This document shows positions 1 through 64,000 of a stretch of 64,000 nucleotides of DNA, piece after piece. The stretch lies in NCBI GenBank assembly GCA_902610315.1, contig CACLVA010000002.1, positions 62,001-126,000 of the forward strand, read 5' to 3'. A program made the position numbers and the translations under genes. The notes beneath the pieces are model-generated. The model saw only the letters and a list, made by a program, of their open reading frames with translations, ran no database searches and was not told the DNA's origin. Positions within the stretch are counted from its first letter, which is position 1, and each line of letters opens with the position of its first letter. The DNA is from an uncultured Pelagibacteraceae bacterium. GTDB lineage: Bacteria; Pseudomonadota; Alphaproteobacteria; Pelagibacterales; Pelagibacteraceae.

Positions 1-273
1 TTATCAGGTACAATAATTGGTTTAGCTCAAGCTTTAGGAGAAACTGCACCCCTAATTTTAATTGGAATGGTTGCTTTTGTTAACACGATACCTGGGTCAC
101 CAATGGATCCTGCAGCAAGTTTACCAGTTCAAATCTATATTTGGGCTGAAAGTGCTGAGAGAGGATTTGTTGAAAAAGTCTCGGCATGTATAATGGTTTT
201 ACTTGGTTTTTTAATAATAATGAATTTGTTTGCCCAAATAATTAGACATAAGTTTGAAAAAAAATGGAGTTAA
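1..273 (+). CDS. pstA: Phosphate ABC transporter permease PstA, C-terminal end (partial)
   Basis: Inner-membrane permease of the high-affinity phosphate importer PstSCAB. The frame is open from base 1, so only about 90 C-terminal residues are present; the Met at 67 is internal. Residues encoded around 19-60 ([16 protein letters not shown]) match the conserved cytoplasmic EAA-type loop of PstA, which contacts the PstB ATPase. A final hydrophobic segment ([17 protein letters not shown]) is a membrane span. The stop at 271-273 is one base from the pstB start, so the two are translated as an operon. The identification rests on the loop motif and on pstB-phoU-phoB downstream. Confidence 0.93.
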
Positions 274-274
274 A

Positions 275-1030
275 ATGATAAAGATTAAAGCAAAAAATGT
301 AGATGTTTTTTATGGAAAAAAACAGGCCCTCTATAATATAGGTTTAGATATTGAAGAAAACCAAGTAACTGCATTAATTGGTCCATCTGGTTGTGGTAAA
401 TCAACTTTTCTTAGATGTCTTAATAGAATGAATGATGTAATTGATATCTGTAGTGTTAAAGGAGAAATTTTAATTAATGACTTTAATATAAATGATAAAA
501 GTTGCGATGTAGTAAGACTTAGAGAAAAAATTGGTATGGTTTTTCAAAAACCTAATCCTTTCCCAAAAACTGTATATGAAAATATATCATACGGCCCAAC
601 AATTCACGGTATGGCTCAATCAAAGCAAGAAATGGATGAAATTGTTGAAACTAGCTTAAAAAAGGCTGCACTATGGGAAGAGGTAAAAGATAGGTTACAT
701 GAACCTGGAACTGGTTTATCTGGAGGACAACAACAAAGACTTTGTATTGCTAGAGCAATTTCCGTAAGACCAGAAGTTATATTAATGGATGAGCCTTGTT
801 CAGCATTAGATCCAATAGCAACAGCACAAATTGAAGAATTGATTGATGAGTTAAAAAAGGAGCATACAATAATAATTGTAACTCATTCTATGGCTCAAGC
901 TGCACGTGTCTCTCAAAATACAGGTTTTTTTCACCTAGGACATTTGATTGAACATGGATCAACTGATAAGATATTTAAGAATCCTGATAACACAAAAACA
1001 CAGGATTATATAACCGGGAGGTTTGGATAA
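275..1030 (+). CDS. pstB: Phosphate ABC transporter ATP-binding protein PstB
   Basis: ATPase that powers phosphate uptake through PstCA. About 251 residues, the usual PstB length. Visible motifs: Walker [10 protein letters not shown], the PstB-typical LRCLNRMND just after it, Q-loop [16 protein letters not shown], signature [14 protein letters not shown], Walker [14 protein letters not shown] and the switch histidine in [10 protein letters not shown]. The frame could start at a TTG at 254 inside pstA, but ATG 275 has GGAG at 266-269 in Shine-Dalgarno position and follows the pstA stop directly, so it is preferred. The stop shares one base with the phoU start. Confidence 0.97.
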
Positions 1031-1737
1031 TGGGTGAAGCGCCACATACAGTTAAATCTTACGAAGAAGAACTCAAAAATCTTAATGCGAATATAATTAA
1101 AATGGGAAGTGCGTGTGAGGATGCTTTAGGTAAAGCTATTCAAGCCATTACAACAAGAAATAGCGATATTGCAGAAACTGTAATTCAAGACGATGAAAAA
1201 ATAGATAAATTTGAGACTTTAGTTGAACAGCAAGTTGTAAATTTAATTGCATTGAGACAACCTATGGCAATTGATTTAAGAGAGACTGTAACGGCTCTGA
1301 AAATGTCTTCGGATTTAGAGAGAATAGGTGATTTAGCAAAAAATATATCCAAGAGAACACTTTTGCTTAATGAAAATCTTCCAAAGAATTTGGTAGATGC
1401 ATTAAATAGAGTATCTACTAGTGTTCAAAAACAATTAAAATCAACATTAGACGCTTATCTAGAAAGATCTGCGTCAATGGCAGTAAATGTTTGGGAAAGT
1501 GACGAGCAAATAGATGATCTAACAAATCTTTGTATGCAAGAAGTTATAAAATATCTTAAAGAAAATGAAAAAAATTTAGAGGATGGAACTCACTTGTTGT
1601 TTGTGACCAAAAACGTTGAGCGTATTGGTGATCATACTACAAATGTTGCAGAACAAATTTATTATTTAGTTAAAGGTGAATATTTAGAAGGTGAAAGACC
1701 TAAGGGCACAGAGCCAATTGTAACTGGAGAAAAATGA
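1030..1737 (+). CDS. phoU: Phosphate signalling protein PhoU
   Basis: PhoU links the Pst transporter to the PhoR/PhoB two-component system and damps the phosphate-starvation response when phosphate is plentiful. The 235 residues form the two tandem PhoU three-helix repeats. Metal-binding-type motifs ExxxD are seen in each half: SDLERIGDLAKNI (about residues 94-106) and KNVERIGDHTTNVAE (about 194-208). It overlaps the pstB stop by one base and is followed after 3 bp by phoB, so it belongs to the pst operon. No phoR is visible here; in relatives it may lie upstream of pstS, outside the window. Confidence 0.97.
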   Translation: MGEAPHTVKSYEEELKNLNANIIKMGSACEDALGKAIQAITTRNSDIAETVIQDDEKIDKFETLVEQQVVNLIALRQPMAIDLRETVTALKMSSDLERIGDLAKNISKRTLLLNENLPKNLVDALNRVSTSVQKQLKSTLDAYLERSASMAVNVWESDEQIDDLTNLCMQEVIKYLKENEKNLEDGTHLLFVTKNVERIGDHTTNVAEQIYYLVKGEYLEGERPKGTEPIVTGEK

Positions 1738-1740
1738 TTT

Positions 1741-2424
1741 ATGTCAGCTCATGTTTTTATAGCTGAAGATGAAACATCAATTGTTAGTTTGTTAAAGTAT
1801 AATCTTGAAAAAGAAGGTTATAAAGTTAGTCATTCAGAAAATGGAGAAGATGCTCTTAAACAAATAAAATTAAAAAACCCAGATTTAATATTAATGGATT
1901 GGATGTTACCTGAATTATCTGGTGTTGAAATTTGTAAAAATTTAAAAAAAAATAATAAGTTTAATGATATTCCTATCATTATGTTAACTGCAAAAGGGGA
2001 GGAAGAGGACAAATTAAAAGCATTTGATACTGGTGCAGATGATTATGTGACTAAACCTTTTAGTCAAAAAGAATTGAATGCTCGAATTAAATCTTTATTG
2101 AGAAGATCTAAACCTCAATCATCATCAGATATTGTAGAATTTACTGATTTAAAAATAGACCGGATTACAAAAAGAGTTTATAGAAAAGATAAAGAAATTA
2201 CTTTAGGCCCAACTGAATTTAAACTTTTAGATTTTTTTATCAAAAATCCTAAAAGAGTTTATTCACGAGAACAGCTTTTAAACAATGTATGGGGAGAGAA
2301 TATATACGTTGAGTCTAGAACAGTAGATGTCCATATTAGAAGATTAAGACAAGCTATAAATATTGAAAACGTAAAACCTTTAATTAGAACGGTTAGATCT
2401 GCAGGTTATTCTTTAGAGTCTTGA
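1741..2424 (+). CDS. phoB: Phosphate regulon response regulator PhoB
   Basis: DNA-binding response regulator of the OmpR/PhoB class, activating Pho-regulon promoters after phosphorylation. An N-terminal receiver domain (about 1-120) shows the acidic pair in AEDE, phospho-acceptor Asp in LILMDWMLPE, Thr in MLTAKG and Lys in DYVTKPFS. The C-terminal winged helix (about 130-227) carries LGPTEFKLLDFF and the recognition segment SRTVDVHIRRLRQAI. The length of 227 matches the family. It closes the pst operon, and its last 19 bp overlap the end of the convergent SixA-like gene. Confidence 0.95.
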   Translation: MSAHVFIAEDETSIVSLLKYNLEKEGYKVSHSENGEDALKQIKLKNPDLILMDWMLPELSGVEICKNLKKNNKFNDIPIIMLTAKGEEEDKLKAFDTGADDYVTKPFSQKELNARIKSLLRRSKPQSSSDIVEFTDLKIDRITKRVYRKDKEITLGPTEFKLLDFFIKNPKRVYSREQLLNNVWGENIYVESRTVDVHIRRLRQAINIENVKPLIRTVRSAGYSLES

Positions 2425-2930
2425 AGATCTTTGGGTCTTATAAATTTTTTTAACATTCCTTTTTTTTCTATTTCGTCCCAACCTTTAATATCAAACTTAA
2501 TTTTAGCGAATGCCGCTGTAGGAAATTTATAATTCATTAATTTGAAATTATTGGTTTCATGATTTTTGGTTAGATACCTTACTAAATTTTTAACTGTGGG
2601 TTCATGATTTATTAATAAAATTGATTTGTAGTTACTCGATATTTTTTTAATTTTATTTATAATTGTAAATTCATCTGCTAAGTATAAACTCTTTGAATAT
2701 TCTGTTGTTTTTGGCTCAGGAATTCCTTTTGACAAAATTTCAAAAGTACTTCGGGTTCTTTTAGCTGATGATATCAAAGCAAATTCAAATCTGTATTTTC
2801 TTTTAACAAAAAATTCACAAATTTTTTTTGCACTTTTTTTACCTCTTTTATTCAGCGGTCTCTCAAAATCATTAATATTCAAATCTTCCCAACTGGATTT
2901 TGCGTGTCTCATGACGTATAATTCAAACAT
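2406..2930 (-). CDS. SixA-like histidine phosphatase
   Basis: Histidine phosphatase superfamily (phosphoglycerate-mutase fold), nearest to SixA phosphohistidine phosphatases. Visible: the N-terminal RHG-type motif ELYVMRHAKSSW with the catalytic His, the RPLNKRG motif after it, a SSAKRTRST segment, and the second catalytic His in LLINHEPTVKNLVRYL. The frame is open to 2996, but the Met at 2930 places the catalytic motif at the N-terminus as in SixA and leaves a 13-bp gap to the divergent ppk. It lies between phoB and ppk, so a role in phosphate signalling is possible, but the substrate is not shown by sequence. Confidence 0.85.
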   Translation of the reverse strand: MFELYVMRHAKSSWEDLNINDFERPLNKRGKKSAKKICEFFVKRKYRFEFALISSAKRTRSTFEILSKGIPEPKTTEYSKSLYLADEFTIINKIKKISSNYKSILLINHEPTVKNLVRYLTKNHETNNFKLMNYKFPTAAFAKIKFDIKGWDEIEKKGMLKKFIRPKDLQDSKE

Positions 2931-2943
2931 AAATTCTAAATAC

Positions 2944-5100
2944 ATGACTGCTTTAAAAAAACAACAAAAAGAAGAACTTAAGAATAAATATATCAATAGA
3001 GAACTTTCGTGGTTAAAATTTAATGATAGAGTACTTTTTGAATCACAAAATATTGAAAATCCCTTATATGAAAGGGTAAAATTTTTATCAATTGCGGGTT
3101 CTAATCTTGATGAATTTTTTATGGTTCGTGTAGCTGGTCTATATAGTCAAATAAAACAAGAAGTTGACTCATTAAGTTCTGATGGCTTGACACCTGATGA
3201 ACAAATGGATGAAGTAGTTCTTGAAACTAAGAATCTATTAAAAAAACAGAACAAAATTTTTATTCAACTGATTATGGAATTAAAAAAAAATAATATCAGT
3301 TTAGTAAAACCAGTTAATTTAAATACTAAGGATAAAAAAAAACTTCTAGAAATATTTATAGAAGAGATTTATCCTTTATTAACACCATCAGCTATTGATC
3401 CTGCCCACCCATTTCCGTTTATAATCAACCAGGGAAGAGCACTTGTAATGAAGCTAAGGAAGAAAAATAGAAAGAGGATTTTAAACTCGATAATTGTAAT
3501 ACCAAAAGCATTATCTAGATTTATTGAAATAGAGTCTTCCAAAAATCATAAGAAGTTTGTTATTTTAGATGACGTAATAAGTTTTTTTGCTAATGAAATT
3601 TTTCCAGATCATGATTTAGAAAAGAAAATGATTTTTAGAGTAATAAGAGATAGCGATGTAGAGATTCAAGAGGAAGCAGAAGATTTAGTTAGATCTTTTG
3701 AATTGGCTTTAAAAAGACGTAGAACGGGTGATATTGTTCGTTTAGAGGTCCTTGAAAATAGTGATAATGAATTGATAAGATTTATTACAAATAAATTAGA
3801 TATAAATCCTGACTATATTTATAATGTAGCTGGCCTTGTTGGAATTCAAGATATAGATCAAATATGTAAAGTAAAAAATCCAAAATTAAGATTCAAACAT
3901 TTTATACCTAGAGAAGTTGAAAGATTAAAAGAATATAATGATAATTTTTTTGAAACTATCAAAAAGAAAGATTTAGTTGTGCATCACCCTTTTGAAACAT
4001 TTGATGCTGTAATTGAATTTTTAAACCAAGCAGCAAATGATAAAAAAGTTATAGCTATTAAACAAACTTTATATAGAACAACTCTAGACTCACCTATTGT
4101 TAAAGCTTTAATAACAGCTGCAGAAAACGGAAAAACAGTTACCGCTTTAATTGAAATTAAAGCTAGATTTGATGAGGAGGCTAATATTCAACTATCAAGA
4201 AGTTTAGAAAAAGTAGGTGTTCAAATTGTTTATGGTTTTGCTAAATATAAAACTCATGCAAAATCATCATTAGTTTTAAGAAGAGAACAAGGAAAAATAC
4301 AAACTTATTTTCATTTAGGAACTGGTAATTATCATCCTGTAAATGCTAAAATTTATACTGATCTATCTTTATTTAGTTGTGATAAGAAAATGGCATCAGA
4401 TGTTGAAAAGTTTTTCAATTATGTAACAGGATACGCAAAACCAAAAAATTTAAATAAAATTTCTATTTCGCCAATAAATATGAGGCAAACCTTAAATGAA
4501 AATATTGATGCTGAAATTAAGAATTCTAAAAATGGTAAATTTGCAGCTATTTGGGCAAAAATGAATTCATTAGTAGATCCAGAAATTATTGATAAATTTT
4601 ATGAAGCTTCGAATGCTGGTGTAAAAATTCATTTATTTGTAAGGGGTGTTTGTTGTTTAAGACCAGGAGTTAAAGATAGATCTGAAAACATAGTTGTAAA
4701 AAGTATAATAGGAAGATTTTTAGAGCATTCTAGAATTTATTGTTTTAGTAACGGTACAAAAAAAATGCCTAATAGAAATGCAAAAGTATATATTTCTTCA
4801 GCTGATTTAATGCCGAGAAATTTAAATAGAAGAGTAGAACTTCTAGTTCCAATTGAAAATGAAACTGTTCATGAACAGATTTTAGATCAAATAATGTTAG
4901 CAAATTATCTTGATACTAATCAGAGTTGGGAACTTAAAGCTGATGGTAATTATAAAAAAATTAAATATAGTAAGTACGATTCCTTTTCAGCTCATGAATA
5001 TTTTATGAATAATCCGAGCTTATCTGGAAGAGGTAAAGCTAAACTAACTATGCAACCTAAAAAATTGCATCTAAAACTAATTAAAAGTGGAAGTAATTAA
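2944..5100 (+). CDS. ppk: Polyphosphate kinase (PPK1)
   Basis: Reversibly transfers the ATP gamma-phosphate to polyphosphate. About 718 residues, the PPK1 length. The N-terminal domain begins YINRELSWLKFNDRVL with SNLDEFFMVRVAG. The catalytic phospholipase-D-like half shows KTHAKSSLVLRRE and YFHLGTGNYHPVNAKIYTD, which contain the two family histidines, and later SSADLMPRNLNRRVE. An upstream in-frame ATG at 2911 would overlap the divergent phosphatase gene; 2944 gives the more usual N-terminus. The 3' end overlaps ppx by 14 bp, so polyphosphate synthesis and degradation are co-transcribed beside the pst genes. Confidence 0.95.
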   Translation: MTALKKQQKEELKNKYINRELSWLKFNDRVLFESQNIENPLYERVKFLSIAGSNLDEFFMVRVAGLYSQIKQEVDSLSSDGLTPDEQMDEVVLETKNLLKKQNKIFIQLIMELKKNNISLVKPVNLNTKDKKKLLEIFIEEIYPLLTPSAIDPAHPFPFIINQGRALVMKLRKKNRKRILNSIIVIPKALSRFIEIESSKNHKKFVILDDVISFFANEIFPDHDLEKKMIFRVIRDSDVEIQEEAEDLVRSFELALKRRRTGDIVRLEVLENSDNELIRFITNKLDINPDYIYNVAGLVGIQDIDQICKVKNPKLRFKHFIPREVERLKEYNDNFFETIKKKDLVVHHPFETFDAVIEFLNQAANDKKVIAIKQTLYRTTLDSPIVKALITAAENGKTVTALIEIKARFDEEANIQLSRSLEKVGVQIVYGFAKYKTHAKSSLVLRREQGKIQTYFHLGTGNYHPVNAKIYTDLSLFSCDKKMASDVEKFFNYVTGYAKPKNLNKISISPINMRQTLNENIDAEIKNSKNGKFAAIWAKMNSLVDPEIIDKFYEASNAGVKIHLFVRGVCCLRPGVKDRSENIVVKSIIGRFLEHSRIYCFSNGTKKMPNRNAKVYISSADLMPRNLNRRVELLVPIENETVHEQILDQIMLANYLDTNQSWELKADGNYKKIKYSKYDSFSAHEYFMNNPSLSGRGKAKLTMQPKKLHLKLIKSGSN

Positions 5101-6598
5101 TACAAAACAACAATCTGCTTCAAAATATTTAAAATTAGCCATTATTGATATTGGTTCAAATTCTATAAGAATGTTGATTTATGATGATTTTAGCTCAACA
5201 AGAGTCCCGTCATTTAATGAAAAAGCAGTATGTGAACTTGGAAAAAATTTAGACAAATCAAGAAAGCTTCATAAATCTGGATCAGAATATGCATTAAAAG
5301 TTTTAAAAAGATTTTCAGAAATTTTGAATGTATCAAAAATTACAAATTTGAAAATAATTGCGACTGCTGTTTTGCGAGAGGCTACAGATGCAAAACAATT
5401 TATCAGTGAAGTAGAAACTCTTTTTAAAACAAAAATTAATATTCTGAGTGGTGAAGAAGAAGCAAATTGTTCTGCAGAAGGTGTAAAAATTGGTTTTGAT
5501 AATGTTGATGGATTAGTAGCAGATCTTGGTGGTGGAAGTTTAGAATTAGCTAGAGTTGAAAATAATGTTGTTACGAACAAAACTTCTTTGCCAATTGGTG
5601 TTCTTAGATTAATAAATAATCCAATTGTTAAAAAAAGAAATTTACCTAAGTATGTAAAGAAATTATTAAGAGAGGAAAAATGGTTATCTAAAAAAAAATT
5701 TAATAATTTATATCTAGTGGGAGGAACATGGAGATCTTTATTTAAACTACATCTTTTCCAAAATAACCATCCTGTTCATATTATTCATCAATATTCTATA
5801 AATAGATCTACATTGACAAAATTTGTTGAAAAAATTTCAAACTTTAACAAATCAAAACTTAAAACTGTGGAATATATTTCAAAATCTAGAACACAATATT
5901 TACCGTATAGTTCTATTATTTTAAATGAGATAATGACTATAACAAATCCAAAAAAAATATTATGTTCAATAAGTGGTTTGAGGGAAGGTTCTTTATCAAT
6001 TGATCATTTAAAAAATACAAAAGAGACAGAAATTTTTAATAAATCAATTGAATATATTGCATCAAAAAGGGGGGATTTAGGATCTACCTACCAAAAATAT
6101 TTTAAATTTATACTACCTGTATTTGATGGTAATGAGCACTATAACAAAAAATTATTATATCTAGCTTGTGTTTTAAGTCATATGGATTGGGGTCTTGGTG
6201 CTTTTCAAAAAGCAGAACTAGTGTTTCAAGAAACCCTTAATACGCCTTTGCTAAGACTTACACATAAAGAAAGGATACAACTAGCTCTCTCTTGTTATTG
6301 GAGATACTGTAGTATTAAATACAATCCAAAATTTGAATATCTTACTTTTTTAAATAATAACGAAATATTTTCAAGTAAACAAGTTGGTGCTGCTTTGAGA
6401 TTCTCACAATCTTTAACATCTATATCAACAATTTTTCTTGAGGAATTTAAATTGTATAAAAGAGGTAATTCAATTTTTCTAAAAATTCCATCTCAACATC
6501 AAGAAATTATTTCCAAACAGGTAACAAAAAGATTTAAGGCTCTTGCTAGAGAATTATTTTTAGAACCAAGAGTTATTTATTCAAATAATTCAAAATGA
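5087..6598 (+). CDS. ppx: Exopolyphosphatase / Ppx-GppA family phosphatase
   Basis: Releases phosphate from polyphosphate ends or hydrolyses pppGpp. ASKHA-fold N-terminal half: LAIIDIGSNSIRMLIYD (phosphate loop 1), ATAVLREATDA, SGEEEANCSAEGV with the catalytic Glu region, and GLVADLGGGSLELA (phosphate loop 2). The C-terminal third resembles the helical domain of alphaproteobacterial Ppx. Length 503. It starts with GTG at 5087 inside the last codons of ppk; no better start lies before the LAIIDIG motif. The tight overlap with ppk makes a polyphosphate role more likely than a pure GppA role, though both cannot be separated by sequence. Confidence 0.93.
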   Translation: MEVINTKQQSASKYLKLAIIDIGSNSIRMLIYDDFSSTRVPSFNEKAVCELGKNLDKSRKLHKSGSEYALKVLKRFSEILNVSKITNLKIIATAVLREATDAKQFISEVETLFKTKINILSGEEEANCSAEGVKIGFDNVDGLVADLGGGSLELARVENNVVTNKTSLPIGVLRLINNPIVKKRNLPKYVKKLLREEKWLSKKKFNNLYLVGGTWRSLFKLHLFQNNHPVHIIHQYSINRSTLTKFVEKISNFNKSKLKTVEYISKSRTQYLPYSSIILNEIMTITNPKKILCSISGLREGSLSIDHLKNTKETEIFNKSIEYIASKRGDLGSTYQKYFKFILPVFDGNEHYNKKLLYLACVLSHMDWGLGAFQKAELVFQETLNTPLLRLTHKERIQLALSCYWRYCSIKYNPKFEYLTFLNNNEIFSSKQVGAALRFSQSLTSISTIFLEEFKLYKRGNSIFLKIPSQHQEIISKQVTKRFKALARELFLEPRVIYSNNSK

Positions 6599-6748
6599 AT
6601 TTATATTAATCAAATTGTAATAATAGGTAAATATTTTTGTAACAAAAATATCTTAAAGTTTATCTACAAAATTATTCTTTAATTATATTTATTCTTCCTC
6701 TAAAGATTTAATTTTGTTAACTTCCTTCTTTCTTCCTTGTCTTTGTCG

Positions 6749-6768
6749 ATGGGGAAGAAAGACCCCAT
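6749..6768. other. Short perfect hairpin after the coiled-coil mini-gene
   Basis: ATGGGG (6749-6754) and CCCCAT (6763-6768) form a perfect 6-bp stem with an 8-nt loop. It lies 8 bp beyond the stop of the minus-strand gene that ends at 6777. There is no T-tract on either strand, so it is not a classical intrinsic terminator. The rest of the 6599-6776 gap is A+T-rich with a C/T-rich patch at 6716-6740 and no gene that I can support. Confidence 0.35.
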
Positions 6769-6776
6769 ACAAGTTG

Positions 6777-6986
6777 TTAATTGTTTAAAGATGCAGTGCT
6801 TTCACTAGCTTGTTTTTTTGCCATTTTTCTTGCTTTTTTTTCTGCAACCTTTTTTTCTAAATCAGCAATTTTAACATTAATATTAGATAGTTTTTTTTCT
6901 TTAGCAGTTATTTTATTTTTCAATCCATCTATTGTTTTTAAAATCTTCAGTCTTTTCTTTTCTCTTTTTTTCAATTTTTTTTTCAT
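6777..6986 (-). CDS. Lysine-rich coiled-coil mini-protein, unknown function
   Basis: A 69-residue protein, not recognised as a named family. Nearly half of it is Lys/Arg, with regular hydrophobic spacing (ILKTIDGLKNKI, LSNINVKIADLEKKV) typical of a coiled coil, then a KKARKMAKK basic patch and a Ser/Ala/Asn tail. The frame opens with TTG at 6998, but ATG 6986 is preceded by the run GGGGGG, an unusually strong Shine-Dalgarno for this genome. Opposite-strand frames here are low-complexity shadows. It stands alone between ppx and the Nudix gene. It could be nucleic-acid or nucleoid associated (inference). Confidence 0.6.
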   Translation of the reverse strand: MKKKLKKREKKRLKILKTIDGLKNKITAKEKKLSNINVKIADLEKKVAEKKARKMAKKQASESTASLNN

Positions 6987-7066
6987 TACACCCCCCAAAA
7001 ATTTAATTTAGATTATTTAACCATAAAATTCATAAATCTAAAAGTTATTTTAATACAACTTTAAGT

Positions 7067-7558
7067 TTAAAAATTTTTATGATTTCTGATTAAATATAAA
7101 AACATTGCTATATGAGAACTATTATTAAACTTTTGTTTTAATATTAATTTAAATATATCGTTTTGACTTAACAGATGAACTTTAATACCTTTTTCTGGCT
7201 TTGAAATTTTAATCAATTTTTCTGTATAATAACCAGTAATTTTAGTAGTTAATCGTCCAGGCTCAGTATAAAATGTTATCATTTTAATCAATTTTGATCT
7301 TGATTTGTATCCTGTTTCTTCTGTTAATTCTTTTTGAGCTGATCGCAAGGTTGTTTCATTTTTTTCTACTATACCGGAAGGAAACTCATAATTAATTTTA
7401 TTAATCGGAACTCTTTTTTGAGAAACTAATATATATTTATTTTTTATCTTTGCAATTACTAATGAAAGATTAGAAGTTTTAAAATAATGATAAAATTCTT
7501 TTTTCTTAAATTTTTTGTTAATTAAACTTATTTGATTGGTAAGCTTTAAGTCTTTCAA
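7067..7558 (-). CDS. Nudix hydrolase
   Basis: Hydrolyses nucleoside diphosphates linked to another moiety; the substrate is not predictable. 163 residues. The Nudix box starts at FPSGIVEKNET and continues with AQKELTEETGY, a near-complete GX5EX7REUXEEXGU match in which Lys stands at the usual Arg of the REUXEE core. The preceding VSQKRVPINKINYEFPSG segment resembles ADP-ribose pyrophosphatase-type Nudix proteins. Its start overlaps the aquaporin stop by 4 bp on the same strand, so it sits at the tail of the minus-strand zinc/arsenate run. Function within that run is unknown. Confidence 0.85.
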   Translation of the reverse strand: MKDLKLTNQISLINKKFKKKEFYHYFKTSNLSLVIAKIKNKYILVSQKRVPINKINYEFPSGIVEKNETTLRSAQKELTEETGYKSRSKLIKMITFYTEPGRLTTKITGYYTEKLIKISKPEKGIKVHLLSQNDIFKLILKQKFNNSSHIAMFLYLIRNHKNF

Positions 7559-8214
7559 TTTTTCTCTAAAAATAACTTTTTAACAATAAATACAGCAATT
7601 AACATTCCGATAAGCTCAGCCAAGATATAATAAGGAGTGTTTAAATAACTAATACCTGTAAAAGACTCTGTAAATGTTCTAGCAATTGCAACAGCTGGAT
7701 TTGCAAAAGAAGTCGAAGAAGTAAACCAATAACCGGCAGTAATATAAAGACCAACACTAGCAGCAACAGCAATTTTACCTGAACTCATTGAACCAAAAAT
7801 TATCACTATAAGTCCTAATGTAGCTATTGTCTCTGAGGTTAAAATATAAATTCCATCTCTTGACTTAGTAGATAATTCATAAATTTCATTTTCAAAAAAG
7901 AAATTAGCTAAACCAACACCAATCAAGCAACCAATCAATTGAGCAATGATATAGTAGGGTAACAGTTTCTTTTTTAATTTACCTGTTATTGTCATAGCTA
8001 TACTTACAAATGGATTAAAATGAGCTCCTGATACATCAGCAAATACTGTAATAAGCACAAATAAACCTGCTCCTGTAGCTATTGTGTTAGCAATCAACAT
8101 CACAGCAACGTCATTAGTTAAGTTTTCAGCCATTAAACCTGAGCCAACAATAATCATTACTAAAAAACAACTGCCTAACAGTTCAGCAAGAAAATAACGA
8201 TTTTTATTTTTCAT
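7555..8214 (-). CDS. Aquaporin / aquaglyceroporin (MIP family)
   Basis: Channel of the major intrinsic protein family, 219 residues, six predicted spans. The two half-helix loops carry HFNPFVSIAM (NPF instead of the first NPA) and FANPAVAIARTFTES (second NPA followed by the conserved Arg). It overlaps the arsC start region by 11 bp. An aquaporin joined to a low-molecular-weight ArsC is the AqpS-ArsC arrangement known from Sinorhizobium, in which arsenite made from arsenate leaves through the channel. The pairing suggests arsenic detoxification, but water or small-solute transport cannot be excluded. Confidence 0.9.
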   Translation of the reverse strand: MKNKNRYFLAELLGSCFLVMIIVGSGLMAENLTNDVAVMLIANTIATGAGLFVLITVFADVSGAHFNPFVSIAMTITGKLKKKLLPYYIIAQLIGCLIGVGLANFFFENEIYELSTKSRDGIYILTSETIATLGLIVIIFGSMSSGKIAVAASVGLYITAGYWFTSSTSFANPAVAIARTFTESFTGISYLNTPYYILAELIGMLIAVFIVKKLFLEKN

Positions 8215-8635
8215 TTATAAGTTCCTTTATTCTTTTATGAATATTATTGTAAACTTTTTCTATTATTTCATCTTTTTTATTTAAGTCATTTGTTTCATTA
8301 AGTATTTTAACAGGATCCTCTATATCCCAATGAATTATCTTATCTTTATTTGGCCAAATAGGGCAGACTTCGTTATTGGCGTTATTACAAACTGTAATTA
8401 CGTAATCCATTTTAATTTGACCATTAATAAATTCATTAAAATTTTTAGATTTATAATTTGAAAGATCATAATGTTTTGATAATAAATAATTCTTCACATC
8501 TTCGTTAATTTTTCCTGTCGGATTACTCCCAGCACTAAAACCTTTATACAAATCGTCATACTCATTATTTATAATACTTTCAGCAATAATACTTCTTGCT
8601 GAATTACCTGTGCATACGAACAATATATTCTTCAT
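8204..8635 (-). CDS. arsC: Arsenate reductase / low-molecular-weight phosphatase family
   Basis: 143 residues, LMW protein tyrosine phosphatase fold. The N-terminal P-loop ILFVCTGNSARS has the Cys-X5-Arg signature, and the general-acid region is IEDPVKI. CNNANNEVCPIWPNK near the middle supplies Cys residues like those of thioredoxin-type ArsC (arsenate to arsenite), and HWDIEDP is typical of ArsC. The start directly abuts the stop of the upstream small membrane gene and the end overlaps the aquaporin gene, so the three are co-translated. Arsenate enters through phosphate transporters, so this would complement the pst system 7 kb away (inference). Confidence 0.88.
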   Translation of the reverse strand: MKNILFVCTGNSARSIIAESIINNEYDDLYKGFSAGSNPTGKINEDVKNYLLSKHYDLSNYKSKNFNEFINGQIKMDYVITVCNNANNEVCPIWPNKDKIIHWDIEDPVKILNETNDLNKKDEIIEKVYNNIHKRIKELINEK

Positions 8636-8857
8636 TTAAAAAATAACTTTATAAATACCAATCACGAATAGCGGTATTTGCAGACCAAAGTTAGTTAAAA
8701 TTGCCTTATCCTTACTTATAAATCCAGCTATAGTCCATCCAACAACTCCCAAACCATGAAAATATATATTTAATGGATATATATTTAAATTTGTTAGCAG
8801 TATTCCTACTAAAACTAAAAACGTACTAATCCATTTTAGGTATTTTTTTATAAACAT
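8636..8857 (-). CDS. Small two/three-span membrane protein, unknown
   Basis: About 73 residues with hydrophobic segments at YLKWISTFLVLVGILLTNL, YFHGLGVVGWTIAGFI and FGLQIPLFVIGIYKVIF. I do not recognise a named family. ATG 8857 is preceded by AAAGGA at good spacing; the ORF could begin 5 codons earlier. It sits between zur and arsC on the same strand, with its stop touching the arsC start. Co-transcription with arsC and aquaporin suggests a membrane accessory role (inference). The 58-bp gap to zur is the largest break in this run, so a promoter may lie there. Confidence 0.65.
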   Translation of the reverse strand: MFIKKYLKWISTFLVLVGILLTNLNIYPLNIYFHGLGVVGWTIAGFISKDKAILTNFGLQIPLFVIGIYKVIF

Positions 8858-8915
8858 AAAATTTCCTTTCATTATTATTATTTCAGTTATGTTAAGAATT
8901 TATTAAAATAAAGGA

Positions 8916-9311
8916 TTATTTACACTTTTTACAAATACCAAAAAACTCAAGATTGTATTTGTTGTATTTCATACCTTCTTTGTCTTGAAAATTTGATAGG
9001 TATTTCGATAACTTTGAGCTACTAATTTCTTTTACATCTTCGCATGACTCACAAATAGAAAATGCTGTAGCATTTGCAATTGTACAAGCAGAATTTCTAC
9101 AGGCAATAAATGCATTTCTGCTTTCAATTTTATGAATTTTTCCTATTTCTACCAATTTATCTAAAGCTCTATAAACCTGAGGAGGTGCTTTTAAACCTTT
9201 TTTCTGGACATTAAACAATATTGAATATGCTTTCATAGGTTGAGCAGATTTTTCAATGATATCTAAAACTATTTTTTGATTTTTTGATAAATTTTCCTGT
9301 TTTTGTGCCAT
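8916..9311 (-). CDS. zur: Zinc uptake regulator Zur (Fur family)
   Basis: Metal-dependent repressor of zinc uptake genes. About 131 residues starting MAQKQENLSK; an ATG 5 codons earlier is less likely. The winged helix (about 15-75) includes APPQVYRALDKLVEIGKIHKI, the Fur-family recognition helix region. Two Cys pairs for structural zinc are visible: CESCEDV and the terminal CKKCK. It follows znuB by 22 bp on the same strand, and the znuC promoter region carries Zur-box-like palindromes, so the circuit is znuC-znuB-zur with autoregulation (inference). Confidence 0.9.
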   Translation of the reverse strand: MAQKQENLSKNQKIVLDIIEKSAQPMKAYSILFNVQKKGLKAPPQVYRALDKLVEIGKIHKIESRNAFIACRNSACTIANATAFSICESCEDVKEISSSKLSKYLSNFQDKEGMKYNKYNLEFFGICKKCK

Positions 9312-9333
9312 GTTCTTTTTTATCAATTTATAG

Positions 9334-10137
9334 TTAGTTATTCAATTGTGATTTTTTTTTTATTTTAGTTAATGATAATATAAACAATATTAAACCTGAG
9401 GTTATTATCGATGGACCCGACGGAGTATTTATCTCCAATGATGCAAATAATCCTATAAAAACTGATAACAAACCACCAATAATTGAAAATATTACCATTT
9501 GATTTGGATTATCCGATAAATTTCTTGCCATCGCTGCTGGTATAATGAGCATTCCGGTAATTAATAATAAACCTACCATCTTAATGGAAATAGCAATAAT
9601 TGCTGCTAACAGTATTGTAAAGATTGCATTATATTTTTCAGGTTTCATTCCTTCAGCTTCTGCTAATTCATAATTTACAGTTGATGCAAACAAAGGTTTC
9701 CATATTATTTTTAATACCATTAAAATTATGGCACCACCTATCCAAACAACAGCTATATCATTAACATTGACTGCAAGTATGTCTCCAAACAAAAGCCCCA
9801 TTAGATCAAACCTGATGGTAGCTAAAAGACCAATAACCACTAATCCTATTGCTAATGATGAATGAGCCAACAGACCAAGTAAAGCATCTGCAGGTAAATT
9901 TGTTTTTTTTTGTAACTTTAGTAATATTAAAGCAACAATAGATGAAATAACAAAAACAGAAAGAGCCATATTAATTTCAGTCGTATAAGATAAAGTAACT
10001 CCTAACAATGCTGAATGAGCTAATGTATCTCCAAAAAATGATAATCTTCTCCAAACTACAAAACATCCAAGAGGCCCTGTAACTAAAGCCATTCCAATGC
10101 CAACTAACAAAGCCCTTACAAAAAAATCGTCTAACAT
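9334..10137 (-). CDS. znuB: Zinc ABC transporter permease ZnuB
   Basis: Inner-membrane permease of the ZnuABC zinc importer (ABC-3 family). 267 residues and about eight hydrophobic spans. Conserved family segments are visible: VTGPLGCFVVWRRLSFFGDT near the N-terminus, LAHSALLGVTLSY, DALLGLLAHSSLAIGLV, YELAEAEGMKP (the loop contacting the ATPase) and MVGLLLITGMLIIPAA. It shares one base with the znuC stop, showing translational coupling, and is followed by zur. Confidence 0.94.
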   Translation of the reverse strand: MLDDFFVRALLVGIGMALVTGPLGCFVVWRRLSFFGDTLAHSALLGVTLSYTTEINMALSVFVISSIVALILLKLQKKTNLPADALLGLLAHSSLAIGLVVIGLLATIRFDLMGLLFGDILAVNVNDIAVVWIGGAIILMVLKIIWKPLFASTVNYELAEAEGMKPEKYNAIFTILLAAIIAISIKMVGLLLITGMLIIPAAMARNLSDNPNQMVIFSIIGGLLSVFIGLFASLEINTPSGPSIITSGLILFILSLTKIKKKSQLNN

Positions 10138-10889
10138 TAGTTTTCTTTTTTTTCTATTGTTCCGTCAATTTTGTGAATATGATCATGTGAATGTTCGTAG
10201 ACAGATAATATTTTAGAAATATCTTTACCAAATAACTCCTGATATTTTTCATTGTTAGCAACATCTATCGGTGTACCAGAGCAGCAAACATGTCCATTCA
10301 AACATACAACATGATCGGTTTTAGACATAACTACATGTAGATTATGAGAAATTAGTAATATTCCACAATTTAATGTATCTGATATTTTTTTTATCAGCTC
10401 GTATAAAGCTATCTCACCATTGAAATCAACACCTTGAACAGGCTCATCTAACACTAAAAGCTCCGGTTTTTTTGCTATTGCCCTAGCCATAAGAACCCTT
10501 TGAAATTCTCCTCCAGATAAACTTTTTAAATCTTTATTTTTTAAATGTGGCGTCCCCGTAGTTTCTAAAGCAGTTTCTATTTCTTCTTTTTTTAAATTAC
10601 TTGTTAAATTCATAAAATCATTAACTCTTATAGGCAAAGTCCAATCAATATTAATTTTTTGAGGCACATAGGCTATTTTGTTAGTGAATTTTTCGACCCT
10701 GCCTTCTATATTTTTATACAATCCTAAAGTGATTTTTGCTGTAGTTGATTTCCCCGAACCATTTGGACCTATTAAAGTTATTATCTTTCCTTTTTTGATT
10801 TCTAGAGAAACGCCTCTAACCAGCCATTTTTCATTAACTAGTACTCCAGCATTTTCTAATTTTACCAGTGTCTGATTTTGTTGCGTCAT
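10137..10889 (-). CDS. znuC: Zinc ABC transporter ATP-binding protein ZnuC
   Basis: ATPase of the ZnuABC zinc importer, 250 residues. Walker A is LIGPNGSGKSTTAK, signature LSGGEFQRVLMARA, Walker B LLVLDEPVQGVDF and the switch His in ILLISHNLHVV. The C-terminus contains VYEHSHDHIHKIDG, a His cluster often seen in zinc-related ATPases. The ATG at 10889 is 81 bp from the divergent znuA start, with Zur-type sites in between. Confidence 0.94.
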   Translation of the reverse strand: MTQQNQTLVKLENAGVLVNEKWLVRGVSLEIKKGKIITLIGPNGSGKSTTAKITLGLYKNIEGRVEKFTNKIAYVPQKINIDWTLPIRVNDFMNLTSNLKKEEIETALETTGTPHLKNKDLKSLSGGEFQRVLMARAIAKKPELLVLDEPVQGVDFNGEIALYELIKKISDTLNCGILLISHNLHVVMSKTDHVVCLNGHVCCSGTPIDVANNEKYQELFGKDISKILSVYEHSHDHIHKIDGTIEKKEN

Positions 10890-10917
10890 TTAATAAAATA
10901 TCTCTTGTTTTTCTTAC

Positions 10918-10946
10918 GTTATATTATTACAAAGTTATATTATAAC
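10918..10946. promoter_or_regulatory. Tandem Zur-box-like sites between znuC and znuA
   Basis: GTTATATTATAAC at 10934-10946 is a perfect 6-1-6 palindrome and very close to the alphaproteobacterial Zur consensus (GTTATAATATAAC-like, from general knowledge). GTTATATTATTAC at 10918-10930 matches it at 12 of 13 bases, 16 bp further toward znuC. One site lies near each divergent start, so zinc-bound Zur could repress znuA and znuC-znuB-zur together. Only the sequence match supports this. Confidence 0.75.
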
Positions 10947-10970
10947 AATTAATTATAAAGGTATTCAAAC

Positions 10971-11981
10971 ATGAAAAATATTATCAGAAATAAATTATTT
11001 GCACCAATCATAAGCTTTTTTTTAATTTTTACCCCACTAAAAGCAGAAGTTAATGTCGTAACTTCAATTAAACCTCTCCATTCATTAACTAGTTATATTA
11101 TGGACGGCGTTGGAGAGCCTGGTTTAATTATTGATGGCGTTGCTTCTCCCCATAATTTCCAAATTAAACCTTCACATGCTAAAATGCTACAAAAAGCTGA
11201 CTTAGTTATATGGGTAGGTGAGGACCTTGAAAGTTTTTTACCAACAGCGCTTAAATCAATTCCTAAAAATTCAGTAGTTCTTGAACTTTTAGATCAAAGT
11301 GGATTGAAAAAATTAAAATTTAGAGAAAAGAATATCTTTGAGGGCCACGATGATCACGGACATGATGAACATGGTAAAAAAGAAGACGATCATGATGATC
11401 ACGGAGATGAAGAACAAGCAAAAAAAGAGGAAGGTCATGATGACCACGGACATGATGAACATGGTCATGCTCATGGTGAATACGATCCACATATTTGGTT
11501 GGACCCTTTAAATGCAAAAGTAATAGTGAAAAAAATTACAAATCAATTGGTAAAAATTGATAGTGCCAATAGTTCAACTTATAAATCAAACTCGAAAAAT
11601 TTATTAAAGGATTTAGACGCTTTAACAAAAACAATAAAAAAAGACTTAAATAAAAATGCAAGCTTTGTAGTGTTTCACGATGCTTATCAATATTTTGAAA
11701 AAAGATTTGGTCTATCTGTTATAGGCGCTTTAACAGTTAACCCAGACGTCATGCCAGGTGCCGAACAATTATCAGAAATTAGAGAAGTTATTGAGGAGAA
11801 AAAAGTAAAATGTATATTTTCAGAGCCTCAATTTAACCCAGCGATAATTAAATCTATTGCAAGTGATACAGGTGTTAAAACTGGCGTTCTTGATCCGTTA
11901 GGTGCAACTATAAATAAAAGTAAAAATATGTATTTTAATTTAATTGAAGATATGTCCAACGTATTAAAGGATTGTTCTTAA
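10971..11981 (+). CDS. znuA: Zinc ABC transporter substrate-binding protein ZnuA
   Basis: Periplasmic zinc-binding protein, 336 residues. Signal peptide: basic start MKNIIRNK then a hydrophobic stretch ending PLKAE. The conserved zinc-site His residues are in VASPHNFQIKPS, YDPHIWLDP and VFHDAYQYFEKRFG, with an acidic ligand in GVLDPLG. The long His/Asp-rich loop (about residues 121-166, repeats of HDDHGHDEHG) is the metal-capturing insertion typical of ZnuA. It is transcribed divergently from znuC and its promoter overlaps the Zur-like palindrome at 10934-10946. Confidence 0.96.
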   Translation: MKNIIRNKLFAPIISFFLIFTPLKAEVNVVTSIKPLHSLTSYIMDGVGEPGLIIDGVASPHNFQIKPSHAKMLQKADLVIWVGEDLESFLPTALKSIPKNSVVLELLDQSGLKKLKFREKNIFEGHDDHGHDEHGKKEDDHDDHGDEEQAKKEEGHDDHGHDEHGHAHGEYDPHIWLDPLNAKVIVKKITNQLVKIDSANSSTYKSNSKNLLKDLDALTKTIKKDLNKNASFVVFHDAYQYFEKRFGLSVIGALTVNPDVMPGAEQLSEIREVIEEKKVKCIFSEPQFNPAIIKSIASDTGVKTGVLDPLGATINKSKNMYFNLIEDMSNVLKDCS

Positions 11982-11987
11982 TTAATT

Positions 11988-12764
11988 TTAATCGATTGTT
12001 ATTTCTATAGGTGTATGATCTGAGGGTTTTTCTCTTCCTCTTGGATATTTATTTATCTTAACATCTTTAATACTATCTATTAAAGAGCTTGAGACCAAAA
12101 AATGATCAATTCTCATACCATTATTTTTTTGCCATGCTCCACTCATATAATCCCAGAAAGTATAGCCTTCTTTGTCAGGATAAATGTATCTATACGTGTC
12201 AAAGAAACCTAAATTGATTATTTCTCTAAATCTTTTCCTTATTTCTAATCTAAACAGAGCATCATTTTCATATGACTTTGGATTATGAACATCTTCAGCA
12301 GCAGGAATAATATTAAAATCTCCTCCTATAACAATATTACTATTTTCTTTTAAATTTTTTTTTATTGTTTTTATAAAACTATCTAACCAATATAATTTAT
12401 AATCATACTTTTCTGTATCTACTGGATTTCCATTTGGAGTATAAATATTTATTAAATTAATTTTTTTCTTTTTATGAGTTAATTCACCTGAAATTATTCT
12501 CGATTGTTTCATTTTATCTTTAAAGATATTTTGTTTTATATTGTTTAATTTATTCTTTGATATGAAGGCAACACCGTTGTAACTTTTTTGTCCAAAAACA
12601 TAACTTTCATATTTAAGGCTTTTAAATTCATCAAAAGGATAATTTTTTTCTTCAGTTTTTATTTCTTGCATCATTACAATCTCAGGAGAAGATTTTTTAA
12701 GATATTCTTTAATATTATTTATTCTAGCTCTTACAGAATTAACATTCCAAGAGCTTATTATCAT
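11988..12764 (-). CDS. xthA: Exodeoxyribonuclease III
   Basis: AP endonuclease and 3'-exonuclease of base excision repair, about 258 residues. Motifs of the EEP family: ISSWNVNSVRARI at the start, QEIKTEE (metal Glu), GGDFNIIP (Asn/Asp site), and the terminal catalytic SDHTPIEI. The start is at ATG 12764, which shares a base with the TAA of the Fe-S carrier gene; the frame extends upstream but lacks the family N-terminus. The 3' end lies 6 bp from that of znuA (convergent). Alphaproteobacteria often pair xthA with the Fe-S carrier gene. Confidence 0.94.
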   Translation of the reverse strand: MIISSWNVNSVRARINNIKEYLKKSSPEIVMMQEIKTEEKNYPFDEFKSLKYESYVFGQKSYNGVAFISKNKLNNIKQNIFKDKMKQSRIISGELTHKKKKINLINIYTPNGNPVDTEKYDYKLYWLDSFIKTIKKNLKENSNIVIGGDFNIIPAAEDVHNPKSYENDALFRLEIRKRFREIINLGFFDTYRYIYPDKEGYTFWDYMSGAWQKNNGMRIDHFLVSSSLIDSIKDVKINKYPRGREKPSDHTPIEITID

Positions 12765-13081
12765 TATAGAGAGAAAGAGACACCGCAACCACAAGATGAC
12801 TTACTTTGTGGATTGCTGATTTTAAATTGTTCGCCAATTAATTCTTTAACAAAGTCAACCTCAGATCCTTTTAATAAATCAGCTGAAGTTTTATCAATTA
12901 GAATATTGTTATATTGAATATCATCATCCTCTTTTTCAGTATCAACTGAAAAATTGTATTGAAAACCAGAACACCCACCACCCTTGATAGCGATTCTAAA
13001 AAAAGATCCTTTTTCCTTTTTTGATAACAAATGGTTTATTTGTTTTATCGCATTATCAGTAAATTTAATTTCTTTAATCAT
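12764..13081 (-). CDS. erpA: A-type iron-sulfur carrier (ErpA/IscA)
   Basis: Delivers Fe-S clusters to apoproteins. 105 residues. The three ligand cysteines of A-type carriers are visible: GGGCSGFQYNF and the C-terminal SCGCGVSFSL. The family start IKFTDNAIKQINHLL is present. The stop overlaps the xthA start by one base (TAATG). The symbol erpA is chosen by synteny next to xthA and dgt; IscA or SufA names would fit the sequence equally well. Confidence 0.88.
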   Translation of the reverse strand: MIKEIKFTDNAIKQINHLLSKKEKGSFFRIAIKGGGCSGFQYNFSVDTEKEDDDIQYNNILIDKTSADLLKGSEVDFVKELIGEQFKISNPQSKSSCGCGVSFSL

Positions 13082-13131
13082 CTCGTAAGGCTGTTAATAG
13101 TAATATAATTATAATTTAGCTTTTTTAAAGT

Positions 13132-14241
13132 ATGAATAATTTCAAAAAACTTGGACAATTTAAGTCAACTGGAAGATTTTTTAATGAGAAAAATAGCTCA
13201 TATAGAACGCCATTTCAAAGAGATAGAGACAGAATAATTCACTCTGCCTCTTTTAGAAGACTTAAGCATAAGACACAGGTTTTTGTTAATACAGAAGGTG
13301 ATCACTTTAGAACCAGAATCACACACTCAATTGAAGTTTCACAGATAGCAAGATCAATTGCAAAATATTTGAAATTAAATGATGATCTTGCGGAAACACT
13401 AAGTCTTGCTCATGATCTTGGTCATACACCATTTGGTCACGCTGGAGAAAATAGCCTAAAAGAATGCATGATTAAACATGGAGGTTTTGATCATAACTTA
13501 CAAACTTTAAGAATAGTAATGTTTCTTGAGAATAAATATTTAAAATTTAAAGGTCTTAACTTAACATTTGAAACTTTAGATGGCTTATTAAAACATAATG
13601 GACCTATATCAAATGTCAGTAGAGTAAATAATATAATAGGCATTAAAAATTTAAAAAATAAATTTAATTTTAATCAATATTCATCTTTAGAATCACAAAT
13701 TTCAAATATCTCTGACGATATAGCTTATAATAATCATGATATTCAAGATGGATTAAACGCAAATTTATTTAAACTTGAGGAAATTTTAGAAATCAATTTT
13801 TTTAAAGAAATTTTTAAAAGATATAAAAATGTAAAAAAAAATAAGATTTTGATTTATCAAATAATAAGGGACTCTATAGATTTAATGGTAAAGGATATCA
13901 TTTCTAACAGTAAAAAAAATCTCAAGAAACATAAAATTAAAAATTTGAGAGATATCAAAAAAAATAATTCTAAAATAATAAATTTTTCTGAAAATTTTCA
14001 ACAAATTGATAGCGAAATTAAAAAATTTTTAAGAGTTAAAATGTATAATAATAAAAAGGTATTATCTAAAAATACCAAAGGCCAAAAAATTATAAAATAT
14101 TTATTTGCTTATATCTGTAAAAATCCAAAAAAGTTTATTAAAAACCAAAAAATAAATAAGGATAAGTTCAGATCTGTTTCTGATTTTATTTCAGGAATGA
14201 CAGACAGATATGCTATAAACCTTTACAATAATTTAAAATGA
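13132..14241 (+). CDS. dgt: Deoxyguanosinetriphosphate triphosphohydrolase-like protein
   Basis: HD-domain dNTP triphosphohydrolase cleaving dNTP to deoxynucleoside and triphosphate. 369 residues. The N-terminus shows YRTPFQRDRDRIIHSASFRR, followed by the HD metal site THSIEVSQIAR ... LAHDLGHTPFGHAGE, and SQISNISDDIAYNNHDI with the later HD Asp. The C-terminal part is unusually Lys/Asn-rich but keeps the family ending. It is divergent from the Fe-S carrier gene with a 50-bp gap, and its stop overlaps the argS start (ATGA). Confidence 0.93.
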   Translation: MNNFKKLGQFKSTGRFFNEKNSSYRTPFQRDRDRIIHSASFRRLKHKTQVFVNTEGDHFRTRITHSIEVSQIARSIAKYLKLNDDLAETLSLAHDLGHTPFGHAGENSLKECMIKHGGFDHNLQTLRIVMFLENKYLKFKGLNLTFETLDGLLKHNGPISNVSRVNNIIGIKNLKNKFNFNQYSSLESQISNISDDIAYNNHDIQDGLNANLFKLEEILEINFFKEIFKRYKNVKKNKILIYQIIRDSIDLMVKDIISNSKKNLKKHKIKNLRDIKKNNSKIINFSENFQQIDSEIKKFLRVKMYNNKKVLSKNTKGQKIIKYLFAYICKNPKKFIKNQKINKDKFRSVSDFISGMTDRYAINLYNNLK

Positions 14242-15959
14242 ACATTTTCGACATTTATCTTAACAAAATTAAAAATAAAGTTACTATTAATTCCGCTAAT
14301 TTAAAAATTCCTCAAAATTTATCAGGTATTAACGTAGATACAGCCCCGTCAAAATTTAAAGCTGATATATCAACAAATGTCTGCATGGTTCTTTCCTCAT
14401 TAAATAAATTGCCGCCAACTGAAATTTATAAACAACTTAATTTAGATGATCTAAAAAATGATAAAGATATTGAAAATATTGAGTTTGTTAAACCAGGTTT
14501 TGTTAATATAAAATTTGTTAAGAAATTCTGGAATACTTTTTTAACAAAAATGCTCAATGATCAAAAATACGGAGCAAGTCTTAAAAATGATAAAAAAAAT
14601 TATTTACTTGAATTTGTTTCTGCTAATCCAACAGGTCCCTTACATGTAGGCCATTGTCGTGGTGCTATATATGGAGATGCTTTGTGCAATCTTTTAAAAT
14701 TTTGTGATCATAAAGTTACCAAAGAATATTATGTTAACGATCACGGTAATCAGATTAAAAACTTTTCTTTATCTGTATACTTTAGAATTAAGGAAAAACT
14801 ATATAATGAAGAATACCCTAAGGATGAAAATTTATATCCAGGAGATTACATAATTGAAATAGCAGAACAAATTATTAATAAAAATTCTATTAAGAATTAT
14901 GAAAATTATGAAAAAATTTCAGATGAACTCTCTAAATTGAGTGTTGTTGCTTCTTTAGAAATAATAAAAAAAAATCTAAATTCTTTAGGTGTTGTTCACG
15001 ATAATTTTGTAAGCGAAAATAATATTATTAATTCGAAAGAAGTTGATGAAGCTATAGATAATTTAAAAAAGAATAATTTAGTATTTAAAGGCAAGATAGA
15101 GGCGCCTGAAGGTGAAGATAAGTCTAAATGGGTTGAGAGAGAGCAGCTACTATTTAAATCTACAAATTATGGTGACGATAAAGATAGAGCTTTAACAAAA
15201 AGTGATAATTCTTGGACATATTTTGCCGGAGACATTGCTTATCACAACAACAAATTAAAAAGAAATTTTGATGAATACATAAATATTCTTGGTGCAGACC
15301 ATGCCGGTTATATTAAAAGAATTAATTCTGTTGTCGATGCTCTCTCTAATAAAAAAAAAAATCTAATTTGTAAAGTTACTCAGCTTGTAAAATTGATTAA
15401 AGACGGCAAACCCTTCAAAATGTCAAAAAGAAAAGGTGATTATATAATTGTTGATGACTTAGTTAACGAGGTAGGTAAGGATGCAACTCGTTTTATAATG
15501 TTGAGCAGAAGTAATGATGTCCAATTAGAGTTTGATTTTGAAAAAGTTAAAGAGAAATCAAAAGACAACCCCCTCTATTATGTTCAATATTGTTATGCAA
15601 GGATCTGTTCTGTTTTTAAAAATGCTGACGAAAAAATAGAAAATGACCTAACTGAAGTTGAAAAAAATTATGAATTTAACGATGAGGAAATAAAAATAAT
15701 AAATAAAATTTCCGAATGGCCTAAATGTGTAGAGGTATCCTCACAAAAACTTGAGCCACACAGAATACCTATCTATTTATATCAACTGTCAGCTTTATTT
15801 CATTCATATTGGAATATGGGAAAAGATAATGAGTCTATGAGGTTCTTAGATAAGAGTAAAAAACTAAATAAAAACAAAGCGGTTCTATTAAATAGTGTTT
15901 TAAAAACTATTGGCACTGGAATGAAAATATTAGATGTAGAGACGCCGGAAACCATGTAA
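14238..15959 (+). CDS. argS: Arginyl-tRNA synthetase
   Basis: Class I synthetase charging tRNA-Arg, 573 residues. The HIGH motif is in ANPTGPLHVGHCRGA, the KMSKS-like motif is PFKMSKRKGDYI, and the DALR anticodon-binding domain follows with LYQLSALFHSYWNMG near the C-terminus. The N-terminal additional domain (about 1-110) is present. It overlaps dgt by 4 bp, and its stop shares a base with the next small gene. Position after dgt is standard in alphaproteobacteria. Confidence 0.96.
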   Translation: MNIFDIYLNKIKNKVTINSANLKIPQNLSGINVDTAPSKFKADISTNVCMVLSSLNKLPPTEIYKQLNLDDLKNDKDIENIEFVKPGFVNIKFVKKFWNTFLTKMLNDQKYGASLKNDKKNYLLEFVSANPTGPLHVGHCRGAIYGDALCNLLKFCDHKVTKEYYVNDHGNQIKNFSLSVYFRIKEKLYNEEYPKDENLYPGDYIIEIAEQIINKNSIKNYENYEKISDELSKLSVVASLEIIKKNLNSLGVVHDNFVSENNIINSKEVDEAIDNLKKNNLVFKGKIEAPEGEDKSKWVEREQLLFKSTNYGDDKDRALTKSDNSWTYFAGDIAYHNNKLKRNFDEYINILGADHAGYIKRINSVVDALSNKKKNLICKVTQLVKLIKDGKPFKMSKRKGDYIIVDDLVNEVGKDATRFIMLSRSNDVQLEFDFEKVKEKSKDNPLYYVQYCYARICSVFKNADEKIENDLTEVEKNYEFNDEEIKIINKISEWPKCVEVSSQKLEPHRIPIYLYQLSALFHSYWNMGKDNESMRFLDKSKKLNKNKAVLLNSVLKTIGTGMKILDVETPETM

Positions 15960-16219
15960 TGATTAAAGAAATTAAATATATTTTTTTCGTATTTATAATT
16001 TCTTTATTTATTTTTTTTACTGTTAAATACTACATATCTGATGAGTTTGAAAAAAAGTATTATAAATCAATTAACAATCTAGACTCAAAATTAGATTTAA
16101 AGAAAAATAGTTTAATAAAGTTAGATAGTGATACTGATAATATTATTGAATATATTGACGAAAAAGAAAATAAGGAAAAAAAATTATCATTTTGGGACCT
16201 GATCAAAAATGAAGATTAG
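15959..16219 (+). CDS. Small single-span membrane protein in the usual SPOR-protein slot
   Basis: 86 residues: one N-terminal membrane span (IFFVFIISLFIFFTVKYYI) followed by a charged, Lys/Asp/Glu-rich tail predicted outside the membrane, ending KLSFWDLIKNED. In many alphaproteobacteria the gene between argS and nagZ encodes a membrane-anchored SPOR-domain (peptidoglycan-binding) protein. Here only the anchor and a short linker remain; no SPOR domain is visible. It may be a reduced remnant or an unrelated replacement. Overlaps with both neighbours (1 and 11 bp) argue that it is translated. Confidence 0.7.
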   Translation: MIKEIKYIFFVFIISLFIFFTVKYYISDEFEKKYYKSINNLDSKLDLKKNSLIKLDSDTDNIIEYIDEKENKEKKLSFWDLIKNED

Positions 16220-17183
16220 TCAAAAGAGGGCATTTATATCTGGTTTGAAATCTACAAATTTGTCAAATAAAGAAATTTTATTTCTTAAAAAATATAAACC
16301 ATGGGGAATAATATTATTTGAGAGAAATATTAAAAGTTTAGATCAGACCAAAAAGCTGGTCCAATCAATTAAAAAGATATTTAAAGATCAAAACTACCCC
16401 ATTCTTATTGATGAAGAAGGTGGGAGAGTTAATAGGTTAAAAAAAATAATAGACACTAAATTACATTCTTCAAAATTTTTTGGTGATATGTATAAAAAAA
16501 ATAAAAAAAAATCACTTCTTTATTATAAAATTTATATTGATCAAATAAGCTATTTATTGAACAACTTAGGCATAAATATTAATACTGTTCCTGTTCTGGA
16601 TATAGCTAGAGAAAAAACTTCTAAAGTAATAGGTGATAGGTCATTTTCAAAAAATAAAAAAATAGTTAATATTTTTGGTAATTTTACGATCAATCAATTT
16701 CATAAGAATAATATAGCAACTGTAATTAAACATATACCAGGTCACGGTCTGGGCAAAGTTGACTCACACTATAAGCTCCCAATTGTGAACAATAGTAATC
16801 AATATTTACTAAAAAATGATTTTTTGACTTTTAAAAATAAAAACTCTCTTTTTGCTATGACTGGCCATTTACTTTTTAAAAAAATTGATAATCTAAATTC
16901 TGTAACCCATTCAAAAAAAATAATTAAATTAATAAGAAATAAAATAAATTTCAAAAATTTAATAATGTCAGATGATATATCAATGAAAGCTCTACCATAT
17001 GGTATTAAAACTAATGTTATTAAAGCATTTACCGCAGGTTGTGATTTAGTTTTACATTGTAATGCAAATTTAAAAGAAATGCATATAGTTGCAGAAAATT
17101 CACCAAAATTGAGTAAATTTATAATAAAAATAACAAATAAATATTATAAGCTAGTGTCCAATGGAGAATCAAGATTCAACTAA
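16209..17183 (+). CDS. nagZ: Beta-N-acetylhexosaminidase NagZ (GH3)
   Basis: Cleaves GlcNAc-anhydroMurNAc during cytoplasmic peptidoglycan recycling. 324 residues. Seen: PWGIILFERNIKSLDQ, LIDEEGGRVNRL, the GH3 motif KHIPGHGLGKVDSHYKLP with the NagZ His general acid/base loop, and the nucleophile Asp in MSDDISMKAL. Final segments AFTAGCDLVLHCN agree. It overlaps the upstream small gene by 11 bp and scpA by 23 bp. Confidence 0.94.
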   Translation: MKISQKRAFISGLKSTNLSNKEILFLKKYKPWGIILFERNIKSLDQTKKLVQSIKKIFKDQNYPILIDEEGGRVNRLKKIIDTKLHSSKFFGDMYKKNKKKSLLYYKIYIDQISYLLNNLGININTVPVLDIAREKTSKVIGDRSFSKNKKIVNIFGNFTINQFHKNNIATVIKHIPGHGLGKVDSHYKLPIVNNSNQYLLKNDFLTFKNKNSLFAMTGHLLFKKIDNLNSVTHSKKIIKLIRNKINFKNLIMSDDISMKALPYGIKTNVIKAFTAGCDLVLHCNANLKEMHIVAENSPKLSKFIIKITNKYYKLVSNGESRFN

Positions 17184-17898
17184 TAGTTTTCAGGTAAATC
17201 TAGATCAATTTAATGGTCCTTTAGATTTACTTTTAGATTTAGCAAAATCTCAAAAAGTTAATTTAGAAAACATATCAATTACTTTATTGGCTGATCAATT
17301 TTTAGAATATATTAATAAGGTTAAAGATATTAATTTAGATATTGCATCAGAATATTTAGTAATGGCAACTTGGCTTGCGTATTTAAAATCAAAATTACTA
17401 CTTCCAATAACTGATGAAGAAGAGTTTAAAGTCCACGAAGTTGCTGAAAGATTAAAATTACAATTAAAAAAATTAGAATTAATAAGATTGCTGTCTGATC
17501 AAATGCTTAAGAGAAAAAGACTTGGAAAAGATATCTTTGTAAGAGGTATTAAAGGTAGAATTCGTTCTATTTATAGTTCTACATATAAATTATCTTTATA
17601 CGAACTTCTAAAAACTTATTCTGCAATTGTCATGCAAAAGGATTTTCAAAGAATGAATATTCCGAAATTACCAGTTTGTACAACAGAAGAAGGTATAAAA
17701 TTAATTAAAAGCATTATAAAAAAACTAGAAGATTGGAAAAACCTTGAGGACATTATTCCGAAAGCCTTTAAAAAATCAAATTTAAAAAAAACTGGACGTG
17801 CTAGTATTTTTGCTGGATCATTAGAATTAGTAAAAGAGGGGACCGTTATTTTAAAACAAGACAAATTATTTGATGAGATTTATATTAAACAAAAATGA
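17161..17898 (+). CDS. scpA: Segregation and condensation protein ScpA
   Basis: Kleisin subunit of the SMC-ScpAB condensin complex. 245 residues. The N-terminal motif FNGPLDLLLDLAKSQKVNLENI and the segment YLVMATWLAYLKSKLLLP are characteristic; the C-terminal winged-helix region ends FDEIYIKQK. The start lies within nagZ codons and the stop overlaps the scpB start by 4 bp. Order nagZ-scpA-scpB-tatA is typical for alphaproteobacteria. Confidence 0.93.
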   Translation: MENQDSTNSFQVNLDQFNGPLDLLLDLAKSQKVNLENISITLLADQFLEYINKVKDINLDIASEYLVMATWLAYLKSKLLLPITDEEEFKVHEVAERLKLQLKKLELIRLLSDQMLKRKRLGKDIFVRGIKGRIRSIYSSTYKLSLYELLKTYSAIVMQKDFQRMNIPKLPVCTTEEGIKLIKSIIKKLEDWKNLEDIIPKAFKKSNLKKTGRASIFAGSLELVKEGTVILKQDKLFDEIYIKQK

Positions 17899-18590
17899 AG
17901 AACGAAAAGAAAAAAAATAACGTAATTTCATTTCCAGGCCAATTATCTACTGGAGAGAGGGAAGTTGAAGCTATTTTATTTGCTGCAGCAGAACCTTTAG
18001 AAATAGAAACCATAGAAGATAGAATTTCAAAAAAAATTGATGTTAAGAAAATTTTAAAAAAATTAGAAGATGTTTATAAAAATAGGGGAATTAATTTAGT
18101 TTGCATCTCAAATAAATGGTCATTTAGAACAGCATCAAATTTGTCGTCTTTAATGTCCAAACAAAAAACAGTTGAGAAAAAACTTTCCAAAGCTGCTATT
18201 GAGACACTATCTATTATTGTATATCACCAACCGGTAACTAGAGCCGAAATAGAGGAAATAAGAGGTGTCGCTTTTGGTACAAATACTCTTGATATTCTAA
18301 TGGAGCTTAATTGGGTAAAACCAATGGGCAGAAAAGAAATTCCTGGTAAACCAATACAGTATGGAACAACTGAGGATTTTTTGAGCCATTTTAATTTGCA
18401 AAAATTGTCTGATTTACCAACTGTAGATGAACTAGGATCAGCAGGATTGATTGACAGCTCAACTATTGACTCATCTATATTTGGAACTGGAAAATTTTAT
18501 AAAGAGAAACAAGATGAGAAAAAAGAAAATATTTATTCTAATATTGATGAAATGCTCAATAGCACCTTAAATGATGACGCTAAGGAGTAA
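17895..18590 (+). CDS. scpB: Segregation and condensation protein ScpB
   Basis: Partner of ScpA in chromosome condensation. 231 residues with two winged helices: REVEAILFAAAEPLEIETIE starts the first, and LSKAAIETLSIIVYHQPVTR with AEIEEIRGVA forms the conserved second. The GKPIQYGTTEDFLSHF segment is also family-typical. A low-complexity Asp/Ser/Lys tail follows. It overlaps scpA by 4 bp and is separated from tatA by 43 bp. Confidence 0.93.
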   Translation: MKNEKKKNNVISFPGQLSTGEREVEAILFAAAEPLEIETIEDRISKKIDVKKILKKLEDVYKNRGINLVCISNKWSFRTASNLSSLMSKQKTVEKKLSKAAIETLSIIVYHQPVTRAEIEEIRGVAFGTNTLDILMELNWVKPMGRKEIPGKPIQYGTTEDFLSHFNLQKLSDLPTVDELGSAGLIDSSTIDSSIFGTGKFYKEKQDEKKENIYSNIDEMLNSTLNDDAKE

Positions 18591-18633
18591 AATTCTACTT
18601 TAAAATCAGCTACAAAGAGGTTATATATATTTT

Positions 18634-18846
18634 ATGAGTATAGGTTTTTGGCAAATTGCAATTGTAGTTATCTTAGTAGTTCTTCTTTTTGGAAGAGGAA
18701 AAATTTCAAGCTTAATGGGAGATGTTGCAAAAGGCATTAAGAGTTTTAAAAAGGGAATGGCTACTGACCCTGGAGATGAAAAACCAAAAAATATTTCAGA
18801 AAATACTGAAGACAACAACAATCAAGATTCTCCAAATAAAGAATAA
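18634..18846 (+). CDS. tatA: Sec-independent translocase subunit TatA
   Basis: Pore-forming subunit of the twin-arginine translocase. 70 residues: short N-terminal span [17 protein letters not shown], the FGRGKI hinge (usual FG), amphipathic helix [16 protein letters not shown] and an acidic tail. A putative upstream AAAGAGG at about 18614 is rather far for a ribosome site. First gene of tatABC. A client is likely the M48-type lipoprotein at 35330, which carries an RR signal. Confidence 0.94.
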
Positions 18847-18848
18847 AA

Positions 18849-19103
18849 ATGCCACAAATTGGCTGGCTAGAACTTATTATAATAATCGGTCTTTCAATCG
18901 TAATAATTGGACCTAAAGATTTTCCTGTCGTTTTGAAAAAAATTGGATCTTGGTTTGGCTCTGTAAAAAGATACGTAAATAACTTGCAAAACGAAATGAC
19001 AAATTTGGAGGAAAACAGTATTGAGATTAATAATCAAACCTTTGACATAAATAATCCAAGCGAAAATGAGGAAAAAAAAATAGATAAAAATGAAGGAAAA
19101 TAA
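18849..19103 (+). CDS. tatB: Sec-independent translocase subunit TatB
   Basis: Twin-arginine receptor subunit partnering with TatC. 84 residues, short for the family. It has the N-terminal span IGWLELIIIIGLSIVIIGPKDFP with the TatB-typical GP hinge, then the amphipathic helix VVLKKIGSWFGSVKRYVNNL, and a charged tail rich in Asn/Glu. It begins 2 bp after tatA and overlaps tatC by 14 bp. Confidence 0.92.
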   Translation: MPQIGWLELIIIIGLSIVIIGPKDFPVVLKKIGSWFGSVKRYVNNLQNEMTNLEENSIEINNQTFDINNPSENEEKKIDKNEGK

Positions 19104-19854
19104 AGAAGAGGGATTCATAAGTCATTTAACTGAATTAAGAAAAAGGTTAATTCACTCCTTTATATTTTTAACTATTTTATTTGTTGTATGTTACATTTTT
19201 TCTGAGGAGATTTATGGTTTTCTAGTTTCTCCTTATGCAGAAGCTGTTAAAGATAGTCAAATAGAAAGAAGATTAATATTTACTGCGTTACAAGAAACTT
19301 TTTTAACTTATATCAAAGTTGCTTTTTTCGCAGCATTTTTTTTAACTTGTCCATATATTTTAATTCAAATATGGAAATTCATTGCACCAGGTCTATATGA
19401 GCATGAAAAATCTGCTTTAATGCCTTATCTGGTTCTTACACCAATTCTTTTTTTATTAGGTGGAATGCTTGTTTATTATTTAATAATGCCTCTTGCTATT
19501 AAATTTTTTCTTTCTTTTGAAAGCACTGGTTTAACTACAGCTCTACCAATACAACTTGAAGCAAAAGTTAATGAATACTTATCATTAGTTATGAAGCTAA
19601 TATTTGCATTTGGTATAAGTTTTCAGCTTCCAGTTATTCTATCTTTATTAGCAAGGATTGGATTTATTGATTCGATTTTTTTAAGAGAAAGACGTAAATA
19701 TGTTGTGATTATTATTTTTGCCGTTGCCGCTGTACTGACTCCGCCAGATCCTGTCACTCAAATTGGATTAGCGGTTCCATTGTTATTATTGTATGAATTA
19801 TCAATAATATCTGTAAAAGTTATAGAAAAAAAGGCAGAAAAAAAAGATGCATGA
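19090..19854 (+). CDS. tatC: Sec-independent translocase subunit TatC
   Basis: Core receptor of the Tat pathway, 254 residues and six membrane spans. The conserved N-terminus is FISHLTELRKRLIHSF; later family segments are PYILIQIWKFIAPGLYEHEK and VVIIIFAVAAVLTPPDPVTQ. The start lies inside the tatB tail and the stop overlaps serS by 8 bp. The block tatABC-serS is an alphaproteobacterial order. Confidence 0.95.
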   Translation: MKENKEEGFISHLTELRKRLIHSFIFLTILFVVCYIFSEEIYGFLVSPYAEAVKDSQIERRLIFTALQETFLTYIKVAFFAAFFLTCPYILIQIWKFIAPGLYEHEKSALMPYLVLTPILFLLGGMLVYYLIMPLAIKFFLSFESTGLTTALPIQLEAKVNEYLSLVMKLIFAFGISFQLPVILSLLARIGFIDSIFLRERRKYVVIIIFAVAAVLTPPDPVTQIGLAVPLLLLYELSIISVKVIEKKAEKKDA

Positions 19855-21106
19855 TATTAAATATATTAGAAACAATTTTTCTGAATTTAAAAAACAAGTA
19901 AATAATAGGAATACAGAAGTTAATCTTGATAAAATTTTAGAATTAGACAGCAAAAACAGATCTTTGATACAAGAAAAAGAAAAACTTGAGTCAGAAAAAA
20001 AAACCCTTTCAAAACAAAATGACAAAAGTTTATTTGCTAAATCGAAAGATTTATCTAAAAAAATAGATAAAATTAGTGAGGATCAAGTAAATGAAAGCAA
20101 AAAGCTAAACCAAATTTTATCTCAAATTCCCAATATAGCTCTTGAAGATGTACCTGTTGGCAAAGATGAAAAATCTAATAAAGAAATAAAGAAAAGCGGC
20201 AACATTTCTAATTTTAAATTTAAACCTAAATCACATTACGAATTAGGAGAAAATTTGAATATGCTTGATTTTGAACTAGCTACCAAGACAACTGGATCAA
20301 GATTTGTATTTGTTAAAGATAAATTGGCTCAATTGGAAAGAGCAATATCAAATTTTATGATCGATACACATATAAATGAAAATGGTTATAAAGAAATTTC
20401 CCCACCATTATTCGCAAATGAAAATAGCATGTTTGGTACAGGACAAATGCCAAAATTTGAGGAAGATCAATTTGAAATAAAACTTGATAATAAATCTGAA
20501 AGAAAATTTCTAATACCAACTGCTGAAGTAATATTAACTAATATGGTTAATGATACTATACTAAATCATTCTGATTTACCTTTAAGATTTGTTGCATCAA
20601 CACCATGTTTTAGAAAAGAAGCTGGGAGTTACGGAAAAGACACCAAAGGAATGATAAGGCAGCATCAATTTTATAAAGTTGAGTTAGTTAGTATTGTTGA
20701 CCCAGTAAATTGCAAAGATGAACTTGAAAGGATGACTAGTTCAGCTTGTAAAATATTAGATAAACTTAAATTACCTTATAGGGTAATAACACTTTGCACA
20801 GGAGATATGGGTTTTAGTGCCCAAAAAACTTACGATATAGAAGTATGGTTGCCATCAGAAAATATTTATAGAGAAATTTCTAGCTGCTCTACATGTGGAA
20901 CTTTTCAGGCTAGAAGAATGAAAGCAAGATTTAAAAAATCTAATAATGAAAAAGAATTCTTAGGCACTCTAAATGGTAGTGGTCTTGCAGTAGGGAGAAC
21001 TTTGATTGCAATATTAGAAAACTATCAGCAAGAGGATGGGTCTATTCTAATTCCTGATATTCTAAGACCATATATGAACAATTTGGAAGTTATTTCTAAG
21101 ATTTAG
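19847..21106 (+). CDS. serS: Seryl-tRNA synthetase
   Basis: Class II synthetase charging tRNA-Ser and tRNA-Sec-like substrates. 419 residues. An N-terminal coiled-coil arm (about 25-105) with alternating Lys/Glu heptads binds the long variable arm of tRNA-Ser. Class II motifs are visible: motif 2 ASTPCFRKEAGSYGKDTKGM with QHQFYKVELV, and motif 3 LNGSGLAVGRTLIAILENYQ. A tRNA-Ser(UGA) gene is in the window at 39195. Confidence 0.96.
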   Translation: MHDIKYIRNNFSEFKKQVNNRNTEVNLDKILELDSKNRSLIQEKEKLESEKKTLSKQNDKSLFAKSKDLSKKIDKISEDQVNESKKLNQILSQIPNIALEDVPVGKDEKSNKEIKKSGNISNFKFKPKSHYELGENLNMLDFELATKTTGSRFVFVKDKLAQLERAISNFMIDTHINENGYKEISPPLFANENSMFGTGQMPKFEEDQFEIKLDNKSERKFLIPTAEVILTNMVNDTILNHSDLPLRFVASTPCFRKEAGSYGKDTKGMIRQHQFYKVELVSIVDPVNCKDELERMTSSACKILDKLKLPYRVITLCTGDMGFSAQKTYDIEVWLPSENIYREISSCSTCGTFQARRMKARFKKSNNEKEFLGTLNGSGLAVGRTLIAILENYQQEDGSILIPDILRPYMNNLEVISKI

Positions 21107-21159
21107 AGTTGTTAAAATAATATTAATGGTATAATAGGTACTTTAACAAAATTTAATTT

Positions 21160-21447
21160 ATGTCAGAGTCTGGAATAGCACAACTAATACCTTTAATACT
21201 AATTTTTATAATTTTTTATTTCTTTTTAATTAGGCCACAACAAAAAAAAGTAAAAGAACATAAAGTCATGGTCGAAGGTTTAAAACGTGGCGACAAAGTA
21301 ATTACTTCAGGTGGTATAGTTGGTACAGTAGAAAGAATTATAGAAAACGATAGAGCAGAAATACTTATAGCAGACAATGTAAAAGTTGAAGTGATCAAAT
21401 CTACAGGCGTACAAGCCTTGATTAGTGGAACAGAACCAAAAAAATAG
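21160..21447 (+). CDS. yajC: Preprotein translocase subunit YajC
   Basis: Accessory subunit of the SecDF-YajC complex. 95 residues: one span near the N-terminus (LIPLILIFIIFYFFLI) followed by the conserved RPQQKKVKEHKVMVEGLKRG, and GDKVITSGGIVGTV. It lies 53 bp after serS, so a promoter could lie in that gap, and 9 bp before secD. Confidence 0.94.
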   Translation: MSESGIAQLIPLILIFIIFYFFLIRPQQKKVKEHKVMVEGLKRGDKVITSGGIVGTVERIIENDRAEILIADNVKVEVIKSTGVQALISGTEPKK

Positions 21448-21456
21448 TCAATTTAA

Positions 21457-23010
21457 GTGTTATATTTTTCGAGATTAAAAATAATTTCAATAATAGTTTT
21501 TTGTCTTTCTTTAATATTTTTTAGTATTTCTAACTTTATTAATAACGAGGATTTCTTTTTGAAAAAAAAAGTAAACCTGGGTCTTGATTTACAAGGTGGA
21601 TCATATTTGCTTTTGGAAGTAGATAAAAACCCAGTTATTAATCAAACTCTTCAATCAAAACTTACACAAGTACGTAATTATTTCAAAAAAAAAGAAATTA
21701 AAACCTTTGATTATAAATTAGGAAAACAAAAAGTTTTATTTAAGTCTGATACAAATGATCAAGAAAAAATATTAGAATTATTTAAAAATGATAACGAATT
21801 AAATCCTTATTTTGATGTTTATAAGTCTTATCAATACAATGTTGAATTAATTGATAATATATTTGAATTAACTCTTACAAAATACGGTATTATTGAAATT
21901 GAGCAATCTTTGTTAGATCAAGCAATAGAGATTGTTAGAAAAAGAGTGGACGAGGTTGGAACTAACGAACCTAGTATTACAAAAAGTGGTTCAAATAGAA
22001 TTGCTGTAGAGTTACCTGGTTTAGATAATCCCGATAGAATAAAATCGTTATTAGGAAGGACTGCAAATTTAACATTTAGATTTGTAACTCAAAATACTGA
22101 CGCCTCATTTGGTTCTGAAAAATTAAAAGATCTTGATACAGGTGAAGAACTGAATGTTAGTAAAAGAATTATTATAAGTGGTGACAATTTAATAGATGCT
22201 AAACCTCAGATGGACAATATTAATAATGAAACGGTTGTAAGTTTTACTTTAGATAGGTTAGGTGCAAGAAAATTTGGAAGAGCCACAAAAAACGGTATTG
22301 GTAAACAATTAGCAATAGTATTAGATAATCAGATTATTAGTGCACCTGTAATTAGAGATGTAATAGCAAGCGGATCAGGTCAAATTTCAGGTGGATTTAC
22401 ATTCCAGTCAGCAACTGATCTTGCATTATTACTTAGGTCAGGTGCTTTGCCAGCCCCTTTAGATATAATTGAAGAGCGAACTGTTGGACCAGATTTAGGA
22501 GAGGACTCTATTAAAGCTGGAGTTTTATCTCTGGTAATTGGATTTATTTTAGTGATTTTATATATGATTTATAAGTATAGGTTATTTGGCTTAATTTCAA
22601 ATTTTGCTCTAATAATAAATTTATTCATGTTACTTGGTTTCTTAACCATATTTGAAGCTACATTAACATTACCCGGTATCGCTGGCATTATTCTTACAGT
22701 TGGTATGGCTGTTGATGCTAACGTTTTGATTTTTGAGAGAATTAAGGAAGAATTAAAAAAAGAAAAAAATAAAGTAATTGCATTTGATAACGGATACACA
22801 TTATCAAGAACCGCCATCCTAGATGCAAATATAACAACAATAATTGCAGCATTAATTCTATTTGTTTTTGGCTCTGGTCCTGTAAAGGGCTTTTCAGTAA
22901 CACTATCAATTGGAATTTTAACAACATTATTCTCCGTTTATTACGTTGCGCGATTACTTACATCTCTTTATGTGATTAAAAATAAAAATAATGAGGTGAC
23001 TATCAAATGA
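21457..23010 (+). CDS. secD: Protein translocase subunit SecD
   Basis: RND-type subunit that uses proton motive force to pull exported proteins through SecYEG. 517 residues: N-terminal span, a periplasmic domain beginning VNLGLDLQGGSYLLLEVD, the region RVDEVGTNEPSI, and five C-terminal spans including GIAGIILTVGMAVDANVLIFERIKEE, split here as GMAVDANVLIFERI with the conserved Asp. The start is GTG at 21457, with no closer ATG before the conserved first span. It overlaps secF by 4 bp. Confidence 0.95.
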   Translation: MLYFSRLKIISIIVFCLSLIFFSISNFINNEDFFLKKKVNLGLDLQGGSYLLLEVDKNPVINQTLQSKLTQVRNYFKKKEIKTFDYKLGKQKVLFKSDTNDQEKILELFKNDNELNPYFDVYKSYQYNVELIDNIFELTLTKYGIIEIEQSLLDQAIEIVRKRVDEVGTNEPSITKSGSNRIAVELPGLDNPDRIKSLLGRTANLTFRFVTQNTDASFGSEKLKDLDTGEELNVSKRIIISGDNLIDAKPQMDNINNETVVSFTLDRLGARKFGRATKNGIGKQLAIVLDNQIISAPVIRDVIASGSGQISGGFTFQSATDLALLLRSGALPAPLDIIEERTVGPDLGEDSIKAGVLSLVIGFILVILYMIYKYRLFGLISNFALIINLFMLLGFLTIFEATLTLPGIAGIILTVGMAVDANVLIFERIKEELKKEKNKVIAFDNGYTLSRTAILDANITTIIAALILFVFGSGPVKGFSVTLSIGILTTLFSVYYVARLLTSLYVIKNKNNEVTIK

Positions 23011-23900
23011 CTGGAAAATACTTGTTTAACAAATATTATAATTTATCAAATATTATTTCATTAATAATATTTATAATATCTATTTTCTTACTAATATTTA
23101 AAGGTTTAAATTATGGAGTAGATTTTAAAGGAGGAACTTTAATTGAACTAAGATCTGATAATACTAATTATAAAACTGAAGATATTAGAGGTGCGTTTAA
23201 TAAACTTAATTTCGATGATCTTTCTGTTAAAAAATTTGGTGCTGAAGGAGATTATGTAATTAAATTTAAAAGATCAGATCTTAATAAACCTGACTTTATT
23301 AAAAATTTAAAAAATGATTTAGATAATTATCTTGAGGATTATAGTTTTAGACGTGTTGAAAATGTTGGACCAAAAGTAAGTGCAGAACTATTGCAAGATG
23401 GTGTAACGGCGATAGCAATAGCGTTAGCCGCTATGTTAATTTATATTTGGTTTAGATTTGAATGGCAATTCAGCATTGGCGCAATAGTAGCTATATTCCA
23501 TGATGTTATAATAACACTTGGTATATTTTCTCTTTTGAGTTTAGAGATAAATTTATCAATTGTGGCTGCCGTATTAACAATTGTTGGTTATTCAATGAAC
23601 GATACTGTTGTAATTTTTGATAGAGTAAGAGAAAACTTAAAAAAATATGCAGATATAAAAATTTTTGATTTAACAAACCTATCTATTAACGAAACATTAT
23701 CTAGAACCTTAATAACATCAGTCACTACACTTTTAGCACTCTTATCTATTTTCTTTTTTGGAGGAGAAATCCTTAAAGGTTTTTCTTTTGCAATGATCCT
23801 TGGCGTTATACTTGGAACTTACTCATCTATTTTTATTGCAAATCCAGTGCTTGTTTACTTTAAGGTATCTCAAAAAACTTTAATTAAAGAGGAAGATTAG
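23007..23900 (+). CDS. secF: Protein translocase subunit SecF
   Basis: Partner of SecD, 297 residues, six spans. Characteristic segments: GLNYGVDFKGGTLIEL, the loop NVGPKVSAELLQDGVTAI, and VGYSMNDTVVIFDRVREN with the conserved Asp for proton use, followed by SRTLITSVTTLLALLS. ATGA overlap with secD shows coupling. Its end overlaps the convergent Urate_ox_N-type gene by 4 bp. Confidence 0.95.
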   Translation: MTGKYLFNKYYNLSNIISLIIFIISIFLLIFKGLNYGVDFKGGTLIELRSDNTNYKTEDIRGAFNKLNFDDLSVKKFGAEGDYVIKFKRSDLNKPDFIKNLKNDLDNYLEDYSFRRVENVGPKVSAELLQDGVTAIAIALAAMLIYIWFRFEWQFSIGAIVAIFHDVIITLGIFSLLSLEINLSIVAAVLTIVGYSMNDTVVIFDRVRENLKKYADIKIFDLTNLSINETLSRTLITSVTTLLALLSIFFFGGEILKGFSFAMILGVILGTYSSIFIANPVLVYFKVSQKTLIKEED

Positions 23901-24499
23901 TAAAGGTTTTGCGCTACAACCATGCTTAAAAGCATAGGTAACGAAAGCAAAGTATTTGTTCTAGAAAACAACATTGCAACCCTAGCTGATTTAGCTTTAG
24001 TGTCTGCATCTACCTCAACAATTCCTAATGCTTTTTTTTGATTTGGCCAGATAACAAACCAAACATTGAATGCCATTATTATACCCAGCCACATTCCAAT
24101 ACCTATCGCAGTACTTTTTCCACCTCCTGACATAATACCTAATGTCATGGCATCATGAATATAACCGTTTATATAACCTAATATTAACCCTGAAATGATT
24201 GTTGCAAGAGCCGCCCATCTAAACCAAAATAGGGCTGCTGGAGCAATTACTTTACTAATCGCAGGTTTATGCTCATCTGGAATTTTTGCCATGTTTGGTA
24301 TTTGAACAAAGTTAAAATACCATAGCAAACCTATCCACATTATTCCGACTAAAACGTGTATATATCTAAATAACCAACTCCAGAATAGAGTATCAAAGTC
24401 AAATCCGCCATTTTGGAAAAATAAAATCAAAAACAATACAACAGATAGAATAAGCGAAAGATGAACAGTTCTTGATAATGAGCTTAAAATATTTCCCAT
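23897..24499 (-). CDS. Urate_ox_N-type multi-span membrane protein
   Basis: About 200 residues with five to six hydrophobic spans. HVLVGIMWIGLLWYFNFVQ with its His, and PAALFWFRWAALATIISGL, resemble the membrane domain of PuuD-type urate hydroxylases (Urate_ox_N family), but the C-terminal cytochrome c part of PuuD is absent. Later segments AFNVWFVIWPNQKKALGIV and RTNTLLSLPMLLSMV fit the same family. A TTG at 24514 would add 5 residues; ATG 24499 is preferred. No purine-catabolism genes are nearby, so urate oxidation should not be assumed. Confidence 0.7.
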   Translation of the reverse strand: MGNILSSLSRTVHLSLILSVVLFLILFFQNGGFDFDTLFWSWLFRYIHVLVGIMWIGLLWYFNFVQIPNMAKIPDEHKPAISKVIAPAALFWFRWAALATIISGLILGYINGYIHDAMTLGIMSGGGKSTAIGIGMWLGIIMAFNVWFVIWPNQKKALGIVEVDADTKAKSARVAMLFSRTNTLLSLPMLLSMVVAQNLY

Positions 24500-24525
24500 A
24501 TATAAATATAACAAAAATTAATTAT

Positions 24526-27402
24526 TTATGCAATTTTTTTAAATTTACCGTTAAGCAAATTTTTTAAAAATTTACCTGTATAGCTTTTAGAAACATTGCA
24601 AATGCTCTCTGGATTTCCCTCTGCGATAATTTCTCCACCCTTTACACCACCGTCAGGGCCCATATCTATAATATGATCTGCTGTTTTTATCACATCCAAA
24701 TTATGCTCTATAACTATAACTGTATTGCCCGTTGCAACAAATGTATGTAAGATTTCTAAAAGTTTTTTAATGTCATGTTGATGTAATCCTGTAGTAGGTT
24801 CATCAAGAATATATATTGTTCTACCTGTTGATCTTTTAGATAATTCTTTAGCTAGTTTAATTCTTTGTGCTTCTCCACCAGATAATGTGGTTGCCTGTTG
24901 ACCAATTTTTATATAACCAAGTCCTACCTTTTTAAGTGTCAGTAATTTTGATCTAATATTTGATATATTTTCAAAAAAATCACAACCTTCGTCAACAGTC
25001 ATGTTCAATACATCGGCTATACTTTTATTTTTAAATTTAATTTCTAAAGTTTCCCTATTGTATCTACTTCCTTTACATTCATCACATGTTACATATACGT
25101 CAGGAAGGAAATGCATTTCATAAGTTATAACACCATCTCCTTCACAAGCTTCACATCGACCGCCTTTAACGTTAAATGAAAATCTACCAGGTTTATATCC
25201 TCTACTTTTAGACTCTGGTAAATTAGTAAACCAATCTCTTATCGGTCCGAAAGCAGCTGTGTAAGTAGCAGGGTTAGATCTTGGAGTTCGACCTATTGGT
25301 GATTGATCAATATCAATTACTTTATCTATCAGTTCAATTCCTTTAAATCCCTTAAATGGCATAGGAATTTTTCTAGATTTGTTATTATTCAAACTCATAT
25401 TCAAAGCATTAAATAAAGTTTGTAAAATTAAAGTAGATTTACCACTACCTGAAACTCCAGTGATACAAGTAAAAGTCCCAAAAGGAATTTTTAGATCAAC
25501 ATTTTTTAAATTATTACCTGAGGCACCAAGAATTTGTAAAAATCTTCCATTCTTACTCAATCTTCTCTTTTTTGGTATTGGTATATAAAATTTATTGCAT
25601 AAGTATTTACCAGTTATACTTTTATCATTTTTCTTTATTTCATCTAATCCGCCATGAGCTATAACTTCTCCACCTTTGCTTCCAGCCTCTGGGCCTAAGT
25701 CAATGATGTAATCCGAGTTTTCAATTGTCTCAGTATCATGCTCTACTACAATTACAGTGTTACCTAAATCTCTTAATCTTTTTAAAGCATTAATTAATTT
25801 TACATTATCTTTCTGATGAAGACCAATAGATGGTTCATCAAGTACATAAAGAACACCGGTTAGACCAGAACCAATTTGCGATGCCAACCTTATCCTTTGT
25901 GATTCTCCACCAGATAAAGTTCCTGACTCTCTTGATAAAGTTAAATAATCCAATCCAACATTCAATAAAAAATTGAGTCTTTCATTTATTTCTTTCAGTA
26001 TGTGTTCTGCAATTTTTATTTGCCTTGCATCTAATTTCTCGTTTAAAGACTTAAACCATTTTTCAGCATCTATAATAGATTTTTCAGATATTTCACTTAT
26101 GTGTTGATTATCTATTTTTACACATAATGCCTCTTCTTTTAATCTATACCCGTTACAAGCCTCACATTTAGTATCTGACTGATATTGTGATATTTCCTCT
26201 CTTTTCCAATCACTATCAGTCTCTAAATATCTTCTTTCAAGATTATTTACTACACCCTCAAAAGTTTTTTTATGCGAATATTTTTCATATCCATCATCGT
26301 AAGAAAATTTAATTTCCTCTTCATCTGAACCATATAAAATTATATCTCTAATCTTTTTTGGTAATTTTGACCATTTTTCATCTAAAGAAAAGTTATAGTG
26401 TTTTGCTAAAGACGATAAAGTTTGAGCATAATATAGTGAGCTTGATTTAGACCATGGTTCAATCGCACCCTCTGCAATAGTCTTTTTTTCATTTGGAACA
26501 ACAAGGTTAGGGTCCACATTTAATTTTATACCAATACCATCACATTCAACACATGCTCCATAAGGACTATTAAATGAGAATAATCGTGGCTCAATTTCTT
26601 CTATAGTAAAACCACTTTCAGGACATGCAAATTTAGACGAAAATATTATTTTTTCTTTTTTTCTAAATTTAGCTGGCAATGTTTCATTTTCGTATTCTAC
26701 ATATAATAATCCATTGGACAAATTAAGTGAGGTTTCGATACTTTCAGCCAAACGATTGCCTAAATCAGAATTTAGTATTATCCTATCAACTAATATTTCT
26801 ATTTCATGCTTTATTTTTTTATTTAATTCTGGGATGTTATCTATCTCATAAATTTTCCCATCAATCTTAATTTTTCGAAAACCTCTTTTTTTATAAGATA
26901 AAATTTCTTTTTTATATTCACCTTTACGACCTCTTACAATTGGTGAAAAAAGATAAATAGTACTTTTTTTAGGTAATGTTTTAATTTTATCTACAATTTG
27001 AGTTACTGTTTGTGATTTTATTTCTTTACCAGTAAATGGTGAGTAGGGGATACCAACTCTAGCAAACAATACTCTCATATAATCATATATTTCAGTAACT
27101 GTCGCTACTGTTGATCTAGGATTTTTTGATGTATTTTTTTGTTCAATAGATATTGCAGGACTTAGACCCTCGATTAAATCAACTTTAGGCTTTTTCATTT
27201 TATCTAAAAATTGTCTTGCATAAGCTGATAAACTTTCAACATACCTTCTTTGACCTTCAGCATAGATAGTATCAAAAGCTAGAGATGATTTTCCTGATCC
27301 TGACAGACCAGTTATTACTACAAATTTATCTTTTGGAATATCCAAAGAAATATTCCTCAAATTATGTTCTTTTGCCCCTTTAATAACTATCTTTTTAATC
27401 AT
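24526..27402 (-). CDS. uvrA: Excinuclease ABC subunit A
   Basis: Damage-recognition ATPase of nucleotide excision repair. 958 residues with two ABC modules: Walker [18 protein letters not shown] and [17 protein letters not shown]; signatures [16 protein letters not shown] and [16 protein letters not shown]; Walker [14 protein letters not shown] and [10 protein letters not shown]. Zinc-finger cysteines are seen in KCEACNGYR and CEACEGDG ... [10 protein letters not shown]. The segment FACPESGF lacks one of the first-finger cysteines; from memory this is common in alphaproteobacterial UvrA. It is divergent from ssb with a 74-bp gap, and no alphaproteobacterial LexA box (GTTC-N7-GTTC) was seen there. 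Confidence 0.97.
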
Positions 27403-27476
27403 CTTTTTTGTTGCTTTACTTCAATATTATTAATAATCAAACCTTTTCTATGATATAATAAAATCATTAAAATATT

Positions 27477-27920
27477 ATGGCTGGAAGTTTAAATAAAGTA
27501 CTATTAATTGGACGATTAGGCGCAGATCCTGAAATTAAACAAATGGTTAATGGTAAAAGTGTTGCTAGACTTAGTTTAGCTACCAGCCAAAGCTGGAAAG
27601 ATAAAAACACTGGAGAAAAAAAAGAAAAAACTGAATGGCACCGTGTGGTTGTATTTAATGAGGGCTTAGTAAACGTGGTTCAACAATATCTGAAAAAAGG
27701 TGCTCAAATTTATGTTGAAGGTCAATTGACAACTAGAAAATGGAAAGATGAACAATCTGGCCAAGATAAGTATTCTACTGAAATTGTTATACAAGGTTAC
27801 AACTCATCACTGACAATGTTAGGAGGTGGTGGTGGTACTTCTAATTTAACTTCATCAAATAACAATCAAGAAGTATCGCAAATAACAGATAGCAATCTTG
27901 ACGATGATATACCTTTTTAA
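27477..27920 (+). CDS. ssb: Single-stranded DNA-binding protein
   Basis: OB-fold protein coating ssDNA in replication and repair. 147 residues: [18 protein letters not shown] at the N-terminus, [13 protein letters not shown] and [15 protein letters not shown] in the OB fold, a Gly/Ser/Asn-rich linker, and the acidic tip DDDIPF that recruits partner proteins. A TATAAT at about 27453 within the divergent uvrA-ssb gap is a plausible -10 element. It is followed 5 bp later by gyrA, as in other alphaproteobacteria. Confidence 0.95.
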
Positions 27921-27925
27921 CTTTT

Positions 27926-30469
27926 ATGGACAAAAGTGAAATAGATCAAAAATCTAAAATAAAACCTATTGCTATGTACGACGAGATGAGCTCGTCATAC
28001 TTATCATACGCGATGAGCGTTATTGTTAGCAGAGCATTACCAGATATTAGAGATGGATTAAAACCAGTACACAGAAGAATAATTTATGCCATGTACAAAG
28101 GAGGTTTTGATTGGTCAAAACAATTTAGAAAATCTGCCAGAATTGTTGGTGATGTTATTGGTAAATATCACCCTCATGGAGATCAAGCTGTTTATGATGC
28201 TTTAGTTAGAATGGTACAAGATTTTTCAATGAGTGTTCCACTTATTGATGGACAAGGAAACTTTGGTTCTGTCGACGGAGATCCACCTGCTGCGATGAGA
28301 TATACAGAAACAAGACTTTCTAAAATAGCTGAGTATTTAATTGAGGATATAGAAAAAAATACTGTAGATTTTAAAAGCAATTATGATGAAACAGAAAAAG
28401 AACCGGTTGTTTTACCAGCTCAATATCCAAATTTATTAGTTAATGGTGCTGGAGGAATTGCGGTGGGAATGGCGACTAGTATACCGCCACATAATCTTGG
28501 TGAAGTAATAAATGCCACACAAGCTTTAATTAATAATAAAGATATTAAAATTAATGAATTAATGAAACATATACCTGGCCCAGATTTTCCAACTGGTGGA
28601 ACAATCATTGGTAAAGATATAATAAAAACAGGTTATAAAACAGGCAGAGGTTCTTTTAAAATTAGAGGTGATATCAATATAGAGCAGTTAAAAAATGGCA
28701 AAGAAAGATTAGTAATTACAAATATTCCCTATCAAATAAACAAATCTGTATTAAATGAAAAGATTGTAGAATTAATAAGAGATAAAAAGATTGAAGGTAT
28801 AAGCGATATTAGAGATGAGTCGAATAGGGAAGGGATTAGAGTTGCAATAGATTTAAAAAGAAACACTGAACCAGAAACTGTTAAAAGACAACTTTATAAA
28901 TACACATCTTTAGAGTCTTCATTTAGTTTTAATACTTTAGCAATCGTAGACAAGAAACCAAAGAATTGTAATTTAAAAGACTTTTTAGAATCTTTTCTAA
29001 AATTTAGAGAAGACGTAGTAACAAAAAAAACAAAATTTGATTTAAAAAAAGCAGAAGACAGAGCTCACATTTTAATCGGTCTTTCCGTAGCTGTTGAAAA
29101 TATTGATAAGATTATTAAGATAATTAGAAATTCAAAAAATCCTGAAATCGCAAAAGAAACATTAATTAAAACAAAATGGAAAATTAAATCAACTCAAAAA
29201 TTTATAAAACTTATAGAGAAAAAAAATACTATCACAGCATATTCTTTTTCAATAGATCAGGTAAATTCTATTTTAGAATTAAGATTACAAAAGCTTACAG
29301 CACTGGGTATCAATGAAATAGAAACTGAGATTAAAAAATTGTCTGACTTAATTATCCAATATAAAAAGATTCTAACTTCTAGAAAAGAATTATTAAAAGT
29401 AATCAATAACGATTTGAATTTAATAAAAGAAAAATACTCTAATCCAAGGAGAACAAAAATAATTGATGCTATATTAAATTATGATATTGAAGAAACTATT
29501 CAAAAAGAATCTGTGATTATAACTGTAACTCTACAAGGTTACATTAAACGAGGTGCTTTAAGCAGTGTAAGAGCACAGAAAAGAGGTGGTAAGGGAAAGG
29601 CTGGAATTAAAACAAGAGAACAAGACTCTGTTGTGCAAACTTTATCCGTAAACACACATACATCAGTTCTCTTTTTTTCAACAGAAGGATTAGTATATAA
29701 ATTAAAAGCGTGGAAAATACCTGAGGGCACTTCTATTTCAAGAGGTAAGTCCTTGTACAACATTTTACCTTTAAAAAACCATCAATCTATAAGCTCTATA
29801 ATGCCTTTGCCTGAAGAAAAATCAGAGTGGAAAAATCTTAATATAGTTTTTGCAACCTCAAAAGGCAAAATAAGAAAAAACTCTCTTGAAGATTTTATTA
29901 ATATAAACGCATCTGGAAAAATTGCGATGAAACTTGATCCTGACGACAAAATTATCGGTGTAAAAATATGTAGAGAGGATCAAGATATTATACTTAGTTC
30001 ACTAAACGGTAAATCTATAAGATTTAATGTTGAAAAGATTAGATTATTTAAAGGCAGATCTTCTAAGGGAATAAGAGGTATAAACCTAAAAGAAAAAGAT
30101 ATGATCGTATCGTTGTCTACTATTGATAAAGATACAAAAAATGGAAAAAAAGGTGATAAATTTATTTTATCAATCACCGAAAACGGCTTTGGAAAAAGAA
30201 CAGCTTCAAATGACTTTAGAGTAACAAATAGAGGAGGAAAAGGAATAATAGGTATAGTTAATTCCTCTAGAAATGGAAATGTGTCTTCTTCGTTCCCAGT
30301 TTATGAGGGTGATGAAATTTTGATATCTACAAACAAGGGAAGAGTAATTAGAGTTGCGGTTAAAGAAATAAGAATTGCTGGACGTAATACACAAGGAGTT
30401 AGAATAATCAGATTATCAGGAGATGAAAAAGTTGTTTCAGCAATAAAAATTGATGATAACTTAATATAA
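27926..30469 (+). CDS. gyrA: DNA gyrase subunit A
   Basis: Breakage-reunion subunit of gyrase introducing negative supercoils. 847 residues. The N-terminus has [20 protein letters not shown] and [14 protein letters not shown]. The catalytic Tyr is in [13 protein letters not shown] GyrA box is seen as QKRGGKG (usual QRRGGKG) at about residue 552, which distinguishes it from ParC, and repeated beta-pinwheel blades follow. One Ser precedes the Asp in the quinolone region (VYDALVRM nearby), not analysed further. It abuts coaD with a one-base overlap. Confidence 0.95.
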
Positions 30470-30963
30470 TGAAAAAAGTTATTTATCCAGGAACATTTGA
30501 CCCAATTACTTTTGGACATATAGATTTAATTAAAAAAGCATTAAATATTTTTGATAATCTTATAATTGCGATTTCAGACGGTAATAATAAAGAATATTTA
30601 TTTTCAGCTGAAGAGAGAGAATATTTAGTGAAAAAATCCCTTTTTAGTGATCTTAAATTTAAAAAGAAGCAAATAAAAGTAGTAACATTTAATACTTTAA
30701 CGACTGATTTTTGTAAAAAAATGAAATGCAACGTGATCCTTAGAGGACTTAGAGCAACATCAGATTTTGAATATGAGTTTCAACTTTCTGGAATGAATAA
30801 AAAATTAAATGATAAAATTGAAACTGTATTTTTAATGTCTGACCCTCAGAATCAAATTATTTCATCTAAATTAGTAAAAGAGATTGCCGATTTAAAAGGA
30901 AATGTGAAAAAATTTACTACAAAAAGTGTATTAAAACATTTAAAAATAAAATTAAATGATTAG
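30469..30963 (+). CDS. coaD: Phosphopantetheine adenylyltransferase
   Basis: Penultimate step of coenzyme A synthesis: 4'-phosphopantetheine plus ATP gives dephospho-CoA. 164 residues. The nucleotidyltransferase motif is YPGTFDPITFGHIDLI (T/HxGH), with ILRGLRATSDFEYEFQLSGM in the middle and the ISS-type motif QIISSKLVKEIA near the C-terminus. It sits between gyrA and the cyclophilin gene and overlaps both. Confidence 0.95.
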   Translation: MKKVIYPGTFDPITFGHIDLIKKALNIFDNLIIAISDGNNKEYLFSAEEREYLVKKSLFSDLKFKKKQIKVVTFNTLTTDFCKKMKCNVILRGLRATSDFEYEFQLSGMNKKLNDKIETVFLMSDPQNQIISSKLVKEIADLKGNVKKFTTKSVLKHLKIKLND

Positions 30964-31507
30964 AGTATTAATCTTAATATTTTTATTTATTAGTTCTAAT
31001 TTATCAGCGGAGGAAAATACTATGATTTTAAAATTAAAAGACGGTGAAGTGAAAATTGAATTATTTCCAGATGTAGCTCCAGGCCATGTTAAGAGAATAA
31101 AAGAATTAGCAAATTCTGGAAAATATAACGGTGTTGTATTTCATAGAGTAATAGATGGATTTATGGCTCAAACAGGTGATGTACAATTTGGTAATTCGGA
31201 CAGCAAAGAATTTAATTTGAGTAGAGCAGGTATGGGCGGTTCTGATTTACCAGATTTAAAAGCTGAATTTAATAATTTACCACATGAAAGAGGAACATTG
31301 TCTATGGCCAGATCTCAAAATCCAGATAGCGCTAATAGTCAATTCTTTATTTGTTTTCAACCAGCTCCATTTTTAGACAGACAATATACTGTATTCGGTA
31401 AAGTAATTAGTGGAATGGAATTTGTTGATAAAATTAAAAGAGGCGACTCGAATAATAACGGAGCTGTGACTGATCCAGATAAGATAATATCTTTTAAATC
31501 AGAATAA
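30956..31507 (+). CDS. Exported cyclophilin-type peptidyl-prolyl isomerase
   Basis: Catalyses cis-trans isomerisation of proline bonds. 183 residues. A signal peptide (VLILIFLFISSNLSA) precedes the cyclophilin domain, so it likely acts in the periplasm. Catalytic and binding motifs: FHRVIDGFMAQTGD with the active Arg, ERGTLSMARSQNPDSANSQF, FFICFQPAPFLDRQYTVFG. It overlaps coaD by 8 bp. The usual alphaproteobacterial queA between this gene and tgt is not present here. Confidence 0.92.
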   Translation: MIRVLILIFLFISSNLSAEENTMILKLKDGEVKIELFPDVAPGHVKRIKELANSGKYNGVVFHRVIDGFMAQTGDVQFGNSDSKEFNLSRAGMGGSDLPDLKAEFNNLPHERGTLSMARSQNPDSANSQFFICFQPAPFLDRQYTVFGKVISGMEFVDKIKRGDSNNNGAVTDPDKIISFKSE

Positions 31508-31516
31508 TTTTAATTA

Positions 31517-32629
31517 ATGACATTAAAAAAATTTAATTTTAATGTTCTTAAAAAAGAAAAATTTGCAAGACTTGGAAAAATAATTACTAGCCGTGGTACA
31601 ATAGATACTCCAGTATTTATGCCAGTTGGAACCCAGGCAACTGTTAAAGGTACATTTATTAAAGATGTTATTAAGGCTGGAAGTCAAATTGTTTTATCTA
31701 ATACCTATCATTTAATGATTAGACCCGGTGCAGATAGAGTTAAAAAAGCTGGTGGTCTACATAATTTTATGAACTGCAAAGTACCAATCTTAACTGATTC
31801 TGGCGGCTATCAAATTATGTCATTATCTAAGTTAAACAAAATTGATAGATCTAAAGGTGCAATATTTAATTCCCATATTGATGGAAAAAAATTCATATTA
31901 AGCCCAGAACAAAGTATTAAAATACAAAAAAAGCTAAACTCAGATATTGTTATGGTGCTAGATGAATGCCCAAGGAAAACATTAAGCTATGACACGATTT
32001 TAAATGCTGTAAATCTATCAACAGAATGGGCGAAACGATCAAAAAAAGAATTTGGAAGAAATAAACACAAAGCCCTCTTTGGTATTGTTCAAGGAGGTTT
32101 ATTTAATGATCTTAGATTAAAGTCATTAAAAGAACTAACAAAAATCGGGTTTGATGGATATGCTATAGGTGGATTGGCCGTAGGAGACTCTCAAAAAGAG
32201 ATGTTTAAGGTTTTAGATTATCTTAAGAACTACATGCCTATCAATAAACCTAGATATTTAATGGGTGTAGGAACACCTTCAGATATACTTGGATCTGTAA
32301 TGCGCGGCGTTGATATGTTTGATTGTGTATTACCAACTAGGGCTGGAAGAACAGGCCTAGCGTTTACTTGGAATGGAAAAGTGAATATTAGAAACTCAAA
32401 ATACAAAAAAGACAACAAACCACTCGATGAATCAGTAAAAATATTTGATTTAAATAAATACTCTAAAAATTATATTAATCACTTATTCAACACTAATGAA
32501 ATGTTGGGCTCTATGATTCTTACATTAAATAATATTAATTTTTATCAAGAATTAATGAGTGAAATTAGAGAGAATATTAAAAGAGGCACTTTTATCAAGT
32601 TTTATAGGAAATATGCTAATAAGTTATAA
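31517..32629 (+). CDS. tgt: tRNA-guanine transglycosylase, without the usual zinc site
   Basis: Exchanges the wobble guanine of tRNA-Asp, -Asn, -His and -Tyr for preQ1. 370 residues. Catalytic features are intact: TDSGGYQIMSLS with the Asp, GGLAVGDSQKEM, and FDCVLPTRAGRTG with the nucleophile Asp region. However, the C-terminal CxCxxC...H zinc site is missing: PLDESVKIFDLNKYS has Val, Ile and Leu at the three Cys positions, and the matching His is Asn. The alignment is by eye around the conserved PLD...YS...HL frame. The gene closes the ssb-gyrA-coaD-ppi run and precedes the split tRNA-Lys. Confidence 0.93.
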   Translation: MTLKKFNFNVLKKEKFARLGKIITSRGTIDTPVFMPVGTQATVKGTFIKDVIKAGSQIVLSNTYHLMIRPGADRVKKAGGLHNFMNCKVPILTDSGGYQIMSLSKLNKIDRSKGAIFNSHIDGKKFILSPEQSIKIQKKLNSDIVMVLDECPRKTLSYDTILNAVNLSTEWAKRSKKEFGRNKHKALFGIVQGGLFNDLRLKSLKELTKIGFDGYAIGGLAVGDSQKEMFKVLDYLKNYMPINKPRYLMGVGTPSDILGSVMRGVDMFDCVLPTRAGRTGLAFTWNGKVNIRNSKYKKDNKPLDESVKIFDLNKYSKNYINHLFNTNEMLGSMILTLNNINFYQELMSEIRENIKRGTFIKFYRKYANKL

Positions 32630-32680
32630 AATTTCGCATTGATAATTAAAAAATAATCACTATAAAAGTCAATTCTTTAT

Positions 32681-32718
32681 GGGCCGTTAGCTCAGTTGGT
32701 AGAGCAATTCCCTTTTAA
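32681..32718 (+). pseudogene. 5' half of tRNA-Lys(UUU), split at the anticodon loop
   Basis: 38 nt identical to positions 1-38 of the intact tRNA-Lys at 32960, ending with the loop CTTTTAA; the next bases (CATAG) diverge. A likely host promoter element TATAAA lies about 20 bp upstream (32661-32666). This is the left junction of the inserted element: the original tRNA gene has lost its 3' half here. Confidence 0.92.
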
Positions 32719-32722
32719 CATA

Positions 32723-32871
32723 GTGTACACATTAAATTTTATGTTTTTAAAGCAAAAAAAAGCTGATTCTATTTCGGTGTGCACAGAGTGTGCATAGAAT
32801 CTTGCATACCTTTCCTTGCGCAAAATTACACAGTTAAAATAATTGTGCGTGTTTGTTTGATAAAAGTGCAC
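32723..32871. repeat. Left GTGTGCAC repeat cluster
   Basis: Contains GTGTACAC (32723-32730), GTGTGCAC (32777-32784), GTGTGCAT (32788-32795) and GTGCAC (32866-32871). The middle pair lies inside an 8-bp inverted repeat, GATTCTAT (32765-32772) and ATAGAATC (32794-32801). The unit GTGTGCACAGAGTGTGCA (32777-32794) recurs near the right end with one mismatch. Candidate arm-type recombinase binding sites. No gene is visible in 32719-32959 apart from these. Confidence 0.7.
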
Positions 32872-32959
32872 ATATAGATTTATTTTATATTGAATAATTA
32901 AGGTTTATTTACTATATAAACGTCTTCATTGCATTTATTATAGCTATGCAAAGATTTGT

Positions 32960-33035
<76 letters not shown>

Positions 33036-33103
33036 TTAATCAATGATATCAACATTAATATTCAGTGTGTAAATACATCTTTTAAAAAAAATTGATTTTT
33101 TTC

Positions 33104-33120
33104 GTGCACACTGTGTGCAC
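33104..33120. repeat. Perfect palindrome after the internal tRNA-Lys
   Basis: GTGCACAC-T-GTGTGCAC, a perfect 17-bp palindrome built from the same unit as the end clusters. It lies 29 bp before the MORN gene start. Just upstream, AGTGTGTAAAT (33064-33074) also appears at 35163-35173 in the right cluster. It could be a recombinase arm site, an operator for the cargo genes, or part of a hairpin. Confidence 0.65.
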
Positions 33121-33148
33121 ACCCAATATAATTTGTTAGTTTTGGATT

Positions 33149-34420
33149 ATGAAAAAATTTTTGAAAATACTTGTTATGGTTTTTTTTTGGTATAACACAG
33201 CAACTGCTGAGAATGAGTCACCTCCTTGTCAAGGTGTGGATCATTTGCAATGGACAAATTGTTTCGGAACTTTTACCTTTTCAACTGGAGAAACTTATGT
33301 TGGTGAATGGAAAAATGGGATGAGTAATGGTCGAGGAACTGATACCTGGCCAGATGGAGGAACTTATGTTGGAGAATTTAAAGATAACCTTCCAAACGGA
33401 CAAGGAACTGAGACCTGGCCAGATGGGCAAACTTATGTTGGAGAATGGAAAGATGGAAGGAAAAACGGACAAGGTAATATAACTTTTGCAGATGGAGGAA
33501 CTTACGTTGGAGAATTTAAAGATGATATGAAAAACGGACAAGGTACTTATACTTATCCAGATGGAGGAACTTACGTTGGAGAATTTAAAGATGATATGAG
33601 AAACGGACAAGGTACTTATACTTGGCTAGATGGAGAAATTTATGTTGGAGAATTTAAAGATGGAGACAAAAACGGACAAGGTACTTATACTTGGCCAGAT
33701 GGGCAAACTTATGTTGGGGAATGGAAAGATGACTGGGAGAATGGACAAGGTAGGATTACTTATCCAGATGGAGGAACTTATGTTGGAGAATGGAAAGATG
33801 GTAAGAGAAATGGAAAAGGAACTCTTACCTGTCCAGATAAAGGAACTTATGTTGGAGAATATAAAGATGGTAAGAGAAATGGAAAAGGAACTTTAAACAG
33901 ACCAGCTCAAGGAACTTACGTTGGAGAATATAAAGATGGTAAGAGAAATGGACAAGGAACTGAGACCTATCCAGATGGAAGTACTTATGTTGGCAAATTT
34001 AAAGATGGAAAGAAAAATGGTCACGGAACTTATACAAGAACAGCAGGTCAAGGAACTTACGTTGGAAAATGGAAAAATGACCTTCCGAATGGACAAGGAA
34101 CTGAGACCTATCCAGATGGAAGTACTTATGTTGGAGTATATAAAGATGGAGAGTTAAACGGTCGAGGAACTTTTACCAGATCAGATGGATCGAAAGAAGT
34201 TGCAGAGTTCAAGGATGGTGAGTTAGTCAGAACAATTAGCAGCACTAAAAAAAAAGAAAGTTCTGGTGGAGAAAAAATTTTTATAGGTTATACTTACATA
34301 ACAATGATGGATAAAGGAATAGCAGATAATGGTATTTGGGGTACACGTTGCAATTACTCAGATGGTAGTTACAGAGAAATAAAATCATCAGATCCGGGTG
34401 GACCACCACCAAGATGTTAG
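33149..34420 (+). CDS. Exported MORN-repeat protein
   Basis: 423 residues: signal peptide (LKILVMVFFWYNTATA), a short Cys-containing stretch, then 13 full MORN repeats of 23 residues (consensus YVGEWKDGKxNGQGTxTxPDGGT) and a partial fourteenth (about residues 50-360), and a 60-residue tail with two cysteines ending PGGPPPRC. MORN repeats form an elongated beta-sheet rod used in membrane or surface binding; no enzyme domain is attached. It is cargo of the tRNA-Lys element, 12 bp upstream of the second cargo gene. Exact role unknown; a secreted or envelope structure is likely (inference). Confidence 0.9.
   Translation: MKKFLKILVMVFFWYNTATAENESPPCQGVDHLQWTNCFGTFTFSTGETYVGEWKNGMSNGRGTDTWPDGGTYVGEFKDNLPNGQGTETWPDGQTYVGEWKDGRKNGQGNITFADGGTYVGEFKDDMKNGQGTYTYPDGGTYVGEFKDDMRNGQGTYTWLDGEIYVGEFKDGDKNGQGTYTWPDGQTYVGEWKDDWENGQGRITYPDGGTYVGEWKDGKRNGKGTLTCPDKGTYVGEYKDGKRNGKGTLNRPAQGTYVGEYKDGKRNGQGTETYPDGSTYVGKFKDGKKNGHGTYTRTAGQGTYVGKWKNDLPNGQGTETYPDGSTYVGVYKDGELNGRGTFTRSDGSKEVAEFKDGELVRTISSTKKKESSGGEKIFIGYTYITMMDKGIADNGIWGTRCNYSDGSYREIKSSDPGGPPPRC
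33296..34195 (+). repeat. 69-bp tandem repeats encoding MORN units
   Basis: Thirteen in-frame units of 69 bp (one of 72), many near-identical at DNA level, for example the recurring stretch GAACTTATGTTGGAGAAT. High DNA identity between units points to recent duplication or recombination within the gene, so copy number may vary between strains. Frames on the opposite strand here are repeat shadows. Confidence 0.85.
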
Positions 34421-34431
34421 GTGAGTAATTA

Positions 34432-35076
34432 ATGGAAAAGAAATTTTCAGCTTCATTTAAAAAAAAGGGTAAAGATTTATATAATATAGCATTAGAAGCT
34501 ATTTTAAATTTAGATCTCAAACTTGTATCAGAAGATGATAAGAATTTAACAATTGATGCTAAAACACGAATGAATTGGGAAAATTTTGGCCTTAATCTAA
34601 ATCTTTCTATTAATGGTTCAAAAATCAAATTGAATAGTAGTACTTTTCAAGTGACTGACTGGGGCGAAAGTGAAAAAATTTCAAAGAAAATCTTTAATGA
34701 AATAAAAAAACTTTCTTTAAGTAAAAAAAAGAAAAAACCTGTTAAAAAAGAAAAAATTGAACAAAGTATACAAAAAACAAAAGAATCATCACAATCAAAT
34801 TTAATTTGGTGGATTTCAGGTGTTGTAGGTTTTGTTATTTTGTTAATGGTTATAGGCTCAGGTGGTAACAATTCAGGTACAAATGCAAATTCACAAACAT
34901 ATAGCTTTTCAAGTAAAAGAGTTGTCTGTACAGGAAATGGATGTGTAATAAAATGTTCTTACAGTGGGAGTAGCTTAGATTATTGGACAAAGTTTTATGA
35001 TGATGGATATCACGTTCGTCTTCCTCGTTGGGGTTGTCCTTTGAGATTAGACAAGAATGGTTATCCAGCTAATTAA
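34432..35076 (+). CDS. Single-span protein with Cys-containing exported tail, element cargo
   Basis: 214 residues, family not recognised. Residues 1-95 form a soluble alpha/beta domain (KFSASFKKKGKDLYNIALEA, MNWENFGLNLNLSING). A Lys-rich linker (97-109) and a membrane span at about 124-143 follow. The last 70 residues hold four Cys (166, 171, 175, 202) in VVCTGNGCVIKCSYSG and RWGCPLRL. It follows the MORN gene by 11 bp with ATTAATG at the start, so they form an operon. The two-part layout suggests a membrane-anchored sensor or effector (inference). Confidence 0.75.
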   Translation: MEKKFSASFKKKGKDLYNIALEAILNLDLKLVSEDDKNLTIDAKTRMNWENFGLNLNLSINGSKIKLNSSTFQVTDWGESEKISKKIFNEIKKLSLSKKKKKPVKKEKIEQSIQKTKESSQSNLIWWISGVVGFVILLMVIGSGGNNSGTNANSQTYSFSSKRVVCTGNGCVIKCSYSGSSLDYWTKFYDDGYHVRLPRWGCPLRLDKNGYPAN

Positions 35077-35091
35077 TTCCTACAAAATAAC

Positions 35092-35226
35092 TGCACACCA
35101 CAGATTTGAACACACCTTTAAATTTAATTAAATTTTATATGTGTGCACAGAATGTGCAAAAAAGTGTGTAAATTTTTAAAAAGACTCCATTAAAATAACC
35201 AGATTTTTGTGCACATTTTTGCACAC
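35092..35226. repeat. Right GTGTGCAC repeat cluster
   Basis: Contains TGCACAC (35092-35098), GTGTGCAC (35141-35148), TGTGCA (35153-35158), GTGTGT (35164-35169), GTGCAC (35209-35214) and TGCACAC (35220-35226). GTGTGCACAGAATGTGCA (35141-35158) matches the left-cluster unit at 17 of 18 bases. It fills the gap between the second cargo gene and the 3' tRNA half. Candidate arm sites for the recombinase that moved the element. Confidence 0.7.
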
Positions 35227-35271
35227 TATAAAAAAATTCCATAAAAAGGGAATGTCACTTCGTATGTAGTG

Positions 35272-35316
35272 CTTTTAAGGAATGGGTCGTTGGTTCGAGT
35301 CCAACACGGCTCACCA
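35272..35316 (+). pseudogene. 3' half of tRNA-Lys(UUU), right junction of the element
   Basis: 45 nt starting at the loop CTTTTAA and running to the encoded CCA, identical to the 3' part of the intact tRNA-Lys. The base before the core (G at 35271) and everything upstream are element sequence. Together with the 5' half at 32681 it accounts for the whole original gene, so this tRNA copy is non-functional. Confidence 0.92.
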
Positions 35317-35329
35317 TTTTAGTAAATAA

Positions 35330-36148
35330 CTAAATTGGTGGGTACTCATATCTTATTTTATCAATCCACCCATCAATATTTTCAATTCTTTGTTTCGATG
35401 ATGGATGTGTATTCATAAAAACAGGCGGCTCCTTACCTTTGTTAGCTTCTTTCATTCTTTCCCAGATTTTTATAGTTTCTCTAATATCATATCCTGAAAG
35501 TGATGAAAAAATTAAACCCAGGTAATCTGCTTCAGACTCTTGTTTACGAGTAAAAGGGTTCATAATTCCAATTTTGGATAACAGTCCAACAGTATCCATA
35601 CCTGTTGTTCTATTTACTTGTGAGAGTTTTCCACCAGAAAAAATGTCTAATAATTGGGTACCTGTTTGCAAAACAACACCTCTGCTTGCTCTCTCAACAG
35701 AATGTTTAGCTACTGCATGGGCAACTTCATGACCCATCACAGCTGCTAGCCCATCTTCATTTTTTGTAATTTCTAGCATACCTGTATAAACAGCTATTTT
35801 TCCTCCTGGCATACACCAAGCATTTTTCATTTTTTTATTATCTATTAATATATATTCCCATTGAAAATTAGATGTTGGGTCTGGAATATCTTTACTCTCA
35901 AAATAACGGCTAATCGAGTCTTCCATTTTTTTTCCAATTTCCTTAATAAGATTTAGTGATTTTATATCATCACTTAATTTCTCTTTTTCTTTAACTTTCT
36001 CGTATAATTGAGCTGCTTGTGCATTTAGTTTTGCTTCTGGTATTAGCTTTAATTGTTTTCTATCTGTTATTGGTACTGATCCACATGATGTAAGAAAATA
36101 ACCACAGCATCCACAACCAACTAAATTTAGAAATTTTCTTCTATCCAT
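35330..36148 (-). CDS. M48-family metallopeptidase, Tat-type lipoprotein
   Basis: Zinc metallopeptidase of the outer-membrane quality-control type (BepA/LoiP-like). 272 residues. The N-terminus MDRRKFLNLVGCGCC carries a twin-arginine motif, then LTSCGS as a lipobox, so it is probably exported by Tat and lipid-anchored. The active site is MGHEVAHAVAKHS (HExxH) with the third ligand in ESEADYLGL. TNEGKEPP-like segment FMNTHPSSKQRIENI is typical of the family end. It ends 13 bp from the 3' tRNA-Lys half. Confidence 0.88.
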   Translation of the reverse strand: MDRRKFLNLVGCGCCGYFLTSCGSVPITDRKQLKLIPEAKLNAQAAQLYEKVKEKEKLSDDIKSLNLIKEIGKKMEDSISRYFESKDIPDPTSNFQWEYILIDNKKMKNAWCMPGGKIAVYTGMLEITKNEDGLAAVMGHEVAHAVAKHSVERASRGVVLQTGTQLLDIFSGGKLSQVNRTTGMDTVGLLSKIGIMNPFTRKQESEADYLGLIFSSLSGYDIRETIKIWERMKEANKGKEPPVFMNTHPSSKQRIENIDGWIDKIRYEYPPI

Positions 36149-36190
36149 AATAATTATTTTCTTGTATTAATGTTAATTTATAAAATATAT

Positions 36191-36268
36191 ATGAATTTAA
36201 ACAATAAAATATTGTTATTTTTGTTTATTATCGCATTAATTTTCGTTATTTATTCATCTTATAACTAA
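36191..36268 (+). CDS. Possible 25-residue hydrophobic micro-ORF
   Basis: ATG at 36191, short polar start MNLNNK followed by a hydrophobic run (ILLFLFIIALIFVIYSS) and a stop one base before the next gene start. The layout, a single predicted span just upstream of the DUF502 gene, is that of a leader or micro-membrane protein. No Shine-Dalgarno is clear and A+T-rich DNA makes hydrophobic frames easily, so this is tentative. Confidence 0.3.
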   Translation: MNLNNKILLFLFIIALIFVIYSSYN

Positions 36269-36269
36269 T

Positions 36270-36884
36270 ATGTCTGATAAAAAAAAAATCTCTATTTTGG
36301 CTAGATTAAGAAATTATTTTTTAGCTGGCATTGTGGTTCTTGTACCAATTGGATTTACTTTATATTTAACAATTTTTTTAATTAAAATTTCATCCAAACT
36401 TCTTCCGAATGAAATTAATCCAAATAATTATTTACCTTTTTCGATACCAGGCTTAGAAATTTTATTATCCGTTATTATAATAATTATTGTTGGTGGAATT
36501 TCTTTATCCTTTTTTGGAAAAAGAATAGTTTCATTAATTAATGATATATTTAAAAAGATACCTATTCTGAGAACTATATATTCTGCAATAGGTCAAATGA
36601 CACAAAGTTTTACTTCAACAGGTAAAGATAAAAAAAGTGTTGTTTTAGTTGAATATCCAAAAAAAGGCTCTTGGGCAGTTGGGTTTGCAACAAAAGAAAA
36701 TGAAGGTGAAATTAGCAAAAAAGTCAACAAGCAAATGATCAATGTATTTGTACCAACCACTCCTAATCCTACAAGTGGATTTTTACTAATGTATCCTAAA
36801 GATGAAGTGATCTATTTAGATATGTCATTCGAAGAAGCTTCAAAATTTATAGTTTCTGCAGGAACATCAGACCCATCAAATTAA
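36270..36884 (+). CDS. DUF502 family membrane protein
   Basis: 204 residues, inner-membrane protein of unknown function. Two spans near the N-terminus (YFLAGIVVLVPIGFTLYLTI and ILLSVIIIIIVGGISLSFF) precede a conserved soluble part with PILRTIYSAIGQMTQSF, VVLVEYPKKGSWAVGFAT and VFVPTTPNPTSGFLLM, all hallmark segments of the family. It ends with a 4-bp overlap with the convergent recG. Adjacency of DUF502, recG and sdhE is common in alphaproteobacteria. Confidence 0.9.
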   Translation: MSDKKKISILARLRNYFLAGIVVLVPIGFTLYLTIFLIKISSKLLPNEINPNNYLPFSIPGLEILLSVIIIIIVGGISLSFFGKRIVSLINDIFKKIPILRTIYSAIGQMTQSFTSTGKDKKSVVLVEYPKKGSWAVGFATKENEGEISKKVNKQMINVFVPTTPNPTSGFLLMYPKDEVIYLDMSFEEASKFIVSAGTSDPSN

Positions 36885-38920
36885 ACTAGGTCGTTGAGAA
36901 TATCAGCCCTATCATACATTTTTAATAAGGGCATATAGTTATCAATATTTTCATTTGTAACTTCAATTCTTTTAACTTCTTGCTCAGCCAGAAAAAAAAG
37001 ATCTTCATTTAGTATTGGATCAGCAATTCTAAAACTTTGTATTCCACTTTGTTTGAACCCTAACAAATCTCCATAGCCTCTTAGCTTCATATCTTCTTCC
37101 GATATCTTGAAACCATCATTACTGCTTTTTAATATTTTAATTCTTTTTTTTGCATTCTCGCTCAAGTTAGATTTAAACATTAATATACAATAGGCTTCTT
37201 TATCACCACGACCAACTCTACCTCTTAATTGATGTAATTGCGATAACCCAAATTTGTTTGCATTTTCTATTACTATTACATTAGCGTTTGGAAAATCTAT
37301 GCCAACTTCAATAACAGTTGTAGAAACTAAAATATCGATTTTTTTATTTAAAAAATCATTTAAAATTTTTTCTTTTCTATCTTTATCTAAATTTCCATGA
37401 AGTATGCCAACTTTATTTGAAAAGTTTTTTTTTAAATATTCGTATCTACTAACAGATGATTGATGATCTACTTTTTTTGACTCTTCGATCAATGGACACA
37501 CCCAAAAAATTTGATTTCCATTTTTTACTTGTTTTTTTAAAAATGCTAATATTTCTTCAATTTTTTTATCTAATTTACTTAATGTAGTTATTTCTTTACG
37601 ATTTTTAGGTTTGCTTTTTATAATTGAAACATCCATATCACCAAAAATAGTCATAATCATAGTTCTTGGAATTGGCGTTGCTGACATAACTAGTATATCA
37701 CAATTTTTACCACCTTTGTCAGATAGCTTCTTTCTTTGTTTTACCCCAAATTTGTGCTGTTCATCAATAATAATTAATCCTAATTTTTTGTAATTAATTT
37801 TATTTTGGAATAAAGAATGTGTTCCTATTAATAAATCAATTTGATGATTTTCAAGATTATTAATAATTTTTTTTCGAATTTTATTATCAGTTTTACTTGT
37901 TAATATATCAATTTTTACATTATCAGGCAGTAAGCTTTTAGCTAAGTTATAATGTTGTTGCGCCAATATTTCGGTTGGAGCCATAAAAGCAACCTGAAAT
38001 TTGCTTTTTATAACATTTAAAATAGACGTTAAAGCGACTATTGTTTTTCCACTACCTACATCACCTTGTAAAAGTCTGAACATTTTTTGCTCAGATCTCA
38101 AATCATCGTTAATTTCATTTATTGCTTTTAACTGATCCTTTGTTAGTTCAAAATCTATTTTGTTTGTTATATGTTCTATGTTATTTGAACTAAATTTTTT
38201 TTTAGTTTTCTTCAGTTTCTTTACAGATTTTCTTATTTTAGAATTAATTAAAAAACTTGATAAAATTTCATCAAAAACTAATCTTTTGTAAAAAGAACCC
38301 TTCTTATTCAAGTTTTTTGGATCATGTAGTTGAATAATTGCATCTTTCCATTTTATATTTTCAAATTTATTACTAATATTTATATTTAACCATTCATTTA
38401 AATCTGGAATTTTATTCAAAACTTCACTAATAATTTTGTTATATTTTTTTTCATTTAATCCTTCTGTTAAGCTATATTTTGTATCAACCTTCTTGATACT
38501 ATTTATGTTATTATCTAAGTATGTTGGATTTGTAATTTGATATCTGTTTTTATAAAAATTAATTTTACCACTTATAATTACCCTTGAGTTTAAAGGTAGT
38601 ATTTTCCTGATGTATCCTTCGTAACTATTAAAAAAAATACAATCTAATTTTCCTGTTTCGTCTTCACATAATACCCTGTTAGGTAAATTCCTAACTCTGG
38701 GAAAATTATATTTCCTTACATTTACTGATATAGTTTGTATTTTACCTATTTGAAGTTGATTTATTTTTCTTAAGTCACTTCTATCTATTATATCTCTTGG
38801 CAAATTCCATAATAAGTCAAAAATTGTATTAATATTTTTTTTTCTAAATAATTTGGCTGTTTTGGTACCAATGCCATTAATTTTATTGATATCTGATAAC
38901 AAGTATTCATAATTAGACAT
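36881..38920 (-). CDS. recG: ATP-dependent DNA helicase RecG
   Basis: Branch-migrating helicase that remodels stalled forks and Holliday junctions. 679 residues. N-terminal wedge domain (OB fold, about 60-160), then helicase motifs: Walker A LLQGDVGSGKTIVA, motif Ia FMAPTEILAQQHY, DExH as IIIDEQHKFGVKQR, motif III MSATPIPRTM, and C-terminal DILVSTTVIEVGIDFPNA with HQLRGRVGRG. The usual length is matched. It is divergent from sdhE with 16 bp between starts. Confidence 0.95.
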   Translation of the reverse strand: MSNYEYLLSDINKINGIGTKTAKLFRKKNINTIFDLLWNLPRDIIDRSDLRKINQLQIGKIQTISVNVRKYNFPRVRNLPNRVLCEDETGKLDCIFFNSYEGYIRKILPLNSRVIISGKINFYKNRYQITNPTYLDNNINSIKKVDTKYSLTEGLNEKKYNKIISEVLNKIPDLNEWLNINISNKFENIKWKDAIIQLHDPKNLNKKGSFYKRLVFDEILSSFLINSKIRKSVKKLKKTKKKFSSNNIEHITNKIDFELTKDQLKAINEINDDLRSEQKMFRLLQGDVGSGKTIVALTSILNVIKSKFQVAFMAPTEILAQQHYNLAKSLLPDNVKIDILTSKTDNKIRKKIINNLENHQIDLLIGTHSLFQNKINYKKLGLIIIDEQHKFGVKQRKKLSDKGGKNCDILVMSATPIPRTMIMTIFGDMDVSIIKSKPKNRKEITTLSKLDKKIEEILAFLKKQVKNGNQIFWVCPLIEESKKVDHQSSVSRYEYLKKNFSNKVGILHGNLDKDRKEKILNDFLNKKIDILVSTTVIEVGIDFPNANVIVIENANKFGLSQLHQLRGRVGRGDKEAYCILMFKSNLSENAKKRIKILKSSNDGFKISEEDMKLRGYGDLLGFKQSGIQSFRIADPILNEDLFFLAEQEVKRIEVTNENIDNYMPLLKMYDRADILNDLV

Positions 38921-38936
38921 AATTACTTATATATCC

Positions 38937-39194
38937 ATGTCACAAAATAAAGAAGATCTTAAAAATAAAATTATTTATAGAGCTTCTTATAGAGGCACAA
39001 AAGAAATGGACATATTAATGACCGCTTTTGTTAAATCTTTTATAGACGAGTTGAATGAAGATACATTAAAAATATTAGACGCGTTTGTTAATATGGATGA
39101 TGAAACATTAATTTCTTTTAAAAAAAAAGAATCATTAGATAATATCAAAGACAAAAATTTGCTAGATATAATTGATAGGTTTAAAAAATTTTAA
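38937..39194 (+). CDS. sdhE: FAD assembly factor SdhE (succinate dehydrogenase)
   Basis: Small protein promoting flavinylation of SdhA. 85 residues. The signature region is IIYRASYRGTKEMDILMTAF, containing the RGxxE motif, followed by the helical bundle DTLKILDAFVNMDDETLISF. It is divergent from recG, a pairing shared by many alphaproteobacteria. The stop codon directly abuts the 3' end of the opposite-strand tRNA-Ser, with no spacer. Confidence 0.92.
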   Translation: MSQNKEDLKNKIIYRASYRGTKEMDILMTAFVKSFIDELNEDTLKILDAFVNMDDETLISFKKKESLDNIKDKNLLDIIDRFKKF

Positions 39195-39284
39195 TGGCGG
39201 AGAGACTGGGATTCGAACCCAGGAAAGAGTTGCCCCTTTGCCGGTTTTCAAGACCGGTGCTTTCAACCGCTCAGCCATCTCTCC
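39195..39284 (-). tRNA. tRNA-Ser(UGA)
   Basis: 90 nt including CCA, class II. On the minus strand: acceptor GGAGAGA pairs with TCTCTCC, anticodon arm CCGGT-CTTGAAA-ACCGG with anticodon TGA, a long variable arm, and T-loop GGTTCGAATCC. The 3' end touches the sdhE stop. Confidence 0.95.
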
Positions 39285-39389
39285 ACTCCAGACATTTATA
39301 TTTAAAAAAAATATTTCTACAACATAATAAGTTTTTTACTATATCTTAAGATATTTTAAGTGTAATTGTCCCTAATAAGTCATAATTAT

Positions 39390-40262
39390 ATGAAAAAATT
39401 TAATCAAGGTATCATTCTCAGTAGTTTAGGATCTTTTTGGTGGGGTGTAATTGGAGTAATTTATTTTAGATCTTTATCTTTTGTAGGTCCGCTCGAATTA
39501 GTCATACATAGATGTTTATGGACAACAATATTTTTATTAATTACAACTTTTTTTTTATTTAAATGGCAAAAGTTTCTTATTATTTTAAAATCATCTAAAA
39601 AAATATTTATATTATTTTTATCTTCAATTTTAATTCTTACAAATTGGTCCGTTTGGATATATGCAGTTTCAACTAATCAAATTATAAATGCTAGTTTTGG
39701 CTATTTCATAATGCCTATTATGAGTGTTTTTTTTGGTTACTTATTTTTTAAGGAAAAACTAAATTTTAAAATAATCTTATCAATCATATTAGTTTTATGC
39801 TCAATATTTTATATGCTATATGAATTTAAGACTATACCCTGGATAGGTTTAACAGTTGCTATATCTTGGTCACTATATAATGTTTGTAGAAAATTAATTA
39901 AAGTTGATACAGATATTGGTTTATTGGTAGAAAGTTTTTTTATATTCCCCTTTGCACTTATAGCCCTAATTTATTTATTTAATATTGAGGTTAATTATTT
40001 TTCTACAAATAATATTTCAATGATGTTTTTATTAGTTTTAGCTGGACCTATAACTGTTATACCACTATTTTTGTATGTTAAAGGTGTTGAGTTATCTGGT
40101 CTTGGACCCACAGGTATGATATTTTATATAACACCAACCTTTCAATTTTTGTTAGGATACTTTTATTATGGAGAGATATTTTCTTTTGAAAAGTTTATTA
40201 GTTTTATAATAATATGGATTGCCGTATTGATTTATTTAAATAATTTATATGAGAAAAATTAG
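39390..40262 (+). CDS. rarD: RarD-type EamA (DMT) permease
   Basis: Ten-span drug/metabolite-type transporter of the RarD subgroup, about 290 residues. GIILSSLGSFWWGVIGVIYF starts the first repeat, and VIHRCLWTTIFLLITTFFL and NWSVWIYAVSTNQIINASFG are typical of RarD. LVESFFIFPFALIALIYL and GPTGMIFYITPTFQFLLGY lie in the second repeat. The frame extends to a TTG at 39366; ATG 39390 is preferred. Substrate unknown. It overlaps the lytic transglycosylase gene by 14 bp. Confidence 0.88.
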   Translation: MKKFNQGIILSSLGSFWWGVIGVIYFRSLSFVGPLELVIHRCLWTTIFLLITTFFLFKWQKFLIILKSSKKIFILFLSSILILTNWSVWIYAVSTNQIINASFGYFIMPIMSVFFGYLFFKEKLNFKIILSIILVLCSIFYMLYEFKTIPWIGLTVAISWSLYNVCRKLIKVDTDIGLLVESFFIFPFALIALIYLFNIEVNYFSTNNISMMFLLVLAGPITVIPLFLYVKGVELSGLGPTGMIFYITPTFQFLLGYFYYGEIFSFEKFISFIIIWIAVLIYLNNLYEKN

Positions 40263-41250
40263 TATTATAATCTCGTCATTACTTTTAATGTTGATAACTT
40301 TTACCAAGGTTAATTCTGATGAAAAATTTAGCTCTTGGATTATAGAATTTAAAAAAAAAGCTATTAATGAAGGTATTTCAGAAAAAACTGTTGATGCAGT
40401 CATGAATAATGCAATTTTTCTCCCTAAAGTAATTGAGTATGACAGATATCAACCAGAATTTTATGAAGATACAAAAACCTATGTTTCAAAAAGAACATCT
40501 AAAGATAAAGTCAAAAAAGGTAAAAGAATTTATAAAAAAAATAAAAATTTAATTAATATTGTTGACAAAGAATTCAAAGTTGAAAAAGAACTTTTGCTGG
40601 CCTTAATGGGCATTGAGACAAACTACGGTACGTATTTAGGTAAAATGGATATAATTTCATCTTTGGCAACTTTAAGTTACGACAAACGGAGAAGTGAATT
40701 TTTTTCAAATGAATTAATTACAATACTGAAGTTGATTGACCAAAACAAAGTTGATAAAGACATTTTATTTGGCTCATGGGCTGGTGCCTTTGGTAATTTT
40801 CAGTTTATGCCAACTACAATCTCTAATTATGCCATAGACTATAATAATAATTCGATTATTGAATTAAAAGAAGCCGAAGATTCTTTTGCCTCTGCCGCAA
40901 ATTATTTAAATAAAATTGGTTGGAGAAAAAATGAGCCGTGTTTTTTTAATATTGAGTTAAATGAAAATATCCCTAGAAAATTATTAAATACGTCAGCAAA
41001 AAAAATTAAACATAAAAGAAAATTCAAATATTATAAAAAATATATTAAAGAATTTGAAAATTTGAACATAGGTGATAACGTAAAAGTAGCTGTAATAACA
41101 CCTGATAGTGATATTGTTAAAAATAATAATAAGTTAAGACCCGCTTTTTTGGTATTTCCAAATTATGATAGAGTTTTGAAATGGAATAGGTCTCTAAGAT
41201 TTGCAATTGCTGTGTGCACATTAAAAAACAAATTTGAAAATGAATTATAA
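40249..41250 (+). CDS. mltB: Lytic murein transglycosylase B (GH103)
   Basis: Cleaves peptidoglycan glycan strands with anhydroMurNAc formation. 333 residues. Signal peptide (IIISSLLLMLITFTKVNS) without a clear lipobox. Family motifs: LLALMGIETNYGTYLGKMD with the catalytic Glu, ATLSYDKRRSEFFSNEL, and GSWAGAFGNFQFMPTTISNYA. It overlaps rarD and leads into rlpA and the carboxypeptidase, making a cell-wall cluster. Confidence 0.93.
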   Translation: MRKISIIISSLLLMLITFTKVNSDEKFSSWIIEFKKKAINEGISEKTVDAVMNNAIFLPKVIEYDRYQPEFYEDTKTYVSKRTSKDKVKKGKRIYKKNKNLINIVDKEFKVEKELLLALMGIETNYGTYLGKMDIISSLATLSYDKRRSEFFSNELITILKLIDQNKVDKDILFGSWAGAFGNFQFMPTTISNYAIDYNNNSIIELKEAEDSFASAANYLNKIGWRKNEPCFFNIELNENIPRKLLNTSAKKIKHKRKFKYYKKYIKEFENLNIGDNVKVAVITPDSDIVKNNNKLRPAFLVFPNYDRVLKWNRSLRFAIAVCTLKNKFENEL

Positions 41251-41992
41251 AATTTTTATAATTTTAATATTTTTTATATTTTCAGGATGTAAATTAGAAA
41301 CTGTTAATAAAAAAGTTAATTATGACAATAATATTTATGTTAACAAAGGATTTACACTAATCTACTCAGATGAACTTATAAAAGATAAAATAACAAAAAA
41401 AAAAATTGATGTAAGAAGTTTAGATATTCATCATAGCTATTTATCTAGAGGTACAAAAGTTAAAATTACCAATCTCTTAAACAATAAATCTCTAGTTGGA
41501 AATGTTTCAAGAAAAATAAAAAATTTGGACTTTTATAATTCAATTGTGTCTAAACGTATTTCAGATGAGTTAAACATAAATTATGACCAACCTTATATTG
41601 AGATAAAAGAAATTAAAAACAATTCAATTTTTTTAGCAAAGAAATCTAAAACTTTTGAAGAAGAAAAAAATGTAGCCAATAAAGCTCCAGTCGACACAAT
41701 AAGTATTAATGATTTAAACTCATCTAAAAAAGAAAAAGTAAAAGATACAAAAGTTAGCAAGTTTTCATATGTAATTAAAGTAGCTGAATTTTACTTTTTT
41801 GAAAATGCCAAAGATCTAAAAAAAAGAATAATAAAAGAAACAGACATACAAATTGTGAATATTTTGTCTATCTCTAAGAATACACATAGAATTATATTAG
41901 GTCCTTATAATAATATTAATTCTCTACAAAAGGCATTTTATAGTATAAGAACTTTAGGCTTTGAAAATATTGAAATTATTAAAAATGGATAA
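41240..41992 (+). CDS. rlpA: RlpA-like SPOR-domain lipoprotein
   Basis: About 250 residues. Lipoprotein signal with lipobox FSGC near residue 18. The middle region (KGFTLIYSDELIKDK ... LSRGTKVKITNLLNNKSLVG) resembles the RlpA double-psi beta-barrel, though the usual catalytic Asp/His residues are not obvious, so lytic activity is uncertain. The C-terminal 75 residues (KFSYVIKVAEFYFFENAKDL ... IILGPYNNINSLQKAF) form a SPOR domain binding denuded peptidoglycan. The ATG at 41240 is used; an upstream TTG at 41234 is possible. Synteny between mltB and dac supports the name. Confidence 0.78.
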   Translation: MNYKIFIILIFFIFSGCKLETVNKKVNYDNNIYVNKGFTLIYSDELIKDKITKKKIDVRSLDIHHSYLSRGTKVKITNLLNNKSLVGNVSRKIKNLDFYNSIVSKRISDELNINYDQPYIEIKEIKNNSIFLAKKSKTFEEEKNVANKAPVDTISINDLNSSKKEKVKDTKVSKFSYVIKVAEFYFFENAKDLKKRIIKETDIQIVNILSISKNTHRIILGPYNNINSLQKAFYSIRTLGFENIEIIKNG

Positions 41993-43145
41993 ATTTAAAA
42001 AATTTTTATTTTATTGTTTTTTATCTTACTTTTGGTTAACGAATGCCTCTATTTCTGCTTTTGATATAAACGCTAGAACTGCAATTTTACAAGATTATTT
42101 GTCAGGAGAAATTCTTTATGAAAAAGATATTCAAAGATCCATTTATCCTGCGTCAATGACAAAAATAATGACGTCAATAGTTGTATTTGATTTGTTAAAA
42201 AGTGGGGATCTAAATCTTGATGACAAAGTAATGGTTTCAGAAAATGCATGGAGACTTTCACAATCAGGATATTCATCGATGTTTATTATGGTTGGAGATG
42301 AAGTATCAATAGAAGATTTATTAAAAGGAATAATAATTGCATCTGGTAATGATGCCTGTGTTGCTTTAGCGGAAGGTGTTGCTGGTACGGAGGAAGAATT
42401 TGCGATAATGATGAATTCTAAAGCTGCAGAAATTGGAATGATAAATACTAATTTTACAAACTCCTCTGGAATAAATGATCCAGATAATTATTCTACTGTT
42501 GAAGATATTCTATTAATGTCAAATTATTTAATTAAAAACTATCCTGTTTATTATTCTTATTTTAAGGAAAAAACTTTTACATGGGATCGAACTGGGGGAG
42601 ATCCAATTACGCAAGGAAATAGAAATCCTTTATTGTATAAAAATTATGGTGCTGATGGTATTAAAACCGGCTACCTTGCTGTAGAAAAATATTCATTAGC
42701 TAGCTCTATTAAAAAAGGAGAGAGAAGATTAATAGCAGTAGGTAGTGGATTTGAAACTAAAAATTCAAGATCTAGACAATCGAAAAAACTTTTAACATGG
42801 GGTTTAACTAACTTTGATACAATTCAAATAGCTAAAACTGATGAAGAAATTTCCAATTTAGATGTATGGTTAGGTAAAAAAGATAAAGTTCAAGTTTACG
42901 TAAAAAACGATATATATAAAACAATTCCAAAAGCTAGAAAAAAACACCTAGAGGCATATATTGAATACAATGGACCCATACTTGCACCAATAGAAAAGGA
43001 TCAAGAGTTAGGAATTTTAAAAATTTTATATAAGGATGAAATTATTAATGAATTTAAAGTTTATGCATTTGAAGATATAAAAAAACTCAATGTTATTTCT
43101 AGAATTATAAAATCTATAAACTATCTTATCTGGGGTGATGTATAA
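41985..43145 (+). CDS. dacC: D-alanyl-D-alanine carboxypeptidase
   Basis: Low-molecular-weight penicillin-binding protein trimming stem peptides. About 386 residues. Signal segment FLFYCFLSYFWLTNASISA. Catalytic motifs: SxxK in YPASMTKIMTSIV, SxN in ASGNDACVALAEG and KTG in DGIKTGYLAVEKYS. A C-terminal PBP5-like domain and an amphipathic terminal helix follow. The frame could open at 41961, but ATG 41985 gives the normal signal peptide. The symbol dacC is by similarity; dacA or dacF would be equally defensible. Confidence 0.9.
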   Translation: MDKFKKFLFYCFLSYFWLTNASISAFDINARTAILQDYLSGEILYEKDIQRSIYPASMTKIMTSIVVFDLLKSGDLNLDDKVMVSENAWRLSQSGYSSMFIMVGDEVSIEDLLKGIIIASGNDACVALAEGVAGTEEEFAIMMNSKAAEIGMINTNFTNSSGINDPDNYSTVEDILLMSNYLIKNYPVYYSYFKEKTFTWDRTGGDPITQGNRNPLLYKNYGADGIKTGYLAVEKYSLASSIKKGERRLIAVGSGFETKNSRSRQSKKLLTWGLTNFDTIQIAKTDEEISNLDVWLGKKDKVQVYVKNDIYKTIPKARKKHLEAYIEYNGPILAPIEKDQELGILKILYKDEIINEFKVYAFEDIKKLNVISRIIKSINYLIWGDV

Positions 43146-43752
43146 GAAAATAATAGTTTTCGAAGGTATAGATGGGTCTGGAAAAACATTTCATCTCAAT
43201 GAGGTAGCAAAGTACTTATCTAAAAAAAAAATAAAATTTATAAAAATAAGAGAACCAGGTGGCACTAAAAATTCAGAAATTATAAGAAATATTATATTAA
43301 ATAAAAAATCAACTTTTAAAAAAAAAACAGATTTATTACTTTATTTAGCTGCTAGAAATGAAAATTATGAAAATTTGATTAAGCCATATTTAAATAGAAA
43401 AGTTATACTTATTGATAGATTTATAGACTCAACCATAGCGTACCAGCATTATGGTTTTAAGATAAATAAAAGAGTTATAAAGGAATTAAACAATTTCATA
43501 CTAGGTAATCTAAAACCTAATTTTACTTTTTTTCATTATGTGCCAATTAAAAGAATAAAAAAGAATATTTCAGGAAAAAAGAATAAATACGACAGTTTTA
43601 GCAAAAATTTTTATAATAAAGTACAAAATGGATTTTTGAATATTTTAAAAAAAAATAAGAATAAGTTATTAATAGATTCGTCTAAAAATAAGAAATACAA
43701 TATAGAATTAATTAAAAATAGAATAAATAAAATATTAAAAATTAATGGGTGA
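43138..43752 (+). CDS. tmk: Thymidylate kinase
   Basis: Phosphorylates dTMP to dTDP. About 204 residues. The P-loop is FEGIDGSGKTFHL, the DRF-like motif LIDRFIDSTIAYQHYG, and REPGGTKNSE corresponds to the conserved EPGGT motif. The ATG at 43138 overlaps the carboxypeptidase stop; a GTG one codon earlier is possible. The LID region is short and Lys-rich. It is followed with an 8-bp overlap by holB, as in other alphaproteobacteria. Confidence 0.94.
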   Translation: MYKKIIVFEGIDGSGKTFHLNEVAKYLSKKKIKFIKIREPGGTKNSEIIRNIILNKKSTFKKKTDLLLYLAARNENYENLIKPYLNRKVILIDRFIDSTIAYQHYGFKINKRVIKELNNFILGNLKPNFTFFHYVPIKRIKKNISGKKNKYDSFSKNFYNKVQNGFLNILKKNKNKLLIDSSKNKKYNIELIKNRINKILKING

Positions 43753-44680
43753 AGAAATTTTTAGCAAAGAACTATCTACATTTAAAAAAGAAATAAATTT
43801 TATTTCTAATTTATATATTAATAGAAAATTACCACAAACAATATTATTTACTGGAGAAAAAGGTATTGGCAAATTAAACGTGGCTTACCATTTAATTAAT
43901 TTCATATTGTCAAAAGATGAGGATAATGAATATTGTATAACTACTAACAAAATTAATTCTAATAACAAAACTTATAATCTTTTGCTCAAAAATATTCACC
44001 CAAATCTATTTCTAATTTCATTAAAAGATAAAAAAAAGAATATTGATATTGAACAAATCAAAAATATGAAAAATTTTCTAAATATAACATCATTCAGCAA
44101 TAAGCCAAAGATTGTGTTGATAGATGGAAGTGAATATTTGAATTTGTCTTCCTCAAATTCTTTACTTAAATCGTTAGAGGAAAATTTAAATAATGTTTTT
44201 TTTATATTGGTTCATGACATTAAAAAAAAACTGTTAACTACAATCAAATCCAGATGTATACAATTTAAATTTTTTCTGAATAATGAGGGTCGTGAAAAAA
44301 GAATAAATGAAATACTAAATAATCAATTTAATGATTTAAGTTCTGATTTTAAAAATAAATATATCAGCCCTCTTTTTTTTAAAAGTTTGTTAGAATATTG
44401 TAATAAAAATAATTTACAGATAAACGATATTAATCTAGATAATCTTTTATCCGATATACTTAAAAAAAAAGATTATAAAAAAAATGAATTTGTCTTAAAA
44501 AATTTTTTTTTATTAGTTCAATTATTTCTGTATAAAAAAATTAGAAATGAACAAAATAATAATAAATATTTTTATTTATTGAAGTATTTTACACAAAGAT
44601 TTGATGATGTTACTAAATTTAATCTAGACTTTGAGTCGTATGTTTTAGAATTTAAGAATTTAATTTATAATGAAAAATAA
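43745..44680 (+). CDS. holB: DNA polymerase III delta' subunit, divergent
   Basis: Clamp-loader subunit. 311 residues, strongly A+T-driven composition. LFTGEKGIGKLNVAYHLI is a degenerate Walker A, as in ATPase-inactive delta'. PKIVLIDGSEYLNLSSSNSL with LLKSLEENLNNVFFILVHD matches the AAA+ sensor/trigger region, and TTIKSRCIQFKFF carries the SRC motif. No CxxCxxC zinc module is present. The identification rests on these motifs plus tmk-holB-metG synteny. Confidence 0.88.
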   Translation: MGEEIFSKELSTFKKEINFISNLYINRKLPQTILFTGEKGIGKLNVAYHLINFILSKDEDNEYCITTNKINSNNKTYNLLLKNIHPNLFLISLKDKKKNIDIEQIKNMKNFLNITSFSNKPKIVLIDGSEYLNLSSSNSLLKSLEENLNNVFFILVHDIKKKLLTTIKSRCIQFKFFLNNEGREKRINEILNNQFNDLSSDFKNKYISPLFFKSLLEYCNKNNLQINDINLDNLLSDILKKKDYKKNEFVLKNFFLLVQLFLYKKIRNEQNNNKYFYLLKYFTQRFDDVTKFNLDFESYVLEFKNLIYNEK

Positions 44681-46205
44681 CTATTATATCACTACACCAA
44701 TTTATTATCCATCTGCAAAACCTCATATGGGACATGCATACTCAAGTATAGTTGCTGATTTTTTTGCAAGATTTAAAAGAATCAGCGAACATAATGTTTT
44801 TTTTTTAACTGGTACAGATGAGCATGGCCAAAAAATCCAAAGAGCAGCATTAGAAGCAAAAAAAGATCCCTTAGATTTTTGTAATGAAATAAGCTCAAAT
44901 TTTAAAGATTTGTCTGCTATTTTAAATCTTTCAAATGATGATTTTATTAGAACAACTGAAAAACGTCATAAAATGGCAGTTGAAAATTTATGGAATATTT
45001 TAGAAAAAAAAAATGAAATATATTTATCTAAATATTCAGGTTGGTATTCTGTATCTGATGAAGCCTTTTATTCTGAAAATGAAATTGAAGACAAAGATAA
45101 TGTTAAAGTAAACAAATTATCAGGTTCAAAAGTTGAATGGGTTGAAGAAGAGTCTTTTTTCTTTAAATTATCAAATTGGGAAAAAAAATTACTGGATTAT
45201 TATGATAAAAATCCTGAATTTATAAGACCGGAAAGTAGAAGAAATGAAGTTATCAGTTTTGTTAAAGGAGGACTTAAAGATTTATCTGTAAGTAGAAAAT
45301 CTATATCTTGGGGGATAAATGTTCCCTCCCACAAAAACCATATTATTTACGTATGGTTAGATGCACTAACAAATTATTTGAGCGCACTTGATTATCCTAA
45401 TATTGATAATGATAAATATAAGAATTTCTGGCCTGCATCTGTCCACATAATTGGTAAAGACATATTAAGGTTTCACGCTGTTTACTGGCCAGCTTTTTTG
45501 TTAGCAGCAAATTTACCTTTACCTAAAACTATATACGGTCATGGTTGGATTTTATCTAATGAGGAAAAAATGTCTAAATCGAAAGGAAATATATTAGACC
45601 CCTTAGAAATTATTGATAAATATGGTCTTGATCCTTTAAGATTTTATTTATTAAAAGAAGTTTCTTTTGGCAACGATGGCAATATATCAAAAGAAAAATT
45701 AGAAAATTCTATCAATAGTGATCTTGCTAACAATTACGGTAACTTATGTCAGAGAGTAATATCTTTTAATGAAAAAAATTTAAATTTAGAAATCCCAAAA
45801 AATATAAAATTTAATAATGAAGATTTAAATATATTAAATAGATTTAAAGAAAATTACAGTAAAATTGAAAATGCGGTAAATAAACAAGATATAAATTTTT
45901 ATATGAATTTTTTAATGGAGACTTTGTTTGGAGCTAATAAATATTTTAATGACCAAGAACCCTGGAATAAAAAAAACGATATTAATAGATTAAATACTAT
46001 TATCTATGTTAGCTTAGAATTAATTAGAAAAATTTCTATTTTAATGTATCCAATTATACCTGAAACTTCTTTAAAAGCTTTAAATATTTTTAATATTAAA
46101 GAAAAAGATATCATCTTTAATTCATTGCTAAATAATGAGTTTTTAAAACAAGGTATGAAAATAAATAAAATTAATATACTTATTAAAAAGATAATAAATG
46201 ATTGA
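44670..46205 (+). CDS. metG: Methionyl-tRNA synthetase
   Basis: Class I synthetase, 511 residues. The HIGH-like motif is YYPSAKPHMGHAYSSI, LTGTDEHGQKIQRAALEA follows, and the KMSKS motif is in EEKMSKSKGNIL. WLDALTNYLSAL and GKDILRFHAVYWPAFL are family-typical. The connective peptide lacks Cys pairs, so it is the zinc-free type usual for alphaproteobacteria (from memory). There is no C-terminal tRNA-binding domain. It overlaps holB and tatD. Confidence 0.96.
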   Translation: MKNNYYITTPIYYPSAKPHMGHAYSSIVADFFARFKRISEHNVFFLTGTDEHGQKIQRAALEAKKDPLDFCNEISSNFKDLSAILNLSNDDFIRTTEKRHKMAVENLWNILEKKNEIYLSKYSGWYSVSDEAFYSENEIEDKDNVKVNKLSGSKVEWVEEESFFFKLSNWEKKLLDYYDKNPEFIRPESRRNEVISFVKGGLKDLSVSRKSISWGINVPSHKNHIIYVWLDALTNYLSALDYPNIDNDKYKNFWPASVHIIGKDILRFHAVYWPAFLLAANLPLPKTIYGHGWILSNEEKMSKSKGNILDPLEIIDKYGLDPLRFYLLKEVSFGNDGNISKEKLENSINSDLANNYGNLCQRVISFNEKNLNLEIPKNIKFNNEDLNILNRFKENYSKIENAVNKQDINFYMNFLMETLFGANKYFNDQEPWNKKNDINRLNTIIYVSLELIRKISILMYPIIPETSLKALNIFNIKEKDIIFNSLLNNEFLKQGMKINKINILIKKIIND

Positions 46206-46962
46206 CTCTCATTGCCATTTAGACCGTGAACCATTGATTAATAATTTTGAAGAAGTTATGCAAAGGGCTAAAAATGTTGGTATAGAAAAAATTTTAACTA
46301 TTTGCACAACTAACAAAAACTTTTCTGAAGTAGAAAATTTGGTAAAAAAAGATCAAATAATATACGGCACATTTGGTATACACCCCCATGAAGCTAATAC
46401 TAACAGTATAAGTAAGGACCAAATAATTAAAAATGTTTCTAAGAATAAAAAAATTATTGGGGTAGGGGAAACAGGTTTAGATTTTTACTACAACAATAGT
46501 GACAAAGTTTCACAAATTAATAGTTTTGAAGAACATATACTTGCATCCATTGAATTGAATAAACCAATTATTATACACTCTAGAAATGCAGAAGATGAAA
46601 CATTTGAATTATTAAACAAATATAAAAATAAAAATATAAAAATTTTGATGCACTGTTATACTGGAAGTTTAGAACTTGCAAAAAAAATGCTTGATTTGAA
46701 TTCATATTTTTCTGCAAGTGGTATTATAACTTTTAAAAAGAGCGCAGATCTAAATAATACCTTTAATTTTATCCCTTCAGATAAAATATTAATTGAAACA
46801 GATAGCCCATTTCTTGCTCCGGTACCCAAAAGGGGAAAAACTAATGAACCTAGTTATTTAAAGTATACTTTAGAACATATGGCAAAAATAAAGAATATTT
46901 CTCCACAAGAAATAGAATTGATAACTTCACAAAATTTCAAAAAATTATTTGAAGTAAATTAA
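46198..46962 (+). CDS. tatD: TatD-family deoxyribonuclease
   Basis: Metal-dependent hydrolase of the TatD group (3'-5' exonuclease or D-aminoacyl-tRNA related roles). 254 residues. Metal ligands: IDSHCHLDREPL, GVGETGLDFYYNN, PIIIHSRNAEDET, MHCYTGSLELAKKML and ETDSPFLAPVPKRGK. It overlaps metG by 8 bp and the next gene by one base. Confidence 0.94.
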   Translation: MIDSHCHLDREPLINNFEEVMQRAKNVGIEKILTICTTNKNFSEVENLVKKDQIIYGTFGIHPHEANTNSISKDQIIKNVSKNKKIIGVGETGLDFYYNNSDKVSQINSFEEHILASIELNKPIIIHSRNAEDETFELLNKYKNKNIKILMHCYTGSLELAKKMLDLNSYFSASGIITFKKSADLNNTFNFIPSDKILIETDSPFLAPVPKRGKTNEPSYLKYTLEHMAKIKNISPQEIELITSQNFKKLFEVN

Positions 46963-47735
46963 TGTCCATAAAATTTATAATTTTAGGGTGCGGTAGTTCA
47001 TTAGGAGTTCCTAGAATTGATGGTTTTTTTGGTAATTGTGATCCAAAAAATAAAAAAAATTATAGAACTAGATGTTGTGCATTAATAAAATCTAAAAATA
47101 AAAATGTTTTGATCGATACATCACCTGATTTAAAACAGCAATTAATCAAGAATAAAATTAATAATATTGATAAAGTTTTTTATACCCATCATCATGCAGA
47201 TCAAACTCATGGTATAAATGAACTACGTTTTTTTTATTTAAAGAATAGAAAAAAAATAGATATATATACTAATAATTTAACAAAAAAGTATTTACTCAAT
47301 TCATTTGGATATTGTTTTAAAAAAAATAGAGAGTATCCACCTATATTACAGAATAATTCTTTAAAAAAAAAACATTCATATAAAGATAATGGAAAGATTA
47401 TTAGTCTCAAATCTATAAAGGTCGAACATGGAAATATTGACAGTATATGTTATGTAATTAACAATAAATTAGCTTATGCTAGTGATGTAAGTAAAATACA
47501 TGAAAAGGATTTAAAATCACTTATTAATCTTAAATATCTAGTAATTGATTGCCTTCAATATAATCAACATCCATCACATTATTGTCTAACAGATATTCTA
47601 TTACTAATTAAAAATATAAAGCCAAAAAAAACAATTTTAACAAATTTAGCAAGTTCTATTGACTACAACCAGATTAAAAAAAAGTTACCTAAAAATGTTA
47701 TACCAGCTTATGATGGTTTAACTCTAAATATTTAG
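46962..47735 (+). CDS. MBL-fold metallohydrolase (PhnP-like)
   Basis: 257 residues, metallo-beta-lactamase fold. FIILGCGSSLGVPRIDGFFG starts the domain, the metal motif is FYTHHHADQTHGINELRFF (HxHxDH), and later ligands are in KVEHGNIDSICYVI and LAYASDVSKI. The GCGSSLGVPR start and NC..N..RTRC segment are typical of phosphodiesterases of the PhnP/tRNase-like group next to tatD in alphaproteobacteria. No phosphonate genes are nearby, so the substrate is unknown. The end overlaps the convergent gpx by 12 bp. Confidence 0.88.
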   Translation: MSIKFIILGCGSSLGVPRIDGFFGNCDPKNKKNYRTRCCALIKSKNKNVLIDTSPDLKQQLIKNKINNIDKVFYTHHHADQTHGINELRFFYLKNRKKIDIYTNNLTKKYLLNSFGYCFKKNREYPPILQNNSLKKKHSYKDNGKIISLKSIKVEHGNIDSICYVINNKLAYASDVSKIHEKDLKSLINLKYLVIDCLQYNQHPSHYCLTDILLLIKNIKPKKTILTNLASSIDYNQIKKKLPKNVIPAYDGLTLNI

Positions 47736-48290
47736 CAAAGTTTCTATTTTAGAAATAATTTTATTTGAAGTAGGGTTTGTAAAAGATGAAAATGTATCCT
47801 CAACTTTTCCCTCATTATTAATTAAAATTTTATGAAAATTCCACTTAGGTATTGCTGATTTTCCATGATTTTCTTTTGCCCATTTAAATATATCATGTGC
47901 ACTATCACCTTTAACATCATAAATAGAAGTAATTGGAAAAGTGATATTAAAATTCACTTCACAAAATTCTTTTACCTCTTTTTCTGTTTTTTTTTCTTGA
48001 TTAAATGAATTCGATGGAACAGCTAAAACTAATAGACCTTTATTCTGATATTTCTCCCAAATATTTTGCATATCATTATATTGTTTTGTAAAACCACAAT
48101 AACTCGCAGTGTTTACCAATAATATTGCTTTTTTATTTTTATATTCTTTTAAATCAATTAATTTTCCATTAACAAGTTCAACAGAAAAATCAAAAAAAAC
48201 CTTTTCATAATTCGCTAAGGTTTTTGTAGAAAAAAAAGAGATCATTAAAAATACAATTGCTAATAATTTAGTAAAATTTGAAAATTTCAT
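47724..48290 (-). CDS. Glutathione peroxidase-like protein, exported
   Basis: Thiol peroxidase of the GPx family, 188 residues. A signal peptide (LLAIVFLMISFFSTKTLA) suggests a periplasmic location. The catalytic site uses Cys, not Sec: LVNTASYCGFTKQYNDMQ. The tetrad partners appear in VPSNSFNQEKKTE (Gln) and IPKWNFHKILIN (Trp, Asn). Electron donor may be thioredoxin-like. It overlaps the nhaA stop by 4 bp, so it is co-transcribed with nhaA. Confidence 0.9.
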   Translation of the reverse strand: MKFSNFTKLLAIVFLMISFFSTKTLANYEKVFFDFSVELVNGKLIDLKEYKNKKAILLVNTASYCGFTKQYNDMQNIWEKYQNKGLLVLAVPSNSFNQEKKTEKEVKEFCEVNFNITFPITSIYDVKGDSAHDIFKWAKENHGKSAIPKWNFHKILINNEGKVEDTFSSFTNPTSNKIISKIETLLNI

Positions 48291-49459
48291 TTCTTTGGAG
48301 ATAATAATATAAGAAAATATCCAAATAATGTTGATAATAATGACCCACCTAAAACTCCAATTTTAACACCATCCATATAACTCATGTTATCTATAAATGC
48401 TAAATTACCTACGAACAAACTCATAGTAAATCCGATACCAGTTAAAACCCCTACACCGTAAAAATTAATCCAGTTAGCTTTCGATGGCATTTGCGCTAAT
48501 TTAAATTTAATTGAAAGGTATGAAAAAATAAAAACACCAAATTGTTTTCCTAAAAATAATCCTAATAAAATACCCAATGGAACTTTTGACATGAAGGATG
48601 ATAAAGACAATCCTTCTAAAGAAACACCTGCATTGGCAAAAGCAAACAATGGCATTATACCAAATGCAACATAAGGACTTATTGCATGTTCAATCTTGAT
48701 TAATAATGAGAATTCCTTAGGTTTTTTTCTATGAGGAATAGTTGTTGCTAATAAAACTCCAGCTATTGTGGCATGTATACCTGATTGATGAGTAAAATCC
48801 CACATTACAATACCGATTAAAAGATAAAGTATAAAGTTTTTAACGTTAAATTTATTTAAAATTAATAATAATATGAAAGCTACAACAATTAATCCCAAAT
48901 AATGAATTTTCAAGTCACCTGTATAGAAAAAAGCAATTATAATGATTGCTCCTAAGTCATCAATTATTGCTAAAGCTGTTAAAAAAACTTTTAATGATAT
49001 AGGAACTCTCGATCCTAATAATGACAAAACTCCTAAAGAAAAAGCAATATCTGTAGCTGATGGTATTGCCCATCCTCTTAATGTTTCCGTATCACCATAA
49101 TTTATAAAAATATAGACTAGCGCTGGTACAACCATGCCTCCAATTGCACCCATTATTGGAAGCATTGCTTGTTTAAAATTAGACAATTCTCCTTCAATAA
49201 ATTCTCTTTTAATTTCTAGAGTAACAAAAAAAAAGAATATCGCCATTAAGGCGTCATTAATCCAATGCAGAACAGATAATTTTATTCCGAAATTATTTAT
49301 TCCAATAAATAAATATTTATCCAAGGTTTCAAAATAAATTTTGGATAAATCTGAGTTACTTACTATTAAAGCTAATATTGCACTTATTAATAAAACTAAA
49401 CCACTTGCAGCTTCTAATTTAAAAAACCACTTAAACGGACTTGATAAGTATCTTAACAT
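48287..49459 (-). CDS. nhaA: Na+/H+ antiporter NhaA
   Basis: Electrogenic sodium-proton antiporter, 390 residues, about 12 spans. Ion-site Asp pair is in FLTALAIIDDLGAIIIIAFF, and GWAIPSATDIAFSLGVL contains the conserved DIAFSLG. VTLEIKREFIEGELS is the pH-sensor region. The N-terminal SSPFKWFFKLEAASGLVLL matches the family. In a marine organism it handles Na+ load and pH. It precedes gpx and lies 2 bp after the zinc-ribbon gene. Confidence 0.95.
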   Translation of the reverse strand: MLRYLSSPFKWFFKLEAASGLVLLISAILALIVSNSDLSKIYFETLDKYLFIGINNFGIKLSVLHWINDALMAIFFFFVTLEIKREFIEGELSNFKQAMLPIMGAIGGMVVPALVYIFINYGDTETLRGWAIPSATDIAFSLGVLSLLGSRVPISLKVFLTALAIIDDLGAIIIIAFFYTGDLKIHYLGLIVVAFILLLILNKFNVKNFILYLLIGIVMWDFTHQSGIHATIAGVLLATTIPHRKKPKEFSLLIKIEHAISPYVAFGIMPLFAFANAGVSLEGLSLSSFMSKVPLGILLGLFLGKQFGVFIFSYLSIKFKLAQMPSKANWINFYGVGVLTGIGFTMSLFVGNLAFIDNMSYMDGVKIGVLGGSLLSTLFGYFLILLSPKK

Positions 49460-49461
49460 TT

Positions 49462-49926
49462 CTAATTAATTAAATTTATTGTAAATAATTTTATATCTAT
49501 CAAACTTTGATATAAATTGTCTAAATAAAAGTTGATATTTGGAATTATATAGCCCAAGGGAACCTTAAAAGTGTCTATTAAGATAACAATAGCTATTATC
49601 GTTATTAAGAAAACCAAAAATAGCTTAGAAAAATTTTTGCTTTTCTCTCTCTTGATTGCTGGTAAATATTTTTTATTCTCTTTTGTTTTATCTACTTTTG
49701 GTTTTATGGCTTCTTTATTTTGTTTGACCCGTATAAACTCTCTGTTTTCTTCTTCCTTAATTGTTGTATTCGGTGTCGCAGAGTCTTGTTTTATTTCAAT
49801 ATTTTCCGATGGTTTAAAAAACCATGTATGATTACATACTCCACATTTTACCAAGCGACCTTCTTTGGGTATTAATTTATCATCAATATTAAAACTTTTT
49901 TGATCACAGGGACAAACAATAATCAT
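49462..49926 (-). CDS. Zinc-ribbon (MJ0042-type) single-span protein
   Basis: 154 residues. An N-terminal zinc-ribbon (VCPCDQKSFNI ... RLVKCGVCNHTWFF), a charged Glu/Lys linker (about 40-100) and a membrane span (FLVFLITIIAIVILIDTF) followed by a short domain. This layout is found in alphaproteobacterial zinc-ribbon/DUF3426-like membrane proteins, here with a truncated C-terminal part. Function unknown. It is 2 bp before nhaA on the same strand. Confidence 0.78.
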   Translation of the reverse strand: MIIVCPCDQKSFNIDDKLIPKEGRLVKCGVCNHTWFFKPSENIEIKQDSATPNTTIKEEENREFIRVKQNKEAIKPKVDKTKENKKYLPAIKREKSKNFSKLFLVFLITIIAIVILIDTFKVPLGYIIPNINFYLDNLYQSLIDIKLFTINLIN

Positions 49927-50021
49927 AATTTCCTATATATCAGATTCTATTTAAAATACTTTTATTTTTGATCTCTTTATACTTTAAAAATTAGCTTATC
50001 TACTGTAATAGTATTCAAATT

Positions 50022-50098
<77 letters not shown>

Positions 50099-50101
50099 TT
50101 T

Positions 50102-50389
50102 ATGACAAAGAAAAAAGCAAAAATATATAAACCTACCAAAACATCAATGCAATCGGGTATTGGAAAAACTAAAATGTGGGTACTTGAATATATTGACGAT
50201 TCGATATCTATTAACCCTTTAATGGGTTGGGAAAGCTCAACTAATACTCTATCTGAATTAAAACTTTTTTTTGATACTAAAGATCAAGCAATAGAATATG
50301 CAAATAAAAATAAAATTGAATTCGTTTTAATTGAAAATAATCAAAGATCTTTTGTTAAAAAATCGTATACTGACAATTTTTTAGAATAA
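50102..50389 (+). CDS. NADH dehydrogenase accessory subunit (NDUFS4/ETC complex I type)
   Basis: 95 residues. KIYKPTKTSMQSGIGKTKMW, then WVLEYI, INPLMGWESSTNTLSELKLF and FDTKDQAIEYANKNKIEF are characteristic of the 18-kDa complex I subunit family found in alphaproteobacteria and mitochondria, which stabilises NADH:quinone oxidoreductase. Its position immediately after tRNA-Pro is a frequent alphaproteobacterial arrangement. Confidence 0.9.
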   Translation: MTKKKAKIYKPTKTSMQSGIGKTKMWVLEYIDDSISINPLMGWESSTNTLSELKLFFDTKDQAIEYANKNKIEFVLIENNQRSFVKKSYTDNFLE

Positions 50390-51379
50390 ATGTTTAAATT
50401 TTTTACAAATAGAAGATGGTATCCTTGGAGCATATTTGGTTCATTAATAATATTAGTTTCTACATGGTACCAAGTTCAACTTGATGTAATGATTAATGAA
50501 TGGTTCGGCGAATTTTATGATACTTTACAAAAAGCCTTAACAACTCCTAACTCAGTATCAGAGAAAGAGTTTATATCTTATCTTTTAACATTTGCTAAAA
50601 TTGCAGGTGTGTGGATGGTTATATCCGTAGCTACAGATTATTTTACTAGTCATTGGACTTTTAGATGGAGAACAGCAATGGCTGATTATTACCATGAAAA
50701 TTGGTATAAAGCGCGTTTAACAGAAGGGGCTTCACAGAGAGTTCAAGAAGACACTTTAAAATTTGCTAGAATTATGGAAGGTTTGGGTGTGGAGCTTCTA
50801 AGAAGTTTAATGACACTTGTTGCATTTTTACCAATATTGTGGGGACTATCCAAGCAAATAACTATGTTACCTTTTTTCGGCGAAGTTAATCACGCTTTAG
50901 TTTGGGTAGCTATAATATCAGCCTTAGGTGGAACGTTATTACTAGCTGCTGTTGGTTTTAAATTACCTGGAATTGAATATGATATTCAAAAAGAAGAGGC
51001 TGCTTATAGAAAAGAGCTAGTATTAGGTGAAGATAATATAAATAATGCAGGATCAAGTAGTGTAAATTTTTTGTATGGAAACGTTCGTAAAATTCATTTT
51101 AAAATGTATTTTCACTATTTGTATTTTAATGCAGTTAAATGGAGTTATTTACAAGGCATGGTAATTGTTCCATATGTAGCTTTAGCCCCAACAATAGTCA
51201 CTGGAGCTATCACGTTGGGATTTGTTCAACAAATTGCAAGAGCCTTTAACAAAGTAGAAAACTCATTACAATATTTAGTAAGAAGTTGGCCAATAATAGT
51301 AGAATTAATTTCTGTTCAAAGAAGATTGTCAGAATTTGAAACTAAATTGAATAATGTTCCTGATGAAGTAAAAGCTTAA
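50390..51379 (+). CDS. sbmA: SbmA/BacA-like peptide or fatty-acid transporter
   Basis: Inner-membrane transporter of the SbmA/BacA group that imports peptides (and in rhizobia affects very-long-chain fatty acids); no ATPase domain. 329 residues, shorter than SbmA (about 400). Conserved: NEWFGEFYDTLQKAL, FRWRTAMADYYHENWY, GASQRVQEDTLKFARIME and VNSL-type end QQIARAFNKVENSLQYLVRS. It begins directly after the complex-I gene stop and shares one base with glpX. Confidence 0.85.
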   Translation: MFKFFTNRRWYPWSIFGSLIILVSTWYQVQLDVMINEWFGEFYDTLQKALTTPNSVSEKEFISYLLTFAKIAGVWMVISVATDYFTSHWTFRWRTAMADYYHENWYKARLTEGASQRVQEDTLKFARIMEGLGVELLRSLMTLVAFLPILWGLSKQITMLPFFGEVNHALVWVAIISALGGTLLLAAVGFKLPGIEYDIQKEEAAYRKELVLGEDNINNAGSSSVNFLYGNVRKIHFKMYFHYLYFNAVKWSYLQGMVIVPYVALAPTIVTGAITLGFVQQIARAFNKVENSLQYLVRSWPIIVELISVQRRLSEFETKLNNVPDEVKA

Positions 51380-52329
51380 TGGAGATTGACGAAAAATTTC
51401 TAAAAGAATTTGTTAAAGTTACACAACAAGCATCAATAGCGACACTTCCTAAAATTGGAAAAAAGGATAAAAATGAAGTGGACAAGCTTGCAACAGACGC
51501 CATGAGAAAAGTATTAAACAATATTGAAATGAAGGGAAGAGTAGTAATAGGAGAGGGCGAAATAGATGAAGCCCCAATGTTATATATTGGTGAAAATTTA
51601 GGAAATAATAATGGCCCAGATATTGATATTGCTGTTGACCCTTTAGAGGGAACAAATTTTGCTGCTAATAATTTACCTGGAGCATTATCCGTTATTGCAG
51701 TTTCATATAAGAATAATTTATTAAATGCTCCAGAAACTTATATGAATAAAATAGCTTATGGTTCTGATATAGAAAAAGGCGTTGTTGATTTAGACTATGA
51801 TTTTTCAAAAAACATAAAAAATTTGGCTGATTTTAAAAATAAAAAACTTGAGGACATTACAATATGTATTTTAGACAGACCTAGACATAAAGAAATTATT
51901 GAAGAGGCTAAAAAATTAAGAATTAAAACAAAATTAATTTCTGACGGTGATGTTTCAGGCGCACTATTAGTAACAGACAATAAATATGATGTAGACCTTT
52001 TTTTAGGTATAGGTGGTGGACCAGAAGGTGTTTTAGCTACATGTGCACTTGATGCTTATAATTGTGGTTTTCAAGGACGATTTATATTTGATGATGATAT
52101 TGCAACTAAAAGAGCAAAAGATATGGGAATTGTTGATCTAAAAAAAAAATATGAACTAAAAGATATTATTAAAGGAGACAGTATATTCTGTGCTACTGGA
52201 ATTACAAATGGCGAACTGGTCAAAGGTATAGAAATGTTTGATGATTACTTTATGACAGATACTTTTGTTACTCACAAGAGTAGAAATATTAAAAAAAATA
52301 TACAAGAGAAAGTTCAAAAAATTACATGA
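51379..52329 (+). CDS. glpX: Class II fructose-1,6-bisphosphatase GlpX
   Basis: Hydrolyses fructose 1,6-bisphosphate for gluconeogenesis. 316 residues. Metal site GEGEIDEAPMLYIGE and DPLEGTNFAANN, followed by TICILDRPRHKEII and GIGGGPEGVLATCALDAY, all class II signatures. In alphaproteobacteria it usually forms hom-glpX-recJ; here glpX-recJ are together, while hom is 10 kb away on the other strand. Confidence 0.95.
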   Translation: MEIDEKFLKEFVKVTQQASIATLPKIGKKDKNEVDKLATDAMRKVLNNIEMKGRVVIGEGEIDEAPMLYIGENLGNNNGPDIDIAVDPLEGTNFAANNLPGALSVIAVSYKNNLLNAPETYMNKIAYGSDIEKGVVDLDYDFSKNIKNLADFKNKKLEDITICILDRPRHKEIIEEAKKLRIKTKLISDGDVSGALLVTDNKYDVDLFLGIGGGPEGVLATCALDAYNCGFQGRFIFDDDIATKRAKDMGIVDLKKKYELKDIIKGDSIFCATGITNGELVKGIEMFDDYFMTDTFVTHKSRNIKKNIQEKVQKIT

Positions 52330-54011
52330 TATCTGTCTCGGGAAATAAATGGTCTGAGAAGAAATCAAATAATAGAATTATTGAAAAAATATCTGTAGAT
52401 AATAATTTGTCATATGATTTATCAAAACTTATTTTAAACAGAAATTATTCATTAGATGAGATAAATGAACTAGAAAATGAATTTCAACTTAATAATCCTT
52501 TTTTTAACAATAAAGACTTTTTGAAAGCAAGAAATTTATTAATAAAAATTATTAAAAAAAAGGAACTAGTTTTAGTTTATGGCGATTATGATGTTGATGG
52601 AGTTTCTTCTACAGCAATATTAGTAAATTTTTTTAATTACATTAAAAATCCAAATTATTATTTAATTCCAAATAGATTCAATGATGGATATGGTCCTAAT
52701 TTAGACTTAATAAAAAAAAACTTAAAAAAAAAAACAAAAATTGTAATTTTTGTCGATTGCGGGAGTAATTCTATAGAAATAGTAAAATTTTTAAGAAAAA
52801 ACAACATAGAAGTATTAATAATAGATCATCATCATATTAATCATAAATTAGCTCCAAACTTTAATATTATAAATCCAATGAAAAATCCCAAAGATTATAT
52901 GGGACAGAATATTTGTGCTGCAGCATTAACTTTCTATTTAGTAAAATTTGTGAATGATAAATTAAAAAAAAAAATAAATATTTATGATTTTCTTTTTTTT
53001 GCACTATTAGGAACTATTTGTGACCTTATGCCCTTAAGACATTCAAATAAACATATTTCGAAGATTGCTTTAAATAAATTTAATAAAGTTGAAAATCCTG
53101 GTATTAAACAATTGTTGAATTTCTTATCTTTGAAAAGATCAATCAGCTTTGCAGATATATCTTATACTATAGGTCCAATGATTAATTCACCAGGTAGATT
53201 AAAAGATGCAAAACTTTCTGTTGAATTACTTTGTACAATGAATCTAAATAAAATTAAAAAAATTGTTGAAGAAATACAAATTTTAAATATTAAAAGAAAA
53301 AAAATTGAAGATTTTTGTATTAACCTTATAGATTAAAAAAAATATGAAAATAATGAAAAGGTTATATTCGAGGTAAATAAATTATTCCATGAAGGTATTT
53401 TAGGTATTATCGCAGGTAAATTAAAAGATAAATTTAATAGACCTGCTTTTATAATAACAGAATCTTTTAATTTTTATAAAGGCTCAGTTAGATCTACTGG
53501 TCAATTTAAATTGAATATTTTATTAAATAAATTATTAAATTTTAAACTAATAGAAAGTGGTGGAGGTCATAATATGGCTGCTGGTTTTGTTGTAAAAAAA
53601 GAAAATTTAATTAAATTAAAAGAATTTATTGATAAAGAATTTCGAATGTCAAAAAAAAAAGACACTTTTTATTATGATTTTAAAAAATTATTGCCTAAAG
53701 ATGATTCTTCTATTTTTAAAGATTTAAAGAAATTAGAACCTTTTGGCCACGATAACCAACAACCGTTATTTTTATTTGAAAACCTTAAGTCTATTAAAAC
53801 AAAAATTATTAATAATCGGCATATAAATTGTATTTTAAAAAATAGAGAAAATAGATCATTCCAATCGATCGCATTTGACGCAGTTAATACATCAATTGGT
53901 GATTATTTAGTTAATTATAAAAAAAAATTTAGTTTAATCGGGACTATTGATCAATATTTTTGGGATGGTAAAAAAAAAAATCAAATCATTATAAAAGATC
54001 TATTGATATAA
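52326..54011 (+). pseudogene. recJ: Single-strand exonuclease RecJ, interrupted by one in-frame TAA
   Basis: 5'-3' ssDNA exonuclease of recombination and repair. The frame runs 52326-53336, stops at TAA 53334-53336, then continues in the same frame to 54011 (562 codons in all, normal RecJ length). The first part has the DHH motifs LVYGDYDVDGVSS, VDCGSNSIEIV and IIDHHHINHK; the second has FHEGILGIIAGKLKDKF and the DHHA1 motif SGGGHNMAAGF. The break INLID-stop-KKYENN falls between domains; GAA to TAA would explain it. It may be a true pseudogene, a sequencing error or a two-polypeptide product. No start codon with a good ribosome site is seen just after the stop. Confidence 0.85.
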
Positions 54012-54061
54012 ATTCTTTAAACTTGATTAATATTTTTTTTTGCAATAAAAGACTGTTTTTT

Positions 54062-54136
54062 GGTCCCTTCGTCTATCGGTTAGGACACATGGTTTTCATC
54101 CATGAAAGAGGGGTTCGATTCCCCTAGGGACCGCCA
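54062..54136 (+). tRNA. tRNA-Glu(UUC)
   Basis: 75 nt including CCA. Acceptor GGTCCCT pairs with AGGGACC, anticodon arm CATGG-TTTTCAT-CCATG with anticodon TTC, T-arm GGGG-TTCGATT-CCCC. It marks the border between the core block ending in recJ and the accessory block that follows; no duplicated 3' fragment of this tRNA was found downstream in the window. Confidence 0.96.
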
Positions 54137-54138
54137 AT

Positions 54139-54402
54139 ATGAAATACTTTGTTTATTTAATTGTAAGCACTCAAGCAAAATATAAAAATGGAATTTCTTA
54201 CGTCGGATACACAAATAATATAAAAAAAAGACTACTTTTACATAACAATTCAAAAGGTGCCAAATTCACAAGAGGTAGATTATGGAAACTAGCATATTCA
54301 AAAGGGTACCAATCTAAAAATATTGCTTTAAAAGAAGAATATATGCTTAAACATAATTATAAATTAAGAAATAAAATCAAAAAAAATTTTTTAGATAGAT
54401 GA
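54139..54402 (+). CDS. GIY-YIG domain protein
   Basis: 87 residues, the small UPF0213-type GIY-YIG fold. KYFVYLIVSTQAKYKNGISY-type start with VGYTNNIKKRLLLHN (the GIY-YIG pair appears as VYLI...SYVGYT), Arg in KRLLLHN and Glu in KEEYMLK. Such proteins may act on DNA or RNA, but the physiological role is unknown. It begins 3 bp after tRNA-Glu and overlaps the glycosyltransferase gene by 4 bp. Confidence 0.88.
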   Translation: MKYFVYLIVSTQAKYKNGISYVGYTNNIKKRLLLHNNSKGAKFTRGRLWKLAYSKGYQSKNIALKEEYMLKHNYKLRNKIKKNFLDR

Positions 54403-56510
54403 AGATATCTGTACTGCTTCCATATAAAGAAAATTTTTCCCCCGCAAATGCTGGTGCTGTTTCATTATTTGTTAAGGATACTATTCAAAATAGTAAATTT
54501 TCAAAAAACTCTTTTGTTTTTGGTAATATGACTAATAAAAAACCATTTTTAAATAATTATGTAAACATTGAATTAAAAAGATCGTTGATAAGAAGTAATT
54601 CAAAAAATTATGTGTTAAATTTTTTAGAAAAAGAAAAAATAATAAATTCCGATATTATAGAAATACATAACAGACCTAATTACATAAAATTTTTAAATAA
54701 TTTGCAAAATAAAAAAATTATTTTATATTTTCATAACGATCCATTATCAATGAACGGATCAAAATCTACAGAGGACAGATTATTTCTTATAAATAAAATC
54801 GATAAAATACTATTCAATAGTGAATGGTCTCAAGAAAGATTTTTTATTGGAATTGACAATAAAAAACTATTAAAACAAAAAACATTTGTCTGTTATCAAT
54901 CTACAAATAGAACCAAAGTCAATTTTAATAATAAAAAAAAATTAATTTCCTTTATTGGTAAATTAAATAGTGCAAAAGGTTACGATATTTTTGGCAAAAC
55001 AATTATTAAAATTTTAAATAAACATAAAAAATGGAAAGCTGTGGTAATAGGTGATGAGCCAAGAGAAAAACTTTATTTTGAACATAAAAATTTAAAAATT
55101 CTTGGATATGTAAAACATGACAATGTGTTGAATCTGTTAAAAAAAGTAAGTATATCTGTTGTTTGCTCTAGATGGGAAGAGCCTTTCGGTAGAACGAGTT
55201 TAGAGGCAGCGAGTAGGGGTTGTGCAGTAATTATAAGTAACAGAGGTGGTCTACCAGAAACTTCTAATAATGCGATTATTTTAAAAAATTTATCATCGGA
55301 TGAACTTTATAAAACAATAGAAAATCTAATATTAAATAAAAGGCTATTACAAAAGTCCCAAAGACTTAATTATAAAAATTTTATTTTTGACCATAAATAT
55401 ATTTCTAATTTAATTGATGAAATTAGAGCTACTTTTGCAGCTAGAAAAATATTTTATACCAAAAAAAATAAATCTTTTAAAATCATGCATATTACCAATT
55501 TGAATGAGAGATTTGATGGTAGATTACATTATAATACAGGACGTAGATTAAATAATGGTTTTATTAGAAATGGACATAACGTACTAACTTTAAGCGATAG
55601 AGATATTATTCATAATTATAAAAGTATTAAAGATTTTTCAGGTAAACAAACACTACAAAACAAAATAATAGAGGCATTTAACAACTTTAAACCAGATATA
55701 GTTATTTTAGGTCACGCTGATAGAGTTTTAAATTCTACATTATCAAAAATGAAAGATATAAATAAAGATATAGTTTTTTCACAGTGGTTTTTAGACCCTC
55801 TTTCTAAGTATGGACCTGATCATAAAAGTAATTCAAAAAGAATTTTAGATAAGAAGGAATTTTTAAATACCACTTTTTTAACAACTGATCCTTCTTCTTT
55901 ATCTATAAATATTCCTAACTCATATTTTATGCCTAATCCCGCAGACAAGTCTTTTGAAACATTAAATAATTTTAACAAGAATTGTCCTTATGATGTTTTT
56001 TTTGCAATGAGCCACGGTGTTCATAGAGGTCAATTAAAGTCTGGAAAGGGTGATGATAGAGAAAATTTTATTAATAAACTAATTAATTTAAATAAAGACA
56101 TCAAATTTGATGTTTATGGCATGAATAATGTTCAGCCGATTTGGGCAGACCAGTTTATAAAAAAAATTGCTAATTCATATATGGGCCTTAATTTAAGCAG
56201 AGGAAAACCGATTAAGTATTATAGTAGTGATAGAATAGTACAATTAGTTGGCAATGGTTTATTAACATTTATAGATGAAAATACTTTACTTACTGATTTC
56301 TTCAGTAATAAAGAAATTGTATTTTATAAAAACATTAATGACCTTAGTTACAAGTTAAATAAATATAAAAAAGATAAAAAGTCAGGAAAACAAATAGCTA
56401 AAAGAGGTAAATTGAAATACTTAAAATATTTTAATTCGGATATCATATCTGAATATATTTTATCTAAGTCATTTGATTATAAATTAAAACAAAAAGTTAT
56501 TTGGGAATAA
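54399..56510 (+). CDS. Two-domain glycosyltransferase (GT4-like plus CgeB-like)
   Basis: 703 residues. The N-terminal half (about 1-345) is GT-B: KKLISFIGKLNSAKGYDI, then VSISVVCSRWEEPFGRTSLEA with the GT4 EX7E motif and GGLPETSNNAIIL. The second half (about 355-703) starts KIMHITNLNERFDGRL, continues with IVFSQWFLDPLSKYGPDHKS and GLNLSRGKPIKYYSSDRIVQ, similar to CgeB-type glycosyltransferases. Linked domains suggest two sequential sugar transfers on an envelope glycan, product unknown. It is followed by the FkbM methyltransferase. Confidence 0.82.
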   Translation: MKISVLLPYKENFSPANAGAVSLFVKDTIQNSKFSKNSFVFGNMTNKKPFLNNYVNIELKRSLIRSNSKNYVLNFLEKEKIINSDIIEIHNRPNYIKFLNNLQNKKIILYFHNDPLSMNGSKSTEDRLFLINKIDKILFNSEWSQERFFIGIDNKKLLKQKTFVCYQSTNRTKVNFNNKKKLISFIGKLNSAKGYDIFGKTIIKILNKHKKWKAVVIGDEPREKLYFEHKNLKILGYVKHDNVLNLLKKVSISVVCSRWEEPFGRTSLEAASRGCAVIISNRGGLPETSNNAIILKNLSSDELYKTIENLILNKRLLQKSQRLNYKNFIFDHKYISNLIDEIRATFAARKIFYTKKNKSFKIMHITNLNERFDGRLHYNTGRRLNNGFIRNGHNVLTLSDRDIIHNYKSIKDFSGKQTLQNKIIEAFNNFKPDIVILGHADRVLNSTLSKMKDINKDIVFSQWFLDPLSKYGPDHKSNSKRILDKKEFLNTTFLTTDPSSLSINIPNSYFMPNPADKSFETLNNFNKNCPYDVFFAMSHGVHRGQLKSGKGDDRENFINKLINLNKDIKFDVYGMNNVQPIWADQFIKKIANSYMGLNLSRGKPIKYYSSDRIVQLVGNGLLTFIDENTLLTDFFSNKEIVFYKNINDLSYKLNKYKKDKKSGKQIAKRGKLKYLKYFNSDIISEYILSKSFDYKLKQKVIWE

Positions 56511-56519
56511 ATTTGATTA

Positions 56520-57260
56520 ATGAAATTAGAAGAAAAACTAAAAAATAAATTTCTATATAAAAAAAAAAGAAATTTATTTAAGATTATTTATTTTTTTTAC
56601 CAGTATATAAAATCAATGAAATTTTTAAAAAAAAGAATTTTCCATTCAAATTGGGGAATAGACGTGATGGCTGAGGATTTTTTTAAACAAAAAAAAACAG
56701 GTTTTTTTGTTGATGTTGGTTGCCATCAACCCTTTTTAAACAATAATACATACCTTCTATATAAAAGAGGATGGAGGGGCATTAATATTGATTTAGATTT
56801 TGGCTCTATTGATATGTTTAATTTTTTTAGAAAAGAAGATACAAATATTCAAGCTGCAATCTCAAATTCTTCTGAGGAAAAAAATCTTTATTTCTTTCAT
56901 AACAAATCAGCTATTAATACTCTATCAATAAAAGAAGGATCAAAAGCAGCAGAAGTAAAAAAAGTTATTACTTCGACTTTAAATGAAATAATTGCAAACA
57001 GTATTTACAAAAACATAGAAATTGATTTTTTGAGTATTGATGTTGAAGGTTATGAAATTGAGGTTTTAAAGGGTTTAGATTTTAATAAATATAAACCTAA
57101 ACTTGTAGTTTTAGAGTTTATAGATCACGAAATTAAAGAATTTTATAATCAAAAAATTAATAATATTTTAAACTCACAATTAAATAAATTCATGGAAAAT
57201 CAAAATTATAAATTAGTTAATTGGATACATGATGATCTAGTTTACGTTCCAAACAAATAA
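56520..57260 (+). CDS. FkbM-family methyltransferase
   Basis: SAM-dependent O-methyltransferase, 246 residues. SAM-binding motif FFVDVGCHQPFLNNNTYLLY, GWRGINIDLDF, and FLSIDVEGYEIEVLKGLDF are FkbM hallmarks. Placement behind a double glycosyltransferase suggests methylation of a surface polysaccharide (inference). The stop is directly followed by the transporter gene start. Confidence 0.88.
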   Translation: MKLEEKLKNKFLYKKKRNLFKIIYFFYQYIKSMKFLKKRIFHSNWGIDVMAEDFFKQKKTGFFVDVGCHQPFLNNNTYLLYKRGWRGINIDLDFGSIDMFNFFRKEDTNIQAAISNSSEEKNLYFFHNKSAINTLSIKEGSKAAEVKKVITSTLNEIIANSIYKNIEIDFLSIDVEGYEIEVLKGLDFNKYKPKLVVLEFIDHEIKEFYNQKINNILNSQLNKFMENQNYKLVNWIHDDLVYVPNK

Positions 57261-58163
57261 ATGGAAATATATATAAAATTATTTGAAGTATTATTTCCTG
57301 TTTTTTTTATTGTTGGTATTGGTTATTATTTGGGTAAAACCAACCCAAAAATAGATACCACTTTTATTACTAGTTTTGCTGCAAACATAGGCACACCTGC
57401 AATGATTATTTATGCAATAACATCAACTGGTATAACCTTTAAAATTTTTCAAGAGTATTTTTGGTATTATCTATTAGCAATATGTTTATTTTCTTTTGTA
57501 GGTTCAATAACATTATATTTATTAAATACTAAAGATATAATTAGAGAACTACCTCCCTTAATTCTCCCTAATACTGGAAATATGGGTTTGCCCATTTGTA
57601 TGTTTGCTTATGGATCAAAAGGTCTAGGTGTATCAGCCTCTATAAGTTCATTAATAATCTTGCTACATTTCACTTTAGGTGTATTTTTGGCAGATCGAAA
57701 ATTTAATCTTAATGTCATACTAAAAAATCCACCTTTTTATGCAATTATATTTTCTATAATTACACTTTTTTATGAAATAAAAATGCCTGTTTTTGTTGTT
57801 AACACAACAGAATGGTTAATGTATGTTACTATTTTTCTTATACTTATGTCTCTGGGTATTGCCCTAACACGATTAAAAGTTATTTCTTTATCCAATGCTT
57901 TAATCTCATCTTTTACAAGAATGATAATTGGTCCTGCTATTGGTTTTTTGCTAATTTTTATATTTGATCTCAAAGGATATGCTGCAGGAGTACTTCTAAT
58001 TCAATGTTCAATGCCAAGCGCAGTTTTAAATTATTTAGTTGGCTCAATATATTCACCTAAAAAAATAGTTGATAGCATAGCTAGCACCATTGTTGTTTCT
58101 ACTTTAATTTCTTTTGTAACAATACCGATAGTAGTTTATATAGCGTTAAGATTTTTTTCTTAA
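57261..58163 (+). CDS. AEC-family (auxin efflux carrier-like) transporter
   Basis: 300 residues, about ten spans. LFPVFFIVGIGYYLGKTNPK starts the family; PLILPNTGNMGLPICMFAYG holds the conserved NxGN-type motif, and LIQCSMPSAVLNYLVGSIY is the matching half-site in the second repeat. AEC proteins move organic acids in bacteria; the substrate here is unknown. It shares one base with the DMT gene. Confidence 0.9.
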   Translation: MEIYIKLFEVLFPVFFIVGIGYYLGKTNPKIDTTFITSFAANIGTPAMIIYAITSTGITFKIFQEYFWYYLLAICLFSFVGSITLYLLNTKDIIRELPPLILPNTGNMGLPICMFAYGSKGLGVSASISSLIILLHFTLGVFLADRKFNLNVILKNPPFYAIIFSIITLFYEIKMPVFVVNTTEWLMYVTIFLILMSLGIALTRLKVISLSNALISSFTRMIIGPAIGFLLIFIFDLKGYAAGVLLIQCSMPSAVLNYLVGSIYSPKKIVDSIASTIVVSTLISFVTIPIVVYIALRFFS

Positions 58164-59017
58164 TGAAAGCAATAATTTTTAACTTATTAGCCTGGGTAAT
58201 GTTACCCATCATGGATGGTTTTGCAAAATATTTAAGTGCCGACCTTCCAGTTCTTCAAATAACTTGGGCTAGATATTTTTTCACAGTATTATTTATTTAT
58301 CCTTTAATGTTTTTTTTCTTTAAAAAGTATTTAGTTTGGACTGACAAACCAAAATTACAATTAATCAGAGGTTTGATTTTATTAACTGCGAACATAAGTT
58401 TTTTTTACTCAATTTCAGTTATTTCGCTTCCTAAAGCATTAACACTTGCATTTGTGGCTCCACTAGTTGTAACCGCTTTCTCCTCCTTTTTCTTGGGTGA
58501 GTCTGTAGGCTACAGAAGATGGACAGCAGTTATTATTGGTTTTTTAGGGTCTCTAGTTGTCATTAGACCAGGTTTCCTAGAAATAAATTTAGCAAGTTTA
58601 GCAGCACTTGGAACTGGTATTATGTATGGTTTTTATTTAATAATCACTCGTAAGCTTAGTACTTCAGATAACCCATTGTTAACTTTATTATTAACAGGTG
58701 TAGTAGGGGTCATTATCGCTACAACATTTATGCCTTTTGTTTGGATTTCTCCAACTTTTAATCAATGGTCTATAATGGCTGCAATCGGATTATTTGCTTG
58801 CATAGGCCATCTATTTATTATTTTATCTTTAAAGTATGCTGATGCTTCCAAATTAGCTCCATTTAGCTATTTTGAGATCGTAACTAATATCATTATTGCT
58901 TATTATTTTTTTGGTGATTTTCCTGATAGTTGGACTTTTTTAGGCTTGTTTATTATAGTTTTAAGTGGAATATATATTTCTAGAAGAGAGAATATTGTTA
59001 AGAACATAAAAATATAG
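58163..59017 (+). CDS. EamA (DMT) family transporter
   Basis: 284 residues, ten spans in two EamA repeats: MLPIMDGFAKYLSADLPVLQ with QITWARYFFTVLFIYPLMFF, and SYF-type second repeat LSLKYADASKLAPFSYFEIV. FLGESVGYRRWTAVIIGFLG and LVVIRPG are typical of S-adenosylmethionine/riboflavin-like DMT exporters, but substrate is not assignable. Last gene of the plus-strand accessory run. Confidence 0.9.
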   Translation: MKAIIFNLLAWVMLPIMDGFAKYLSADLPVLQITWARYFFTVLFIYPLMFFFFKKYLVWTDKPKLQLIRGLILLTANISFFYSISVISLPKALTLAFVAPLVVTAFSSFFLGESVGYRRWTAVIIGFLGSLVVIRPGFLEINLASLAALGTGIMYGFYLIITRKLSTSDNPLLTLLLTGVVGVIIATTFMPFVWISPTFNQWSIMAAIGLFACIGHLFIILSLKYADASKLAPFSYFEIVTNIIIAYYFFGDFPDSWTFLGLFIIVLSGIYISRRENIVKNIKI

Positions 59018-59443
59018 GTAAATTAAGTTTACTAATTCTTAAAGTTTTACTTTAATACTAATATGTATACTATTGTTTTTATTAAATATATTTACTTATT
59101 ATAGCTTGATAAATTTGTACAATTAATTATGTAATAATACTAATAAATTAATTGTGTTATTTATTAATATTATAAAAACACTGAATATAAGACTTTTAAA
59201 TCAAAAATATCGATTGCAAACCAAAAAATAGAGTTTTCTAGAAGTGTTGATATTCTTAAATAGTGTAGAGATGCAGTATCTGAATATGCTATTTAAACGA
59301 GCATAGAAGGGTCAAATTTAAGCAAATTGTTTTATATGGTACAACTAAAGGGTGAAATATAATAATTTCTTGTAAAAATAAAAAATTGATTAATAATTGT
59401 TGATTTTATAAGCTTTTTTAACAATTATATCGAATAAAAAGGG
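59018..59443. other. 426-bp A+T-rich intergenic region
   Basis: No gene supported. It contains a weak hairpin TTAAAG-TTTTA-CTTTAA (59039-59055), an inverted repeat ACAATTAATT (59119-59128) and AATTAATTGT (59146-59155), and TATGCT...AGCATA around 59285-59305. The heptamer TTAATTG in the second repeat also forms the centre of the palindrome upstream of the tyrosine recombinase, which may be chance in such A+T-rich DNA. Confidence 0.5.
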
Positions 59444-59713
59444 TTAAATTTGAACTTTTTCAGACCTTAATAAACTTACTTTTTTTTTTACCCCACCTCT
59501 GCCAGAATAGCCACCAAGACCTCCATCTGACCTAATTACTCTATGACAGGGTATTTTTGGGGCATATGGGTTCTTAGCACAGGCATTTGCTACAGCTCGC
59601 GCTGCTTTTGGCTGATTTATGGCTATTGCAACATCTTTATATGTTTTAACTGATCCTTTGGGGATCTTTTTAAGATATGTCCAGACTTTGATTTGAAATT
59701 TAGTACCTTTCAT
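59444..59713 (-). CDS. ogt: Methylated-DNA cysteine methyltransferase, catalytic domain only
   Basis: Removes O6-alkyl groups from guanine in a suicide reaction. 89 residues: only the C-terminal Ogt/MGMT domain, starting KGTKFQIKVWTYLKKIPKGS. The active-site motif is KIPCHRVIRSDGGLGGYSGR with Cys, so it is a true methyltransferase type rather than an ATL (which has Trp there). The Arg finger is in KAARAVANACAKN. The start ATG lies only one base from a T8 tract; GGGG (59723-59726) is the only Shine-Dalgarno candidate. It lies directly after the structured RNA segment. Confidence 0.88.
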   Translation of the reverse strand: MKGTKFQIKVWTYLKKIPKGSVKTYKDVAIAINQPKAARAVANACAKNPYAPKIPCHRVIRSDGGLGGYSGRGGVKKKVSLLRSEKVQI

Positions 59714-59714
59714 G

Positions 59715-59767
59715 AAAAAAAACCCCTGTTTCTCTGCACTTTTTACGGTGCAAAGAACAGTAGTTTT
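59715..59767 (-). terminator. Long hairpin with T8 tail ending the candidate RNA
   Basis: On the minus strand AAAACTACTGTTCTTTGCAC pairs with GTGCAGAGAAACAGGGGTTTT around the loop CGTAAAAA, with one C-A mismatch, one bulged base and one A-G mismatch, then T8 at 59722-59715. This is a strong intrinsic-terminator shape. It ends one base before the ogt start codon, so it either ends an upstream RNA or attenuates ogt. Confidence 0.6.
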
Positions 59768-59905
59768 GGCACGTCGTTGTATGCGCTACCGCCATGCCTT
59801 CCGCCTTACGATTTTAGCGCTACTCCGTAAGACTTTCTGCCCCCTGGGCTTGGTCCTCTCGGCCTTTCCCCAGTCGGCCAGTTAAGGGTTGCCCCTTAAT
59901 TAATT
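59715..59905 (-). ncRNA. Candidate structured RNA upstream of ogt, class unknown
   Basis: A G+C-rich island (69 of 120 bases at 59761-59880, against an A+T-rich genome). Read on the minus strand it folds well: TTAAGGG-GCAA-CCCTTAA (GNRA loop), CTGGG/CCCAG enclosing GGCC-GAGA-GGACC (GNRA loop with a bulged A), CTTACG/CGTAAG, GGCA/TGCC, then a long terminal hairpin and T8. I checked by eye and found no match to tmRNA, RNase P, 6S, SRP or common riboswitches. It could be an independent small RNA or a regulatory leader of ogt. A 57-codon plus-strand frame over the same bases is discounted. Confidence 0.55.
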
Positions 59906-60014
59906 AAACTTAACAAATAATAATGGTTGTATGTATCACTTTTTGATTGATTTAAGGGTCCTATGTGGATTGTGTTAATAACTTTTGTTATTGACAAAGT
60001 ATTTTTAATAATAT

Positions 60015-60049
60015 ATTACTATTGATAATTAATTGTTATCAATAGTAAT
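60015..60049. repeat. 14-7-14 inverted repeat before the tyrosine recombinase
   Basis: ATTACTATTGATAA (60015-60028) and its exact complement TTATCAATAGTAAT (60036-60049) flank the 7-bp centre TTAATTG. It ends 3 bp before the recombinase ATG, covering the ribosome site. The geometry fits a tyrosine-recombinase core site (two 11-14 bp arms around 6-8 bp) or an operator for autoregulation. The remaining bases 59906-60014 are A+T-rich without other signals. Confidence 0.7.
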
Positions 60050-60052
60050 TAT

Positions 60053-61006
60053 ATGAATGAACTGACAACAGATCTAAAATCGCTTCATGAGGCAACTTTA
60101 AATAACCTCAAAAATTCTAAATCAAATAACACTTTAAGGGCTTATAAATCAGACTTTAAAGATTTTGCAGCTTTTTGTGCTAAGCATGGTTTAAACTCAT
60201 TGCCATCAGAACCTAAAATTGTTTCTTTATACCTTACTCATCTTTCTAAAAATTCAAAAATCAGCACTTTAAGAAGAAGATTAGTCTCAATTAGCATGGT
60301 GCATAAACTAAAAGGTCATTATTTAGATACAAAACATCCAATCATTATTGAAAACTTAATGGGAATAAGAAGGGTAAAAGGAAGTATTCAAAAAGGTAAA
60401 AAACCTATATTAATCAATCATTTACGATCTATAATTAATGTAATAAATGTACAAAAAATTGAGGATATTAAGAAGTTTAGAGACAAATCAATTATATTAG
60501 TTGGCTTTGGAGGTGGATTTAGACGAACTGAATTAATTTCAATCGATCATGAAGATTTGGAATTTGTACCTGAGGGTCTTAAAATTACAATTAAAAGATC
60601 AAAAACTGATCAATTCGGTGAAGGGATGATTAAAGGTCTACCCTACTTCACTAATGAAACTTATTGTCCGATTGTCAATCTTAAAAAATGGCTAGAAATT
60701 TCTAAAATTAAATCTGGACCTATTTTTAGAAGATTTTCTAAAGGTTTATCTCTAACAGAAAAAAGATTAACCGACCAATCTGTAGTTTTATTAATGAAAG
60801 AATATTTAAATTTAGCAGGTATTGAAAATAAAAATTTTGCAGGTCATAGTTTAAGATCTGGTTTTGCAACTGTTGCAGCAGAATCTGGTGCTGATGAACG
60901 TAGTATTATGGCAATGACTGGTCATAAAACAACTCAAATGGTAAGAAGATATATTAAAGAAGCCAATATATTTAAGAATAACGCTTTAAATAAACTAAAG
61001 ATTTAA
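60053..61006 (+). CDS. Tyrosine recombinase / integrase
   Basis: Site-specific recombinase, 317 residues. N-terminal SAM-like core-binding domain (about 5-100) and C-terminal catalytic domain with all active residues: Arg in GFRRTELIS, Lys in IKRSKTDQFGEG, HSLRSG (His-x-x-Arg), His in MTGHKTTQM and Tyr in VRRYIKEA. It matches a widespread alphaproteobacterial integrase group. No phage, tRNA or cassette array is joined to it. It is convergent with the methyltransferase gene (4-bp overlap). It is 25 kb from the tRNA-Lys element and shares no visible core with it. Confidence 0.92.
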   Translation: MNELTTDLKSLHEATLNNLKNSKSNNTLRAYKSDFKDFAAFCAKHGLNSLPSEPKIVSLYLTHLSKNSKISTLRRRLVSISMVHKLKGHYLDTKHPIIIENLMGIRRVKGSIQKGKKPILINHLRSIINVINVQKIEDIKKFRDKSIILVGFGGGFRRTELISIDHEDLEFVPEGLKITIKRSKTDQFGEGMIKGLPYFTNETYCPIVNLKKWLEISKIKSGPIFRRFSKGLSLTEKRLTDQSVVLLMKEYLNLAGIENKNFAGHSLRSGFATVAAESGADERSIMAMTGHKTTQMVRRYIKEANIFKNNALNKLKI

Positions 61007-61683
61007 ATCTTATTTAGTGTATCTTCATAGTCCAAAATATTCATAAATTCTTTATAATTATAGTAATAGTCTTTAAATTTTAATTTACTAAAATCATTAA
61101 TATCCAATTTTAACAGTTTTTTATTTTCTGAAATTTGTATTATAGCAACACCAAAATCTATTTGAGATGTAAATATATTAAGATTATTTTTAGTTCTTAA
61201 TTCAACAATAGCTTTCCACACATCACCATTCCATGATGCTCTATATCTTGGCACAGCTTGTTGAGCTAAAGATCTAGGCAAACAATCATGAACTAATATA
61301 AAACCATTTTTGTTTAATATTTTAAGAGAATTGTTTATATCTTTAAGGACTTGTGAATAAAGATGAAGACCATCTATAAAGATAATGTCAAAATTATTTT
61401 TGTTTTGTTCAAAGAATTCATCGCTAGTTGATCTGATAGTGCCACCTTCAATAGGATCAACTCCTATTTTATTATCAATTTTAATTTTAGAGAATGATTG
61501 GTTTTTATCGCATCCAATTTCTAAATAATCCTTGAAATTATATTTATCGATAATATACTGTATTAAATCCCATCTATATATATTTGGTGGAAATTCTAAT
61601 TTTAATTTTTTGTCAAATCTTTCAACAAATAAAAAATAATAAATTCGATTAAATAACATTTTTATAATATTTAATTTTTCCAT
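61003..61683 (-). CDS. Class I SAM-dependent methyltransferase (Methyltransf_24-like)
   Basis: 226 residues. The fold is indicated by DYLEIGCDKNQSFSKIKI (SAM loop), IGVDPIEGGTIR, FDIIFIDGLHLYSQVLKDI and KNGFILVHDCLPRS, the D-G-x-H pattern of the Methyltransf_24 group common in polysaccharide clusters. Substrate unknown. It is the last gene of the hom-linked glycosyltransferase run on the minus strand. Confidence 0.82.
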   Translation of the reverse strand: MEKLNIIKMLFNRIYYFLFVERFDKKLKLEFPPNIYRWDLIQYIIDKYNFKDYLEIGCDKNQSFSKIKIDNKIGVDPIEGGTIRSTSDEFFEQNKNNFDIIFIDGLHLYSQVLKDINNSLKILNKNGFILVHDCLPRSLAQQAVPRYRASWNGDVWKAIVELRTKNNLNIFTSQIDFGVAIIQISENKKLLKLDINDFSKLKFKDYYYNYKEFMNILDYEDTLNKI

Positions 61684-61688
61684 AAGCT

Positions 61689-62570
61689 TTAGTATAAAAA
61701 TATATAAAGTTTTGAAATGTACAAAATTATAGATAAAATACGCAATAAGTTTTTAAAAGATTTATTAAATTTAAATTTTATAATATTAATAAAAAATCTT
61801 TGAAAATAATCAAAAAAATTAACAAGTATTTTTTTATTTAACTTAAAAAAATTAGTTTTTTTTTTATAATATATATATTCAGAAATCTTATGTATTATTG
61901 ATAATTTACAGTTTTGTAAAAAAGAGTTATCTGCAGACAAACCTTGTAAATGTATCATTTTTGACTCCGGTATTTCTATAATTGACTTATTCTTTTCAAC
62001 AGTTTTGTCACATAAATCATTATCTTCAAAATACATAAATAAATCTTTGTCAAAACCACCTATTTCATCAAAAAATTCTTTTTTGATTAAAAGAGCACAA
62101 CCTACTGCAAATTGGTAACAAGTATTACCCTCAGCTTTTTGATTATTTAAAATATTTTTCTTATTTATCTTTTCTCTATTAATATAGGAAAGACTGCCAT
62201 TACTTCTTCTGTTATTACTATTATCGTATAACGCAGGAGCTAAAATTCCGATATTCTCATAACTAAAATATGACTTGTACAAAATTTCAATAGAGGCACT
62301 GTTAACCAAAATATCTGGATTTAAAATAAGAATGAATGGCGTTTTACTCTCTGATACACCTAAATTATTACCCTTTCCGTATCCTAAATTCTTTTTTGTT
62401 TTTATATATTTTATGTTTTTTACTTCCTGCACTAGTGAACGAATTTCATCAGACTTTGAATTATCTACAATAATTGTTTTAAATTTACTTATTTCTGATA
62501 AATTTTTTTGGATCAATTTATAACTGTTAAAGCAAACTATTATAAGTGTTATGTCATTATAGATATTCAT
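61689..62570 (-). CDS. Family 2 glycosyltransferase (rhamnosyltransferase-like)
   Basis: 293 residues, GT-A fold. DITLIIVCFNSYKLIQKNL at the start, KNLGYGKGNNLGVSES, the DXD-type motif in LILNPDILVN, and FDKDLFMYFEDNDLCDKT match the rhamnosyltransferase-like GT2 group. SAM or membrane domains are absent apart from a hydrophobic C-terminus (ILSIILYISKLYIFLY). It overlaps the upstream glycosyltransferase by 4 bp. Confidence 0.88.
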   Translation of the reverse strand: MNIYNDITLIIVCFNSYKLIQKNLSEISKFKTIIVDNSKSDEIRSLVQEVKNIKYIKTKKNLGYGKGNNLGVSESKTPFILILNPDILVNSASIEILYKSYFSYENIGILAPALYDNSNNRRSNGSLSYINREKINKKNILNNQKAEGNTCYQFAVGCALLIKKEFFDEIGGFDKDLFMYFEDNDLCDKTVEKNKSIIEIPESKMIHLQGLSADNSFLQNCKLSIIHKISEYIYYKKKTNFFKLNKKILVNFFDYFQRFFINIIKFKFNKSFKNLLRILSIILYISKLYIFLY

Positions 62571-63574
62571 TTGTTATTAAACAACTTTATCCACTTTTTT
62601 TTTATCTTATTAAAATGATATTTTTTTGAACTCTTAATTGAATTATTTATGTATTTATTTTTATTAGCCATGTTTTTGTTTATTAATTCTAAGATTTTAA
62701 ATGATAAAGATTTATAATCTTTCACGATAAAACCATTATAATTATTCTTAATTATATCTTTCAATACAGTTTCGCCAAAAGTTATAACAGGTAAACCACA
62801 TGCATTAGCTTCTATGGCGTTAAGACAAAAAGTTTCATCATATCCAAGACATATCATGCCTAAAGATGTTTTGTATGCTCTTTTTAATTTATCTTTTTTA
62901 ACCCTTCCTAAAAAAATTATATTATATTTTTTGTAATAATTTTTTAATTTTTTAAATTTGCTTTTATCAATGCCAAAAATAAATAATTTAGTTTTTTTAT
63001 TTTTGGGATAAATATAATTTACCCATGCATCTAAGGTCTCTTTTAAGCCCTTTTCTCTCTGTACAGACCATATAAAATTATTTTTTCTTTTATAATTATA
63101 TTTTTCATTAATAAATTTATTTGACAAGAAGTTAGGTATAATAATCTTTTTATTAAAAAAATATAAATTTGATGTCTTTCTTTCAAGATATTTACTTACA
63201 AAAACTGCGGTTATCTTATTTTTTATAATTGATAATAATTTTTTTTTTCTTAAAGCTTTTTCTATAGCTAAAGTATTATGCATCCATAATATTTTTTTTG
63301 AATCTTTAAATAAATTAAAAATATTAGGATCATTTGAACTTACTACATAGTTAAATTTAAAATTATGTTTCTCTTTCTTTAATTTAGATATTGGAAGATT
63401 TGTTAAATTTTTTCTTTTAATGACTTTTTTACATACGGTCGAAAGATAAATATTATGATCTTTTGATGAAAGATTATTGCATAGTTCCAAGTTGAGTGTT
63501 TCTATACCACCTAACTTGCTATTATTTATTGAATTTAAATCAAATTTTGTTGGACAGTGGAATAATATATTCAT
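62567..63574 (-). CDS. Family 4 glycosyltransferase
   Basis: About 335 residues, GT-B fold. FNLFKDSKKILWMHNTLAIE region, then NNFIWSVQREKGLKETLDAW and the GT4 donor-site motif around DETFCLNAIEANACGLPVIT (EX7E type). GGIETLNLELCN near the N-terminus is typical of GT4 proteins. The ATG at 63574 overlaps the hom stop by one base (TGATG), so it is translationally coupled to hom; the frame opens one codon earlier with TTG. Confidence 0.86.
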   Translation of the reverse strand: MNILFHCPTKFDLNSINNSKLGGIETLNLELCNNLSSKDHNIYLSTVCKKVIKRKNLTNLPISKLKKEKHNFKFNYVVSSNDPNIFNLFKDSKKILWMHNTLAIEKALRKKKLLSIIKNKITAVFVSKYLERKTSNLYFFNKKIIIPNFLSNKFINEKYNYKRKNNFIWSVQREKGLKETLDAWVNYIYPKNKKTKLFIFGIDKSKFKKLKNYYKKYNIIFLGRVKKDKLKRAYKTSLGMICLGYDETFCLNAIEANACGLPVITFGETVLKDIIKNNYNGFIVKDYKSLSFKILELINKNMANKNKYINNSIKSSKKYHFNKIKKKWIKLFNNK

Positions 63575-64000
63575 CAATTAAAAAGTCTTAATAACACAGG
63601 CCTCTTAAGAATCTTTTTGTTTTTTTTTAATGATTTTAGACAATTATCTGAATTAAGTTGTTTAGTTTTATGAGTAATAATCACTATAGATGCAGTTTTA
63701 AGTTTATTGTCAGGTATTTGTATCATTCTTTGAATGGATATGTGATTTTTTGCTAAACTTTTTGTTATTTCAGAAAGTACACCAGGTTTGTCTTTAACCT
63801 CAAATCTTAGGTAAAGAGAATTTTCGTAGTTATTTATATTAAATGGAGATATAAATTTTCTTTTATCACTAGAAGCTCCTAATGGATTTTTAATATTTCC
63901 TCTTAAGATAGAAAGAAGATCTGACATTAAAGCAGATGATGTGGGTCCGGGTCCAGCACCCTCCCCTTGTAATATGCTTTCACCTACAGGTTTACCTTCT
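63574..64000 (-). CDS. hom: Homoserine dehydrogenase, C-terminal part (partial)
   Basis: Reduces aspartate semialdehyde to homoserine for Met/Thr synthesis. The gene continues beyond the window edge; the visible 142 residues include GEGAGPGPTSSALMSDLL, a hallmark of the end of the catalytic domain, and an ACT domain (LYLRFEVKDKPGVLSEITKS, ISIQRMIQIP) for feedback control. The expected hom-glpX-recJ order is broken here: hom faces the other way and is followed by glycosyltransferases. Confidence 0.93.
   Translation of the reverse strand, partial: EGKPVGESILQGEGAGPGPTSSALMSDLLSILRGNIKNPLGASSDKRKFISPFNINNYENSLYLRFEVKDKPGVLSEITKSLAKNHISIQRMIQIPDNKLKTASIVIITHKTKQLNSDNCLKSLKKNKKILKRPVLLRLFN

Follow-up and report, generated by a model that had tools for sequence, protein, structure and literature searches.

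The window, by which we mean the whole 64,000-nucleotide stretch of DNA that was analysed, comes from an uncultured Pelagibacteraceae bacterium and contains a tyrosine recombinase gene preceded by a perfect inverted repeat with 14-bp arms and a 7-bp centre (Table 1). The 35-bp palindrome ends 3 bp 5′ of the recombinase ATG (60053). We confirmed this arrangement, which a preliminary description had reported with exact coordinates and had read as the enzyme's own recombination site, one end of an inversion switch or an operator. No other perfect inverted repeat in the window has arms of at least 14 bp and a gap of 0–20 bp; ten Markov-1 simulations of the window produced one such repeat in total and none with a 7-bp gap. 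A search with the site pattern at up to three mismatches returned one match in the window, compared to 0.00 expected. The assembly is 89% complete and contains a single copy of the exact paired arms. Lone arms with no more than one mismatch were found at 19 places in the assembly, counting the site's own two arms, compared to 17 for the reversed control. As lone arms are at chance level, no second site was seen in the assembly, and the second arm copies for which the preliminary description had proposed a genome-wide search did not materialise in this 89%-complete sequence.

Table 1. Features of the palindrome–recombinase locus, in window coordinates
Feature	Position	Strand	Remarks
−35-like box, TTGACA	59991..59996	+	in upstream consensus of 126 class I loci
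Putative −10-like hexamer, TATTAC, overlapping left arm	60014..60019	+	17 bp after TTGACA; columns conserved
dif/lox-like site, class I arms	60015..60049	.	left arm ATTACTATTGATAA, 60015–60028; core TTAATTG, 60029–60035; right arm TTATCAATAGTAAT, 60036–60049
Tyrosine recombinase, 317 aa	60053..61006	+	PF00589, 4.3e-18; only PF00589 match in assembly
12-residue segment, codons 226–237	60728..60763	+	in SAR11 orthologues, present with class I sites and absent with class II
Codon 242 (Gln)	60776..60778	+	aligns with Cre R259; Lys in class II

The recombinase scored above the Pfam cut-offs for PF00589 and PF02899. Its likely catalytic residues, assigned by motif, are R157/R158, H265, R268, H291 and Y300, all of which are invariant across eight diverse orthologues. 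The P. ubique gene of the same kind bears the annotation xerD; by the curated NCBIfam cut-offs, the window recombinase is not a member of the XerC, XerD, XerS or XerA equivalogs. The best of these scores was obtained with the XerD model (73.1 bits vs a cut-off of 329.6), with 64 bits vs 335 for XerC and 47 bits vs 267 for XerS. The solved chains closest by sequence were XerA, XerD and Cre, and the solved XerH chain was a weak match (2.8e-6). An AlphaFold2 model built from 19 close sequences had a pLDDT of 41.

The TTGACA–TATTAC pair upstream of the gene was not among the matches of a generic promoter scan. An IMES-2 RNA (RF02035, 159.6 bits) is present on the minus strand at 59766–59906, about 110 bp before the site, and IMES-2 was found within about 1 kb of the recombinase in nine of 11 related loci. 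IMES-2 as a component of the system was not supported, as it was found in four of 12 genomes searched and was adjacent in two. Directly 3′ of the recombinase, at 61003–63577, are a methyltransferase frame and frames that by eye are glycosyltransferase-like. Across 53 related loci we counted 13 gene families downstream compared to four upstream, indicating that the site borders a variable region, which perhaps serves surface polysaccharide.

Conservation of the site and its recombinase

Within the genus the recombinase is present once each in 27 of 37 genomes (own included), and the palindrome lies upstream in all 27. In L039 and L042 the palindrome is further upstream and the open frame starts earlier; in these two loci and in L491 the site is separated from the aligned start by roughly 50 bp or more, with an open frame seemingly reaching toward it, which appears to be an N-terminal extension in one lineage. 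The wider orthologue pool comprised 161 host loci encoding 143 distinct proteins, and the site precedes every one of the 143. Of these sites, 126 have TTACTANNGATAA-type arms (class I) and 17 have TTCCGATAA arms (class II). A regular expression caught the site in 141 cases (126 class I and 15 class II); it needed more flank and missed the class II sites of L481 and L218, which were read by eye. In 100 of these 141 loci the gap between site and aligned start measures 3 bp, and 130 of the 141 distinct loci have TTAATTG or TTAATGG as their core. The preliminary description had made its reading depend on conservation of the palindrome upstream of orthologous recombinases. The outcome, 143 of 143, did not refute it. 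The proposal that the palindrome is the enzyme's own recombination site with lox-type geometry is strongly supported.

A census was carried out with the pattern GATAATTAATNGTTATC having A or T eight bases out on each side. The pattern was present in 216 of 296 genomes of the order, in a single copy in every one, and was found neither in the reversed control nor in any of 18 sister-family genomes. One site per chromosome, as in Xer/dif systems, was thus seen in all 216 pattern-bearing genomes and in the window's own assembly. The recombinase matched 244 of the 296 genomes, 16 of them being weak sister-family matches. This leaves 228 of 278 family genomes with a match, as would be expected of the conserved chromosomal tyrosine recombinase of an Xer/dif system, and all 11 single-contig family genomes of the census are included. 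Twelve gene-bearing genomes gave no pattern match. The gene is cut at a contig end in G326, and the other 11 all show the site, nine with an altered core (TTTATTG, TTATTTG, TTAAAGG, TTTATGG or TTAATGA) and two (L478 and L481) with the usual core and a different outer base. G197 has a core (CAATTAA; L498, G197:C4:50743-50775) with the opposite orientation to its gene, so that core polarity is not fixed; the inversion is perhaps a trace of recombination. Both arm classes were found within genera g1, g6 and g10 among the matches listed. At G287:C4 66195-67141 we observed a recombinase homologue with many stops, either a degraded gene or the product of poor assembly; the genome itself still has the core pattern once.

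No recombinase match was obtained in 50 of the 278 family genomes. We looked for PF00589 proteins of any kind in 19 of these with a completeness of at least 90%, and 16 had none, including one that is 99% complete, indicating that either terminus-region contigs are missing or the system was lost in some lineages. Among the 37 genus genomes, 25 have the recombinase as their only PF00589 protein, nine have none, G028 and G036 have an extra, longer match, and G010 has only a different PF00589 protein. Eight of the 11 closed genomes have one PF00589 match, with further ones in frames of 345–450 aa in G113, G079 and G291. In 24 genomes of the sister family, the number of PF00589 proteins is two in 18, one in five and three in one. 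The two proteins of the one sister-family genome examined are XerC- and XerD-like over their full length; the XerC/D subfamily model was above cut-off for one of the pair and the equivalog cut-offs were narrowly missed.

Position of the site on the chromosome

The cumulative GC-skew maximum is at 620 kb in G012, where the site is at 617.6 kb, and at 990 kb in G292, where the site is at about 998.85 kb. The skew minimum is near ftsK in both genomes (1275 vs 1274 kb in G012 and 305 vs 323 kb in G292, i.e. within about 20 kb). These curves are noisy and were drawn from sampled stretches covering about 60% of G012 and 30% of G292. The site is 0.455–0.500 of the chromosome away from ftsK in all 11 closed genomes, which are all related and in nine of which ftsK serves only as an origin proxy. 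Thus, the skew maxima in two genomes and the distance from ftsK in 11 of 11 place the site at the terminus, where an Xer/dif system would have it. The FtsK gamma domain, also characteristic of such systems, was found in eight of eight genomes and in 14 of 14 genomes, with G012 in both sets. A dif reading was absent from the proposals of the preliminary description; terminus position and single copy point to dif.

Relation between arm class and recombinase sequence

Every one of the 123 full-length class I proteins carries the 12-residue segment and Gln242, and the 17 class II proteins are all without the segment and carry Lys at 242. L480, a divergent class I protein and the sole addition from among three that did not count as full length, has both the segment and Gln, and groups weakly with the class II proteins (support 0.59). 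The co-variation of protein and arms reflects few independent events, since the 123 class I proteins fall into a single clade (support 0.96) and L480 alone stands outside it. The segment as the sole determinant of arm class was rejected, because the virus proteins L290 and L317 have it together with class II-like arms.

Position 242 of the window recombinase aligns with Cre R259, which, according to the cited portion of PMC7438526, contacts a loxP guanine and helps to set specificity. Relatives paired with the TCCGATAA arm have Lys or Arg at this position in 16 of 16 aligned proteins, a count that takes in relatives with a nearby site. Fourteen of the 16 come from viral contigs, several of which are near-identical; the other two are L525 and L541, each with one imperfect arm. 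L529 has a TCCGATAA palindrome too, but was dropped from the alignment. Since the viral contigs were retrieved by arm, the arm was fixed by selection and residue 242 was not. Arms of the TCCGATAA type are also present in SloxP. In relatives with other arms, position 242 is G (L384 and L418), D (L527), T (L528) or H (L540). The protein–site pairs of L317 and L272 are 0.4 and 1.9 kb apart. Residue 242 fits arm class better than the 12-residue segment, and provides a testable rule for arm recognition.

Relatives and comparison with known systems

Outside the family, relatives of the recombinase are scattered in Alphaproteobacteria and are common on plasmids, with identity of up to 43%. A GATAA-N6/7-TTATC palindrome lies close to the start of the frame in three of eight alphaproteobacterial relatives (L527, L528 and L529); a similar palindrome in L525 has a damaged arm, and no palindrome of this kind was seen in the other four. 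Among nine plasmid relatives, the palindrome near the start is clear in L540 and nearly so in L541, with the others within the control range. L536 and L537 have a class II-like palindrome about 0.9 and 1.2 kb upstream. By descent, the enzyme looks like a Cre/plasmid-type recombinase carrying its own site that took over the XerCD role.

The 14-7-14 palindrome has the geometry of an Xer/dif site, i.e. about 28–35 bp with inverted arms and a 6–8-bp centre. The sections of PMC9765430 on XerL/dif of Legionellales present a close parallel, in which an overlooked single recombinase was found in a group thought to be without dif/Xer. By description, its site also has long uninterrupted inverted-repeat arms and is at the terminus; however, the L. 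pneumophila gene and site are more than 400 kb apart (PMC9765430), whereas here they abut. The same source describes XerS/difSL of streptococci and XerH/difH of Helicobacter and Campylobacter as one recombinase with a site near the gene, as here, but its account of these dif sites makes them only partly symmetric (PMC9765430). XerCD/dif shares the role, the terminus position and FtsK gamma with the system proposed here, as well as the ATAA...TTAT inner arm pattern that can be seen in a table of PMC2731167, but here there is one enzyme, a near-symmetric site and a 7-bp centre. Single enzymes with a palindromic site near the gene, as found here, are also typical of Cre/loxP and of SCre/SloxP, VCre/VloxP, Vika/vox, Nigri/nox, Panto/pox in the descriptions drawn on (PMC4957104, PMC7438526). 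Unlike these Cre-like systems, the one described here is chromosomal, family-wide and terminus-located, and its 14-7-14 site differs from the 34-bp, 13-8-13 loxP site with its 8-bp centre.

Copies of the site in viral contigs

IMG/VR was scanned with class I and class II arms around any 7-bp centre, yielding at least 120 stretches each; the control for the class II arms, a palindrome of unchanged composition made by shuffling them, gave three matches. Class I and class II sites lie within 40 bp of each other in 50 of 253 viral contigs scanned (≤4 and 3 mismatches). With ≤3 and 2 mismatches and duplicates removed, 182 viral contigs had a site among the matches listed. The neighbours of the viral sites include the small and large terminase subunits, and in 118 of the 126 site-bearing contigs with a recognised large terminase gene the site is within 1 kb of that gene. 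The site is outside called frames in 122 of 159 contigs with a GC content of ≤0.40. HTVC106P is the nearest isolate for one contig group (85% large-terminase identity), and a second terminase type is closest to HTVC027P (71%). Arms, GC content and terminase similarity suggest that the site-bearing low-GC contigs are probably from SAR11 phages. A small ORF of about 60 aa (L127 3848-4033 and homologues) adjoins the viral site in 109 of the 159 contigs, before the large terminase gene, and two members tested gave no PHROG match.

Among the viral sites, 4 of the 92 in class I and 12 of the 128 in class II have a centre identical to a host core, counts that include contigs first found with the host core; nine of the 120 stretches listed in the class II free-centre scan had previously been found with it. 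A relatedness search for virus-encoded close relatives of the recombinase found none among 123 candidate stretches. A purpose-built HMM identified recombinase-like frames in 18 of the 253 viral contigs, and all recombinase-bearing contigs but L290 and L317 have a GC content of at least 0.50. In 14 of 16 strong matches the site is ≤20 nt before or ≤180 nt after the start of the open frame. No recombinase-like frame was found in the 142 low-GC contigs in which the site is within 1 kb of the large terminase gene, 42 of which have both classes together; as these stretches are short (median 7.3 kb), the phages may encode a recombinase elsewhere.

Isolated phages have at best degenerate sites. No intact site (≤2 mismatches) was found in the terminase regions taken from 13 phage records, of which 11 belong to Pelagibacter phages; only these regions were covered, and some records start close to them. 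At ≤4 mismatches there were four class II matches compared to a control mean of 0.2, whereas class I at ≤6 mismatches showed no signal (4 vs 2.55 in the control). By eye, HTVC106P has a class II-like site one base short together with class I fragments.

Interpretation of the site and its viral copies

On comparative grounds it is close to certain that the palindrome is the cognate recombination site of the recombinase, and very likely that it is dif. We consider it highly probable that Pelagibacteraceae have an Xer/dif system with a single recombinase, in which the palindrome is dif and the adjacent gene encodes that one enzyme. From the sequence comparisons we infer a mechanism in which four recombinase monomers would bind both copies of dif in a chromosome dimer and synapse them at the terminus, with FtsK probably in control. 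Y300 would cut each strand beside the 7-bp core, and exchange of the identical cores would convert the dimer into two monomers. The bound recombinase would probably also repress its own promoter, which overlaps the left arm.

A site that abuts the start codon, at 3 bp in most loci, and follows a conserved TTGACA at promoter spacing could instead be an operator only, with the recombinase or a different dimeric regulator binding there and so controlling the promoter of the recombinase gene. An operator requires neither a conserved 7-bp core nor a terminus position, and virus sites with the same arms adjoin terminase genes in stretches of 142 contigs devoid of recombinase-like frames, making this explanation very unlikely. 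The operator proposed in the preliminary description may hold as a side effect, given the TTGACA and the −10-like hexamer overlapping the left arm, but leaves the terminus position and the conserved core unexplained. The recombinase matches phage integrase families and plasmid recombinases and adjoins a region with 13 downstream gene families in the 53 loci, which would suit a mobile integrase gained recently along with its att site, or else a switch that works by DNA inversion. We regard this as exceedingly improbable, as the gene occurs in many genera of the family with one copy, one site and a constant relative chromosome position. An inversion or excision switch was rejected, as was the inversion-switch end of the preliminary description, because there is no second site in the assembly and one site in each of the 216 genomes. 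A domesticated plasmid-type cassette could also sit at the terminus for another task, such as decatenation or the resolution of plasmid or phage DNA, dimer resolution then being a secondary function. The closest relatives outside the family are indeed plasmid recombinases (≤43% identity), and a few plasmid and alphaproteobacterial relatives have GATAA-type palindromes. However, a single terminus site together with FtsK gamma is the signature of dimer resolution, and we consider this alternative unlikely.

The viral sites, which adjoin terminase genes, are often in tandem, mostly have non-host centres and are without a recombinase in the low-GC stretches covered, suggest hijacking of the host Xer system, with use of the host enzyme. 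Cre-lox circularises or monomerises phage DNA for P1. Our tentative proposal, which may well be wrong, is that SAR11 swapped XerCD for a cassette of plasmid or phage type, made up of a Cre-like recombinase and its site, which exists in two specificity classes that each occur within several genera. The tandem both-class sites of recombinase-less pelagiphages beside terminase genes, mostly with non-host cores, would then let either host enzyme recombine phage with phage (circularising or monomerising) without chromosome entry. Phages that integrate via XerC/XerD are known, as instanced in the cited part of PMC7858055, and the viral sites could be ordinary attP, with phages integrating at host dif via the host enzyme (IMEX-like). 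The arms match host dif, some viral sites have the exact host core, and the 142 low-GC terminase-adjacent stretches are without a recombinase-like frame, all consistent with attP. Nevertheless, most cores are non-host (host-identical in 4/92 class I and 12/128 class II), none of the 296 genomes has two sites and no prophage flanked by dif copies was seen, so that we think integration at dif rather doubtful. The viral sites would represent a new point of phage–host contact in SAR11, the most abundant marine bacteria.

The relevant part of a 2009 survey lists P. ubique as being without a dif/Xer system (PMC2731167). Contrary to that survey, the data say that Pelagibacteraceae have a dif/Xer-type system, of a different make, and the dif site could serve as a marker for the replication terminus in SAR11. 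Among the matches listed in open-licence PMC literature, we recognised no description of a SAR11/Pelagibacter dif/Xer system or of a pelagiphage dif site. We take SAR11_1019 to be the orthologue of the window recombinase and the sole PF00589 protein of G292. Its expression is touched on in two studies: P. ubique xerD is up-regulated in light together with recA in the results cited from PMC3090418, and entries of a sulfur-depletion table include SAR11_1019 xerD (8.50, 7.63) and recA (7.31, 3.11) (PMC5069961).
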